A stretch of 64,000 nt of DNA from Buchnera aphidicola (Formosaphis micheliae) (lineage in GTDB: Bacteria > Pseudomonadota > Gammaproteobacteria > Enterobacterales > Enterobacteriaceae). Below the pieces are notes generated by a model, which saw nothing but the letters and a program-made list of their open reading frames with translations, ran no database searches and was not told the DNA's origin. The translations under genes were made by a program, and so were the position numbers. The stretch is from the NCBI RefSeq assembly GCF_039403185.1, contig NZ_CP135047.1, forward strand, positions 372,001-436,000, read 5' to 3'. Below are positions 1 to 64,000 of this stretch, in pieces (position 1 is the first letter of the stretch; every line of letters begins with the position of its first letter).

Positions 1-54
1 ATAAATAAATATTTACTAAGTTACTACAATTAATAATTATGTATTATAAAATAA

Positions 55-1108
<1,054 letters not shown>

Positions 1109-1117
1109 TAATAAATA

Positions 1118-1144
1118 TAAAACGGGATTATTTAACCCGTTTTA
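1118..1144 (+). terminator. obgE transcription terminator hairpin
   Basis: A 9-bp perfect stem (1118-1126 with 1136-1144) containing CGGG/CCCG closes a 9-base AT loop, 10 bases after the obgE stop. The 3' arm itself ends in TTTTA; no further T-run follows. It lies between convergent obgE and rpsI and could stop transcription from either side. Confidence 0.7.
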
Positions 1145-1477
1145 CAACTGATATCATAACTCTAAATACCACTCTTCTTAAAAAAAATATATTTATCAAT
1201 TTACTATTAATTCACAACTAAAGAATCATTGAAATGTAGAATTCATTACATGTATATATTAAATAAATAAACATATATTATATAAATAATATCAAAATAA
1301 AAACATATAAAATAATGTTATAAATCATATAAAATATTATAATATATATAAAATTTATAATATATTATAATATCTCACATAATAATTATTGAACTACTAA
1401 AGATATTAATAAAATAAAGAAACCCGGTTAATCATTGTTCCGGATTCCTATAAATACTTGTAATACGCATTTTATCA
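1145..1477. other. AT-rich spacer between convergent obgE and rpsI
   Basis: No coding potential or RNA gene is seen. The only GC-containing element is an imperfect inverted repeat at about 1420-1447 (CCGG at 1424-1427 with 1440-1443), which may be a weak rpsI terminator on the minus strand. Confidence 0.5.
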
Positions 1478-1873
1478 TTATCGTTTAGAGAACTGAGTAC
1501 GTCGTCTAGATTTACGAAATCCTACTTTCTTACGTTCTACTTGACGTGAATCACGTGTAACAAAACCTAATTTTCTTAATTCTATCCTTAATGATTCATC
1601 ATATTGTATTAAAGCACGACTAATTCCATGGCGAACTGCTCCTACTTGTCCAGAAATACCTCCTCCTCTCACAGTAATATAAAAATCGAATTTATTTAAC
1701 ATATCCACTAATGTTAACGGTTGATATACTATCATACATGATGTTTTTCTAAAAAAATAATCCTCTAATTTTTTTTTATTAACTATAATACGACCAGTAC
1801 CTAATCTCATAAATACGCGTGCAGAAGATCTTTTACGACGACCCGTTCCATAACTGTATTGCATATCAGTCAT
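1478..1873 (-). CDS. rpsI: 30S ribosomal protein S9
   Basis: Ribosomal protein S9 of the small-subunit head; its basic C-terminal tail reaches the P-site tRNA. It has 131 residues against 130 in E. coli, with the conserved [12 protein letters not shown] start, the VRGGGISGQ segment and a C-terminus ending in SKR. AAGGAT lies at the right distance before the ATG. It is the second gene of an rplM-rpsI operon, 18 bases behind rplM, as in E. coli. Confidence 0.98.
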
Positions 1874-1891
1874 GATTTTTTATTATCCTTT

Positions 1892-2320
1892 TTAAAAAGT
1901 TAACAAACTTGGTTTTTGTGCTATATGGTTATGCGAATCTTTAGCATAAACTTTTAATTTTTTTAACATTGTACGACCTAAAGGCCCTTTAGGTAACATA
2001 CCTTTAACAGCTAATGCAATTATACGCTGAGGACAACGATTAATCATTTCTTCAAAGGAAAAACTTTTAATTCCACCAATATATCCTGTATGATGATAAT
2101 ATATTTTATTATATCTTTTTCTTCCAGAAACTAATATTTTTTGTGCATTTAATACAATTATATAATCTCCTATATCTACATGCGGTGTATACTGTACTTT
2201 ATGTTTTCCGCGAAGATATGTAGATATTACAGTTGCTAATCTACCTAAAATCTTATCCGTTGCATCAACTACATACCACTTTCTAGTACAATTATTAGAT
2301 TTAGCTGAAAAACTTTTCAT
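1892..2320 (-). CDS. rplM: 50S ribosomal protein L13
   Basis: Ribosomal protein L13, an early-assembling 23S rRNA-binding protein. It has 142 residues, the same length as in E. coli, with the typical [15 protein letters not shown] start, the YHHTGY segment and [10 protein letters not shown]. It is the first gene of the rplM-rpsI operon on the minus strand. A perfect TATAAT lies on the minus strand at 2353-2348, about 28 bases before the ATG, but no good -35 accompanies it. Confidence 0.98.
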
Positions 2321-2807
2321 AAAAAATTACCCATAACTATAAATTCTATTATACTTTATTTTTTAATAAAATTTACACAACATTTATTAAAAATAAATAC
2401 TTAACGTTAAGATAACAATAAATATATAATACATATTATATTAATGTAATCAATGAAAATATATTAAATATATATTCATTACATCAAAATATAAGAACGT
2501 TTTTATTTGACAAATTACTGATATTAACCTATTCTAGTAGTGAAATATTTTTATTATAAAAATATTTTATAAGATCATTTAATATCTTAAACTTTATTAA
2601 ATTAAATGGTGTTTAATCAAATTATATATATTATTTTATTTAAAACATTATATATAATACAAGTAATTATGAATTAAATAAAATATTTTAAAATATAAAA
2701 TAATTTTAAATTATATCACAATATTATAAACCATACATGCTTTAAACAATAAATGTTTATTATTTTAACACGTATTAATTAAATATTTTAATAGTGACTA
2801 TATAACT
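2321..2807. other. 487-bp divergent spacer rplM / pheA
   Basis: The region must hold the start signals of two divergent units. A perfect TTGACA at 2507-2512 is followed after 17 bases by TATTCT (4/6), pointing toward pheA but about 270 bases away. No leader peptide or Trp/Phe-type attenuator can be recognised before pheA. No ORF or RNA gene is seen. Confidence 0.45.
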
Positions 2808-3942
2808 ATGATTTACAATAACTATTTAACACACCTAAGAGATAAAATTAATAAAATTGATCACGATTTAATTGTGCTATTATCCAAAAGACAATCAGTA
2901 GTCAAAAAAATTGCAAAAATAAAAATTGATCAATCATTACCCATAAAAGATACAAAACGTGAACATTTTTTATTAACAGAATTAATAAAATTAGGTGAAA
3001 AATATAATATAAATAGTACCTATATAAAAAATATATTTACTACAATTATAGAATATTCAATAATTTCCCAAGAAAAAATTTTAAAAAAAAAAATAATTTA
3101 ACTCATGTTATATTTTCATTTCTTGGTCCACAAGGATCCTACTCGTATTTAGCAATGAAGAAATATTCTAAAAAATATTTTTTGAATATTATAGAAAAGA
3201 CGTGTATTAATTTTGAAAATGTTATAAAAAATGTAGAAAATAAAAAATCTAATTTAGCAATATTACCTATACATAATTTAATTACAGGATCTATTTTAGA
3301 AGTATATAATCTACTACAACATACTAAATTATCTATCATAGGAGAAATATATCTTCCTATCAATCATTGTATTATAGCGTTACCAGACACTGATGTAAAA
3401 AACATAAATACTATCTATAGCCACATCCAACCTTTAAAACAATGTAGTATATTTTTAAATAAATTTCCACACTGGAAATTAAAAAATACATCTAGTTCAT
3501 CTTATGCTATTGAAAACTTATCAAAAAAAAAAACAAAAATATCGCTGCTATAGGTAACGAATATAGTAGTAAATTGTATTCTTTAAATATATTATTTCAT
3601 AATATATCCAATATAAAAAACAATACTACTAGATTTATTATTTTACAAGATACTCCTGTTAATATTATAGAAGATACATCGAAAATAATAACACTAGCAT
3701 TTATTTGTATAAAAAAACCACAATTACTTAAAAATATACACTTATTATTTAAAAAATATTATTTAAATATAAAATATTTAACATCTCAAGATATTTCTTC
3801 TAATCCTATAAAATCAATTTGTTACATCGATATATCATATTATGTACTAATACCCTCTAGTATAAAAAATGCATTATCTGAATTACATACAATTGTTGAT
3901 CAAATAAAAATATTAGGTTGTTATACAAAAAACAATTATTAA
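2808..3942 (+). CDS. pheA: Chorismate mutase / prephenate dehydratase, broken by two poly(A) frameshifts
   Basis: Bifunctional P-protein making phenylpyruvate from chorismate for phenylalanine supply to the host. Three pieces in three frames cover the whole enzyme. The chorismate mutase domain (2808 to about 3093) keeps the expected active-site Arg, Lys, Asp, Glu and Gln positions (RDKINKID, KRQ, DTKRE). The prephenate dehydratase domain begins with FLGPQGSYS near 3119 and ends with the catalytic TRF near 3630. A C-terminal ACT domain follows. The first break is at A11 3083-3093 and the second at A11 3523-3533; one extra A at each rejoins the frames. The overall span equals about 378 codons (E. 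coli 386). The ACT motifs GALV and ESRP are replaced by PQLL and TSQD, so feedback inhibition is probably lost. It may be expressed by transcriptional slippage or be a recent pseudogene. Confidence 0.9.
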
Positions 3943-4193
3943 AATATGTTTAATTAATATAAAAATAACAAATTTTATTTTTTACTTAATTTATTACGAT
4001 AAACATCTAATTATCTTATATAATCTAAAATAAACAAGAAATAGTACATATTTTTTATTAGATAAAAAATTATAATAATTTTTTATCTATTTTAAAGATA
4101 ATTTAATATTCATACAAATTTGATATATTATGTATAGTATATAGTGAATTTAATATATAAAAAATTTTATTACTTTAAAAATAGGAAAAAATT

Positions 4194-5549
4194 ATGTTTG
4201 AAACACTTACTAAACATATGTCAAAAATATTAGACAAAATATCCAATCAAGGTAGATTAACTGAACAAAATATACAAACTACATTAAGAGAAATACGAAT
4301 AGCTTTATTAGAAGCTGATGTTGCTATATCTGTTATACAAAAAATTATGAGCTGTATTAAAGAAAAATCTTTAGGCAATAAAATCAATACTAGTCTTTCA
4401 CCAGGACAAACATTTATTAAAATTGTCAAAAATGAACTAATTAATTTAATGGGTAAAAAAAATGATAAATTAAACTTAAATGACATACCTCCTGTTATTA
4501 TATTATTTATAGGAATACAAGGAGTAGGTAAAACTACTAATTTAGTTAAAATTGGAAAATGGATTCAAGAAAAAAATAAAAAAAAAATACTTACTGTATC
4601 TACAGATATTTATCGATCTGCTGCTATTAAACAATTAGAAATATTATCTACTCAAGCAAATATTGATTTTTTTCTTTCACATTGTAATCAAAAACCAATT
4701 GATATAGTAGTAAAAGCATTAGAATATGCTAAATTAAAACTATATGATATTTTACTTATTGATACAGCTGGTAGATTACATGTTGATCAAAAAATGATGA
4801 ATGAAATCAAAATCATACATAATACAATAAAACCGACAGAAACTTTATTTGTACTTGACTCTATGACTGGACAAGATAGTATTAATATAGTATCACAATT
4901 TAATCAATCTATACCAATTACAGGAATAATATTAACTAAAGTAGATAGTGATGCCAGAGGTGGAGTAGCCTTATCTGCACGTTATATTACTGAAAAACCA
5001 ATAAAATTTATAAGTACAGGAGAAAAAATAGAAGCTTTAGAACCTTTTCATCCAGAAAGAATTGCATCACGAATTCTAGGAATGGGTGATATATTATCAC
5101 TTATAGAAAACTTAGAAAATCATATTGAAAAAGATAAATCTAAAAAATTAAATGATGAATTTAACAATAAATTTAATCTAGATGATTTTTTAAAACAAAT
5201 TAAACAAATGAAAAAAATAGGAGGAATTTCCAATTTAGTTAATAAATTACCACAATATAAAAGTAATGATAATATCAGTTTACATGATCATATAAATGAC
5301 CAATTATTAAATAAATTTATAGCTATAATAAACTCAATGACTAAAAAAGAAAGACAAAACCCGGAAATAATTAAAGGATCACACAAAAGACGTATTTCTT
5401 TAGGTTCTGGAATAAATATACAAGATATTAACAAATTACTAAAACAATTTAACTATTTAAAAAAAATAATGAAAAAAATTAAACCAAATAATATGAGTAA
5501 AATGCTTAAAAATATAAAAAATATAAATTTTAAGAATTTATTTAATTAA
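4194..5549 (+). CDS. ffh: Signal recognition particle protein Ffh
   Basis: SRP54-type GTPase that binds 4.5S RNA and hydrophobic signal sequences and delivers ribosomes to FtsY. It has 451 residues (E. coli 453). The N domain is followed by the G domain, with GIQGVGKTT near 107, DTAGR near 190 and TKVD near 248. The C-terminal M domain has the RNA-binding segment RRISLGSGINIQDINKLLKQF near residue 400. The methionine bristles of the E. coli M domain are largely replaced by Ile, Leu or Lys. AGGA precedes the ATG by about 8 bases. The gene stands alone ahead of the rpsP operon, as in enterobacteria. Confidence 0.97.
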   Translation: MFETLTKHMSKILDKISNQGRLTEQNIQTTLREIRIALLEADVAISVIQKIMSCIKEKSLGNKINTSLSPGQTFIKIVKNELINLMGKKNDKLNLNDIPPVIILFIGIQGVGKTTNLVKIGKWIQEKNKKKILTVSTDIYRSAAIKQLEILSTQANIDFFLSHCNQKPIDIVVKALEYAKLKLYDILLIDTAGRLHVDQKMMNEIKIIHNTIKPTETLFVLDSMTGQDSINIVSQFNQSIPITGIILTKVDSDARGGVALSARYITEKPIKFISTGEKIEALEPFHPERIASRILGMGDILSLIENLENHIEKDKSKKLNDEFNNKFNLDDFLKQIKQMKKIGGISNLVNKLPQYKSNDNISLHDHINDQLLNKFIAIINSMTKKERQNPEIIKGSHKRRISLGSGINIQDINKLLKQFNYLKKIMKKIKPNNMSKMLKNIKNINFKNLFN

Positions 5550-5651
5550 ATTTACAATCATTTCTCATATACATATAAAATATAACGTAAAACATATTAG
5601 TTAATATTATTATATATAACCATACAAAAATAAATATTTTAAGGATATTTT

Positions 5652-5912
5652 ATGTTAAAAATAAGATTAGCTCGTCATGGTTCAAAAAAACGTCCATTTT
5701 ATCAAATTATTGTTACTGATAGTCGCTTTCCAAGAAATGGACGATTCCTTGAACGCATTGGATACTTTAATCCAATTTATTCTTCTATAACATCACAAAA
5801 TATATATATGAATAATGATAGAATAAATTATTGGATTCAAAAAGGTGCTATTATGTCTCAACGTACATATACTTTGATAAAAAAATACAAAAAAATAAAT
5901 ATTAGTAAATGA
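5652..5912 (+). CDS. rpsP: 30S ribosomal protein S16
   Basis: Small-subunit assembly protein S16. It has 86 residues (E. coli 82), with the conserved start MLKIRLARHGSKKRPFYQI and NDRINYWIQKGA. A good AAGGA ribosome site precedes it. It is the first gene of the rpsP-rimM-trmD-rplS operon, and its stop overlaps the rimM start by 4 bases (ATGA), implying translational coupling. Confidence 0.98.
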   Translation: MLKIRLARHGSKKRPFYQIIVTDSRFPRNGRFLERIGYFNPIYSSITSQNIYMNNDRINYWIQKGAIMSQRTYTLIKKYKKINISK

Positions 5913-6445
5913 CAATAACATATATAAATAAACCAATATATCCTTGTATTATTGGTAAACTCGGAGCAACATATGGAATATTAGGATGGATAAAATTGTT
6001 TTCTTTTACATCACAGAAAAATAATATACTAAAATATAGTCCATTGCTAATCAATTACAATTATAAATGGATAACTTTAAATATAGAGAATAAAAAATAT
6101 CATAAAAATTTTATATTAATCAAAATAAAAAATATAGATGATCAAAATCAAGCAAAAAAATTAACAAATTCTTACATCGTTATAGAAAAAAATATGTTAC
6201 CCAAATTAAAAAGTAATGAATACTACTGGAATGATATTATTAATTGTAATGTTATATCAATTAACAATGATTACATAGGAAAAGTAATTAAAATTATACA
6301 AACCGGTTCTAATGATATTCTAATCATTAAACAAAAAAAAACAAAAAAAGAAATACTAATTCCGTTTCTATATCAATCAGTGATAAAAAAAATTGATATT
6401 ATCCATCAATTGATAATAGTTAACTGGAACAACATCTATAAATAA
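5909..6445 (+). CDS. rimM: 16S rRNA processing protein RimM
   Basis: RimM helps mature the 30S head and binds S19. It has 178 residues (E. coli 182). The N-terminal barrel carries IIGKLGATYGILGWIKLFSFT, and the C-terminal PRC-barrel region has YYWNDIINCNV and the conserved LIPFL motif. It starts inside the rpsP stop codon region (ATGA overlap) and has no ribosome site of its own. It is the second gene of a conserved operon. Confidence 0.95.
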   Translation: MTITYINKPIYPCIIGKLGATYGILGWIKLFSFTSQKNNILKYSPLLINYNYKWITLNIENKKYHKNFILIKIKNIDDQNQAKKLTNSYIVIEKNMLPKLKSNEYYWNDIINCNVISINNDYIGKVIKIIQTGSNDILIIKQKKTKKEILIPFLYQSVIKKIDIIHQLIIVNWNNIYK

Positions 6446-6477
6446 AAAATATTTTACAACATTCCTTATAAAATAAT

Positions 6478-7242
6478 ATGGTTTATTTTAATATAATTAG
6501 CATTTTTCCAGAAATATTTTCTGCCATTAAAAATCAAGGTATTATCAGTAAAGCTATTAAAAAAGGTATTATTCATTTAAACATATTTAATCCACGAGAT
6601 TATACGCATGACAAGTATCGAACTATAGATGATCGTCCATATGGTGGAGGTTCCGGAATGTTAATGAAATTTGAACCTTTACTTAATGCAATTAAACAAG
6701 CAAAAAAAATAAAAAATAAAGTAACAAAAATAATATATCTTTCTCCAAAAGGAAAACCTCTTAACCAAAAAAATATTATTAAGTTAGCTAAAATAAATAA
6801 TTTTATTATAGTATGCGGGAGATATAAAGGAATAGACGACAGATTAATTTCCCACCAAATCGACGAAGAATGGTCAATAGGTGACTATGTTGTTACTGGA
6901 GGAGAATTGCCAGCGATGATATTTATTGATGCTTTATCTAGATTAATTCCAGGTGTCATAGGAAATCAAGAATCAATAGAAGAAGATTCTTTTTATAATG
7001 GATTACTTGACGCTCCTCAATTTACCAGACCTAAAAACGTTTTAGGTATGTCTGTACCAAAAATATTACTATCAGGGCATCATGAAAAAATAAAACAATG
7101 GAAAATAAAGAAATCTCTAGGAATAACTTGGTTAAAAAGACCAGATTTATTAAATAAATTAACTTTAACTAAAAAACAAACAATGTTATTAACTGAATTC
7201 AAGCAAGAATGGTTTAAAACCATAAAAAATAAATTTATTTAA
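6478..7242 (+). CDS. trmD: tRNA (guanine37-N1)-methyltransferase TrmD
   Basis: SAM-dependent SPOUT-class methyltransferase that makes m1G37 in tRNAs reading CNN and some other codons, preventing +1 frameshifting. It has 254 residues (E. coli 255). DDRPYGGGSGM near 50, the knotted SAM site CGRYKGIDDRLI with IGDYVVTGGELPA near 113-146, and LDAPQFTRP are all present. It is the third gene of the rpsP operon, 32 bases after rimM and 15 before rplS. Confidence 0.97.
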   Translation: MVYFNIISIFPEIFSAIKNQGIISKAIKKGIIHLNIFNPRDYTHDKYRTIDDRPYGGGSGMLMKFEPLLNAIKQAKKIKNKVTKIIYLSPKGKPLNQKNIIKLAKINNFIIVCGRYKGIDDRLISHQIDEEWSIGDYVVTGGELPAMIFIDALSRLIPGVIGNQESIEEDSFYNGLLDAPQFTRPKNVLGMSVPKILLSGHHEKIKQWKIKKSLGITWLKRPDLLNKLTLTKKQTMLLTEFKQEWFKTIKNKFI

Positions 7243-7257
7243 AGGATTCAAAAAATA

Positions 7258-7617
7258 ATGAATATTATTCAAAAATTTGAACAAAATAACCTTAAACAAG
7301 ACATACCTCAATTTAAGTCTGGAGACACTTTAGAAGTACAAGTGTGGGTATTAGAAGGTGCAAAAAAAAGAATTCAATCTTATGAAGGTGTAGTAATTGC
7401 AGTACGTAACCGTGGTTTACATTCGTCTTTTACTTTAAGAAAAATTGCTCATGGTGAAGGAGTGGAAAGAGTATTTCAAATACATTCTCCTATTATTTCT
7501 AAAATTCTAGTAAAAAGAAATGGTTCAGTAAGACAAGCTAAACTCTATTACTTAAGGACAAGAAAAGGAAAAGCAGCTCGAATTAAAGAAAAAATAAATA
7601 TAATAAATAAAAAATAA
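7258..7617 (+). CDS. rplS: 50S ribosomal protein L19
   Basis: Ribosomal protein L19, located at the 30S-50S interface. It has 119 residues (E. coli 115), with the conserved [18 protein letters not shown] and [13 protein letters not shown] segments. A strong AAAGGA site lies before the ATG. It is the last gene of the rpsP-rimM-trmD-rplS operon; a perfect hairpin follows at 7649-7683. Confidence 0.98.
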
Positions 7618-7648
7618 CATACTAATAATGCATCATAAAAAATTATCC

Positions 7649-7683
7649 ATGCAGTCATATATTATTAATATTTTTGACTGCAT
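7649..7683. terminator. Bidirectional terminator-like hairpin, rplS / tldD
   Basis: A 9-bp perfect stem (ATGCAGTCA at 7649-7657 with its complement at 7675-7683) has a 17-base AT loop. It lies between convergent rplS and tldD. No U-tract follows the stem on the plus strand, so termination would be factor-dependent or weak. Confidence 0.55.
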
Positions 7684-7717
7684 ATTAATGTAATTAATAC
7701 TATTATAATATAAATTA

Positions 7718-9166
7718 TTAAACCATTCCACCTACCGTTAAATGATTTATTTTTATAGTTGGCTGTCCCACACCAACAGGCACGCTTTGCCCATCTTTTA
7801 CACAAATACCAACACCTTCATCCATATATAAATCGTCTCCCACCATTGAAATATCATTCATACTCTCTAATCCAGATCCAATGAGCATTACCTTAGTAAT
7901 TGGTTTAGTAATTTTACCCCTTTCTATTAAATATGCCTCAGAAGTAGAAAAAACAAATTTACCAGAAGTAATATCAACCTGCCCTCCTTTAAAATTAACT
8001 GCAAATATACCATATTTTACACTACTAATAATATCCATAGGTTTAGATACACCAGATAACATGTAAGTATTTGTCATACGTGGCATAGGTAAATAAGCGT
8101 AAGATTCTCTTCTACCATTACCAGTAAGTTTTGCATCCATCAAATTAGCGTGAAACTTATCTTGCATATAATTTTTTAAAATTCCTTCTTTAATTAATAC
8201 ATTGTATTTACTTGGAACTCCTTCATCATCTATATTTAATGAACCTCTTCTATGTTGCATTGTGCCATCATCAACAATTGTACATAATCGTGATGTGACT
8301 TTTTGTCCTATTTTTTTAGAAAAAACAGATGTTTCTCTATAATTAAAATCACTCTCTAACCCATGACCTACAGCTTCATGTAATAATACACCTGGCCATC
8401 CAGCACCTAAAACTACTGGAAAACTACCTGAAGGAGCACAATCAGCAAATAAATTTAATAATGCTATTCTTACCGCTTCTCTAACTAAATATTCAATATA
8501 TGTACTTCCAGATAAATGATTCATTAAAAAATAACCGTAATCTTTTCGAATCCCTCCTCCACTTTGACCAGATTCACGTTTGCCTTTATCTTCAACTACT
8601 ACTGTTATAGAAAGATGTACTAATGGTCGAATATCTGCAGCTAATGTACTATCTGTAGCTACAATCAATACTTGTTCATATTTTCCACTTAAAGTTGCAT
8701 TTACTTTTATAACTCGTTTATCTATTTTTCTAGCTAAAATATTTATATTATTTAAAATTTCTATTTTTTCTTGATACGAAAAACTATTTAAAGGATTTAT
8801 ATATTCATACAAAATTTTATAATCTACTTTAGATAATTCTTTTATTGTTTTATTAGATTTGTTATTAAATATTTTTTTTACTGAATTAACACTATTTTGT
8901 AAAGCATTTAATGTAATGCTATTGGTATAAGCAAAACTAGTAGTAAATTTATTAATTCCACGAACTCCAATTCCTTGGTCAAAACTATATATACCTTCTT
9001 TTACAATATTATCTTCCAAAACCCAAGATTCTTTAAAGATAGATTGGAAATATAAATCAGAATAATCAAAATTTTTTTCTGATAAATCACTTAATACTAA
9101 AAATATATCATTTATGCTGATTTTATTAGTATCTAATAATTGTTCCTTTACTAAATTGAATATCAT
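7718..9166 (-). CDS. tldD: Metalloprotease TldD
   Basis: Subunit of the TldD/TldE (PmbA) zinc protease, which degrades unfolded peptides and matures some modified peptides. Family features are the start [27 protein letters not shown], and the zinc motif HEAVGHG (HExxxH) in the middle of the protein, followed by ESDFNYR. The ATG at 9166 was chosen because it aligns with the E. coli N-terminus, gives 482 residues (E. coli 481) and has AGAG upstream; an in-frame ATG at 9190 would add 8 unmatched residues. Its partner PmbA is not in this window. It is convergent with rplS. Confidence 0.95.
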
Positions 9167-9507
9167 TATTTTTCTCTTGTAACAATGCATTAATATTGAT
9201 AAAAAACATAATATATATATATTATGAAATAATTATGAAATATTTCATAGTATCGAATACTAAAAAATAGTTTATTGATATATTATTTAATGTTAATACT
9301 ACATTAATTAAATTAGATAAAAAACTTCATAAAAATATAATAATAATAATTATATATTTATTTTATTAAAATTTTTATATGTACTCAATATATTTTTGAT
9401 AAAAAAATATTTCATTTGTTTACATTTTATTATTTTTAATTTTAGTATATCACTAAAATAATTTTATAACTTTAAAAAATATAAAAATTTTTAATAAAGG
9501 AAAAAAT
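9167..9507. other. Divergent spacer tldD / aroQ
   Basis: About 340 bases, very AT-rich, with no ORF, RNA gene or convincing promoter hexamer pair. It must contain the start signals for both tldD (minus) and aroQ (plus). Confidence 0.4.
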
Positions 9508-9969
9508 ATGAATAACAAAAAAAATATTTTACTAATTAACGGACCTAACATTAATCTTTTAGGTTCCAGAGAAACTAAAATATATGGTCATTATACGTTA
9601 AATCAATTATTGGACGAATTAAACAAAATAGCTACAAAATATAATGTAAAACTGCATCACATACAATCAAATGCTGAACATATATTAATTGAACATATCC
9701 ATCAAGCTAAAAAAAATATTGATTATATTATAATTAATCCAGCTTCGTTCACACATACTAGTATAGCTTTAAGAGATGCTCTTTTAGCTGTAAATATTCC
9801 TTTCATAGAAATACATATTTCTAATATCTATTCAAGAGAACAATTTAGATCTAATTCATGGTTTTCTGATATTGCAGACGGTGTTATTTCTGGTTTTGGA
9901 ATAGATGGATACGTTTGGTCATTAAAAAGTGCTATAAAATACGTTCAATCTACTAATTCACTTAAATAA
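9508..9969 (+). CDS. aroQ: Type II 3-dehydroquinate dehydratase
   Basis: Third step of the shikimate pathway (3-dehydroquinate to 3-dehydroshikimate), feeding phenylalanine, tyrosine and tryptophan synthesis. The fold is type [17 protein letters not shown] at 5-19, the active-site Tyr in IYGHYTL, the substrate loop NPASFTHTS near 82, and EIHISN near 106 with the catalytic His. It has 153 residues (family about 150). AAAGGA precedes the ATG. This is the class used by Buchnera in place of the E. coli type I enzyme AroD. It belongs to the same pathway as pheA in this window. Confidence 0.97.
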
Positions 9970-10060
9970 TAAATACATAAATACTTATCAAAATATTTTA
10001 TATTATTAATATCATCACATATTTAATATATTAACATTTAGTATATAACTCAATTATTTA

Positions 10061-10101
10061 TTGTTTTACAATTTCTCTTCTATTAAGGCATTGTAAAACA
10101 A
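10061..10101. terminator. Bidirectional terminator hairpin, aroQ / rluD
   Basis: A 12-bp perfect stem (TTGTTTTACAAT at 10061-10072 with 10090-10101) and a 17-base loop lie between convergent aroQ and rluD. The arms contain TTTT or AAAA, giving a partial U-stretch on either strand. The loop length equals that of the hairpin at 7649-7683. Confidence 0.65.
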
Positions 10102-10179
10102 TATTAATATATATATTTTAATTTACTTAAAATATTTAATGATATAATTATTTTAATTTAATACATTTAATAATATTAA

Positions 10180-11122
10180 TTATCCTTGTCTTAATACATC
10201 TATTAAATGAAGCATATCTTTTGGTAATTGAATTGCAATCGTCATTAACTGATTAGATTTAGGATGCATAAAAATTAATTTACACGCATGTAATGCTTGT
10301 CTGGAAAAACTTTTTAAAGTTTTAATTCCTAATGTTGACATACCTTTAGGTAAATTAAATGAATTTTTATATACAGGATCACCCAATATAGGATGTTTTA
10401 TATGTAAAAAATGCACTCGAATTTGATGAGTTCGTCCAGTTTCTATTGTTATACGTAAATGAGTATGATATTGGAAACGTTCAATAATTCTATAATGAGT
10501 TTTAGCATATCTACCATTAGCATTAACAAACATTTTAGTTCTATTTTTAAAATGACGTAAAATTGGCGCTTCTATAATACCACCTGTGATAATGTTACCA
10601 ATAACTATAGCTTCATATTCACGAACAATAGATCTAATCTTTAAAGCATGTTTTAACTTATTATAAGAAAATATATTCTTTGCAATTAACATTAATCCCG
10701 TGGTATTTTTATCTAATCTATGAATAATACCTGCCCGTGGTATATTAAAAAATAAATTATTTTTATATAATAAAGCATTTAAAATAGTATTATCTACATT
10801 TCCAGCTCCTGGATGTACAACAACATTTTTTTGTTTATTAATTACTAAAATATCATCATCTTCATATACAATATTTAACAAAATATTTTTAGCAAACACT
10901 TCTGCTTCATCTGTAACAATATATATTGTTACAACATCTCCCTGTAACACCTTAAAATTAGGTTGTTGTACAATATCCCCATTAACAGAAACATACCCAT
11001 TTAATATCATTTTTTTTAACATAGTTCTTGAATATTCATAAAACATAACTGATAACGTTTTATCTAAACGCTTATTTTCTACTGATAATAAAGGAATAAT
11101 AGCTGAAATTTTTTTTTTCCAT
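10180..11122 (-). CDS. rluD: 23S rRNA pseudouridine synthase RluD, start separated by a poly(A) frameshift
   Basis: Makes pseudouridines 1911, 1915 and 1917 in helix 69 of 23S rRNA. The catalytic domain has the RluA-family motif HRLDKNTTGLM with the catalytic Asp, then RTHQIRVH and GDPVY. The uninterrupted frame opens with an ATG at 11046, which lacks a ribosome site and cuts off the S4 domain start. About 76 bases upstream an ATG at 11122, preceded by AAGG at good distance, is followed by G and A10 (plus strand T10, 11109-11118). Read with one A fewer, it encodes SAIIPLLSVENKRLDKTLSV, matching the E. coli N-terminus and joining the ORF exactly. Unslipped, translation from 11122 ends after about 16 codons. 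The full product would be about 314 residues (E. coli 326). Confidence 0.88.
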
Positions 11123-11335
11123 AATAATTACCTTATTAATAAACATTGATAAAAATCTAATAAAAAAATTTTATTAATATAATATAATGTTAAAACAATC
11201 TATTATTATTAAACAACAAAATTTTTTTAAAAAATATAATAAATATTATTGATTAATGATTTTTTATATCAAATATTATAGACAGCAATTATTACTAACA
11301 TAATAAAATATGTTTAAATTAAAACGGACATAAAA

Positions 11336-13972
11336 ATGTATCAATCAACAAAAATAATACGACAACGTTTTATAAATTTTTTCCATGAAAAAAAACATAA
11401 AATTATTAAAAGTAGTTCATTAATACCAATTAACGATCAATCAATTTTATTTACTAATGCAGGAATGAATCAATTCAAAAATATTTTTTTAGATACAAAT
11501 CAAAATTATAAATATTCAAAAGTTGTAACTAATCAGTACTGTCTTCGTACAGGAGGAAAACATAATGATTTAGAAACTGTAGGTTATAGTATTCGTCATC
11601 ATACATTTTTTGAAATGTTAGGTAATTTTAGTTTTGGAGATTATTTTAAAAAACAAGCTATTCTATATGCTTGGGAATTATTAACCTCAAAAAAATGGTT
11701 TGCATTACCAAAAGAAAGATTTTTAATTACCGTTTATAAAACAGATGAAGAAACGTATGAAATATGGAAAAATGTTATAGGAATTCCAGAAAATAGAATT
11801 ATATCCATTGGTGACAAATGTCATAATTCTCCTTATATATCAGATAATTTTTGGTATATGGGTGAATCAGGTCCCTGTGGTCCATGCACCGAAATATTTT
11901 ATAATCAAGACTCTATTAACCCATCTACAATGACGTTATCTGACGATCAAATAAAAAAATATTTTGAAGTATGGAATATCGTTTTTATGCAATTCGATAA
12001 AAAAAAAGATGGATCATTTTGCATGTTACCCAAACCATCTATAGACACTGGTATGGGATTAGAACGTATTGCATCAATAATACAAAATGTATCTTCTAAT
12101 TATGAAATAGACATATTTAAAGAATTAATTCAAAAAATAGAGAAAATTAACCGAATTAAACATAACCTAAAAAATAATATATCATTACGTATCATTGCTG
12201 ATCATATTCGAGCATGTTACTTTATGATTTCAGAAAATATTATTCCTTCGAATGAAGGGAGAGGATATGTATTACGTCGTATTATTCGTAGAGCTTCACG
12301 TCATGGATATTTATTAGGTATAAAACATGCTTTTCTTTATCAATTAATTAATAGCGTTATATGTGCAATGAACATTACTGATAATTATTTAATTCAAAAA
12401 ACAGAATACATTAAGTCAATTTTAATGCAAGAAGAAGTAAAATTTAATTACACTCTGGAAAATGGATTAAAATTACTCAACACAGAAATAAAAAAAGTAC
12501 ATAATGGAATCATAGATGGTGAAGTAATATTTTATTTATATGATACTTTTGGTTTTCCAGTAGATTTAACTAAAGAAGTATGTATAGAACATAATATTAA
12601 AATAGATGAAATAGGTTTTAAACATGCTATGGATCAACAAAAAAAACGTTCTAGAGATACAAAAGTATTCAATAGTAACTATAAACATTTTAATTCCATA
12701 GATCAAAAAACTATATTTATGGGTTATACATTAAACCAAACTAAATCTACTATAATAAATATTATAATTAATAATCAATTTAAAGATACTATGATGTTAG
12801 GAGAAAAAGGAATTATATTATTAGATAAAACACCATTTTACCCTGAATCTGGTGGACAAATAGGTGATATAGGACATATTTATAATGATACAGGAACTTT
12901 TACAGTAGAAAATACAAAAAAAAACAATGATACAATTTTTCATATAGGTACCATAACATCTGGATATTTAACAAAAACACATGACGTCACTGCTAATATT
13001 GATAGTAAAATACGTACATATATTGAAAAAAATCACTCAGCTACACATTTACTTAATTCTGCTTTACGAAAAATATTAGGAAATCATATATATCAAAATG
13101 GATCGCTAGTTAAATCTGACTTAATTCGTTTCGATTTCTTTCATAATCAACCTATGACGTTACTAATTGTACAAAATATAGAACAGTTAGTTAATAAATA
13201 TATTTTTCAAAATAACAGCATAAAAACAAAACAAATAAGCTTAGAAGATGCTAAAAACAAAAATATAACAAGATTACTTAACAAAACATACCATGATAAT
13301 GTACGTGTAATTTGCATAGATAAACATTCTCAAGAACTTTGTGGAGGTACTCATACAAAAAAAACAGGAAATATAGGATTATTTAAAATAATAACACAAC
13401 GTAGTATTGCTTCTAATATATATCGAATAGAAGCTGTAACAGGAGAAATAGCATTAAAATTAATACATGAACAAGAAAATAATATTCAAAAAATATGTTC
13501 ATTACTTAAAACTAATAAATATATATTAAATGATAGTATCAAAAAAATAATATCTCATAACAACCATTTAAAAAAAGAACTTAATGAACTACAAGATAAA
13601 GAAGTACTACATAATGTTAATCTATTAATTAAACAAACAAAACAAATTAAACATGTTACATTATTAATAAACACATTAAAAGATAAAAATATTAAAATAA
13701 TACATTTGATTATTAATGAACTAATTAATAAATTTCAACATTCGATAATAATTTTAGCAAATATTTTGCATAATAAAGTAACTATTATTGTAAGAATTAC
13801 TAAACATGTTAGTAAACTAATTAAAGCAAACGAATTAATTAAAATAATATTAAACGATATTAACGGAAAAGGAGGCGGTAATGAATCTATGGCTGAAGGA
13901 GGAAGTACATATCTACAAAAATTACCAAAAGCATTTAAAAATATTGAGTTATGGATAAATTCAATTTTATAA
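11336..13972 (+). CDS. alaS: Alanyl-tRNA synthetase
   Basis: Class II synthetase charging tRNA-Ala. It has 878 residues (E. coli 876). The catalytic core holds GMNQFKN and HHTFFEMLGNFSFGDYFK. The editing domain keeps its zinc and catalytic residues, HSATH at 567-571 and CGGTH at 669-673, so Ser/Gly mischarge correction appears intact, unlike in LeuRS here. The C-Ala domain ends with GKGGGNESMAEGGS. ACGGA precedes the ATG. csrA follows 214 bases later, as in E. coli. Confidence 0.98.
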   Translation: MYQSTKIIRQRFINFFHEKKHKIIKSSSLIPINDQSILFTNAGMNQFKNIFLDTNQNYKYSKVVTNQYCLRTGGKHNDLETVGYSIRHHTFFEMLGNFSFGDYFKKQAILYAWELLTSKKWFALPKERFLITVYKTDEETYEIWKNVIGIPENRIISIGDKCHNSPYISDNFWYMGESGPCGPCTEIFYNQDSINPSTMTLSDDQIKKYFEVWNIVFMQFDKKKDGSFCMLPKPSIDTGMGLERIASIIQNVSSNYEIDIFKELIQKIEKINRIKHNLKNNISLRIIADHIRACYFMISENIIPSNEGRGYVLRRIIRRASRHGYLLGIKHAFLYQLINSVICAMNITDNYLIQKTEYIKSILMQEEVKFNYTLENGLKLLNTEIKKVHNGIIDGEVIFYLYDTFGFPVDLTKEVCIEHNIKIDEIGFKHAMDQQKKRSRDTKVFNSNYKHFNSIDQKTIFMGYTLNQTKSTIINIIINNQFKDTMMLGEKGIILLDKTPFYPESGGQIGDIGHIYNDTGTFTVENTKKNNDTIFHIGTITSGYLTKTHDVTANIDSKIRTYIEKNHSATHLLNSALRKILGNHIYQNGSLVKSDLIRFDFFHNQPMTLLIVQNIEQLVNKYIFQNNSIKTKQISLEDAKNKNITRLLNKTYHDNVRVICIDKHSQELCGGTHTKKTGNIGLFKIITQRSIASNIYRIEAVTGEIALKLIHEQENNIQKICSLLKTNKYILNDSIKKIISHNNHLKKELNELQDKEVLHNVNLLIKQTKQIKHVTLLINTLKDKNIKIIHLIINELINKFQHSIIILANILHNKVTIIVRITKHVSKLIKANELIKIILNDINGKGGGNESMAEGGSTYLQKLPKAFKNIELWINSIL

Positions 13973-14098
13973 TGTACATGTATTAAATTAATTAATACTA
14001 TTTTATATATTTAACACTCTTATGCTATGATACTCAATACAAAATAAAATAATTCTAATCTTATAAACATATTCAAATATAATATATATAAACATATC

Positions 14099-14127
14099 TT
14101 TACGGTCTACTGTAAATCTCATATGAT
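14099..14127 (+). promoter_or_regulatory. Putative csrA promoter
   Basis: TTTACG at 14099-14104 (4/6) and TATGAT at 14122-14127 (5/6) with a 17-base spacer predict a start near 14134 and a leader of about 50 bases. The -35 end overlaps a small hairpin (7 pairs including one G-U, loop TCTA, 14099-14116) that may instead be the tail of the alaS transcript. Confidence 0.4.
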
Positions 14128-14186
14128 AGAATATGCAGGTAGGAATTAAATAAGCTATATTTACTCAATTATTAAAGGAGCAAAAA

Positions 14187-14372
14187 ATGCTTATTTTAAC
14201 TCGTCGAGTTGGAGAAACTCTTATAATTGGAGATGAAGTAACTGTAACAGTACTAGGAGTCAAAGGAAATCAAGTTAGAATTGGTGTCAATGCCCCTAAA
14301 GAAGTTTCAGTACATCGTGAAGAAATTTACCAACGTATCCAAGCAGAAAAAAATCAAAAATCCAATTATTAA
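14187..14372 (+). CDS. csrA: Carbon storage regulator CsrA
   Basis: Small dimeric RNA-binding protein that represses or stabilises mRNAs by binding GGA motifs in leaders. It has 61 residues, exactly the E. coli length, and is nearly identical in the RNA-binding strands ([16 protein letters not shown]) and [19 protein letters not shown] lies 7 bases before the ATG. The low divergence compared with neighbouring genes implies strong selection. No CsrB/CsrC-like RNA is seen in the window. A 14-bp hairpin follows the stop. Confidence 0.98.
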
Positions 14373-14378
14373 CCAATC

Positions 14379-14420
14379 ATAGCGTATCTTACTAAAATAA
14401 TACACTGTAAGATACGCTAT
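14379..14420 (+). terminator. csrA terminator hairpin
   Basis: A 14-bp perfect stem (ATAGCGTATCTTAC at 14379-14392 with 14407-14420) and a 14-base loop begin 6 bases after the csrA stop. No strong T-run follows. It is one of the two longest perfect gene-end stems in the window. Confidence 0.7.
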
Positions 14421-14460
14421 CATTTAATCTATTTTTCGTATAACTCATTTTTAAAAAAAA

Positions 14461-14490
14461 TTGACTTACTCAATAAAAAAGTAATATAGT
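14461..14490 (+). promoter_or_regulatory. Promoter of the Ser-Arg tRNA operon
   Basis: TTGACT at 14461-14466 (5/6) and TATAGT at 14485-14490 (5/6) with an 18-base spacer; transcription would start about 40 bases before the tRNA-Ser 5' end. It follows directly after the csrA terminator, as expected for a new transcription unit. Confidence 0.55.
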
Positions 14491-14535
14491 AATAAAATTA
14501 GTAAAATTTAAAAATTATTAATACACAATTAATTA

Positions 14536-14624
14536 GGTGAGATGGCCGAGTGGTTGAAGGCGTTCCCCTGCTAAGGGAGTATGTAAATAAAAATGCATCG
14601 AGGGTTCGAATCCCTCTCTCACCA
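14536..14624 (+). tRNA. tRNA-Ser (GCT)
   Basis: Class II tRNA: acceptor GGTGAGA (14536-14542) pairs with TCTCACC (14617-14623). Anticodon GCT is at 14570-14572 in loop CTGCTAA, and the T arm is GAGGG/CCCTC. The long variable arm is AT-rich and weakly paired. The discriminator at 14624 is A where E. coli has G; CCA is not encoded. It is co-transcribed with tRNA-Arg, as in E. coli serV-argV. Confidence 0.97.
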
Positions 14625-14637
14625 TAATTTTAAAATA

Positions 14638-14711
14638 GCATCCGTAGCTCAGTTGGATAGAGCACTCGGCTACGAACCGAGAGGTCGAAGGTTCAAATCC
14701 TTTCGGATGCA
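14638..14711 (+). tRNA. tRNA-Arg (ACG)
   Basis: Acceptor GCATCCG (14638-14644) pairs with CGGATGC (14704-14710), discriminator A. Anticodon ACG is at 14672-14674, which needs A34-to-inosine editing by TadA to read CGC and CGA as well as CGU. CCA is not encoded. It lies 13 bases after tRNA-Ser in the same unit. Confidence 0.97.
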
Positions 14712-14863
14712 AATTAAAAAATATTCTCTATAAAATTAAAATTTTACATATATATAAAAATTAAATATTTTTACTAAAACAGAAATAATTTATTGTATAA
14801 TACTAATACTATAATTAATTTATATATAATAAAAATTAATTTATTTACAATTAGGAGGTTTAA

Positions 14864-16441
14864 TTGATTCCTAATATATCATCAGTATTATGTTGGCTAA
14901 AATGTAATCCAAATATATTAGACAATATTACCAGAGGAATTGAAAGAGAAACATTACGAATAAAAATAGATGGAAACATGCCAACAACAAATCATCCCTA
15001 TCAAATTGGTTCGTCTCTAACACATAAATGGATAACTACTGATTTTTCTGAAATATTACTAGAATTTGTAACTCCAAAGTCTACTAATTTAAATAATCTT
15101 ATTGATATATTATATGATTTACATAAGTATACTAGTGAAAATATTAAAAATGAATATCTCTGGCCATTCAGTTTTCCATATTATATAACACCACATTGCG
15201 CAATAAAATTAGCTAAATATGGAACATCTAATCTCGGTAAAATAAAAACACTATATAGAACAGGTTTAAAAAACCGTTATGGCAGTTTAATGAATATGAT
15301 TTCAGGGGTACATTATAATTTTTCTTTATCTATTAATTTTTGGAAACAATGGAAAAATATTACTAATATAAAAAATATACAAAATATTATTTCTTCCGAA
15401 TATTTTAAATTAATTAGAAATTATCATAAATTTGGTTGGATAATTCCATATTTATTTGGTGCTTCTCCTGTTATTGAACCATCTTTTATAAAAAATAAAA
15501 AATCTAACATTACATTTAAAAAAAGTCCAAACAATTTACTTTACCTACCATGGTCTACATCATTAAGACTGAGCTCTATCGGTTATAACAATAGCAAAAC
15601 CTCTGATATAATGAATGTGTCATTTAATAATCTTACAGATTATATTAATTCATTAAAAAATGCTATTAATACACCTTCTGAAATATTTAAAAAAATAGGT
15701 TTAAAAAATAAATTAGGTAATTTTAAACAAATTAGTAATCACTTACTTCAAATGGAAAGCGAATTTTATACACATATCCGACCTAAACAAAAAACTACAA
15801 CAAATGAATCATTATTAAATACTTTAAAAAACAAAGGAATAGAATACATTGAAATCAGATCATTAGATATTAATCCATTTTCACCTATAGGAATTGATAT
15901 AAAACAAATATTATTTTTAGACTTATTTTTAATTTGGTGTTTATTCGCTAATTCATCAGAAATTCATAATACTGATATTAAATTATATAATAATAATTGG
16001 AATATTATTCTTCTAGAAGGAAGAAAACCTAATCAAATGATCAATGTTGACGGAAACAAAAAAAAAGAAAAATTGATATCTATCGGTAAAATAATATTTC
16101 ATGATTTATATCATATAGCTGAAAATCTTGACAAAAATTCTAAAAATAATCCATACGAAAAAGTTTGTGATGAATTTATTCAATATTTTAAAGAACCTGA
16201 ACTAACTTATTCAGGAAAAATATTTAATGAAATTATTACAAATGGAATAAATGAAACAGGATTAAAATTAGCAAGAAAATATAAAAAACAACTTATAGAT
16301 AAAAAAATGAAATTTTTAAATTACAAAATTTTATATCAAGAAGCAATGTTATCTCATAAAAAAAGACAAAATATAGAAATGCACGATAAAATAAATTTTA
16401 AAACGTATTTAAAAAGATACAAAAAAATATTAACTAAATAA
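14864..16441 (+). CDS. gshA: Glutamate-cysteine ligase
   Basis: First enzyme of glutathione synthesis (glutamate + cysteine + ATP). It has 525 residues (E. coli 518), with GIERETLRI near 26, THKWITTDFSE near 54 and the GRKPNQ region near 387. The start is TTG at 14864, with AGGAGG 5 bases upstream. The N-terminus then aligns residue for residue with E. coli, whose gshA also starts with TTG. It is preceded by a TATAAT at 14796-14801 without a clear -35. Sulfur for cysteine must come from elsewhere: no cys genes lie in this window. Confidence 0.97.
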   Translation: MIPNISSVLCWLKCNPNILDNITRGIERETLRIKIDGNMPTTNHPYQIGSSLTHKWITTDFSEILLEFVTPKSTNLNNLIDILYDLHKYTSENIKNEYLWPFSFPYYITPHCAIKLAKYGTSNLGKIKTLYRTGLKNRYGSLMNMISGVHYNFSLSINFWKQWKNITNIKNIQNIISSEYFKLIRNYHKFGWIIPYLFGASPVIEPSFIKNKKSNITFKKSPNNLLYLPWSTSLRLSSIGYNNSKTSDIMNVSFNNLTDYINSLKNAINTPSEIFKKIGLKNKLGNFKQISNHLLQMESEFYTHIRPKQKTTTNESLLNTLKNKGIEYIEIRSLDINPFSPIGIDIKQILFLDLFLIWCLFANSSEIHNTDIKLYNNNWNIILLEGRKPNQMINVDGNKKKEKLISIGKIIFHDLYHIAENLDKNSKNNPYEKVCDEFIQYFKEPELTYSGKIFNEIITNGINETGLKLARKYKKQLIDKKMKFLNYKILYQEAMLSHKKRQNIEMHDKINFKTYLKRYKKILTK

Positions 16442-16830
16442 TTGTGACCTTAAAAAACATATGTATGCAAATTATCTATATTAGATATAAAAATTATCTA
16501 CAATTAATTATACAAATCAAAAATATATTATATATTTTAAATATACAAACAAATTATTTACTGATAATTAATTATTAAAAAAAATTAAATTTTTAGTATA
16601 TTTTATTTTTATATAAAAAATTTATTAAATATATAACTAATTGTTACCTATATAAAATAAATATTTTAACTAATATTAATCCCATAAAATATATTTACTA
16701 TATTTAAATATTATAAAAAAACAATACATGTATTTTATACTATATAAAATATGACATACATTTTAATCAGATTAATTTTAATTTCAACTACATAACTATA
16801 CAAAAATATATGTATATTATCTATACATGT
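16442..16830. other. AT-rich spacer between convergent gshA and fau
   Basis: About 390 bases of nearly pure A+T with no ORF, RNA gene or strong hairpin. Confidence 0.4.
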
Positions 16831-17433
16831 TTACTTAATTAAATAATCATTATTCCAAATTTTTGTAGGAGTAAAAATAATAGGAAGCAAAATATCCCAT
16901 GAATAGACAGGAAAAAAAGATATAAATTGAAAATCATAAGCTAAACCAATTGGAACAATTGTATCTTTACAATTCTGCAATATTTTATCATAAAAACCTC
17001 CTCCCATTCCTAAACGATATCCTAAATTATTAAAAGCTATTAAAGGCACAAAAATAATATCTAATTGATTAATATCAATTATATCTCTATAAATTATCTT
17101 GGGTTCAAAAATATTAAATTTATTTAATACCAATTGAGTCGTGTGATTATATTTAATAAATAGTAAATTTCTTAAATGATATGGATCTATCACTGGTAAA
17201 TAAACATTAATATTTTTATTTAACATTTGAGTAATTAATGGAAAAGTATTAATTTCTCCATCAAATGAAAAAAATATTGCAACATACTTAACATTATTAA
17301 TTATATTATAATTTAATATTCTTTTATATAAATTTAAAGATGCTATCTTTTGTTCATTAAAAGATAGTCCATTACGTAATTTTCTTATATTGTTTCGTAT
17401 ATTTTTTCGTTTAGTAAAATCATCATTTGACAT
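16831..17433 (-). CDS. fau: 5-formyltetrahydrofolate cyclo-ligase
   Basis: Converts 5-formyl-THF to 5,10-methenyl-THF with ATP, recycling an inhibitory folate (E. coli ygfA). It has 200 residues. The N-terminal basic helix has KRKNIRNNIRKLR, followed by the family signature YRLGMGGGFYDK near 140-151 and a conserved C-terminal segment ending near TPTKIWN. No ribosome site is obvious. In E. coli the gene follows the 6S RNA gene; no 6S-like structure was found upstream here. Confidence 0.93.
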   Translation of the reverse strand: MSNDDFTKRKNIRNNIRKLRNGLSFNEQKIASLNLYKRILNYNIINNVKYVAIFFSFDGEINTFPLITQMLNKNINVYLPVIDPYHLRNLLFIKYNHTTQLVLNKFNIFEPKIIYRDIIDINQLDIIFVPLIAFNNLGYRLGMGGGFYDKILQNCKDTIVPIGLAYDFQFISFFPVYSWDILLPIIFTPTKIWNNDYLIK

Positions 17434-17805
17434 ATGTTTATTTTTCTATTTTGTATCTAAAAATATTAATTATTTATTTTTTATTTTAAAATAATTAAAA
17501 ACCCTATAAAAATAGTAATATTAAATATTTTTTATATCTATAAAATTTAGCACAAAATAAAATATATAATATTTTTTAAATTATCTGATTAAAAAATAAT
17601 ACACTTATTATATATATAATTTTTTTTATATAACTTATAAAATATACTATTATTTATAATATTTAACATACATTTAACTAAAAATATAAAATATATTAAT
17701 ATATTTAAAATAATTAAACAATACAATTAAAATCATTTATTTTTATGTATTTATAATTCATATATCAATATTTTTTTAATAATAAAAATAAAATCAAATC
17801 TTATG
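17434..17805. other. 372-bp spacer between rpiA and fau
   Basis: Nearly pure A+T between two minus-strand genes. No coding potential, RNA structure or promoter could be supported. Confidence 0.4.
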
Positions 17806-18468
17806 TCATTTTATTATTGTTTTAATTCCTAATTCAGTACCTATTAACAAAATATCTGCTTGTTTCAATGCAAATAATCCAACAGTTACTACACCTGGCA
17901 ACGAATTAATAAAATTCTCTGTGTATATAGGATCATTGATATTTAAATTATGTACATCAATAATAATATTACCATGTTCTGTAATAACATTATTTCTTAT
18001 TTTAGGTATACCTCCAAATTTTATTAATTCATCTGATACTAATGAATACGACATAGGAATAATTTCTACTGGTAAAGGAAATCTACCTAATTTATTAACC
18101 TTTTTAGTACTATCAACAATACAAATAAATCTATCAGCTACATAAGAAATAACTTTTTCCTTAGTTAATGCTGCTCCTCCTCCCTTAATCATTTGCATAT
18201 TATCATTAATTTCGTCTGCACCATCCACATATATTGACAATGAATCAACCATATCTAATTCAAATACTGGAATACCTATACTATTTAAAATATTTGTTGA
18301 ATGAATAGAACTAGATACTACTCCATCGATTGAATCTTTAATTTGAGACAAAGATTCAATAAAATATGATACCGTTGAACCACTACCTACCCCAATAATT
18401 GTTCCAGGACAAACGTAATCTAATGCTGCTAATGCTACAGATTTTTTTATTTTATTTAAAATTAACAC
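17806..18468 (-). CDS. rpiA: Ribose-5-phosphate isomerase A
   Basis: Interconverts ribulose-5-phosphate and ribose-5-phosphate in the non-oxidative pentose phosphate pathway. It has 220 residues (E. coli 219). The phosphate-binding loop [13 protein letters not shown] is near 25, the active-site YVDGADEIN near 80, and [13 protein letters not shown] near 92 with the catalytic Glu. No strong ribosome site precedes it. Confidence 0.97.
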
Positions 18469-18725
18469 ATAAAACCTACATATTTTATTAAAAAACTATA
18501 TTTATTCTAAATACTTATTGAGTAAAAATAAATGAATTATGTACCAAATCAAAAAAATAATAAATTTTATTATTTTAAAAAAAATAGATAATTATTTTAA
18601 CATTAATTTGACTATTAATATTATTATATCTAATCTCATTTCATAATAATTTAAAATATTTTTTAAATACACTAATATTATATATTTAATAATGAATATT
18701 TTTTATTCATTTCTAAAATACATAT

Positions 18726-18796
18726 CTGGGGTACCTGGATTCGAACCAGGGATGCCGGTATCAAAAACCGGTGCCTTACCTCTTGGCTATACCCCA
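18726..18796 (-). tRNA. tRNA-Gln (TTG)
   Basis: Reading the minus strand, acceptor TGGGGTA (18796-18790) pairs with TACCCCA (18733-18727) and the discriminator is G at 18726. The anticodon loop holds TTG in the GGTTTTTGATACC context. It is nearly identical to E. coli tRNA-Gln. CCA is not encoded. It is the last gene of a Met-Leu-Gln cluster; glnS lies close by on the other strand. Confidence 0.97.
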
Positions 18797-18816
18797 AAAA
18801 ATAATATTCTAATTTA

Positions 18817-18898
18817 TACGGGAGACGAGAGTTGAACTCGTAAACCTTTCGGTGCCAGAACCTAAATCTGGTGCGTCTGCCAATTTCGCCACTCCCGC
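18817..18898 (-). tRNA. tRNA-Leu (TAG)
   Basis: Class II tRNA with a long variable arm. The 5' acceptor GCGGGAG (18898-18892) pairs with CTCCCGT (18824-18818), leaving a G1-U72 wobble where E. coli has G-C. The anticodon TAG lies in loop TTTAGGT between CCAGA and TCTGG. The discriminator is A; CCA is not encoded. Confidence 0.97.
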
Positions 18899-18918
18899 TC
18901 TAATTTGTATAGTAATGA

Positions 18919-18992
18919 TGGCTACGATGGGAATTGAACCCATGACCTCAGCGTTATGAGTGCTGCGCTCTAACCAACTGAGCTACGTAGCC
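18919..18992 (-). tRNA. tRNA-Met (CAT), elongator
   Basis: Acceptor GGCTACG (18992-18986) pairs with CGTAGCC (18926-18920), discriminator A. The anticodon CAT lies in loop CTCATAA. It resembles E. coli metT, the elongator type with a standard G1-C72 acceptor pair. The last anticodon-stem pair (31-39) reads A-C instead of the E. coli A-U. CCA is not encoded. It is the first gene of the Met-Leu-Gln cluster. Confidence 0.96.
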
Positions 18993-19279
18993 TAATATTA
19001 TTGATAGATAAATTACATAAAAAATAAAAATTATTTAAAAACATTTGATACACTGTAATTTATTTTTATCTTAAACAAATTTAATATGAAATTATCATTA
19101 ACTATAATTTTATACATGTATAATAAAGTTAAATTTAATAATTATCAATAAAAAATAAATTAATAAAACATTTATTATATAAAACTATATTTTAAAACAT
19201 ATTTCAATTATAGTACAGAAATTTTATGTATAATTTAAATTATTTTAACTAAAAAATATAAATTATATAACTAAAAAAA

Positions 19280-20938
19280 ATGAAAAAAGATAACTATAAA
19301 CAAACTAATTTTATAAAGCATATAATAGAAAAAGATCTAAAAAATAAATTAATTTCTGTGATAAAAACTAGATTTCCTCCAGAACCAAATGGATATTTAC
19401 ACATTGGACATGCTAAATCAATATGTTTAAATTTTGGACTAGCTACAGAATACGATGGAACATGTAATCTTCGTTTTGATGATACTAATCCAATGAAAGA
19501 AAATATAGAATATATTAATTCTATTAAAAATGATATTAAATGGTTAGGTTTTAAATGGAACAATGATGTTAAATTTTCATCTATGTATTTTGATAAAATA
19601 TATAAATATGCTATAGAATTAATCAACAACGGATTAGCATATGTTGATCTTCTCAATCAAGAAGAAATACGTAAATATAGAGGTACTTTAAAAAAACCTG
19701 GAATAAATAGTCCTTATAGAAATCAAAGTATTGAAAAAAACTTATTATTATTTAAACAAATGAAAAATGGATTTTTTTCTACAGGAGAAGCTTGTTTACG
19801 CGCAAAAATTAATATGTGTTCTCCTTTTATAATAATGAGAGATCCTGTATTATATCGAATAATATTTTATGAACATCATCAAACTAAAAATACATGGTGT
19901 ATATATCCAACATATGATTTTGCGCATTGTATATCTGATGCATTAGAAGGCATTACTCATTCTATTTGTACTTTAGAATTTCAAGACAATAGACGTTTAT
20001 ATGATTGGATACTAAATAAAATTAATATTAAATATCGAGCCTATCAATATGAATATTCTAGATTAAATATAGAATATACAATATTATCTAAAAGAAAATT
20101 AAACATTTTAGTAAAAAAAAATATCGTAACAGGATGGGATGACCCAAGAATGCCTACCATATCTGGACTACGTCGTCGCGGATATACGCCTAGTTCTATA
20201 CGCACATTTTGTGATAAAATTGGTGTTACTAAACAAGACAATTTAATAGAAATGTCTTTATTAGAGTCATGTATTAAAAATGATTTAAATACAAATGCTC
20301 CACGTGCTATGGCAATACTTGATCCAATAAAAATACGTATCACTAATTTACCTACAAACTACTTAGAAATATTAATGGTACCAAATCATCCGAATCAACC
20401 AAACATGGGATATCGATCTGTTTATTTTACTAATGAATTATATATTGATCGTTCTGATTTTTATGAACAAGAAACAATAGAACATAATGGATTAATATTA
20501 GGAAAAGAAATAAGATTACGTTACAGTTATATTATTAAAGCACAAAAAATTAAAAAAGATAAATATAAAAATATAGTTGAAATTCAATGTATTTACGATA
20601 AAGAAACTTTAGGAAAACATCCTAAAAATAGAAAAGTAAAAGGAGTAATTCATTGGTTATCAACAAAAAATACACGACCTGCTATTTTTAATTTATATGA
20701 TAAATTATTTAATATAAAAAATCCAGAAAAAGAAATAAATTTTTTGCAACATATCAACACCGAATCATTAATTATAAAAAAAGGATTTGTAGAACTGAAT
20801 CTTTTAACAACAAATATAAGCAACGTATACCAATTCGAACGAATAGGTTATTTTTGTTTTGATAAACAAATAAATAACACTATTGCTACATTTAATCGTA
20901 TTATTTCTCTAAATATTAACAAAACAAAAAAAAAATAA
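19280..20938 (+). CDS. glnS: Glutaminyl-tRNA synthetase
   Basis: Class I synthetase charging tRNA-Gln. It has 552 residues (E. coli 554). [14 protein letters not shown] carries HIGH at 41-44, DDTNP follows, and the KMSKS-equivalent LSKRKL is near 269. The C-terminal anticodon-binding barrels are complete. The ORF ends in an A10 run directly before the stop, so slippage would change only the terminus. No clear ribosome site. A 13-bp hairpin follows. Confidence 0.98.
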
Positions 20939-20946
20939 TTTTTATA

Positions 20947-20984
20947 ATAAAGTTGAATATAATAAAAAAATTATTCAACTTTAT
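20947..20984 (+). terminator. glnS terminator hairpin
   Basis: A 13-bp perfect stem (20947-20959 with 20972-20984) and a 12-base A-rich loop lie 9 bases after the glnS stop. The 3' arm ends in CTTTAT and is followed by TTGAATAATTTT. Confidence 0.7.
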
Positions 20985-22908
<1,924 letters not shown>

Positions 22909-22932
22909 TTTACATATTAATAAAGAGAAAAA

Positions 22933-24243
22933 ATGTTTAAAATAATAAAAACAATATCTAGAGAAATTATAGATTCTCGTGGACATCCAACCATAGAAGC
23001 TGAAGTACATTTATCAGGAGGATCTATTGGTATAGCTTCTTCACCTTCAGGAGCTTCTACAGGATCCAGAGAAGCTATTGAATTAAGAGACAATGATATA
23101 TCAAGATTTTTAGGAAAAGGTGTTACCAAAGCAGTTTCATTAATAAATGGACCTATAGCTTCTGCTATTTATAAAAAAGACGCAAGAGAACAAAAAAATA
23201 TAGACAGAGTAATGATTGATTTAGATGGCACAAATAATAAATCTAATCTCGGCGCAAATTCCATTTTGGCAGTGTCATTAGCTGTCGCAAAAGCAACTGC
23301 AATAGCTAAAAAAGTACCTTTATATCAACATATATCTGATATTAATGAAACTTCTGGAATATTTTCTATGCCTTTGCCTATGGTGAATATTATTAATGGA
23401 GGAAAACATGCTAATAACAACTTAGATATACAAGAATTTATGATACAACCTATTTGTGCTAACAGTATGAAAGAATCTATTCGTATATCTTCAGAAATAT
23501 TTCATACTTTAGCTAAAATATTAGAAGAAAATAATATGAATACATCTGTAGGAGATGAAGGAGGATACGCTCCAAAACTACATTCTAATGAATCAGCTTT
23601 ACAACTTATCCAAAACGCTATTGAAAAATCTGGATATAAATCAGGAAAAGATATTACTTTAGCAATTGATTGCGCAGCATCAGAATTATATAATTTTAAT
23701 ACAAAAAAATATTCATTAAGTAATGAAAAAAAATGTTTTAGTTCAAAAGAATATACTCATTACTTAGAACAATTAATTAATAAATATCCAATAACATCAA
23801 TAGAAGACGGACAAGATGAATCAGATTGGGATGGTTTTCTTTATCAAACGAAAACAATAGGTAATAAAATACAAATTGTAGGTGACGATTTATTTGTAAC
23901 TAATAAAAAAATTTTGAAAAAAGGTATTAAAAAAGGAATTGCCAATTCTATTTTAATTAAATTAAATCAAATTGGTTCGTTAAGTGAAACACTAGATACT
24001 ATAAAAATGGCTAAAAAAGCTAAGTATACTGTAATTATTTCACACAGATCTGGAGAAACAGAAGATACTTCTATAGCAGATTTAGCTGTAGGAACAGCTT
24101 CTGGACAAATTAAAACAGGTTCTATGAGTAGATCTGAAAGAACTGCAAAATATAATCAATTAATAAGAATTGAAGAAATATTAGGAAACAAATTAGCTCC
24201 ATTTAATGGAATAAAAGAAATAAAAAATTACAAATTATACTAA
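22933..24243 (+). CDS. eno: Enolase
   Basis: Glycolytic 2-phosphoglycerate dehydratase. It has 436 residues (E. coli 432), with [26 protein letters not shown], the catalytic GDEGGYAP region, the metal site SIEDG and [13 protein letters not shown], and [16 protein letters not shown] precedes the ATG. It is co-transcribed with pyrG. It supplies PEP for the shikimate pathway used by aroQ and pheA. Confidence 0.98.
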
Positions 24244-24931
24244 AATATAAACATATATCAAATAATATAATAATTAAAGTAAATATATTTATATAAAATT
24301 ATGTTTTTTTAATTAAAAATATAAACATCGTCTATATAATCAAAACACATGAAAATACTATCATATATTAATATTTTAACATTGAATTCATTGTAATTTA
24401 TAAAAATATTTTATTGTAATCAACTCAATATAACCGTTTTCTTGATAACATATCATATCTCTAATTTATCAATAGTATTACATTATTTATTAATATATCT
24501 TCATTAATTAATATGAAGATATATTAACTGTATATATAAAAAGTAAATTTTTTATAAAATAAAAATAATAAAAATTTTATATTATATAAACATATAATAT
24601 AAAATTAAAATGTAATTTTATAAATAACTTTTTTATATAAAAATTTTAAAAAAATATTTAATATATTTACATAAAATATCATATATAAAAATTAATTTCT
24701 TATTTGTTTCTCAATTATTTTTTTATAATTAAATTGTTAATAATTATATTTTAAAAAAATATTTTTTATACAAATTAATTAATAACAATATTATTTTATA
24801 TAATTCATTTTCATATACTAATTTATTAATTATATTACATATATTATATATTATTTAATAATATTTAAAATATACATAAATTAATAACTTATATTTATAT
24901 ATTTTTAATATATAAAAAAATATAAATATAA
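24244..24931. other. 688-bp gene desert between eno and mutS
   Basis: Almost pure A+T with no ORF, no protein remnant and no RNA gene that I can recognise. The one structured element is the palindrome at 24490-24527. In E. coli the sulfate-assimilation cys genes lie between eno and mutS, and some Buchnera strains carry them in this neighbourhood; the desert is the likely scar of their loss. Confidence 0.5.
24490..24527. terminator. 15-bp perfect palindrome in the desert, possible terminator
   Basis: A 15-bp perfect stem (24490-24504 with 24513-24527) with an 8-base loop TAATTAAT. It is the longest perfect stem noticed in the window, about 247 bases after the eno stop and 400 bases beyond the mutS stop. 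It may end eno read-through or be the surviving terminator of a deleted gene. Confidence 0.5.
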
Positions 24932-27509
24932 TTATTTTTTATCAGATAAAATGTAATCTTTTAACAAATAAATTATTTCTAAAGACTCTCTTGGAGAAAG
25001 TAAATCAGGTTCAATATTTTTTATTACACATAAAATGTTCTCTTTTAAGTTCTTTTGAAATAACATATTTCTAATTTTTTTAAAATAATTTCTATTATTA
25101 CAAATTTGTGATGAATATTCCAATTCCTTTAGTTTTACTTGAGCTTGACGAATGACATAATTTGGTAAACCTGATAATTGAGCTACAGCTAATCCATGAC
25201 TTTTTTTTGTAAATCCACTTTTTACCATATATGTAAATTGAATTAAATTATTATGTTCAATTACTTCAAAATAAATATTTTTTATTTCTTTAAATTTTTC
25301 TGCTAATAAAGTTAATTCAAAATAATGTGTAGAAAATAATGTAATAGACTTAATAACTTGTACTAAATATTCAGCACATGCCCACGCTAAAGATAAACCA
25401 TCGTAAGTAGATGTACCTCTTCCAATCTCATCAATTAATACTAAACTATTTTTATCAGCATTATTTAAAATACTAGCTAATTCAGTCATTTCTACCATGA
25501 AAGTCGATTTTCCCATTGATAAATCATCTGCAGAACCAACTCTAATAAAAATTTTATTGAAATTACCAATTTTTGCTATCTTTGCTGGAACATAACTACC
25601 TATCCAAGTCATAATAACAATCAATGCTATTTGTCTCATATAAGTACTCTTTCCTCCCATATTAGCTCCAGTAATAATAATCATTCTATTTGTTTCAGAT
25701 AATAAAACAGAATTAGAAACAAATGAATTTTGTAAAACAGACTCGATAACTGGATGACGACTATCTATTAATGAAATAAAAGGATAATCGTATAATTTTG
25801 GACAAGTATAATTCATAGCAACTGAACGTTCCGCTAAATTGGTCAATACATCTATTTCAGCTAATATCGAAGCATTAGAATATAAACTATCTAATTCAGT
25901 AGAGAATATGTCAAATATTTCTGTATATAGTTTTTTTCTAAGTTAATAATTTTCTCTTGTGCTACCAAAATATTAGATTCATAATCTTTTAATTCTTTAA
26001 AAAAATATCTTTCACAATTTTTTAATGTTTGACATTTACTATAATGAGATGGTACTAATTGACAATGTCTTTGACTAACTTGTATATAATATCCAATGAT
26101 TCGATTAGATCTAATTTTTAATGATTCTATACCTAGAATATCTTTTAATTTTATCTCTAATTTTTTCAGATATTGATATCCATCTGTTTTTATTAATCTT
26201 AATGTATCTAACTCATCATTATACCCAGAAGATATTACTCCTCCATCTTGAATTGAATCTGAAGGACATATATTGATTGCTCGTTCTAATAAATTTAATA
26301 ATTTTTTAAATTCTTTAATTGAAAAACATAATTTTCTTATATGACTAACATTTATATTTAATAATATTTTTTTTATTATCGGTAATTGTATAAAAGTTTT
26401 TTTTTAAAGAAATAAAATCTTTTGGTGACGCTGTACGTAAAGCAATACGAGAAGTAATTCGTTCCAAATCGCTAATGTTACATAATTCTGCCTGCAAAAT
26501 AATATATATTTTACGCAAACCAGAAATACTATTTTGCCGATTTTTAATAACATTAAAATTACGTTCAGGAGAATTTAACCACCTTTTTAATATTCGACTA
26601 CCCATTGATGTAGAAGTATGATCTAATACAGAACATAAGGTATTTTTCGTACCACCAGAAATATTTTTAATAATTTCTAAATTTCGATAAGTTGACCCAT
26701 TAATAGTAATATTATCTCTAATATTATTTATTTTAATCGATTTTATATGAGGTAACATATAATAATGTGTATTTTTTACATACTGTAATAAACATCCTGC
26801 AGCACAAACAGCAATATATACTTTACAAAAACCTAACTGAAATAAATTAATATTACTAAACTGTAAACTTAATTGTTTCCATGATTTAAAAAATTCAAAT
26901 TCTGATACAGAACGTTTACGCAATCCTCTTCGTGATTTTATGTCATAATAATAAATAAAATTTTCAGGATACAATAATTCTTTTGGGTTATCTTTTTCTA
27001 ACACGGATAATATGTCGTTAAAATTTTTATATTCTACTATATTGAATGAACCAGAACAAATATTCAAAGTAGCATAACCAAAAATATTATTTTGCATCCA
27101 AATAGAACTTAATAAATTATCTTGATCATCTTTTAAAAAAATATCATCAGTTACTGTACCTGGTGTAATTACTTTCACAACTTTACGTTGTAATAAATTA
27201 GTGTTTGGACATATACCACCTATTTGTTCACAAATCGCAATAGATTCACCTAATTTAATTAATTTCACTAAATAAGAATCAACAAAATTACAAGGTATTC
27301 CAGACATTGGTATTATTTTTCCACCAGAATAACCTTTTTTTTGTCAATGTAATCTTTAATAAATGAGAAATTTTTTTAGCATCCTCATAAAACAACTCAT
27401 AAAAATCACCCATTCTATAAAACAAAAGCATATCTGGATAATGAGATTTTAATGACAAGTACTGTTGAATCATAGGAGTATGACATATTGTTTTATTGAT
27501 TTTTTTCAT
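24932..27509 (-). pseudogene. mutS: DNA mismatch repair ATPase MutS, three frameshifts
   Basis: MutS recognises mismatches and small loops. Four pieces in shifting frames span about 859 codons (E. coli 853). The mismatch-binding domain starts at 27509 with the HTPMIQQYL and [11 protein letters not shown] segments. A break follows at A8 (27335-27342), then domains I-II continue to A9 (26397-26405). An open segment of about 153 codons with no start of its own (26397-25938) runs to A7 (25931-25937), and the ATPase domain with GANMGGKST and DEIGRGTST completes the gene. The first two breaks need one A fewer and the third one A more. Homology is near complete and no large deletion is seen, so inactivation is recent, or slippage yields rare full-length protein. 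With three breaks, functional output should be very low. Confidence 0.9.
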
Positions 27510-28037
27510 AAATTAGCTCAAATGGATTTATATAAAAAATTACTATATTTTTTTTTATAACATAAATAAAAATGCCATTAAATTATAAATTTATAACGAA
27601 TATTTATATATCCTGTACAACTACTACACACATAATAAGATATATATTAACAGTTAACATTCTTTTAAAAAAAATATTAACTATATATATTTTTTTATTA
27701 TCTCTATTTATATAAAGAGAAAATAAAAAATAATATTTACATCTAAAATAAAATATATATGTAACGTAACATTTTATATCTAATCATTTGCATAAATTTA
27801 ATTAAAAAATATCGACTATCATATTATAAAAAATATTTACTCAATATATTATTCATTTTATATCTTAAATTATTAACATATTTCTTATATTAATATCATC
27901 TATATGACATATAATAAAATATTAACTTCATAAAAATAAAAAAATACACTATATAATATATATTATAAACAATATCATGTGTTAAATAATATTCATTTCT
28001 TTATAATAATTAACAAAAAATATAATACCTGTAAAAA
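27510..28037. other. 528-bp divergent spacer mutS / polA
   Basis: AT-rich, with no ORF, RNA gene or strong hairpin. It must contain the polA start signals, none of which can be supported. Confidence 0.4.
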
Positions 28038-28952
28038 ATGAACAATATACAAATAGATAATAATAAAAAAATCTTAATAATAGATGCTACTACATATATG
28101 TACCGTGCATTCTATGCATTACCATCATTAACTAATAACCAAGGGAATCCATCTGGAGTAATATATGGTGTCATAAATATGTTATATAAATTATTGCATA
28201 AATATAACACATATCACATTATTTGTGTATTTGATGCTCCATATAAAAATTTTAGACATCATTTATTTAAAAATTACAAAAAAAACAGAAAATCTATTCC
28301 AGAAAACTTAAAAAAACAAATTCCACATTTACAACAAATAATTACATTTATAGGTATACCAATATTCATGATTCCTTTTGTAGAAGCAGACGATGTAATT
28401 GGAACACTATCTCATAAAATAGCAAAACAAGGATACTCTGTATTAATTAGTACGAATGATAAAGATATGTTACAATTAATTACAAAAAAAATAAAAATTA
28501 TACATACAAATAACAATAATATTATTGGAATATCAGAAGTTAAAAAAAAATATGGTATATCTCCTATACATATAATAGATTTATTATCATTAATGGGAGA
28601 TTCTGCCGATAATATTCCAGGCGTACCAAAAATAGGTGAAAAAACTGCTTTAATATTATTAAAACATTTTCAATCTTTAGAAAATATATATAATAATATA
28701 GAAAATATAAAACATATCCCAATTCACGGAGCTAACAAAATATTTAATATCATTAAAACCAATAAAAATATTGCTTTTTTATCAAAAAAATTAGCAACAA
28801 TAAAAAAAGATGTCCTATTAAATGTCAATATAAAAAAGAATATTAATTTACCATTCCAAAAAAAAGAACTAATAAGATTATTTCATTATTATAATTTTGA
28901 TATATGGAAAAAAAAGATAGAAAACAATGCATGGTTACCAACAAAAACATAG
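28038..28952 (+). CDS. polA: DNA polymerase I, 5'-3' exonuclease part
   Basis: Flap-type 5'-3' nuclease domain of Pol I, which removes RNA primers. It has 304 residues, with IDATTYMYRAF near 14, FDAPYKNFRH near 72, the acidic EADDVIG near 115, STNDKDMLQL near 138 and GDSADNIPGVPKIGEKTA near 186-203. The alignment to E. coli continues to the last residues (the NNAWLPTK segment), and the frame then stops. The polymerase part begins in another frame 49 bases before this stop. The domain could act alone, as the free nuclease does in some bacteria. Confidence 0.93.
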   Translation: MNNIQIDNNKKILIIDATTYMYRAFYALPSLTNNQGNPSGVIYGVINMLYKLLHKYNTYHIICVFDAPYKNFRHHLFKNYKKNRKSIPENLKKQIPHLQQIITFIGIPIFMIPFVEADDVIGTLSHKIAKQGYSVLISTNDKDMLQLITKKIKIIHTNNNNIIGISEVKKKYGISPIHIIDLLSLMGDSADNIPGVPKIGEKTALILLKHFQSLENIYNNIENIKHIPIHGANKIFNIIKTNKNIAFLSKKLATIKKDVLLNVNIKKNINLPFQKKELIRLFHYYNFDIWKKKIENNAWLPTKT

Positions 28953-30712
28953 AATATAATATACATGACAAAAATAATCAAACATGTATTACTATTAATA
29001 ATAAAGAACAATTTGCACATTTTTTAGAAGAAATAAAATATTATAAAAAAATATCATTTATAATCATAACTGAAATATGTAAACATGAAAATAAACAAAT
29101 TATAGGTTTTTTATTTTCAGTTACTATTGATCAGTCATTCTATTTACCTGTTTCTATTTATGAATGTTGTAATAATAAAAATAAAATTAATATATCTTAC
29201 TATTATTATATGTTACAACAACTAAAATTAATTTTTGAAAACAAACATATATTAAAGATAGGATTTAATATAAAAAAAAATATTCATATATTAAAAAAAT
29301 ACCATATAAAATTATATAGTAATTTTTTTGATACTATGATTGCATCACATGCACTAAATAATTGTATAAAAAAAAATAAAGATATCTACAATCTGATAAA
29401 TTTATGGATAACACAAAAACAAAATAAAATATATGATTCACTTATAAAATTTAATACATCTGCAATTAATTTAAAATTATATTTAAAGATATCAAATTTT
29501 TTATATGAAGAAAAAATCACAAAAAAAACAATATATAATATAGAATTACCATTAATAATAATAATAGAAAATATAGAAAAAAATGGTGTATTAATTGATA
29601 AAAATATATTAAGAGAACAAGAAAAAAAAATAAATATTGAATTATTAGAATTAGAACAATATATTTATAAATTAATAGAAAAAAAAATTAATTTACTGTC
29701 AAGCAAACAAATTAAAGAAATTTTAATCACTATACCAAATACAATATATGAAAATAAAAAAGATTTATTAATGCAATCTGTAAAAAAATATAGAAGTTTA
29801 TATAAATTACAATCAACATATGTAACACTTTTGCCAAAAAAAATTAATATGATTACTAACAGAATACATACATGTTACAATCAAATTAATACTTTGACTG
29901 GAAGATTATCATCTAGTAATCCAAATTTACAAAACATTCCATCATCTACAACTTTTTATGGAAAAAAAATTAGAAATGCTTTCATAGCACCAAAAAATTT
30001 TCTTATTGTTTCCTTTGACTATTCTCAAATTGAGTTAAGAATTATTACTCATTTATCCAAAGATAAATATTTCATTAAATTATTTAATGAAAAAACGGAT
30101 ATTCATCTAATGACCGCTGCTTCAATATTTAATATACCTGTAAAAAATGTCATAAACAAGCAAAGACAATTTGCAAAAATGATTAATTTTAGTGTAATTT
30201 ATGGAATCAACCCATTTAATTTATCAAAACAATTAAATATCAGTATACTGAAAGCAAAAAAATATATTACCACCTATTATACTAAACATCCAGAAATATT
30301 ACAGTATATAAAAAATACTAGTAAATTAGCACTGATTAATGGATATGTATTAACATTACATAAACGAAAAATATATATTCCGAATATATTCTCAAAAAAT
30401 ATCAATATTCGTCAAGCTGCTCAAAGAACAGCTATTAATGCCACTATACAAGGTACTACTTCAGATATAATGAAGTTGTCTATGATAAAAATACATCATT
30501 TATTAAAAACTAAATATACTTTGACAGCAAAAATGATTATGCAAATACATGATGAATTAATTTTCGAAATACAACAAATGCAAGCACATAATATTTGTCA
30601 AGAAATAAAAAAAATTATGGAAAATAGCTGTAAATTAGATATCCCTGTATGTGTAAATGTAAAATTAGGAAAAAACTGGGGCGACATATTATCTAGTGTC
30701 ATAAAAAATTGA
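28904..30712 (+). CDS. polA: DNA polymerase I, Klenow-like part in a separate frame
   Basis: The polymerase domain is complete: motif A DYSQIELRI with Asp372, motif B RQFAKMINFSVIYG, motif C HDEL with Asp550 (own numbering). The 3'-5' exonuclease domain is present but dead: the DTE motif reads ITE (55-57), the next Asp is Asn126, and the last acidic cluster is NTSAIN. It overlaps the exonuclease frame by 49 bases. The ATG at 28904 has no ribosome site and is followed by A8 (28908-28915); one extra A there fuses the two parts. The best alignment places the original lesion near the A5 just before the upstream stop. So Pol I is either two proteins or one made by slippage. Confidence 0.9.
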   Translation: MEKKDRKQCMVTNKNIEYNIHDKNNQTCITINNKEQFAHFLEEIKYYKKISFIIITEICKHENKQIIGFLFSVTIDQSFYLPVSIYECCNNKNKINISYYYYMLQQLKLIFENKHILKIGFNIKKNIHILKKYHIKLYSNFFDTMIASHALNNCIKKNKDIYNLINLWITQKQNKIYDSLIKFNTSAINLKLYLKISNFLYEEKITKKTIYNIELPLIIIIENIEKNGVLIDKNILREQEKKINIELLELEQYIYKLIEKKINLLSSKQIKEILITIPNTIYENKKDLLMQSVKKYRSLYKLQSTYVTLLPKKINMITNRIHTCYNQINTLTGRLSSSNPNLQNIPSSTTFYGKKIRNAFIAPKNFLIVSFDYSQIELRIITHLSKDKYFIKLFNEKTDIHLMTAASIFNIPVKNVINKQRQFAKMINFSVIYGINPFNLSKQLNISILKAKKYITTYYTKHPEILQYIKNTSKLALINGYVLTLHKRKIYIPNIFSKNINIRQAAQRTAINATIQGTTSDIMKLSMIKIHHLLKTKYTLTAKMIMQIHDELIFEIQQMQAHNICQEIKKIMENSCKLDIPVCVNVKLGKNWGDILSSVIKN

Positions 30713-30768
30713 ATACATAAAATGTATTATGAAATTGATAGTATAAACAATAAAAACACAAAATATAT

Positions 30769-31377
30769 TTATTCTTTACTATATAACCAATTATCTAATT
30801 TTTGACGTAATGTATTCACTCCTATTTTTTTTACAGCAGAAAATACATTTACATAAAATAGTTTAGAAGAATATTTCAATATTTCTCTATTAACTTTATT
30901 GAACTCTATTTTTTGATCATTTAATAAAATTTTATCTATTTTTGTTAATAAAATCAAAACTGGAATATTATTATTTAAAGCAATTTTTAAAACTTTACGA
31001 TCTAACATTTTCATATTATGTCTAATATCCATAAATAAAATTATTCCCTTTAAACACGTTCTTTTTTTTAAATAATTAAAAATCATATGTTCCCATTTAT
31101 TTTTTAAAAATTTTGCTACATTAGCATATCCATATCCAGGTAAATCAACTAAAAAATTATCATGAGATATGGAAAAAAAATTTATATACTGAGTTCTACC
31201 TGGAGTTTTACTAGTGCGAGCTAATTTTTTTTGATTAGTTAATAAATTTATAGCACTAGATTTACCGCAATTAGAATAACCAACAAATGCAACTTCTTTA
31301 GTTATACTATTATTACATTGTATTGCGCTTATTTCACTACTAACAAAATGTGTATTTATATAATTATTTTTAATCAA
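30769..31377 (-). CDS. engB: Ribosome biogenesis GTPase EngB/YsxC
   Basis: TrmE-Era family GTPase (E. coli yihA) needed for 50S maturation. It has 202 residues (E. coli 210), with P-loop GYSNCGKSS at 33-41, TSKTPGRTQ switch I, DLPGYGYA, and LLTKIDK for guanine recognition. The start is TTG at 31377: it aligns exactly with the E. coli N-terminus and has AAAGGA with 9-base spacing. An out-of-frame ATG-CTT-TGA lies between the ribosome site and this TTG, its stop codon overlapping the start codon. Confidence 0.95.
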   Translation of the reverse strand: MIKNNYINTHFVSSEISAIQCNNSITKEVAFVGYSNCGKSSAINLLTNQKKLARTSKTPGRTQYINFFSISHDNFLVDLPGYGYANVAKFLKNKWEHMIFNYLKKRTCLKGIILFMDIRHNMKMLDRKVLKIALNNNIPVLILLTKIDKILLNDQKIEFNKVNREILKYSSKLFYVNVFSAVKKIGVNTLRQKLDNWLYSKE

Positions 31378-31612
31378 AGCATATTGTCCTTTATTATCAG
31401 ATAATTGAAATATGTCATCACTATATTTTTTTAAAAAATATTTTTATACATTAACTTAAAATTTATATAATTACAGATGATTAAAAATCAGTTTAATTCA
31501 GTTTTATATTTTACTATAATAACAATATATATATATTAATTCATTAAATTTTCACATAATCATAATATTTTATAAAGTAATTTAATACAATTTAAAATTG
31601 TGAGACAATAAA

Positions 31613-33433
31613 ATGAATAAAAATCTAAGAAATATAGCTATAATAGCTCATGTAGATCATGGTAAAACTACTTTAATAGATAAATTGCTACAACAATCAG
31701 GAACTTTTCAAAACCATGAAATTACCACTGATAGAATCATGGATTCTAACGTTTTAGAAAAAGAAAGAGGAATTACTATACTTGCAAAAAATACCGCTAT
31801 TCAATGGAAAAATTATCGAATTAATATTGTAGATACTCCAGGACATTCTGATTTTAGCGGTGAAGTAGAACGTGTTATGTCTATGGTTGATTCAGTATTA
31901 CTAGTAGTTGACGCACTAGATGGTCCTATGCCACAAACTCGATTTGTGACAAAAAAAGCTTTCGACTATAAAATAAAACCAATTGTAGTAATAAATAAAA
32001 TCGATAGAAAAAATGCTAGACCAAATTGGGTTATAGAACAAATATTTGATTTATTTATTAATTTAAATGCAACTGATGAACAACTTGATTTTCCTGTTAT
32101 ATATACTTCTGCATTGCTAGGTACCGCGGGAAAAAATTATACAAATATGTGTAACAATATGATCCCTTTATATGAAGCTATTATTGAATATGTGTCACCA
32201 CCATATGTAAACCCTCAAGGTACATTACAAATGCAAATATCTCAATTAGAATATAATAACTATTTAGGTATTATAGGTATTGGTAGAATTCAACAAGGTT
32301 CTATTAAACCTAATCAGTTAGTAACTATTATTGAACCGAATGGAAAAAATAAATCAGCGAAAATAGGAAAAGTACTTCATTACTCAGGACTCAACCGAAT
32401 TGAAATACCTATAGCATATGCTGGAGACATTGTTGCTTTAACTGGATTAAATAAAATAAATATTTCAGATACAATTTGTGATCCAAAAAATTTACAACCA
32501 CTTCCTGTTTTAAATATAGAAAAACCAACTGTAAAAATGTTTTTTTCCGTTAATACTTCACCTTTTTCTGGAAAAGAAGGAAAATATTTAACAGCTAGAC
32601 AAATTTTCAACAGATTAAAAAAAGAAGAAATACATAATGTTGCTTTATTAATTGAAGAAACATCCGACTCAAACATATTTTGCGTATCTGGACGTGGAGA
32701 ATTACATTTATCTATATTAATTGAAAATATGCGTAGAGAAGGATTTGAACTTGCCGTATCTCGTCCAAAAGTGATTTTTCGTGAAATTAATGGCATAATG
32801 ACAGAACCATTTGAAAATGTAACATTAGATATAGAAGAAAAACATCAAGGTAGTATTATGACTACTATGGGAGAAAAAAAAGGAGAAATAAAAAACATTA
32901 TACCAGATAATAAAGGAAGGATACGGTTAGATTATATTGTTACTAGTCGTTCCTTAATTGGTTTCCGTTCAGAATTTACAAATATTACATCCGGATCAGG
33001 ATTATTCTATTCATCATTTAGTCATTATGATAATATGCAATTTAACAGTTTAAATCAAAGAAAAAACGGTGTTCTAATCTCTAATAATAAAGGTATAACT
33101 GTAGGATTTGCATTATATAATTTACAAGACAGAGGAAAATTATTTTTAGGTCATGGTAGTCAAGTATATGAAGGACAAATTATTGGAATACATAATCGAA
33201 TCAATGATCTTACTGTCAATTGTTTAACAGGAAAAAAATTAACTAATATGAGAGCATCTGGTACAGATGAAGCAATAGTGTTAACTCCACCTATTAAAAT
33301 GACTTTAGAAAATGCGTTAAGTTTTATTAATGATGATGAATTAGTAGAAGTTACGCCGCGAGCTATTAGATTAAGAAAAAGATATCTTACAGAAAATGAA
33401 AGAAAACGAGTATCTCGTTCTAACAGAAATTAA
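31613..33433 (+). CDS. typA: Translational GTPase TypA/BipA
   Basis: Ribosome-binding GTPase of the EF-G type involved in 50S assembly and stress translation. It has 606 residues (E. coli 607), with [10 protein letters not shown] at 12-21, RGIT switch [14 protein letters not shown], then EF-G-like domains and the BipA-specific C-terminus containing the GFRSEF segment and the terminal RKRYL. It is complete and well conserved. It is convergent with gmk, with a shared hairpin between. Confidence 0.97.
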
Positions 33434-33474
33434 AATATTTACTGTAATAATTGTAATAAAAAAATATTAAAGAC

Positions 33475-33541
33475 CCTTATTATAATAATCAACTATGTAA
33501 TTATTTTATATAATATTCAATATTTTCTTATTATAATAAGG
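33475..33541. terminator. Inverted repeat between convergent typA and gmk
   Basis: A 14-bp perfect repeat (CCTTATTATAATAA at 33475-33488 with 33528-33541) is separated by 39 bases that can form weak internal pairing. It may be a bidirectional terminator; the large loop makes it less certain than the others. Confidence 0.4.
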
Positions 33542-33576
33542 TTCAACTTAATATAAATTAATAAATATATTTAAAA

Positions 33577-34209
33577 TTAATTATTTAATAAATGGTTAAT
33601 AATTAATTGATTGACTTTCTGTTGTCTCTTTATACATAAATGTTCAGCTTGAATAATTGTAATTAAATTGTACATTGCAACATTAAAATCATCATTAACA
33701 ATTAAATAATCATATTCAATATAATGCTGAATTTCTATCGTAGACTTTTGAATTCTTTTTAATATATCTAAATTACTATCTTGACCTCTATTATTCAGTC
33801 GACGATATAACTCATGTTTAGATGGAGGTAAAACAAAAATGCTCTTAGAATCTGGTATTTTTTTTCGTATTTGCTTAGCTCCTTGCCAATCAATATTTAA
33901 TAAAACATCGATACCATTAAATAAAGTATGTTCAACATATTTTCGAGAAGTTCCATAATAATTGTTAAATACTTTCGCGTATTCTAAAAATTCTTCTCCA
34001 ATAATCATTTTTTTAAATTTTTCCTTTGAAATAAAAAAATAATGTTCTCCATTTTTTTCTCCCTTCCTAATATGACGCGTAGTATATGATATTGATTCTT
34101 TTATTTGATATGTTAATACTGATGAATTTAATAATGCTTTAATTAAACTAGATTTACCAGTACCACTTGGGGCAGAAATAACAAAAAGTATACCTGTATC
34201 CATCATCAT
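33577..34209 (-). CDS. gmk: Guanylate kinase
   Basis: Phosphorylates GMP to GDP. It has 210 residues (E. coli 207), with P-loop ISAPSGTGKSS at 11-21, SYTTRHIRKGEKNGEHYFF for GMP binding, and the lid region RLNNRGQD. Three ATGs stand in a row at the start without a ribosome site; E. coli alignment favours the second or third. It is convergent with typA. Confidence 0.96.
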   Translation of the reverse strand: MMMDTGILFVISAPSGTGKSSLIKALLNSSVLTYQIKESISYTTRHIRKGEKNGEHYFFISKEKFKKMIIGEEFLEYAKVFNNYYGTSRKYVEHTLFNGIDVLLNIDWQGAKQIRKKIPDSKSIFVLPPSKHELYRRLNNRGQDSNLDILKRIQKSTIEIQHYIEYDYLIVNDDFNVAMYNLITIIQAEHLCIKRQQKVNQLIINHLLNN

Positions 34210-34325
34210 TATTATTAATATATTTAAAGTGTATCAAAATATAGTAAAGTACTAATAATATAGATAATATTTAATTATTATTACATTACCCTATTATATT
34301 GTTAATAAAATTTATTTTTAGTAAA

Positions 34326-35294
34326 TTAAAATTTTTTATGTACAAAAAATAAATTATTTACTTCACTAAAAATACGTAAATTACTTTTTAAATCTATATT
34401 TTTATGCAATACAGCTTGTATCCAAATATATCCATTATACATACTTATTGCAATCAAAACATAACCAACAATATACCAATTATTCTCTTTATCTAATTCA
34501 ATTAAAGAACCAATTTTAGGTATGATAGTACTTGGATAACAACTTATTAACCAAAACAAAGATTGTTTATTCGCTGATTTAAATTTTATTTTTGCAATGG
34601 ATTCTTGTCCAAAATAACAACCTTTATTAAAATCAATTCCATTTAAATTCTCTAAATTAACAGATAATGGAGAACATTTATTAGTTGTCATTTTACTTAT
34701 TATAGAAAAACCAGATTCAATATCTAATGATAACCATTGATCACTTGTGCTTATTTGAGAAAAACAATTTATTATTTTAGATAACATTAAATTATTTTTT
34801 TTAATAATTAACATAAAACGTTCTAATGGAGAATTAAACCATAATAAAATAGCACTTTTATGACATATAACAGAATTGTCTTTATCTGGTAATTTTAAAA
34901 AAAAATTTTTTAAAATTTGTCTACTTCCATTGCCTACTATACCAAATAATAATACATCATTATCTTTACGTATTATTACTTCGGAAAAAATAGAATATTT
35001 TTTTAATTCAAAAATTTGTATTAAAGAGACATCAGTACGTTCTATATACATATAACTATTTCTACAATAAAATAAATGAAAAGTGCTCCATATTTTACCA
35101 TTAATATTACAATGAGCACAAAAAATATGTTTATTATAAGGTAATAAATCTAAGTTAATCGTAATTTGACCTTGCAAATATTTTTTATTATCCACACCAT
35201 CAATTCGAATGCAAGACCAATCATTTAATTGAATAAAACTTAAAGGAACTTTATTAGAAGGATAAATTAAATTACAAAAATTAATTCTTTGCAT
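34326..35294 (-). CDS. ygfZ: tRNA-modifying protein YgfZ
   Basis: Folate-binding protein of the GcvT-like family that supports Fe-S enzymes, notably MiaB, which is also in this window. It has 322 residues (E. coli 326). The signature NKGCYFGQES with its redox-active Cys is followed by AKIKFKSANKQ. The N-terminal half is poorly conserved in sequence but keeps YLQGQITINL. AT-driven lysine and isoleucine enrichment is strong. Confidence 0.92.
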   Translation of the reverse strand: MQRINFCNLIYPSNKVPLSFIQLNDWSCIRIDGVDNKKYLQGQITINLDLLPYNKHIFCAHCNINGKIWSTFHLFYCRNSYMYIERTDVSLIQIFELKKYSIFSEVIIRKDNDVLLFGIVGNGSRQILKNFFLKLPDKDNSVICHKSAILLWFNSPLERFMLIIKKNNLMLSKIINCFSQISTSDQWLSLDIESGFSIISKMTTNKCSPLSVNLENLNGIDFNKGCYFGQESIAKIKFKSANKQSLFWLISCYPSTIIPKIGSLIELDKENNWYIVGYVLIAISMYNGYIWIQAVLHKNIDLKSNLRIFSEVNNLFFVHKKF

Positions 35295-35600
35295 AATAAT
35301 AATTTCCTATAATATTAAGAATTATATGTATATGTAATATACATATAATATCAAAAAAAAATTTATAAAAATATAATATTATACTTTTTTATATCACGAT
35401 TCAATTAAATAAATTAATACCAATATAAATTGTATCATTATATTTTATATCTTCAGAACAATTATAATAATTAAACAATACATTGAAAACAAATTACACT
35501 TTATTAAATGATTATTACAATACTATTTCTATCGTTAGTATATATACTATAATAACGTCATAAATAAAATTTCTCTATAAATTAGGTTTAATAAAATAAT
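35295..35600. other. Divergent spacer ygfZ / prfB
   Basis: 306 bases holding the start signals for both directions. No clear promoter pair, ORF or RNA is seen. Confidence 0.4.
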
Positions 35601-36698
35601 ATGTTAGAAATTAACACTATTCACAATACAATAAAACAATTAATACACAGAAAAAAAATGTTATTAATAATGCATCAATACGATAAAAAAAAAGAACGTC
35701 TATTCAATATAGAAATAGAATTAGAAAAACCATTTATATGGAATAATGTTTCATTGACAAAAAAAATTACACAAGAACATACATATTTAATTCAATTAAT
35801 TAACTCTATTAATAATATAGATGAAAATATTGAAAAAATTATACATATATTAAAAAATTATGAATCGCAATTTAATAAAAATATTATAAATGAAATCAAT
35901 CAAAAAATAGAAATTACAACAATAGAAATAGAAAAACTAGAATTTTTACATATGTTTTCTAAAACACATGATACACTTAACTGTTATATTGATTTACAAT
36001 CTGGTTCTGGAGGAATAGACGCTCAAGATTGGACAAAAATGTTATTAAAAATGTATTTAAAATGGAGTGAAAAAAAAGGATTTAAAACAAAAATAATTGA
36101 AGAATCAGCAGGAGACATAGCTGGTATTAAATCTGCTACTATACAAGTCAATGGAGATTACGCTTTTGGATGGTTAAGAACAGAAAACGGTATTCATAGA
36201 TTGGTGAGAAAAAGCCCATTTAATGCTAATAATAGACGACATACATCTTTTTGTTCAGTTTTTATATACCCAGAATTAGATGATAAAATTAATATTCATA
36301 TTAATTCTTCAGATTTACGTATTGATGTTTACCGTGCATCAGGAGCAGGGGGACAACATGTCAATAGAACAGAATCTGCTGTACGAATTACCCATTTACC
36401 AACTAATACTGTAACTCAATCACAAAATCATAGATCTCAACATAAAAATAAAGAACAAGCAATGAAACAAATGTACGCTAAATTACATCAATTAGAAATA
36501 CAAAAAAAACAAATTAAAAAAAAAGAACTAGATGCTACAAAATCCAATATAAGTTGGGGAAATCAAATTCGTTCTTATATACTGGATGATTCTCGAATAA
36601 AAGACATACGTACTGGAATAGAAACTCATAATGTCCAATCTGTACTTAATGGTCATTTGGATCAATTTATAATCAACAATTTAAAATTAGGATTTTAA
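35601..36698 (+). CDS. prfB: Peptide chain release factor 2, without programmed frameshift
   Basis: RF2 terminates at UGA and UAA. It has 365 residues, the same as E. coli. SPF in [12 protein letters not shown] is the stop-recognition tripeptide, and GAGGQHVN near 246-253 is the peptidyl hydrolysis loop. In E. coli the frame is broken at codon 26 by an in-frame UGA needing an autoregulatory +1 shift; here [11 protein letters not shown] replaces that site and the frame runs straight through. It contains an in-frame A9 at the same place. It leads a tight prfB-lysS-lysA operon (gaps of 6 and 4 bases). Confidence 0.97.
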
Positions 36699-36704
36699 AA
36701 AAAT

Positions 36705-38216
36705 ATGTGTCATGATACTAAAAAAAATAAAGAAAAAAAAAACCAACTAAATACAGAAAAAGATATAAGAACAAGAAAGTTAATTTACATGCAAAAAAAA
36801 GGTTTTAATTTTCCTAACGATTTTAAACCAAACGTAACTATTAATCAAATTCATGTTCAATATCGTAATGAAAACAACCTAAACTTAAAAATAAAAAATG
36901 TTCAAGTAAAAATAGCAGGTCGTATGACTCAAAAAAGAATAATGGGAAAAAGTTCTTTTTTTTTATTACAAGACGCTGATGGAAAAATACAAATTTACGT
37001 CACAGAAAAAAAATTACCCATTAATTTTTATTCAAATCAATTTAAACAATGGAATTTAGGAGATATTATTGGAGTAATAGGTAATATCTTTAGAACAAAA
37101 ACTAATGAATTAACTATCTATGCTACTAAATTACAACTACTAACAAAAACATTACGCCCATTACCAAATAAATTTAACGGATTATCTGATTCAGAAATTA
37201 AATATAGACAACGCTATTTAGATTTAATTAGTAATAAAACATCACAAAAAATATTTAAAAAACGTTCAATTATATTAAATACTATTCGTAACTTTATGTT
37301 AGAAAAAAATTTTTTAGAAGTTGAAACGCCAATGATGCATCATCTTCCTGGAGGAGCTACTGCACGTCCTTTCATAACATATCATAATTCATTAAATATT
37401 AATTTATATCTCAGAATAGCACCAGAATTATATTTAAAAAAATTAATTATTGGAGGTTTTAATAAAATATTTGAAATTAATAGAAATTTTAGAAATGAAG
37501 GGTTATCAACACGTCATAATCCAGAATTTACTATGTTAGAATTATATGAAACATATGCTAATTATGAAGATATGATGCAATTTATAGAAAATCTTTTAAA
37601 AAATATTACACAAAAAATATACAATAATAATACGATACAATATAAAGAATATACCCTTGATTTTTCTAAAAAATTTAGACGTATTACCATGCATCAAGCA
37701 ATATTACTCTTTAATAAAGATATAAAATTATCTGATTTAGAAAATAAAAATAAATTAAAGAAAATTTTAACAACATTAAAAATAAATATTAATGAAAATT
37801 GGACAATAGGACATTACATTATACAAATATTTGAAAAAACTGTAGAAAAAAAATTAATAGAACCCACTTTCATTACACATTACCCAATAGATGTATCTCC
37901 ATTAGCTAAAAGAAACAAAGATAATACTAATATCGCTGACCGTTTTGAATTATTTATAGCAGGATATGAAATTGGTAACGGATTTTCTGAGTTAAATGAT
38001 TCTATAGATCAAAAAGAAAGATTTAATGAACAAAGACTAATAAAAAAACACAACAATAATCATTTTTTTTATGATGAAGATTATATTACAGCATTAGAAT
38101 ATGGATTACCACCTACAGCTGGTTTAGGTATTGGAATTGACCGATTAATTATGTTATTAACAAATCAAAATTGTATTAAAGATGTAATACTATTTCCAAC
38201 ATTACGTCCTCTATAA
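36705..38216 (+). CDS. lysS: Lysyl-tRNA synthetase (class II)
   Basis: Charges tRNA-Lys, in heavy demand in this lysine-rich proteome. It has 503 residues (E. coli 505). The N-terminal OB domain binds the anticodon (VKIAGRMTQKRIMGKSSFF). Class II motifs follow: VETPMMHHLPGGATARPF, then RNEGLSTRHNPEFTMLE, then GLGIGIDRLIML. AGGA sits in the end of prfB, 6 bases upstream, as in E. coli. Confidence 0.98.
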   Translation: MCHDTKKNKEKKNQLNTEKDIRTRKLIYMQKKGFNFPNDFKPNVTINQIHVQYRNENNLNLKIKNVQVKIAGRMTQKRIMGKSSFFLLQDADGKIQIYVTEKKLPINFYSNQFKQWNLGDIIGVIGNIFRTKTNELTIYATKLQLLTKTLRPLPNKFNGLSDSEIKYRQRYLDLISNKTSQKIFKKRSIILNTIRNFMLEKNFLEVETPMMHHLPGGATARPFITYHNSLNINLYLRIAPELYLKKLIIGGFNKIFEINRNFRNEGLSTRHNPEFTMLELYETYANYEDMMQFIENLLKNITQKIYNNNTIQYKEYTLDFSKKFRRITMHQAILLFNKDIKLSDLENKNKLKKILTTLKININENWTIGHYIIQIFEKTVEKKLIEPTFITHYPIDVSPLAKRNKDNTNIADRFELFIAGYEIGNGFSELNDSIDQKERFNEQRLIKKHNNNHFFYDEDYITALEYGLPPTAGLGIGIDRLIMLLTNQNCIKDVILFPTLRPL

Positions 38217-38220
38217 AAAA

Positions 38221-39531
38221 ATGTTCAACAATATTAAATATTTTGTTAAATTAAATGAGATCAAAATGAACATTCCATTAAAAATGAACGAACCGTATAC
38301 AAATATAAAAAATATACTACCATTAATCAAAAAACATTATACACCTATATGGATTTATTATTATGAAATAATAAAAAAAAAAATACAAGAATTAAATAAA
38401 TTTGATGTAATTAGATATGCACAGAAAGCATGTTCAAACATTCATATTTTAAAAACATTACGCAAATATAATGTTAAAATAGACGCTGTTTCCTTAGGTG
38501 AAATTGAGCGTGCTTTACTAGCAGGTTTTACCCCTAATAATCATGAAATTATTTTTACAGGCGATTTATTTGATAGAGAAACCCTATATAAAATTGTTGA
38601 TTTAAACATCACTGTTAACATAGGTTCAATTAACATGTTAGAACAAATAGGAAAAATATCCCCTGGACATTGTATTTGGTTAAGAATTAATCCTAAATTT
38701 GGCCATGGTCACAATAAAAAAACAAATACCGGAGGAGAAAACAGTAAACATGGAATATGGAATCCATCTTTAGCTATAGATACAATAAAAAAATATAAAT
38801 TAAAATTAATAGGAATTCATATGCATATTGGATCAGGGTCTGATTACCATCACCTTAAAAAAGTATGCGATGCTATGGTACATACAGTTTTACAATTAAA
38901 TCAAAATATAAAATCAATATCAGCTGGTGGCGGTCTACCTATTCCATATCACTGTAAAGATAAAAAAATAGATATAGAAAACTATTTTTTATTATGGGAT
39001 AATGCTAGAAAACGTATTTCTAAACATTTAAATCATCCAATAGAATTAGAAATTGAACCAGGACGTTTTTTAATAGCAGAATCAGGTATTTTATTAACTG
39101 AAGTAAGAACAATAAAAAAAATGGGTAAAAATACTTTTGTTCTTATTAATGCTGGATTTAATGATTTAATGAGACCTACTATGTATGGAAGTTATCACAA
39201 AATTTCAGCTTATTCTCATACTGGACATCTTATCAAAACAAAAAAAACAATAAATACTATTGTCGGAGGACCATTATGCGAATCAGGAGATATATTCACG
39301 CAAACTAATACAGGAGATGTTCTAACTAGAAAATTACCTCTATTAAAAATTGGAGATTACTTAATTTTCCATAATACAGGTGCTTATGGTGCTTCTATGT
39401 CCTCAAATTATAATAGTCGTCCTTTAATAGCAGAAATATTATGTAAAAACAATAAATTTTATACCATAAGAAAAAGACAATCAATAATAGATATGTTAAA
39501 ATCAGAAACTGAATGTAATATACCTGAATAG
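38221..39531 (+). CDS. lysA: Diaminopimelate decarboxylase
   Basis: PLP enzyme making lysine from meso-diaminopimelate, the last step of a key nutritional pathway. The PLP lysine lies in RYAQKACSNIHIL near residue 68, followed by GEIERAL, HMHIGSG, SAGGGL, EIEPGRF, and CESGD near the C-terminus. It has 436 residues (E. coli 420); the first 14-20 residues have no match, and in-frame ATGs at codons 15 and 21 are alternative starts. It is 4 bases after lysS, in the prfB-lysS-lysA operon. asd of the same pathway is also in the window. Confidence 0.96.
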   Translation: MFNNIKYFVKLNEIKMNIPLKMNEPYTNIKNILPLIKKHYTPIWIYYYEIIKKKIQELNKFDVIRYAQKACSNIHILKTLRKYNVKIDAVSLGEIERALLAGFTPNNHEIIFTGDLFDRETLYKIVDLNITVNIGSINMLEQIGKISPGHCIWLRINPKFGHGHNKKTNTGGENSKHGIWNPSLAIDTIKKYKLKLIGIHMHIGSGSDYHHLKKVCDAMVHTVLQLNQNIKSISAGGGLPIPYHCKDKKIDIENYFLLWDNARKRISKHLNHPIELEIEPGRFLIAESGILLTEVRTIKKMGKNTFVLINAGFNDLMRPTMYGSYHKISAYSHTGHLIKTKKTINTIVGGPLCESGDIFTQTNTGDVLTRKLPLLKIGDYLIFHNTGAYGASMSSNYNSRPLIAEILCKNNKFYTIRKRQSIIDMLKSETECNIPE

Positions 39532-39618
39532 ATAAAATTAATAACGAAAATAATAGACTTAATATCATATTTTACACATATATTCATTTATTAAACATTT
39601 AATATATATATAAAAAAA

Positions 39619-40457
39619 ATGAATCATATTTATATTAATTTTCCAAAAATAAATCCTATAATGATATCTATAGGTTCTTTTTCCTTATACTGGTATGGAA
39701 TACTTTACCTTATCAGTTTTATATTTATACTTTATTTTAGTAAAAAAAAAATAAAAAAACTGAAAAAAAAATAGAAAATATACTATACTGTTCTTTTTTT
39801 GCTATGTTATTAGGTGGTAAAATAGGATATATAATATTCTATCATCCATATTATTATTTACATCATATTTTCAATATATTTAAAATATGGAACATTGGAA
39901 TGTCTTTCCATGGTGGACTCATTGGAGTAATAATTACTATATTTATTTTTGCAAAAAAGAATAAAAACAATTTCTTTAAAATTACTGATTCTATTGTTCC
40001 ATTTGTACCCTTCGGACTAGGAGCTGGTAGAATTGGAAATTTTATTAATGGTGAATTATGGGGTAAAGTATCACTAAACGCACCCGTCTCTGTTTTTTTT
40101 CCAAAATCATATGAAGAAGACTTAAATATTTCTATAATACATCCAGAATTTAAACCTATAATGAATCAGTTTGGAACATTACCGAGACACCCTTCTCAAT
40201 TATATGAATGTTTTTTAGAAGGAATCGTTCTTTTTGTTATATTACATATATTATCAAAACGTACTTATAAAAATGGTACCTTATCATCAATATTTCTAAT
40301 TTTTTATGGAATATTTCGTATTATCGGTGAACTTTATCGTCAACCAGATCCTCAAATTGGTTTATATTTAGATATATTTAGTATAGGTCAAATATTATCA
40401 TTTCCAATGATTATAATAGGAATAATAATAATAATTAAAAATTATGTTAAAAAATAA
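39619..40457 (+). CDS. lgt: Prolipoprotein diacylglyceryl transferase, N-terminus in another frame
   Basis: Inner-membrane enzyme that transfers diacylglycerol to the lipobox Cys of prolipoproteins. The uninterrupted frame from 39804 lacks the first 60 residues. ATG 39619 opens the missing part (the MNHIYINFP segment, then a membrane segment with LYWYGILYLISFIF). It runs into three A-runs: A10 39742-39751, A7 39753-39759 and A9 39763-39771. One additional A at any of them joins TEKKIENILY and the rest, matching E. coli throughout. The signature GLGAGRIGNFINGELWG and MSFHGGLIG are intact, as are the predicted membrane helices. Unslipped, translation stops at TAG 39772. Expression likely needs slippage; no ribosome site is obvious. 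Confidence 0.9.
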
Positions 40458-40480
40458 AAAATTTCATAGCTAGGTAAAAC

Positions 40481-41275
40481 ATGAAAGAATATTTAAACTT
40501 AGTAAAAAAAATTATAAAAGATGGAAAAAATAAACAAGATAGAACTGGTACTGGTACTTTATCTATTTTTGGATACCATATTAAATTTAATTTACAACAT
40601 GGTTTCCCTTTAGTAACAACAAAAGAATGTCACATACCATCTATTATATATGAATTATTGTGGTTCCTTAAAGGTGAAACTAATATTCAATATCTAAATC
40701 AAAAAAAAATATCTATATGGAACAAATGGGCTAACGAAAAAGGAGATCTTGGTCCTATTTATGGCAAACAATGGAGAAAATGGAAAACATCCAAAAATAC
40801 ATACATAGATCAAATTCAAAATGCTTTATATATGATAAAAAACGAACCTAACTCACGTCGAATTATAGTTTCTTCTTGGAATGTTAGTGATATACCAAAA
40901 ATGGCACTACCTCCATGTCATATATTATTTCAATTCTATGTTATAGATAATACCTTAAGTTGTCAAATATATCAAAGATCGTGTGATGTATTTTTAGGAC
41001 TACCATTTAATCTAGCGAGCTATGCAATGTTAATACATATGTTCGCACAACAGTGCAATTTATCTGTTGGTGATTTATTATGGACAGGAGGAGACGTTCA
41101 TTTATACAATAACCATTTAACACAAGCTAAATATCAAATTTTAAGAACTCCTAAAAAAAAACCAACATTAATTATTAAAAACAAACCTAATTCATTATTT
41201 GAATATCATATTAATAATTTTTGTTTTATAGGATACAAACCATTTCCACGAATTAAAGCTGATATTTCCATTTAA
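40481..41275 (+). CDS. thyA: Thymidylate synthase
   Basis: Methylates dUMP to dTMP with methylene-THF. It has 264 residues, as in E. coli. The nucleophile Cys146 is in [12 protein letters not shown]; the folate and dUMP motifs [26 protein letters not shown] and GDVHLYNNH are present. It lies 23 bases after lgt, the conserved lgt-thyA pair. Confidence 0.98.
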
Positions 41276-41416
41276 ATAAAATTATATATTTATAAAAATA
41301 TAAATAAATTAAATTACATACTAAAAAAATACTCTAACGTAATCAAATTTACTATTTACAACACATTTTTTTATTCATGACATAGCACGGATCGTTATTA
41401 TTATTTAATATACTGG

Positions 41417-42775
41417 ATGACAAAATCAATTCTTACAATAAGTAAAAAAAAAATGAAAAAAAAAGTATATATTAAAACTTGGGGTTGTCAAATGAATAAT
41501 TATGATTCATCAATTATTTCCAGAATATTAAAAAAAGAAAATAATTATGATATCATTGATACATCTGAAACAGCTGATATTCTAATTTTAAACACATGTT
41601 CAATCAGAGAAAAAGCACAAGAAAAAGTATTTCATCAATTAGGTAGATGGAAAAATTTAAAATATAAAAATCCAAATTTAATCATTGCAGTAGGAGGTTG
41701 TGTAGCTACACAAGAAGGTGAAAAAATAAAAGAACGCGCAAAATATGTTGATATAATATTCGGCACTCAAACACTTCATCGTTTATCAAATATGATAAAA
41801 AACGTACATAAATCAAAAAATACTGTAATAGATATTACTTTTCCTAAAATAGAAAAATTTGATTATATTTTAAAACCTGACGTTTCACAAGTATCTGCTT
41901 TCGTCACTATAATGGAGGGTTGTAATAAATATTGTTCTTTTTGTATAGTTCCTTATACACGTGGTAGAGAAATTAGCAGGCCTTATAATGATATTTTACA
42001 TGAAATATATCAATTATCAAAAACAGGAGTCAAAGAAATCAATTTGTTAGGACAAAATGTCAATGCATATAAAATATTTAACAAGAATGGAACAATTTAT
42101 AAATTTTCAGAATTATTAAGAGATGTAGCAAAAATAGAAACAATCAAAAGAATTCGTTTTACTACTAGCAATCCAATTGAATTTACAGATGATATTATTG
42201 AAGTATATAAAGATACTCCAAAACTGGTAAACTATCTCCATCTACCAGTGCAAAGCGGATCAGATAGAATTCTTAAATTAATGAAAAGATCTCATACTAT
42301 TTCAGAATATAAAAAAATTATAAAAAAAATATTAAAGATACGTCCTAACATTCATATAAGTTCTGATTTTATTGTAGGATTTCCTGGTGAAACATCACAT
42401 GATTTCCAAAAAACTTTATCATTAGTTCGAGAAATTAAATTTGATACAAGTTATAGTTTTTTATATTCTCCTAGACCTGGAACACCAGCGTCAAAATTAT
42501 TAGATAATATTCAAGAACATGAAAAAAAACAAAGACTTTATACCCTTCAAAAATTAATTAATCAACAAACTGAATATTGGAATAAAAAGATATTACATAG
42601 TACTCAATCTGTATTAGTTGAAGGAATTTCAAAAAAAAATATTATGAAACTGTCTGGAAGAACAGACACTAACAAAATAGTTCATTTTACAGGATCTCCA
42701 AAAATGATTGGAACATTGGTGAATTTAAAAATCACTCATTACTATCAAAATTCTTTAAAAGGAGAATTAATTTAA
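41417..42775 (+). CDS. miaB: tRNA-2-methylthio-N6-dimethylallyladenosine synthase MiaB
   Basis: Radical SAM enzyme that adds the methylthio group at A37 of tRNAs reading UNN. The N-terminal cluster cysteines are in [15 protein letters not shown] and GGCVATQEG. The radical SAM motif is CNKYCSFC, with [11 protein letters not shown] after it, and a TRAM domain forms the C-terminus. The frame opens at 41417, but E. coli alignment favours the ATG at 41453 ([15 protein letters not shown]), giving 440 residues (E. coli 474). That ATG closes an A10 run and is followed by an A9 run. Without it, ribosomes from 41417 must read both tracts in phase. Confidence 0.95.
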
Positions 42776-42835
42776 CATTAAAAAAATTCTATTCATAAAT
42801 TATAATTATAATGTATATTAAAAAATTTATCACCT

Positions 42836-43294
42836 ATGAAACGAATAATTATCGATATACAAAAAACATGTATCAATTCTTTTTATACACCTAAAAAAAA
42901 AGATTTTAAAAAATGGTTAAAAGAAATTCTAAAATTTTATCAATCAACTTACGAAATTACTATAAGAATAGTGGGTAAAAAAGAAATGATCAATATAAAC
43001 GAAAAATATAGAAATCAAAAAAAACCTACAAATATTTTATCTTTTTCATATGATAACAACAGTCAAAAAAAATTAAAATTTTTAGGAGATTTAATAGTTT
43101 GCAGTCAAATATTATCGGAAGAAGCTAAGCAACAAAAAAAAAACATAAAGTCCCATTGGGCCCATATAATTATTCATGGCACATTACATTTATTACAATA
43201 TAAACATACAACAAAAACACAACAAAGAAAAATGGAATCGTTAGAAAGTAACATTATGTTATCTTTAGGATATAATAATCCATATCAATTTTAA
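42836..43294 (+). CDS. ybeY: Endoribonuclease YbeY
   Basis: Metal-dependent RNase for 16S rRNA 3' maturation and ribosome quality control. It has 152 residues (E. coli 155). The zinc motif is HGTLHLLQYKH: three His are kept, but the usual GYDH reads QYKH. KPTNILSFSY and FLGDLIVC are conserved. In E. coli ybeZ lies between miaB and ybeY; here only a 60-base gap remains. corC follows. Confidence 0.95.
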   Translation: MKRIIIDIQKTCINSFYTPKKKDFKKWLKEILKFYQSTYEITIRIVGKKEMININEKYRNQKKPTNILSFSYDNNSQKKLKFLGDLIVCSQILSEEAKQQKKNIKSHWAHIIIHGTLHLLQYKHTTKTQQRKMESLESNIMLSLGYNNPYQF

Positions 43295-43380
43295 TATATT
43301 AATACTTATTATCCATATACACTAATTATTATATTTTTAACACAAAAAAATATTAAACATAAAATATATATTAATATCAT

Positions 43381-44235
43381 ATGAACAATAAAAAACAAAA
43401 AAATAAAGAAAATAAAAAAAGTTTTTTCTCTATTTTATTAAATCAAATATTTCATGATGAACCTAAAAATGAAGAAGAATTGTTAAAATTAATACACGAT
43501 TCAAAAGAAAATACTCTGATAGATCAAAATACTGGTAATATGTTAGAAGGTATAATAAACATTACTAAACAACGTATACGAGACATTATGATTCCACGTT
43601 CACAAATGATCGTATTAAAACCACATTATACAATTGATAAATGTTTACATATCATAATTAAGTCAGAACATTCTAGATTTCCTGTAATAAGCAAAGATAA
43701 TAATTATATTAAAGGAATCTTAATAGCTAAAGATTTATTACTATTCATAAAAAATAAACAAAAAAAATTCTATATAAAAAATATTTTACGACCAGCTATT
43801 ATTGTACCGGAAAGCAAGTATGTTAATAACATGCTACAAGAATTTTGTTTGAACCAATTTCATATGGCAATTGTCATAGATGAATTTGGCACTGTTTCTG
43901 GATTAATTACTATAGAAGATATTTTAGAATTAATAGTTGTAAAAATAAATAATACTTATTATCAAAAAAAAAAAATAAATATTAAAAAACTCAATACACG
44001 AACTTTTACCATCCAAGCTATTACAAAAATTGAAGAATTTAATAAAATTTTTAATACTAATTTTAATAAGAAAGAAGTTAATACAATTGGAGATTTAGTA
44101 ATTAAAACATGCGGATATCTTCCTAAAATAGGAGATACCATAAATATTAATGGGTATTTATTTACAATACAACTAGCTAATAATAAACAATTAATACGAT
44201 TACATGTTAGCTTACCAACAAATAGTATTAATTAA
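43381..44235 (+). CDS. corC: CBS-domain protein CorC/YbeX
   Basis: Linked to magnesium/cobalt efflux and to ribosome metabolism through the ybeZ-ybeY-ybeX operon. It has 284 residues (E. coli 292). Two CBS repeats are seen (TKQRIRDIMIPRSQM near 61 and IIVPESKYVNNMLQEF near 140), followed by IDEFGTVSGLITIEDILE and a CorC_HlyC C-terminal domain with the GDLVIKTCGYLPKIGD segment. It carries an in-frame A12 run at 43964-43975, the longest in the window. The Apolar lipoprotein acyltransferase lnt, next gene in E. coli, is absent. Confidence 0.94.
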   Translation: MNNKKQKNKENKKSFFSILLNQIFHDEPKNEEELLKLIHDSKENTLIDQNTGNMLEGIINITKQRIRDIMIPRSQMIVLKPHYTIDKCLHIIIKSEHSRFPVISKDNNYIKGILIAKDLLLFIKNKQKKFYIKNILRPAIIVPESKYVNNMLQEFCLNQFHMAIVIDEFGTVSGLITIEDILELIVVKINNTYYQKKKINIKKLNTRTFTIQAITKIEEFNKIFNTNFNKKEVNTIGDLVIKTCGYLPKIGDTININGYLFTIQLANNKQLIRLHVSLPTNSIN

Positions 44236-44482
44236 ATTATATATACAGTAATTGATAAATATATATAAAATATATATAGTAATATATTATAAATTATTTA
44301 AAATTATATATATATATGAAAACATATATATAATAAAATACAGTGATTCCAAATAATAAATAAATTATTTATATATTAATTACATATTATATATATTATA
44401 TAACTTTACATATATACAGAAAATATTTTAATTATACACACCAATAATAACATGCTTATTTTTTTATATTAATTATAATCAT

Positions 44483-47092
44483 ATGACTACATATAATAAC
44501 ATAGATGAAATATACCAACCCGAACAAATAGAACCATATGTACAAAATATATGGGAAAAAAATAATTACTTTAAAGTTACAGAAAATATAAATAAAGAAA
44601 AATATTATTGTTTAGCTATGCTTCCATATCCTTCAGGAAATTTACATATGGGTCACGTTAGAAATTATACTATTAGTGACGTGATATCTCGTTATCATAG
44701 AATGTTAGGTAAAAATGTACTACAACCTATGGGTTGGGATGCATTTGGATTACCTGCAGAAGAAGCAGCAATTAAAAATAATATCTCACCGAAAACATGG
44801 ACTTATCAAAATATACAAAAAATGAAGAAACAGTTAAAACTATTAGGTTTTAGTTATGACTGGAGTAGAGAAATTACTACATGTGAATCCAGTTTTTACC
44901 ATTGGGAACAATGGTTTTTTACTAAATTATATCAATCAAATCTTGTATACAAGAAAAAATCATCTGTTAATTGGTGCCCTACAGACAAAACTGTATTGGC
45001 AAATGAACAAATAATTAATGGATGTTGTTGGCGTTGTAATACCAAAGTAATTTTGAAATACATATCTCAATGGTTTATAAGAACTACTAAATATGCCGAA
45101 GAATTACTTAATGATATAAAATATTTAACACAATGGCCTGATAAAGTAAAAAAAATGCAAAAAAATTGGATTGGTCGTATGGAAATATATGAAATTTCTT
45201 TAAAAATTTTAAATAGTACAGAAAAAATTATAATACAGACCAATATACCTGATGAAATTATAAATACAACATATATATCTATTTCACCATTCCATGACTT
45301 TGTTCAAAAAATAATAAAAAAAAGAAAAAAAATTAAAAAATTTATACAAAATATATGTAACATTATGCAGAAAAAAAATTCTATAAATTGTATAACAACA
45401 TTAGGAATAAATACCAATCAATATGCTATACACCCATTAACTAAAGCTTTATTACCTATCTGGATAAATAATATCTTACTTATTAACGATATTAGCGATG
45501 CTATTTTTTCAACACCTATAAACAATAAAAACGATTTTAATTTTGCTACTAAATATCAAATAAAAAAACAACCTAAATTTATTTTATATAATAAAAAATA
45601 TACTTGTAATCAATATAAAACCAAAAACAATACAAAAAAAATATTATATATTGATCATTTAAATGATCTAAAAAATAAACAAATTAATTCTACAATAATT
45701 AATAAAATACTTAAAAAAAACGGCATCGCTAAATTAAATGTAAAATATAAACTAAAAGATTGGACTGTATCTAGACAAAGATATTGGGGTACACCTATTC
45801 CTATGCTCACGAATAAAAAAGGTAAAATTACTCCAATCCCAGATAATCAATTACCACTCATATTATCTGAACAAAAAAATATAGTAAATTTTCAACATAC
45901 TAAAAATCAAAATAAAATTCATCCAATATATATAAATGGAAAAAAATTTTTTAAAGAATCTGACACATTTGATACATTTATGGAATCTTCTTGGTACTAC
46001 ATAAGATATATTTCACCAAAATTTAATACTGGCATAGTAGATAAAAATGCTTCTAATTATTGGCTACCAATAGATCAATATGTAGGAGGAATTGAACATG
46101 CTACAATGCATTTAATATACATTCGATTCTATCATAAATTATTAAGAGACTTTGGTTGGGTAAAAACAGACGAACCAATAAAACAACTATTATGTCAAGG
46201 AATGGTACTTTCAAATGCTTTTTATTATATAACACATGATAATAAAAAAAAATGGATTGATCCTAAATTTGTTCAAATTAAAAAAAATACAATAGGAGAA
46301 AAAGTATATATACATAATATAACACAAAAAAAATTAATTCATGCTGGTATGATAAAAATGTCAAAATCGAAAAATAATGGAATAGAACCTGATATTATGA
46401 TTAAAAAATATGGAGCAGATACAGTTAGACTATTTATTATGTTTGCAGCACCTGTAGAAAATTCACTAGAATGGAAAGAATCTGGAATAAAAGGTATTCA
46501 TCGTTTCTTACAAAAATTATGGAAATTAATATACTATCATATAAATAATATTTTTTTTCAAAAAAAAATATATCTTAAAAAACTGACAATAAAACAACAA
46601 CAAATACGTTCTTTACTACACAAAACTATTGCAAAAGTATCTGATGACATCGAACGCCGTAAAACTTTTAATACAGCCATATCAGAAATTATGAAATGTG
46701 TTAACTACATTATTCAACAAACAATAGAAAATGAACAAGATTACCTATTAGTACAAGAAGCTTTAACTATAATTATAAAAATGTTATATCCGTTTGTACC
46801 TCATTTTAGTTTTTTCATTTTAAAAAACATGTTAAATACACATACTGAAAACGGTGAAATTTTATGGCCAAAATTTGATCCTAATGCAATTATTACTCAA
46901 TTTAAAACAAAAATTATAATACAAATTAATGGAAAAATACGTTGTAGAATATCTACTAGTTCTTCTCTATCTAAAGAACAAATTGTTAACTTAGCTAAAC
47001 TAGAACCTTCAATAATTAAATATACTAATCATGCCAAAATAAAAAAAATAATTTATATACCTAATAAAATATTAAATTTAGTATTATATTAA
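44483..47092 (+). CDS. leuS: Leucyl-tRNA synthetase with degenerate editing domain
   Basis: Class I synthetase charging tRNA-Leu. It has 869 residues (E. coli 860). HIGH is HMGH at 55-58; KMSKS near 625 and the anticodon-binding region are intact. The connective peptide 1 editing domain (about 220-420) is present in length but not in sequence. TTRPDT reads QTNIPD followed by Glu258 where E. coli has Thr252. YGTGAVMAVPGHDQRD reads NDISDAIFSTPINNKND, keeping only the final Asp351. Hydrolysis of mischarged tRNA-Leu is therefore doubtful. The zinc-type insert near 165-180 keeps CPTD and CCWRC cysteines. Confidence 0.97.
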   Translation: MTTYNNIDEIYQPEQIEPYVQNIWEKNNYFKVTENINKEKYYCLAMLPYPSGNLHMGHVRNYTISDVISRYHRMLGKNVLQPMGWDAFGLPAEEAAIKNNISPKTWTYQNIQKMKKQLKLLGFSYDWSREITTCESSFYHWEQWFFTKLYQSNLVYKKKSSVNWCPTDKTVLANEQIINGCCWRCNTKVILKYISQWFIRTTKYAEELLNDIKYLTQWPDKVKKMQKNWIGRMEIYEISLKILNSTEKIIIQTNIPDEIINTTYISISPFHDFVQKIIKKRKKIKKFIQNICNIMQKKNSINCITTLGINTNQYAIHPLTKALLPIWINNILLINDISDAIFSTPINNKNDFNFATKYQIKKQPKFILYNKKYTCNQYKTKNNTKKILYIDHLNDLKNKQINSTIINKILKKNGIAKLNVKYKLKDWTVSRQRYWGTPIPMLTNKKGKITPIPDNQLPLILSEQKNIVNFQHTKNQNKIHPIYINGKKFFKESDTFDTFMESSWYYIRYISPKFNTGIVDKNASNYWLPIDQYVGGIEHATMHLIYIRFYHKLLRDFGWVKTDEPIKQLLCQGMVLSNAFYYITHDNKKKWIDPKFVQIKKNTIGEKVYIHNITQKKLIHAGMIKMSKSKNNGIEPDIMIKKYGADTVRLFIMFAAPVENSLEWKESGIKGIHRFLQKLWKLIYYHINNIFFQKKIYLKKLTIKQQQIRSLLHKTIAKVSDDIERRKTFNTAISEIMKCVNYIIQQTIENEQDYLLVQEALTIIIKMLYPFVPHFSFFILKNMLNTHTENGEILWPKFDPNAIITQFKTKIIIQINGKIRCRISTSSSLSKEQIVNLAKLEPSIIKYTNHAKIKKIIYIPNKILNLVLY

Positions 47093-47180
47093 TTCTTAAC
47101 TATTATAATTAGAATATAATATAATATTATATATACGTAAAATTATACGCTATACAAAAATAGCATGTTTACTATTTCAT

Positions 47181-48176
47181 ATGATGATAATTTACTCTCA
47201 TAACATACCAGATATTTTACTACACAAGTTAAATACTATATACTTAATTGTTGGTAAAAATGAATTTTTTATTCAATTCAGTGAAAAAATTTTACTTAAA
47301 TACGCAAAAAAAAAATTTTTTTATACAAAAAAAGAAATTACTATTACTTCAAATGAACAATGGAAACAATTAATTTCTATATACTCTAATAACACTATTT
47401 TTTCGGAAAAAACAATTATTATATGTCAGTATACTCTTAATATATTTGAAAAAGATTTTTTATTTAATTTTAAAAAAATATCTAATTTATCTAATCCAAA
47501 TATTTTATTAATAATAAAATTAAATTATATCGTTTATATTAATTATAATATAAATATATTAAATATTATCAAAAAAAAATCAATAATAATTTTCTGCAAT
47601 GCATTGTTACCAAATCAATATATTAATTGGATAAACTATATAATTACTAAAAAAAAATTAAACATACATCAAGATTCAAAAAAATATATATATAAAAATT
47701 ATGAAGGAAATTTATTTGAACTATCTAATATATTAAATATATTAAAATTACTCTATCCATCTACTTTAATAAAAATTAATGACATAAAAAATATTGTAGA
47801 AAATTTAGCTATATTTACTCCACAACAATGGATTGATGCAATATTAAAAAATAAAAAAAAACAATCCATAAACATTATACATAGATTAAGTCAACAGAAA
47901 TATGATCCAATTATTTTAATAAGAACGTTACAAAAAGATTTATTAATCTTAATTTATATGATTAAAAATAAATCAATTAATTTAAATATATTTTTTAAAG
48001 AAAAAAAAATATGTTCCTCACGTCATATAATATTTATAAATGCATGTAAAAAATATACAATAATAAAATTATATAAAGTAATAAAAATTATTACTTGTAT
48101 CGAATTAAAAATCAAAGAAAAATATAATAATAAAACATTATGGATTTTATTAAAAAAATTAACCTTACAATTTTAA
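47181..48176 (+). CDS. holA: DNA polymerase III subunit delta
   Basis: Delta subunit of the clamp loader, which opens the beta clamp. It has 331 residues (E. coli 343). The sequence is highly diverged and rich in Lys and Ile, but YEGNLFELSN, FTPQQWIDAIL and DPIILIRTLQKDLLILI match the family in order. It contains an in-frame A10 at 47306-47315. It lies 88 bases after leuS; lptE (rlpB), which separates leuS from holA in E. coli, is missing. Confidence 0.93.
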   Translation: MMIIYSHNIPDILLHKLNTIYLIVGKNEFFIQFSEKILLKYAKKKFFYTKKEITITSNEQWKQLISIYSNNTIFSEKTIIICQYTLNIFEKDFLFNFKKISNLSNPNILLIIKLNYIVYINYNINILNIIKKKSIIIFCNALLPNQYINWINYIITKKKLNIHQDSKKYIYKNYEGNLFELSNILNILKLLYPSTLIKINDIKNIVENLAIFTPQQWIDAILKNKKKQSINIIHRLSQQKYDPIILIRTLQKDLLILIYMIKNKSINLNIFFKEKKICSSRHIIFINACKKYTIIKLYKVIKIITCIELKIKEKYNNKTLWILLKKLTLQF

Positions 48177-48511
48177 TTTAAATTAAACATTAACAAAAAT
48201 CATTACATTATAAAAACGTATAATTTTTACTATTAATCAACATTCATTAAATATAAATCAATAATTTTTATCAAATTTAATAAAAATATTAATTAATACC
48301 CTTAATAATATAGCTATAATACATTCATAATACATACTTCAAAAAAAACAATAAAAATATTTACACAACATATAATATTTTATGTTTTATAATACTTTAT
48401 TTTGAAATTAATACATAAAAAATATTACTAAATCTAATAACTCTTTATTTACTAAAAATAAATTATTTAATATTATTTAAAACATATAATATTTTTATAC
48501 AAAGGATTTAT
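48177..48511. other. AT-rich spacer holA-tusA
   Basis: 335 bases with no ORF, RNA gene or clear hairpin. A ribosome site (AAAGGA) lies at its very end, before tusA. Confidence 0.4.
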
Positions 48512-48754
48512 ATGAAACATCAAAAAAATCATTTTCTAAATTTAGTTAATTTACGTTGTCCTGATCCAATTATTAGAATAAGAAATAAATTGAGAGAAAT
48601 AAAATTTAATGAAACAATACTAATTTATTCAGATGACCCATCAACAAAAAGAGATATTCCTAAACTATGTTGTTTTATGGGACATACGTTAATACACTGC
48701 TATTTAAACGTAATACCATATAAATATTTGTTAAAAAAAGGAAAAAAAATATAA
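48512..48754 (+). CDS. tusA: Sulfur carrier protein TusA
   Basis: Accepts persulfide sulfur from IscS and passes it to the TusBCD-E relay and MnmA for 2-thiouridine at tRNA wobble positions. It has 80 residues (E. coli 81). The sulfur-carrying Cys is in LRCPDPI; the DDPSTKRDIPKLC segment and PYKYLLKKG complete the fold. AAAGGA precedes the ATG. It stands alone between two spacers of over 300 bases. Confidence 0.95.
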   Translation: MKHQKNHFLNLVNLRCPDPIIRIRNKLREIKFNETILIYSDDPSTKRDIPKLCCFMGHTLIHCYLNVIPYKYLLKKGKKI

Positions 48755-49062
48755 AAATTTTCATTACAACGTAATTAACCTATAAAATATTAGTTAAACT
48801 TTAACAATACTAATTAACATATTTAAAAAAAATATTTTAAATACTATTTAATAAATTTATAAAAAAAATATTTTAATAATTGATAAATTAATATCTGTAT
48901 TAAACTATATGTAATATAGTAATATATATATTTCTTATAAATATTAATTATTTTTTAAAAATATTTAATATAATTTAACTAAAAAAATATACTAATATCA
49001 AATATATAAATATTTTTTGTATTCTTAAATAAAATAATAAATATTCTAAAAAAATAAATGTA
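48755..49062. other. AT-rich spacer between convergent tusA and asd
   Basis: 308 bases of A+T with no recognisable gene or strong hairpin. Confidence 0.4.
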
Positions 49063-50172
49063 TTAAGATACTAACAATTTTAATATTCTACGTAACGGTT
49101 CCGCCGCACCCCATAACAATTGGTCTCCTATAGAAAAAGCAGACAAATATTTATTTCCTAAACTAAGTTTACGTAATCTACCAACAGGAATAATTAATTT
49201 TCCAGTAACTGCTGTAGGAGTCAATTCATGTACAGTATTTTTTATATTATTTGGTATAACCCTGACCCATTGATTATGATTAAGTAATATTTCCTCTATA
49301 TCTACTAATGAAATATCCTGTTTAAGCTTGATGACAAAAGATTGACTATGACACCTTAATGAACCTATCCTTACAGCTGTTCCATCAATTAAAATCTTTC
49401 TTTTAAATCCTAATATTTTATTAGCTTCTTCTTGAGCTTTCCATTCTTCTTTACTTTGACCAGATCCTATATCAACATCAATCCAAGGAATTAAACTTCC
49501 AGCTAAAGGAACATTAAAAAACTCTATTGGAAAATCTTTTGATCGAACAAATTGAGTTACCTTTTTTTCTATACATAATGGAGTAACACTTGAATCATTT
49601 ATTTCTTTAGATACTACTGAATACAATGCTCCCATTTGACGAAGTAATTCTAACATATAATTTGCACCGCTACCAGAAGCAGCTTGATAAGTAGATACAG
49701 AAATCCATTCAATTAAATTAGCAACAAATAAACCTCCTAATGCCATTAACATTAAACTTACAGTACAATTTCCACCAATAAAAGTATTTACTCCTTTATT
49801 TATACCTTTTTCTATTATATGTTTATTAACAGGATCTAATACAATAACAGTATCATCTTTCATTCTAAGAGTAGAAGCAGCATCAATCCAATAACCTTTC
49901 CAACCACTGTTTCTTAATGTATAAAACATTTTTTTTGTATATTCACCTCCTTGACAAGTTATAATAATATTTAATGATTTTAATATTTCAATATTGTATG
50001 CATCTTCTAAAACAGTTGGAATTGTACCTGATATTATTGGTCCAACTTTACCAGGTTGTGACGTTGATAAAAAAATAGGATTTATATTTTTAAAATCATT
50101 TTCTTCTTGCATTCTCTGTAATAAAACAGATCCAACCATACCTCTCCATCCCACAAACCCAACTGTTTTCAT
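49063..50172 (-). CDS. asd: Aspartate-semialdehyde dehydrogenase
   Basis: Reduces aspartyl phosphate to the semialdehyde, the branch point to lysine, threonine and methionine. It has 369 residues (E. coli 367). NADP loop GWRGMVGS is near 8-15, catalytic Cys136 lies in GGNCTVSLML, SYQAASGSG-type YQAASGSGA follows, and the active His is in LRCHSQ. AAAGGA lies before the ATG. With lysA it accounts for part of the lysine supply to the host. Confidence 0.98.
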   Translation of the reverse strand: MKTVGFVGWRGMVGSVLLQRMQEENDFKNINPIFLSTSQPGKVGPIISGTIPTVLEDAYNIEILKSLNIIITCQGGEYTKKMFYTLRNSGWKGYWIDAASTLRMKDDTVIVLDPVNKHIIEKGINKGVNTFIGGNCTVSLMLMALGGLFVANLIEWISVSTYQAASGSGANYMLELLRQMGALYSVVSKEINDSSVTPLCIEKKVTQFVRSKDFPIEFFNVPLAGSLIPWIDVDIGSGQSKEEWKAQEEANKILGFKRKILIDGTAVRIGSLRCHSQSFVIKLKQDISLVDIEEILLNHNQWVRVIPNNIKNTVHELTPTAVTGKLIIPVGRLRKLSLGNKYLSAFSIGDQLLWGAAEPLRRILKLLVS

Positions 50173-50580
50173 TATTTTATTCCTTTATTATTATTGTAAA
50201 TTAATATAATTAATTAAACAAATTTATATTATATATTAAAATTTATTAATACTATATAATAAATTAATTCAACATAATTAACATATAGTTAATAACATTA
50301 TTATATAAATAATCTATACATAAATTATATTCATATAGACAAATAGATCTGATATCAACACTAATAAATTTTTAACAAATTACTATACTGTATTTATTAA
50401 TACAGCATAATATATTATCTAATAAATCATTGTTTATGATAATGAAATAATAAATCTCACACTACGTTATCAATAAACTAATTCTTTAAAATTTATCTTT
50501 TTATAAAAATTATTTTATTTAAAAATCATTGATAACACATATTAATTTAATTTAAATTAAAAATGGATAATATAATTAAA
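50173..50580. other. Divergent spacer asd / yhgN
   Basis: About 400 bases. It contains a 7-bp perfect hairpin with a 4-base loop (CTGTATT at 50388-50394 with 50399-50405), of unknown role. No ORF or RNA gene is seen. Confidence 0.4.
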
Positions 50581-51174
50581 ATGAAAAATATACTCTCTGC
50601 TACAATATTATTAATATTAATCATGGATCCATTAGGAAATTTACCTATATTTATGTCTGTACTAAAAAGAATAACTCCCCATAGACGAAAAAAAATACTC
50701 ATTAGAGAAATGATTATTGCTTTACTAATTATGTTGATTTTTTTATTTTTAGGTGAAACAGTATTAGCTAGTCTTAACTTAAGGACTGAAACTGTATCCA
50801 TATCCGGAGGAATTATTTTATTTTTAATTGCTATTAAAATGATATTTCCAAAAGAAAAAATAAATGAAAAAATAATTCTTTTAAAAGAAGAACCTTTTTT
50901 AGTACCATTAGCTGTTCCTTTAGTAGCAGGTCCTTCCTCACTAGCTACGCTAATATTACTTACACATGAATATCCAAATAAACATTTATATCTTACAGGA
51001 GCTCTCATCATTGCATGGGCTATTACTGTAACAATACTATTATCATCTGAAATATTTCTTCGTTTATTTAGCCCTAAAGGAATAGACGCATTGGAACGTT
51101 TAATGGGATTAATACTAATTATGCTATCAACACAAATGTTCCTTGACGGTATTCAATCTTGGTTTCAACATTAA
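50581..51174 (+). CDS. yhgN: MarC/YhgN family inner-membrane protein
   Basis: Integral membrane protein of unknown function, UPF0056 (MarC) family. From the ATG at 50581 it has 197 residues, as in E. coli; an ATG at 50563 would add 6 residues without match. Six hydrophobic segments are apparent. LILIMDPLGNLPIFMSVL, ETVSISGGIILFLIAIKMIFP and RLMGLILIMLSTQMFLDG are strongly conserved. Retention in a much reduced genome suggests a needed transport role, but none is known. Confidence 0.93.
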   Translation: MKNILSATILLILIMDPLGNLPIFMSVLKRITPHRRKKILIREMIIALLIMLIFLFLGETVLASLNLRTETVSISGGIILFLIAIKMIFPKEKINEKIILLKEEPFLVPLAVPLVAGPSSLATLILLTHEYPNKHLYLTGALIIAWAITVTILLSSEIFLRLFSPKGIDALERLMGLILIMLSTQMFLDGIQSWFQH

Positions 51175-51518
51175 CTATTTATAATCTCAATCATGTATAT
51201 ATATATCATTAAAACTATAAAAAAAAATCGTTCGATTTGTATAAAAATAATAAATTATAAATAAAATTTGTATAAATAAAAAACTATATAATAGTTAATA
51301 ATATTATTTATACTAATTAATAATTTATTATATATAAATTAATAACGTATATCAATACTCTTATATTTTATTAAATCTAATTTTAACAACACAATCATAA
51401 TAACAATACTACAAATAAAGTTATGATATACTTAATATAATCATTTAATAATCAATTTTAATTAATAAATGAAAAAACAAATAGAAGTTATAAATAAAAC
51501 TACCATGAGATACACAAT
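51175..51518. other. Spacer yhgN-pgk
   Basis: 344 bases, very AT-rich, no gene recognised. In E. coli epd precedes pgk; no trace of it is seen here. Confidence 0.4.
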
Positions 51519-52685
51519 ATGATTCATTTTTCTCAATTAAATATTTTTAACAAACGTGTATTAATAAGATTAGACTTAAACGTACCCATAAAAAATAACA
51601 TCATACAATCTCACGCTAGAATTTTAGCTGCATTACCCACTATTAAAATCGCATTAAAAAAAAATGCAAAAGTTATCATTATGTCTCATTTAGGTAGACC
51701 AAAAATAGAACAATTTAATCCAGAATTATCATTATTTCCTATCTATCAATTTTTAAAAAAAATATTAAAGAATAATACTGTTTATTTTTGTAAAGATTAT
51801 CTAAATGGCGTTTATATTAATAACGGTGAATTATTAGTTTTAGAAAACGTACGATTTAATATAGGAGAAAAAGAAAACAAAAGTACTTTAGCTAAAAAAT
51901 ATGCTAACTTATGCGACATTTTTGTTATGGATGCTTTTGGTGCAGCACATCGAATTGAAGCATCTACTTATGGAGTTATGGAATTTTCTCCTATATCATG
52001 TGCTGGTCCATTATTAATATCTGAAATAAAAGCAATTACACAAGCTTTAAAAAATCCTAATCGTCCAATGGTTGCTGTAATTGGAGGTGCGAAAATATCT
52101 ACGAAATTTAATATATTAAATTCCTTAGTAAATATAGCAGATAAAATTATTGTAGGAGGAGGAATAGCTAACACTTTCATAGCTATTAATAACAATATAG
52201 GAAAATCTTTACATGAACCAAAATTTATTCAACAAGCTAAAATATTAACAAAAAAAAACAATATATTAATTCCTGTAGATTCTAGAGTAGGGACATATTT
52301 TGATAATAACACTCCTGCGAAAATAAAAAAAATTAATGAAATTAATAATGATGAAGAAATTATGGATTTTGGTGATCAAACTATAAAAAATATGGTCTTA
52401 ATATTAAACTCTGCTAAAACTATTTTATGGAATGGACCAGTCGGTGTTTTTGAATTCCAAAATTTTAGGGAAGGTACAAAAATATTAGCAAAAACTATTG
52501 CTAAAAGTAATGCTTTTTCAATAGCCGGAGGAGGAGATACTTTAGCAGTAATAGAAATGTTTTCTATAAAGCATAAAATTTCATACATTTCAACTGGTGG
52601 AGGCGCTTTTTTACAATTTATAGAAAAAAATACACTACCTACTATAGAAATGTTAAAAAAAATCACCATGCATAAAAACATATAA
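51519..52685 (+). CDS. pgk: Phosphoglycerate kinase
   Basis: Glycolytic ATP-forming enzyme. It has 388 residues (E. coli 387). RLDLNVPIKNN near 19-29 binds substrate, SHLGRP lies near 62, and GGAKISTKF near 192, GPVGVFE and GGGDTLA bind the nucleotide. No strong ribosome site precedes it. fbaA follows after a short gap, the conserved pgk-fbaA pair. Confidence 0.98.
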   Translation: MIHFSQLNIFNKRVLIRLDLNVPIKNNIIQSHARILAALPTIKIALKKNAKVIIMSHLGRPKIEQFNPELSLFPIYQFLKKILKNNTVYFCKDYLNGVYINNGELLVLENVRFNIGEKENKSTLAKKYANLCDIFVMDAFGAAHRIEASTYGVMEFSPISCAGPLLISEIKAITQALKNPNRPMVAVIGGAKISTKFNILNSLVNIADKIIVGGGIANTFIAINNNIGKSLHEPKFIQQAKILTKKNNILIPVDSRVGTYFDNNTPAKIKKINEINNDEEIMDFGDQTIKNMVLILNSAKTILWNGPVGVFEFQNFREGTKILAKTIAKSNAFSIAGGGDTLAVIEMFSIKHKISYISTGGGAFLQFIEKNTLPTIEMLKKITMHKNI

Positions 52686-52742
52686 TTTTATCTCTTTTAA
52701 AAAATAAGAATAAAAGTGTTTTTTTTAAATAGGAAAATAATT

Positions 52743-53822
52743 ATGTCAAAGATATTAAATTTCCTAAAAGCAGGAGTAATTTTTGGGGATGATATCCAAA
52801 CACTATTTCAATTGGCAAAAAATAATAGATTCGCTATACCTGCTGTTAATTGCATAAATACAGATTCAATAAATACAGTTTTAGAAACAGCCGCTGCAGT
52901 ACAATCTCCTGTAATTATTCAATTTTCTTTTGGAGGTTCTGCATTTATTGCTGGAAAAGGTTTAAAAACGAATAAACCAATTAAACAAGCTGTTATAGGA
53001 GCAATTGCTGGAGCAAAACATGTACATTTAATGGCTAAATACTATGGAATTCCTGTTATTTTACATACTGATCATTGCCATAAAGAAATATTACCATGGA
53101 TAAATGGTTTATTAGAATCTAGCGAACAACATTTTGAAAAAACAGGTATTCCTTTATTTTCATCACATATGATCGATTTGTCAAAAGAAAAATTAGAAAC
53201 TAATTTAAAAATATGTTCCCTATATTTAAAACGTATGAAAATAATTAATATGTTTTTAGAAATTGAATTAGGTTGTACAGGTGGAGAAGAAGATGGTGTA
53301 GATAATAGCGACATACATAGTTCATATTTATATACTCGACCTGAAGAAGTTAATTATGCATACGAAATGTTACACCCAATTAGTCCATATTTTACTATAG
53401 CAGCTGCTTTTGGAAATGTTCATGGTGTATATAAATTAGGGAATATTCAACTAAAACCAATAATCTTAAAAAAATCTCAAGAATATATTAGCAACAAACA
53501 TAAATTACCTCATAATTCTCTTAGTTTTGTATTTCATGGTGGTTCCGGATCATCTGATATGGATATCAAACAATCTATAGAATATGGTGTAGTTAAAATG
53601 AATATTGATACTGATGCTCAATGGGCTACCTGGAAAGGTATTTTAGAATTTTACGAAAAAAATAAATTTTATTTACAACATCAATTAGGTAATCCAAATG
53701 GTCAAAATGAACCAAATAAAAAATATTATGACCCACGTATTTGGATTAGAAAATCTCAAATATCTATGTCCCAATGTTTAAAAAAAGTTTTTCAAAAACT
53801 AAATGCCTGTTATACTTTATAA
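52743..53822 (+). CDS. fbaA: Class II fructose-bisphosphate aldolase
   Basis: Zinc-dependent aldolase of glycolysis. The ATG at 52743 has AGGA upstream and gives 359 residues aligning from the first residue with E. coli (MSKILNFLKAGVIFGDD); the in-frame ATG at 52716 would add 9 unmatched residues. Zinc ligands and catalytic Asp are in HTDHCH; ELGCTGGEEDGVDN, NVHGVYK and FHGGSGS follow. It ends with a hairpin terminator at 53852. Confidence 0.98.
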   Translation: MSKILNFLKAGVIFGDDIQTLFQLAKNNRFAIPAVNCINTDSINTVLETAAAVQSPVIIQFSFGGSAFIAGKGLKTNKPIKQAVIGAIAGAKHVHLMAKYYGIPVILHTDHCHKEILPWINGLLESSEQHFEKTGIPLFSSHMIDLSKEKLETNLKICSLYLKRMKIINMFLEIELGCTGGEEDGVDNSDIHSSYLYTRPEEVNYAYEMLHPISPYFTIAAAFGNVHGVYKLGNIQLKPIILKKSQEYISNKHKLPHNSLSFVFHGGSGSSDMDIKQSIEYGVVKMNIDTDAQWATWKGILEFYEKNKFYLQHQLGNPNGQNEPNKKYYDPRIWIRKSQISMSQCLKKVFQKLNACYTL

Positions 53823-53851
53823 TCACTTATATTAAATAGCATATTTTATCT

Positions 53852-53891
53852 AAAATTAGAGGAGAATAATACTAATATTCTCCCTGATTTT
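53852..53891 (+). terminator. fbaA terminator
   Basis: GGAGAATA at 53861-53868 pairs with 53876-53883 around a 7-base loop. AAAAT/ATTTT flanks extend the stem across a small bulge. The 3' side runs into TTTT and a T-rich stretch, making this the most classical intrinsic terminator in the window. Confidence 0.75.
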
Positions 53892-54137
53892 CAATTATTT
53901 TTCTAATATTTTTTTTAATTATATATTGATTTAATAAAAAATTTGCACTTGTTTTTTTAAAAAAAATAAAATATAATCTTAGAAATTTAAATATTAACAT
54001 TGAAATATGGATATACAAATAAATAACTTTAATCAATTAATTCGTATAAAATTTCAATTTAAAATATCTTAAAAAAATATATATATAATATTTATAAAAA
54101 ATATATTTCACAAAATAGTCAACTAATAAGGAAAAAA
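53892..54137. other. Remainder of the fbaA-mscS spacer
   Basis: With the terminator this makes a 315-base spacer. AT-rich; apart from the AAGGA site before mscS nothing could be identified. Confidence 0.4.
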
Positions 54138-54989
54138 ATGGAAGAATTAAATGTAGTGAATGACATTAATCATGCTGGAAATTGGTTAATAAAAAATCAG
54201 GAGCTACTAATAAGACATGTAATTAATCTTACTTCTACCATTATAATTTTAATTGTTGGACTATTTATAGCAAGAATAATTTCCAATGGAGTTAACAAAA
54301 TTGTAATAACTAGAAATATAGACACTACCATTGCTAGTTTCCTTTCTACTGTAGTAAGATATACAATTATAACATTTACATTCATTGCTGCTTTAAGTTG
54401 TATAGGTATACAAACTACATCTGTAATTACAATACTAGGTGCTGCAGGAATGGCTATAGGATTAGCATTACAAGGTTCTTTGTCTAATTTTGCAGCTGGT
54501 GTATTACTAGTAATATTAAGACCATTACGTACAGGAGAATATGTAGATTTAGGAAATATTTCAGGTACAGTAACTAACGTTCATATTTTCTACACTATGT
54601 TAAAAACATTAGATGGTAAAATAGCAGTAGTCCCCAATGGAAAAATAATCTCTGGAAATATTATTAATTATTCAAGAGAACCGGCTAGAAGAAACGAATT
54701 TATTATATGTTTGTCACATGATAATGATATTGACTTAGTTTTTTGTATATTACGTAATGTCGTAAATAGTGAAAAAAGAGTATTAAAAGATAAAGGAATA
54801 ATTATAGGATTAAGTGAAATTACTCCAATTTCACTAAACATTATAGTACGATGTTGGAGTCATATAGATGATCTAAATACAGTATATTGGGAATTAATGG
54901 CTAAATTTAAAAAATCACTAGATGAACAACATATTTATCCTCCTTGTGCTACTAAAATAGAAGTTAATCTTTTTAAAAAACATCTCTAG
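54138..54989 (+). CDS. mscS: Small-conductance mechanosensitive channel MscS
   Basis: Heptameric inner-membrane channel that releases solutes under hypo-osmotic shock. It has 283 residues (E. coli 286). Transmembrane helices lie near 27-49, 66-90 and 95-125; the third is the Gly/Ala-rich pore helix (GAAGMAIGLALQGSLSNFAAG). A beta domain and cytoplasmic cage follow. AAGGA precedes the ATG. It is complete and less diverged than the neighbouring recC. Confidence 0.97.
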   Translation: MEELNVVNDINHAGNWLIKNQELLIRHVINLTSTIIILIVGLFIARIISNGVNKIVITRNIDTTIASFLSTVVRYTIITFTFIAALSCIGIQTTSVITILGAAGMAIGLALQGSLSNFAAGVLLVILRPLRTGEYVDLGNISGTVTNVHIFYTMLKTLDGKIAVVPNGKIISGNIINYSREPARRNEFIICLSHDNDIDLVFCILRNVVNSEKRVLKDKGIIIGLSEITPISLNIIVRCWSHIDDLNTVYWELMAKFKKSLDEQHIYPPCATKIEVNLFKKHL

Positions 54990-55117
54990 CACTATAAAAT
55001 AATTAAATAAATTATAAATTAATTATTATACACTATATAAATTACAAAATATTCTCATAAAATATTGAACATAATTAATGTACATCAATATTTAAATAAT
55101 AAAAATAAAAAAATCAT

Positions 55118-58100
55118 ATGTTTTTAATATACCAATCTCATAGATTTGATGTGTTAATACGCCAAGCATGTAAAATTATGAAAGATAGTCCTTTGGCAGA
55201 TCCTTTTAAAAAAGAAATTTTTTTAGTAAAAAATAAAGAAACAATAAAATGGATTAAAATACTGATAGCCGATAAATTAAAAATTTCCGCAAATATCGAA
55301 TTTATTGACATACATAATTTTATAAATAAATTGCTTTTAAACATTATACCACAAAATACTTCTCCAATCATATATCATCAATCTAAAATGATTTGGAAAA
55401 TTATGACTATTATAGAAAAAGAAAAAACAAAAAACTTAATAATAAACAAAAATAATTCTTTACTAAAAAAATTTCAATTTGCATCTTACATAGCTGACTT
55501 ATTTGATCAATACTTAATTTATCGCCCAGATTGGATATATAATTGGGAAATAGACAAAAATAATTTAATCTATAATACAAATGAAATATGGCAAAAAAAA
55601 TTATGGAAAAAATTAATCACATCTAACAAAAAAAATCATAAAAAATTTAATTTTTCTCATCACTATAATTTTATCTTACAAAAAATAGAAGAAATTAATT
55701 TTACATATTCACTGATTTCAAATCGTTTTTTTGTATGTGATATATCGTACATTCCTATATCTTATATACAAATTTTATATTCTCTAAGTAAAAAATATAA
55801 AACTTATTTATTAATGACTACCCCATATACAAATTATAAATTTTTTAAAAAAAATTCCATTCAACCAACAAAAAATAAATTTAACAAATACTCTAAAAAA
55901 CTGTTTTATGATATTTACGAACAATTTCATAAATTACAACAATTACATACAATTAATCCAATTCTTTTATCATGTGGAATATGGGGATATGAATATATTT
56001 CTATGTTGTTAACAAAAGAAAACAAATATATTAATTGTGATACTCCAATAAAAAATGATAACTTATTACAAACAATACAAAAAAATATTCTCAAAAATAA
56101 AAACGTACCTAACGAAAAAAAAATATTATCATCTAAAGATCAATCCATTTCAATACATATTTGCAATAATATACAAAGAGAAGTAGAAATATTACATAAC
56201 AATTTATTACATACATTAAATAATGATACTACAATATTCCCAAAAGATATTATTATAAAATCCTTTAAATTAAATACTTATATTCCTTTTATTAACAATG
56301 TTTTTAATTCTCATACTGCAGATCATTATATTCCTTTTGTAATATTTAATGAATTATCTGATACAGACAATGAAATACTATTTATTTTTTCTAAATTACT
56401 AAATTTAGAAAAAAACAGATTTTCAAATAAAGAAATATTTATTTTTTTACAATGTTCACTATTAAGAAATAAATTTGATATTCAAGCTAAAGAAGTTCCT
56501 ATACTATTCAAAATAATTTATAACTCAGGTATTAGATGGGGACTAAATAAAAAACATCTAAATGAACTATTATTACCTAACAATATAACATGTACTTGGG
56601 AACATGGTATCCAAAAAATTATGTTAAATTATGCAACAAATAATAAAAATACAAATTTTAATAAAATTAATTTATATAATATCAATAATACATTATACAC
56701 TGAATTAATATGTAAAATGTTAAAGTTCATAGAGACACTGCAAAAATGGAAAAAAAAACTATCCCAACCTAAATCTCTTAAATCTTGGTTACCTATATGC
56801 AATAAAATGATCAATGATTTTTTTGATAGTGATAAAAGTAATGATAATGTATTAAATGACGTTCAACAAAAATGGACAAAAATAATCAATAATGGAATAA
56901 AATGTAATTATAAAAAAAAAATTTCTATCGCTATAATACGTATTATGTTACTTTCAAAAAAAATTAAAAAAAATAATAATTTTAGTAAAATATTTTCTGG
57001 TCCTGTTATTTTTTCTCAATTTAATACCTTTCTAACTATTCCTTTTAAAGTTGTATACATCTTAGGTTGTAATCATGACCAATTTCCTAAACAACAAATA
57101 TTCAACCAAATTAACTTAATGCAATCTCATCCAAGAGTATGTGACCCAAACTCTCAATATAAAAACAAATTTTTATTTTTAGAAACATTACTTTCAGTAA
57201 AAAAATATTTATATATTAGCTATATTGGCAATTCTATTCAAAACCAAAAAAAATTTTATCCTTCTATCATATTAGAAGAATTAACTCGATATATTAATGA
57301 TAATTTTTGTTTAAAAAATAAAAAAACATTACATATTAAAAACATAAAACATGATGTTATTTCACATTTAATTACATTACACACAAATACAATAATCGAT
57401 AAACAAAATTATATTAAAAATAATTCATACAAACAAAATTTTTATTCAGAATGGATTAAAATATATTGTAATGAAAAAAAAATCAATTCTAAAAAAAATA
57501 AAAATTTAACTGTAATTATAAACAAAGAAATAAATTTTAATAATATACTATTTTTCTGGAAAAATCCTATTTATTATTTTTTTAATAATCGTTTAAACAT
57601 TCAATTTGAATCATCAGTATTAGAATCAACTGAACAATTTACACCAAATAACTTAGATTGCTACAAAATAAGATTATATCTACTAAATTATAATTCACCA
57701 TTTTCTAATAAAAATGATATATTTAAACATCTTGTACAAATAGGAATATTATCTAATAATAATTTTGACTATGTATACTTCGAAAAACAACTCAATAAAA
57801 TTATTACTTTAAAAAATAAAATGTCAACAATAGATCAATCATTAATGATTAAACAAAAATTTAACTTTAAAATAAAAAATTATTACTTATACGGAAATTT
57901 AAACAACATTTACAATAATAAATTATTAGATGTAAAACCTAAAATACTCCATATACACGACGGCTTGTTATTTTGGTTAAAACATTTATTATATTGTTAC
58001 CTAGGAGGAAATCAATCAAGTAAAATATTAGGATTAAATAATAGTGCATGGAATTTCATACCTTTAGATAAAAATACTGCATATATGTACCTAGAAAAAT

Positions 58101-58396
58101 ATATATCTGGATATATACAAGGATCAAAAAAACCTATTTTATTAATTAAATCAGGTATGAATTGGATAAAAATAGTTTATGATAAAAACCATCAGAAAAT
58201 TAGTACAAATAATATGATGAACGATCAAGGATATAAAACGTTGCTTAATACATGGAACGGTAATTTATATTTATCTGGAGAAAAAAATGATCCATATATT
58301 AAAAAAATTATTCCAATATTAAATCAAGAAACTATTGATATTATACTAAAAACTTCGAAAAAATGGTTATTACCTATGTTAAAAACACAATGTTAA
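55118..58396 (+). CDS. recC: Exonuclease V subunit RecC
   Basis: Scaffold and Chi-recognition subunit of RecBCD, with inactivated helicase and nuclease folds. It has 1092 residues (E. coli 1122). Sequence is strongly diverged with many Lys, Asn and Ile, but the N-terminal part (LIYQSHRFDVLI, DLFDQYLIYRPDWI), the middle (FSQFNTFLTIPFKVVYILG, FPKQ) and the C-terminal LGLNNSAWNF-type region follow the family. It is 49 bases before recB; ptrA, which separates them in E. coli, is absent. Confidence 0.95.
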   Translation: MFLIYQSHRFDVLIRQACKIMKDSPLADPFKKEIFLVKNKETIKWIKILIADKLKISANIEFIDIHNFINKLLLNIIPQNTSPIIYHQSKMIWKIMTIIEKEKTKNLIINKNNSLLKKFQFASYIADLFDQYLIYRPDWIYNWEIDKNNLIYNTNEIWQKKLWKKLITSNKKNHKKFNFSHHYNFILQKIEEINFTYSLISNRFFVCDISYIPISYIQILYSLSKKYKTYLLMTTPYTNYKFFKKNSIQPTKNKFNKYSKKLFYDIYEQFHKLQQLHTINPILLSCGIWGYEYISMLLTKENKYINCDTPIKNDNLLQTIQKNILKNKNVPNEKKILSSKDQSISIHICNNIQREVEILHNNLLHTLNNDTTIFPKDIIIKSFKLNTYIPFINNVFNSHTADHYIPFVIFNELSDTDNEILFIFSKLLNLEKNRFSNKEIFIFLQCSLLRNKFDIQAKEVPILFKIIYNSGIRWGLNKKHLNELLLPNNITCTWEHGIQKIMLNYATNNKNTNFNKINLYNINNTLYTELICKMLKFIETLQKWKKKLSQPKSLKSWLPICNKMINDFFDSDKSNDNVLNDVQQKWTKIINNGIKCNYKKKISIAIIRIMLLSKKIKKNNNFSKIFSGPVIFSQFNTFLTIPFKVVYILGCNHDQFPKQQIFNQINLMQSHPRVCDPNSQYKNKFLFLETLLSVKKYLYISYIGNSIQNQKKFYPSIILEELTRYINDNFCLKNKKTLHIKNIKHDVISHLITLHTNTIIDKQNYIKNNSYKQNFYSEWIKIYCNEKKINSKKNKNLTVIINKEINFNNILFFWKNPIYYFFNNRLNIQFESSVLESTEQFTPNNLDCYKIRLYLLNYNSPFSNKNDIFKHLVQIGILSNNNFDYVYFEKQLNKIITLKNKMSTIDQSLMIKQKFNFKIKNYYLYGNLNNIYNNKLLDVKPKILHIHDGLLFWLKHLLYCYLGGNQSSKILGLNNSAWNFIPLDKNTAYMYLEKYISGYIQGSKKPILLIKSGMNWIKIVYDKNHQKISTNNMMNDQGYKTLLNTWNGNLYLSGEKNDPYIKKIIPILNQETIDIILKTSKKWLLPMLKTQC

Positions 58397-58444
58397 TTAC
58401 TGTTTATTTATTAACTTAAAAAATATATTAAATAAAAACGTACT

Positions 58445-61400
58445 ATGAAAAAAAAAATAGATGTATTTAATGTACCTTTAACAGGAACAAAAATAATTGA
58501 AGCTTCAGCCGGTACAGGAAAAACCTTTACTATCATTATATTATATTTAAGATTATTACTTGGTATTAATAACAAAATGAAATGTTTTTCTGTAACAGAA
58601 ATTTTAATTGTTACATTTACAAATACTATGAAAGAAGAACTAATTACACGTATTAAAAAAAACATTTATTATTTAAGAATTGCTTGTATACAAAAAAAAA
58701 CTGACAATCCAATATTTAATGAAATTATTTCTCATATTACTAATTTAAATCATGCAATAATACTATTATTTAAAGCAGAACATCAAATTAATGAAGCTTC
58801 TATTTTCACTATTCATAGTTTTTGTTTAAATACATTACAAACAAATCAATACCAATCTGATATAATTTTAAAAAAAAATATTTTAGACAATATATATCCC
58901 CTATACTACCAAGCTACATGTGATTTTTGGAGAACACAACAATTATCATTAACTAAAAACATTTCAGAAATAATTTTACAATATTGGAAAAATCCAGAAT
59001 CATTATTAAAAAACGTTTTACCTATAATAAAAATGTCTCCAGTAATTATTAAACCTAAATTTAAAAAAACAATAACTATTACAAAATATCATCAACAATT
59101 ATTAAATAATATTAATTCTTTTAAAAAAAAATGGTTATCTTTTAATAAAAAAATTATATATTTAATTAATAATCAAAAAAATAACAAACATATTTATAGT
59201 AAAAATAATATGTTAAGATGGATTAATAAAATTACAATATGGGCTAACGAAAATACATATAATTACTATATTCCAAAAGAACTAAATTATTTTACAACAA
59301 GTAATGTATATAAAAATACGTTATCATCTGAAACAATATCACATGATATTTTTAAATATATAGAAATATTTTTAACAATGAAATTTTCTCTTAAAGAAAT
59401 ATTTTTATCTACAGCTATAAAAAAAATTAATTACTTAATAAAGAAAGAGAAAAAAAAAATAGAATGTTTAGAATTCGATGATTTATTAATTTATTTCCTC
59501 AATTATTTCAAAAAATATAAATTATTTAAAACGTTACATAAACGATATCCTATAACCATCATAGATGAATGCCAAGATATTAATGTATATCAATATAAAA
59601 TATTTAAAAAAATATACTGCGCTCAAAAAGAATATCTTTTAATATATATAGGTGATCCAAAGCAATCTATTTATACTTTTCGTGGTTCTAGTATTTTTAC
59701 TTATTTTTTTATAAAATCAAAGATTAAAGAACATTATTACCTCGATACCAATTGGCGTGCATCATATGATATGAATAACAGTATCAATATACTTTTTTCA
59801 AAAATGAAAAATCCCTTTTGTTTATCTCCTATTACTTTTAAACCAACTAAATCTCCTAAAAAAAATATAAACCTTAAACTAATAATAAAAAAAATTTGTC
59901 AGCCAGCATTACGAATTCTAATAAATACAAAAAAAAATATTACTATTAATGATTATCAACAATGGATAGCAAAAGAATGTGCATCATCTATATTATATTG
60001 GTTATCAATTAGTAAACAAGGAGATGCTTTAATTAAAAAAAATAATTTAATTACACCACTAAAAGCTGAAGATATTACTATTTTAGTAAGAAATAAAAAC
60101 GAAGCAAAAATTATAAAAAAATCTCTAGACGAAGTAAATATAAACTCCACATATTGTTCTAATAATAATAATATTTATAAAACTACTGTAGCAAAAGAAT
60201 TATTATACATTTTTCAATCTATTTTAGAACCAAACAATGAAAAATTGTTAAAAAGAGCAATGATTACTAATCTTTTAAACTATAACATATATGATATTGA
60301 TAATTTACATAAAAAATATCAGTTTTGGTCCGAATTAATAGATCAATTTAATAAATACAAAATAATCTGGAATGAAAAAGGTATCTATAGCATGATACGT
60401 GCTTTATTAGCTGATTATTATTACAATTATCAAAATATAACCAACAGTCATATTAAAAATAATACCATAACAAATATTATATATATATCTGAACTGCTAC
60501 AAAACAAATCTAGATTTATTTCTAGTAAACATATATTAATTTTTTGGTTTAAAAATAAAATATTTGATCCTATTGCATTATCTCAAAAAAACTATATTCC
60601 ACAAAATAACTATAATAATTGTATTAATATTGTTACATTTCATAAATCAAAAGGACTAGAATATAATATAACTTGGATTCCTTTTTCTATCTATTTTCCA
60701 AAATCTCAGTTAAATATATATCATAGTAAAAACGTATTAAGTACTATTATTGATTTTAGTATTAATCAAAAAAATTTTAACCAATCTAAAAAAGAAATGT
60801 TATCTGAAGAGATCAGATTAATATACGTGGCATTAACTAGATCAATTATACACTGTAGTATAGGTATAGCACCTGTACTTAAAAAATATACTACAGAAAC
60901 TAAAAATAGTAATAATTGTAATGACTTACATCTCAGTGCATTAGGATATATTCTACAATCAGGACATAAATACAATATAGAAAAATTTATTAACGAAATA
61001 AAAAAAATGAGTTATGTACAATATATTGACGTAATATATAATACTTTAAATCATCATACCAAAAAAAAATATCAACAAAACATAACTAAAGATATATATT
61101 ATCTTTATTTAAATAGAAAAATACAAAACTATTGGTGTATTGCTAGTTATACAACATTAAAAAATATTGACAATTTAAATAAAGAACAAAATATTATACA
61201 AAATAAAATATCAATTACAAAAAATATACAATTATATCATACAAAATATGATGTATATCATTTTCCAAAAGGCATGAAATATGGAACTTTCTTACATAAA
61301 ATACTAAAACTACATAACTTCAAAAAAACAATAAATATCCAATGGTTAATCAATGAACTTGAGCAAATTAATTTAAGTAAAAAATGGTCTCCCATGTTAC

Positions 61401-61948
61401 AAAATTGGATAACTGAAATTAGTCACATATTTTTTATGAAAAATGAAATTAATTTATATAATTTACCATTAAATCAACAAATAAAAGAATTAGAATTTTA
61501 TTTATCTATAAGTAATATAGTCACTGACGTTCAAATAAACAAATTATTTAAATATTATCATCATTCTAGCTACAATATATCTACTCCACTATCTTTTAAT
61601 AAGATAACAGGCATGTTAACAGGCTCAATTGATTTTATTTTTTATTGGAAAAAAAAATATTATATTATAGACTATAAAACAAATTGGTTAGGAAATTCTG
61701 TAGATGACTATAATCAAAAAAAAATAAAAATGAATATAATACAAAATAGATATGACTTACAATATCAACTATATAGTTTAGCACTGCATAGATATCTTCA
61801 GCATAGAATAAAAAATTACCAATTTAAACTACATTTTGGAGGAGTATTTATTTGGTTTTTGCGCGCAATACATCATCAAACTAACGGAATTTTTTATACT
61901 CTTCCTCAAAAAGAATTAATTGAAAAATTACATCAAACGTTTAATTAA
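58445..61948 (+). CDS. recB: Exonuclease V subunit RecB
   Basis: 3'-5' helicase and sole nuclease of RecBCD. It has 1167 residues (E. coli 1180). Walker A EASAGTGKT is at 19-27, IVTFTNTMKEEL near 58, the helicase DECQD near 375 and GDPKQSIYTFRG near 404, then VALTRS. The nuclease domain keeps Asp1063 (GSIDF) and IIDYKTNW with Asp1076 and Lys1078, so both activities appear intact. Despite the poly(A)-rich sequence this 3.5-kb frame is unbroken, which implies selection. Confidence 0.97.
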   Translation: MKKKIDVFNVPLTGTKIIEASAGTGKTFTIIILYLRLLLGINNKMKCFSVTEILIVTFTNTMKEELITRIKKNIYYLRIACIQKKTDNPIFNEIISHITNLNHAIILLFKAEHQINEASIFTIHSFCLNTLQTNQYQSDIILKKNILDNIYPLYYQATCDFWRTQQLSLTKNISEIILQYWKNPESLLKNVLPIIKMSPVIIKPKFKKTITITKYHQQLLNNINSFKKKWLSFNKKIIYLINNQKNNKHIYSKNNMLRWINKITIWANENTYNYYIPKELNYFTTSNVYKNTLSSETISHDIFKYIEIFLTMKFSLKEIFLSTAIKKINYLIKKEKKKIECLEFDDLLIYFLNYFKKYKLFKTLHKRYPITIIDECQDINVYQYKIFKKIYCAQKEYLLIYIGDPKQSIYTFRGSSIFTYFFIKSKIKEHYYLDTNWRASYDMNNSINILFSKMKNPFCLSPITFKPTKSPKKNINLKLIIKKICQPALRILINTKKNITINDYQQWIAKECASSILYWLSISKQGDALIKKNNLITPLKAEDITILVRNKNEAKIIKKSLDEVNINSTYCSNNNNIYKTTVAKELLYIFQSILEPNNEKLLKRAMITNLLNYNIYDIDNLHKKYQFWSELIDQFNKYKIIWNEKGIYSMIRALLADYYYNYQNITNSHIKNNTITNIIYISELLQNKSRFISSKHILIFWFKNKIFDPIALSQKNYIPQNNYNNCINIVTFHKSKGLEYNITWIPFSIYFPKSQLNIYHSKNVLSTIIDFSINQKNFNQSKKEMLSEEIRLIYVALTRSIIHCSIGIAPVLKKYTTETKNSNNCNDLHLSALGYILQSGHKYNIEKFINEIKKMSYVQYIDVIYNTLNHHTKKKYQQNITKDIYYLYLNRKIQNYWCIASYTTLKNIDNLNKEQNIIQNKISITKNIQLYHTKYDVYHFPKGMKYGTFLHKILKLHNFKKTINIQWLINELEQINLSKKWSPMLQNWITEISHIFFMKNEINLYNLPLNQQIKELEFYLSISNIVTDVQINKLFKYYHHSSYNISTPLSFNKITGMLTGSIDFIFYWKKKYYIIDYKTNWLGNSVDDYNQKKIKMNIIQNRYDLQYQLYSLALHRYLQHRIKNYQFKLHFGGVFIWFLRAIHHQTNGIFYTLPQKELIEKLHQTFN

Positions 61949-61968
61949 AAATAATTAGAGATATTTCT

Positions 61969-63809
61969 ATGTATATCATTACTTTACTAAAACAAGCCAT
62001 AAAAAAAAAAATTATCCATCCCATTGATTTTTATTTTGCTATTAATATCGTAACTACAAAAGAACCAGAAATAATTTTAGCAGCAGTGTGCATAAGTTAT
62101 ACTACCAGGTTTGGTAATATTTGTTTACCTATATCACATATAGAAAAAAAAAAGTTTTTCCTAAAAACAATATATTATTTATCGATAAATTATGGAATAC
62201 AGTTGGAAATCCTAGTGATTGGGAAAAAACATTACTAAATAGTGCAATAGTCAGTAACAATTCATATTCATCCCCTCTAATTATATCAGAACATAATTTA
62301 TATCTGAATTATCTATGGAAAGCTCAAAAAACAGTAAGCTCTTTTATTATATGTAATAAAAAAGAATATATTGACTTAAAATTATCAAAAAAAATATTAC
62401 AGTCATTATTACATAAGAAAGATGATATAGATCAAAAAATAGCCATCGCTTTATCAATGATTTGGAAAATTATTTTTATTATAGGAGGTCCAGGAACAGG
62501 AAAAACAACTACAGTAGCTAAAATATTACTAGCATGTATTCGTATATTAAATCAAAAAGTTAACATACAATTAGCAGCACCAACAGGAAAAGCAGCTAAT
62601 AAATTAACAACATCGTTACAAAAAAGTATAAAGAATATACCATTAAATGAATTAGAAAAAAATATTATTAAAAAATTACATGCTGTTACACTACATCGAC
62701 TATTAGGTATAAAAAAAAATAGTAACAAACCATTTTTTAATGAGAATAATTTATTAAATATAAATATATTAATAATAGATGAAGCATCAATGATTAGTTT
62801 AACATTAATGGAACAACTAATTAAATCTTGTCCAAAACAAATTAAAATTATTTTTTTAGGTGATATTAATCAACTACCTTCAATTGAACCAGGATGCGTA
62901 CTAAAAGATACATATTATTATTATAAACATGCATATAGTCATGATATAGCAAATTTACTACATAAAATTACTGGAGAAAAAATACAAAAAACAAAAAAAA
63001 ATAATTTTTCCACTATCAGTGATAGTATTTGTATATTAAATAAAAATTATCGATTTGATGTCAATTCAGATCTTCAACAATTGTCTATCGATTTAATTTT
63101 AGATAAAAAACAAGTCATAGAAAAAATATTAAATAACCAATATAAAAATATTTTCTATTATGACATAAGTCATAAAAAAAATTATTATTCTATGATAAAA
63201 CAAATTATAATAGAATATTCTAAATATTTAACAAACATAAAAAACAATCATTGTTTATATAATATAATAAAAAAATTTAATAAATATCGTGTTTTATGTG
63301 CAATTAGAAATGGAATATACGGTGTAAAAGAATTAAATTTACGTTTAGAAATTCAAATGAAAAATTTAAATCTTATTAAAAATATATACTATATTAACAA
63401 TGATATGTGGTATGAAGGAAAACCAATAATTATTACCGAAAATAACAACTCTCTTGAATTACTTAACGGAGATATTGGAATTACTCTTTTTGATTATAAA
63501 AAGAGATTAAAAATATTTTTTATAAGAAATGAAAACTTAACAAAATCAATTCCTATTAATTTAATTACTACATATGAAACTGCATGGATTATGACAATTC
63601 ACAAGTCTCAAGGTTCTGAATTTTCACATACAGTATTAATTCTACCAAATAAAAAATATGAAATATTAACTCATGAACTATTATATACAGGAATAACTAG
63701 AGCTCGTAAAAAACTAACAATATATGCTAACTACTCATGTTTAAAAGAAACAATTCAAAGAAATTGTACAAGATACAGTAATCTATACAAAAATAATATA
63801 TCTAATTAA
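61969..63809 (+). CDS. recD: Exonuclease V subunit RecD, poly(A) frameshift near the N-terminus
   Basis: 5'-3' helicase of RecBCD. The N-terminal piece from ATG 61969 (ALLKQAIKKK-like start, HPIDFYFAINIV) runs to A10 at 62144-62153; one extra A joins it to the long frame that carries the helicase: GGPGTGKTTTVAK, APTGKAA, IIDEASM, GDINQLPSIE, TIHKSQGSEF and TGITRARKKL. The full span is about 613 codons (E. coli 608). The long frame's first codon (TTG 62121) has no ribosome site and no homology before the tract, so it is not a real start. recD begins 20 bases after recB in one operon. Without slippage RecD would be lost. Confidence 0.92.
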
Positions 63810-63970
63810 AACATAGAAAATATAAAATCTATTTTTTTAAATTTAAATAATAAATTATTTTTATGATTTACTAAATAAAATAACTATTTTTAATAATTAA
63901 TAACTATAAATTTATATTTTTTATTAAAAAAATAAATATAAAATATATTAAATAAATATTATCCAATTTA

Positions 63971-64000
63971 TGGTTGCGGGAGCCGGATTTGAACCGACGA
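63971..64000 (-). tRNA. tRNA-fMet, 3' part, cut by the window end
   Basis: On the minus strand the segment reads the T arm (GTCGG TTCAAAT CCGGC) and acceptor TCCCGCAA followed by an encoded CCA at 63973-63971. This matches the 3' end of E. coli initiator tRNA. It is the only tRNA here with a genomic CCA. The 5' part lies beyond the window. Confidence 0.85.

Follow-up and report, generated by a model that had tools for sequence, protein, structure and literature searches.

Two A11 runs break the frame of pheA in Buchnera of Formosaphis micheliae, and slippage may keep the gene in use

Frame-broken genes of Buchnera and Blochmannia are corrected by poly(A) transcriptional slippage, as reported by Tamas et al. 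(2008) and summarized in later papers (PMC5009743, PMC3017870). In the cases so summarized, correction occurs by a base added in the mRNA, and some of the breaks are common to species. Eight otherwise intact genes of Blochmannia vafer, including dnaX and dnaG, carry breaks in homopolymer runs with no increase in evolutionary rate, and some of these breaks are common to another species (PMC3017870). In further genes of these two symbionts, corrected transcripts are reported at 12–50% (PMC5009743). Buchnera transcripts were found to contain 151 insertions versus 16 deletions in runs, and a transcriptome survey of another Buchnera revealed no restored frame (PMC5574713). In Thermus thermophilus, transcriptional slippage on a nine-base A/T run in dnaX generates a mixture of products (PMC5009743).

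The window analyzed here is a 64,000-nucleotide stretch of the chromosome of Buchnera aphidicola (Formosaphis micheliae). Between rplM/rpsI and ffh it contains pheA (window 2808–3942), whose coding sequence changes frame at two A-runs and so occupies three frames (Table 1). The gene resembles the cases of Tamas et al., as these are summarized, in that an AT-rich, reduced symbiont has lost one base in an A/T run from a gene that is otherwise intact. An earlier note on this DNA had described two A11 tracts in pheA; both indeed read exactly A11 in the assembly, not A12, and each constitutes a single-base frame break in a long run. The prephenate dehydratase (PDT) requires +1 relative to the chorismate mutase (CM), and the section that follows tract 2 requires +1 again. 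The assignment of CM, PDT, and ACT to one frame each was correct as to the number of frames; tract 2, however, lies inside PDT, and the third frame encodes the end of PDT together with ACT. As the earlier note proposed, one A added at each tract yields a continuous protein, here of 378 amino acids, but an A9 tract would restore each frame equally well.

In this conceptual protein, Pfam identifies CM_2 (residues 10–88) and a single PDT domain (residues 104–282; 188 bits) that extends across tract 2. The deposited A11/A11 sequence gives two separate PDT matches, of 138 and 39 bits. The ACT region was assigned through alignment; Pfam gave no ACT match, and the ESRP motif is gone. This arrangement, with CM_2, PDT and its motifs, and ACT at the C-terminal end, is that of a bifunctional PheA (P-protein). 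Besides the two tracts, the 378 codons contain no further lesion or stop. Residues R11, R28, K39, D48, R51, E52, and Q88, which we take to be the active-site positions in E. coli chorismate mutase numbering, are all present upstream of tract 1, making it plausible that a complete chorismate mutase is produced without slippage. Scanning of the PDT frame upstream of GPQGSYS for ATG, GTG, and TTG revealed none, which rules out a separate, whole dehydratase made by translation restart. Production of the bifunctional enzyme consequently needs +1 at both tracts, as had been claimed. The genome encodes no dehydratase other than pheA.

Table 1. Positions of the pheA parts and of frame lesions at A/T runs. 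Coordinates refer to the window unless the chromosome is named.
Feature	Position	Strand	Remarks
pheA part 1, chorismate mutase frame	2808..3101	+	97-aa ORF; CM_2 66.7 bits in conceptual protein; TAA stop at 3099-3101, just past tract 1
Tract 1, exact A11, TTTT[A11]TAATTT	3083..3093	+	A12 (+1) or A9 restores frame
pheA part 2, most of prephenate dehydratase including GPQGSYS	3094..3553	+	stop 3551-3553
Tract 2, exact A11, TTATC[A11]CAAAAA, within PDT domain	3523..3533	+	A12 (+1) or A9 restores frame
pheA part 3, last ~40 PDT residues with TRF (275), then ACT	3534..3942	+	alignment/Pfam
mutS remnant, three frame lesions at T7-T9 runs, both directions	24932..27512	-	
lgt A10 break, +1 needed	39742..39751 (gene about 39619-40457)	+	
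recD A10 break, +1 needed	62144..62153 (gene 61969-63809)	+	intact in G002, G003
sucA A13 break, +1 needed	chromosome 292277		
rsmC A11 break, +1 needed	chromosome 322867		
aroE T10 break, +1 needed	chromosome 467730-467739 (outside window)	-	same T10 in 4/4 genomes of genus

Pattern searches of the 554,353-bp chromosome for A/T runs of at least 10 bases (n = 90), combined with a geometric test for frame breaks, identified eight breaks: two in pheA and one each in rsmC (A11), sucA (A13), lgt (A10), recD (A10), aroE (T10), and a gene at 74445 (T10). All eight require +1. Homology confirmed seven breaks in six genes. A Pfam domain spans the junction in +1-joined pheA, aroE, lgt, rsmC, and recD, and sucA forms a single frame in two sister genomes. 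The gene at chromosome 74445 adjoins fliJ (and is fliK by position only); a Pfam search with it gave no match, and it was left out of the confirmed count. We also removed polA (window 28038–30712), which had initially been taken as a +1 break at A8G, because its first ORF passes the run to an end common to the sisters. The polA gene is split with a restart: one ORF encodes the 5'-nuclease, and a second, which overlaps it, encodes the exonuclease/polymerase and starts at a shared overlapping ATG; the split is common to two sister genomes. Three of the 16 exact A11 tracts in the genome break a frame, two in pheA and one in rsmC. Sister genome G002 has its rsmC break at this site too, and in G003 the gene is intact, with A9. 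The grpE gene likewise contains two A11 tracts, both in frame. What is unusual about pheA is its two frame breaks, not the presence of two tracts in one gene, and pheA is not special among the run-broken genes of this genome.

These results lend no support to the proposal in the earlier note that slippage rate is coupled to phenylalanine output as a means of control. Breaks are also present in the unrelated genes lgt, recD, rsmC, and sucA, lgt is broken twice in sister genomes, and a mutator background explains the number of breaks without a regulatory role. The mutS gene is a pseudogene in this genome, in which a search for mutL found none; all three sisters carry mutL, and the two checked for mutS have an intact copy. 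Loss of mismatch repair increases run-length mutation. The abundance of tract lesions is probably explained by loss of mutS and mutL, which would have raised the rate at which single bases are lost. Aligned from end to end with the pTrp plasmid of strain 27, a small contig of 8,788 bp shows about 99.3% identity. The plasmids of strains 27 and 28 differ by ~0.4% substitutions, and single-base differences in run length are common between them.

When shared breaks are counted once, about 11 independent breaks occur in otherwise intact genes, and all require +1, which matches the excess of insertions over deletions measured in runs of Buchnera transcripts (PMC5574713). The chance of this outcome is 1 in 2,048 for 11 events if both directions are equally frequent, with mutS as the sole contrast and too small a control. 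A deletion-biased mutation spectrum could contribute to the uniform direction.

Some breaks are conserved. The T10 break in aroE, a step of the same pathway upstream of pheA, persists across species of the genus, whereas aroE is single-frame in Baizongia, Melaphis, and four other genomes. In the comparison of G001 with G002, aroE dN/dS was 0.086 before the run and 0.168 after it, values that point to purifying selection on both halves. No shared in-frame start was found close downstream of T10 in the four genomes of the genus. The second persistent case is lgt, whose frame is interrupted at A/T runs in every one of the four genomes; G001 and G003 have two such breaks, and each break requires +1. 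Conceptual Lgt exhibits a dN/dS of 0.25 (G002–G003), and lgt is essential in E. coli. The conserved aroE and lgt breaks make it very likely that +1-type breaks are rescued in this clade. The aroE break is a stronger case for rescue than pheA.

The earlier note had proposed that the two pheA tracts be compared in related strains. In the three sister genomes of the genus (G001–G003), pheA is unbroken and carries an in-frame A10 (...EKKNNF) at tract 1; across the tract 2 region, alignment shows the same number of residues in the sisters and Formosaphis. The corrected Formosaphis sequence reads KKKNNL at tract 1, from which we infer that a G-to-A change, with the TTA ahead of it, probably made the run longer and that the loss of one A came afterward. 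Within the genus the breaks are confined to Formosaphis and do not persist across species, so they may be young. Breaks in pheA nonetheless recur, since in another genus with the same gene order (g127) two genomes, G129 and G230, have pheA broken at A-runs that each require +1. The positions differ, lying at the CM/PDT junction in one genome and inside PDT in the other. A separate observation concerns a ~5-kb plasmid-like contig (C2; in G277, G204, and G091). Its pheA encodes the dehydratase and lacks chorismate mutase, and the contig also bears a replication gene of TrfA type and an ORF resembling an invasin. These ~5-kb pheA contigs, from g89 genomes, at first suggested that a Buchnera carries the gene on a plasmid; they were set aside because their closest plasmids belong to Donacia-type reed-beetle symbionts.

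Selection on pheA was compared between Formosaphis and its sisters. The dN/dS values were 0.28–0.40 for CM, 0.30–0.37 for PDT before tract 2, and 0.27–0.45 for PDT after tract 2. The Formosaphis protein branch for pheA is 1.2 times that of its sister, and neighboring genes behave alike. For ACT (window 3660–3942), dN/dS reached 0.78–0.98 in Formosaphis comparisons only, as opposed to 0.24–0.33 among the sisters. These ratios indicate that the catalytic part of PheA was kept along most of the branch and that the feedback domain drifted. They provide no date for the two breaks. The lesions in pheA number two, both at runs, and constraint appears relaxed in ACT only.

Seen against its relatives, the genome suggests that imprecise copying at runs lets pheA and a number of other "broken" genes go on functioning. 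Slippage rescue of pheA is probable on the analogy of aroE and lgt. We favor, with somewhat better than even confidence, a model in which pheA is still expressed at a low level through +1 slippage of RNA polymerase, or an equivalent −1 slip of the ribosome, at both tracts. Two long A-runs would each have lost one A, and the gene would stay in use because the same runs allow the register to be recovered. RNA polymerase would slip backward on the A11 template and insert an extra A in a fraction of mRNAs; the outcome would be equal if the ribosome slipped by −1 on AAA AAA AAA. Messages corrected at both tracts would encode the bifunctional CM-PDT enzyme, uncorrected messages would encode chorismate mutase only, and those corrected at tract 1 only would encode a dehydratase that lacks TRF and is presumably inactive. 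Published rates give a computed estimate of perhaps about 1–25% doubly corrected pheA mRNA. We infer the slippage at the two tracts, its extent, and the supply of the product to the host. The same sign of the breaks, intact coding on both sides, conserved catalytic residues, and the lack of a restart codon argue for rescue; the requirement for two slips in each mRNA, the survey of another Buchnera in which no frame was restored (PMC5574713), the absence of the breaks from the sisters, and the unconstrained ACT argue against it. The pheA breaks look like tolerated damage rather than designed control.

Several other readings must be weighed, of which the earlier note overlooked three: a −1 ribosomal slip would be equivalent, and recent pseudogenization or a mixture of A11 and A12 copies would look alike in one consensus. 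It is unlikely that pheA is a young pseudogene, in which two slippage deletions arose in a mismatch-repair-deficient lineage and other decay has yet to show, with the host obtaining phenylalanine from its diet or another symbiont. Such a history would accord with breaks limited to Formosaphis within the genus, a dead mutS, the failure to find mutL, and an ACT free of constraint. An unselected pheA is expected to lack extra stops until about 0.035 substitutions per site have built up, so inactivation within that span is compatible with the sequence, and the loss would be real given that the genome has no other dehydratase. The case is weakened by two same-sign breaks unaccompanied by any other lesion, by constraint on CM and both PDT parts with no rate increase, and by evidence across the clade for tolerance and rescue of breaks like these. 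A mixed symbiont population, in which many copies read A12 at one or both tracts beneath an A11/A11 consensus, is very unlikely, even though the sample was pooled from 5–20 aphids (PMC11193766) and the strain 27 and 28 plasmids often differ in run length. At each of the two tracts the consensus would have to misrepresent the functional majority, and mixing cannot explain aroE, with its T10 in four genomes.

That the correction comes from the ribosome and not from RNA polymerase strikes us as distinctly unlikely. Both tracts are read in frame as AAA AAA AAA, a −1 slip would give the same protein as one added A, and a stem lies downstream near tract 2 (z −1.9). However, in E. coli the sequence A AAA AAA promotes slipping less well than A AAA AAG does (PMC5009743), and T-runs are broken as well. 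Neither tract has the features of a dnaX-type programmed −1 site: a Shine-Dalgarno-like stimulator was sought at both and found at neither, and the downstream structures are weak, with nothing notable at tract 1 (z −1.0). Undercalling of runs during sequencing or assembly, which would leave pheA intact, is extremely improbable. The sign of all breaks is that expected for undercalled runs, but the assembly was built with Illumina 2x150 reads and polished with Pilon (PMC11193766), its runs of 12–14 are mostly in frame, and several broken runs are only 10 long. Recurrence of the aroE T10 break in four separate assemblies removes sequencing error as a general cause.

The reading of reduced symbiont metabolism hinges on whether frame-broken genes still work. 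Buchnera supplies nutrients to the aphid, and pheA is the committing step toward phenylalanine. Frame-broken genes tend to be annotated as dead; here that would take phenylalanine (with pheA) and the whole of aromatic synthesis (with aroE) away from a symbiont that has to supply them. Four genomes have retained the T10 break of aroE while its two halves stay under selection, which makes the break a clean natural experiment on slippage rescue; the two tracts of pheA allow one to test on single molecules whether slipping twice in an mRNA is enough. A long shot is that slippage sets aromatic supply in the clade, acting on aroE through the conserved U10 of Phe codons and on Formosaphis pheA through its two A11 runs. 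If this were true and the aroE slip were ribosomal and dependent on charged tRNA-Phe, low phenylalanine would lead to more AroE, creating a feedback loop without a regulator.

The known systems differ from pheA in several respects. In Thermus thermophilus dnaX, slippage is programmed and makes two subunits, whereas the zero-frame product of pheA at tract 1 is chorismate mutase only. The −1 ribosomal frameshifting of E. coli dnaX shares with pheA the direction of change and lysine codons; pheA differs in lacking AAG, a clear Shine-Dalgarno stimulator, and a strong hairpin at tract 1. The Blochmannia vafer genes, unlike pheA, have single breaks as described, and no amino-acid dial was proposed for them (PMC3017870). 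Compared with the genes of Tamas et al., as later papers summarize them, the present set differs in the two breaks of pheA and the genus-wide break of aroE in the same pathway. Homopolymer rescue in Buchnera and Blochmannia is already known, and the genes described here are a new and clear set of cases.
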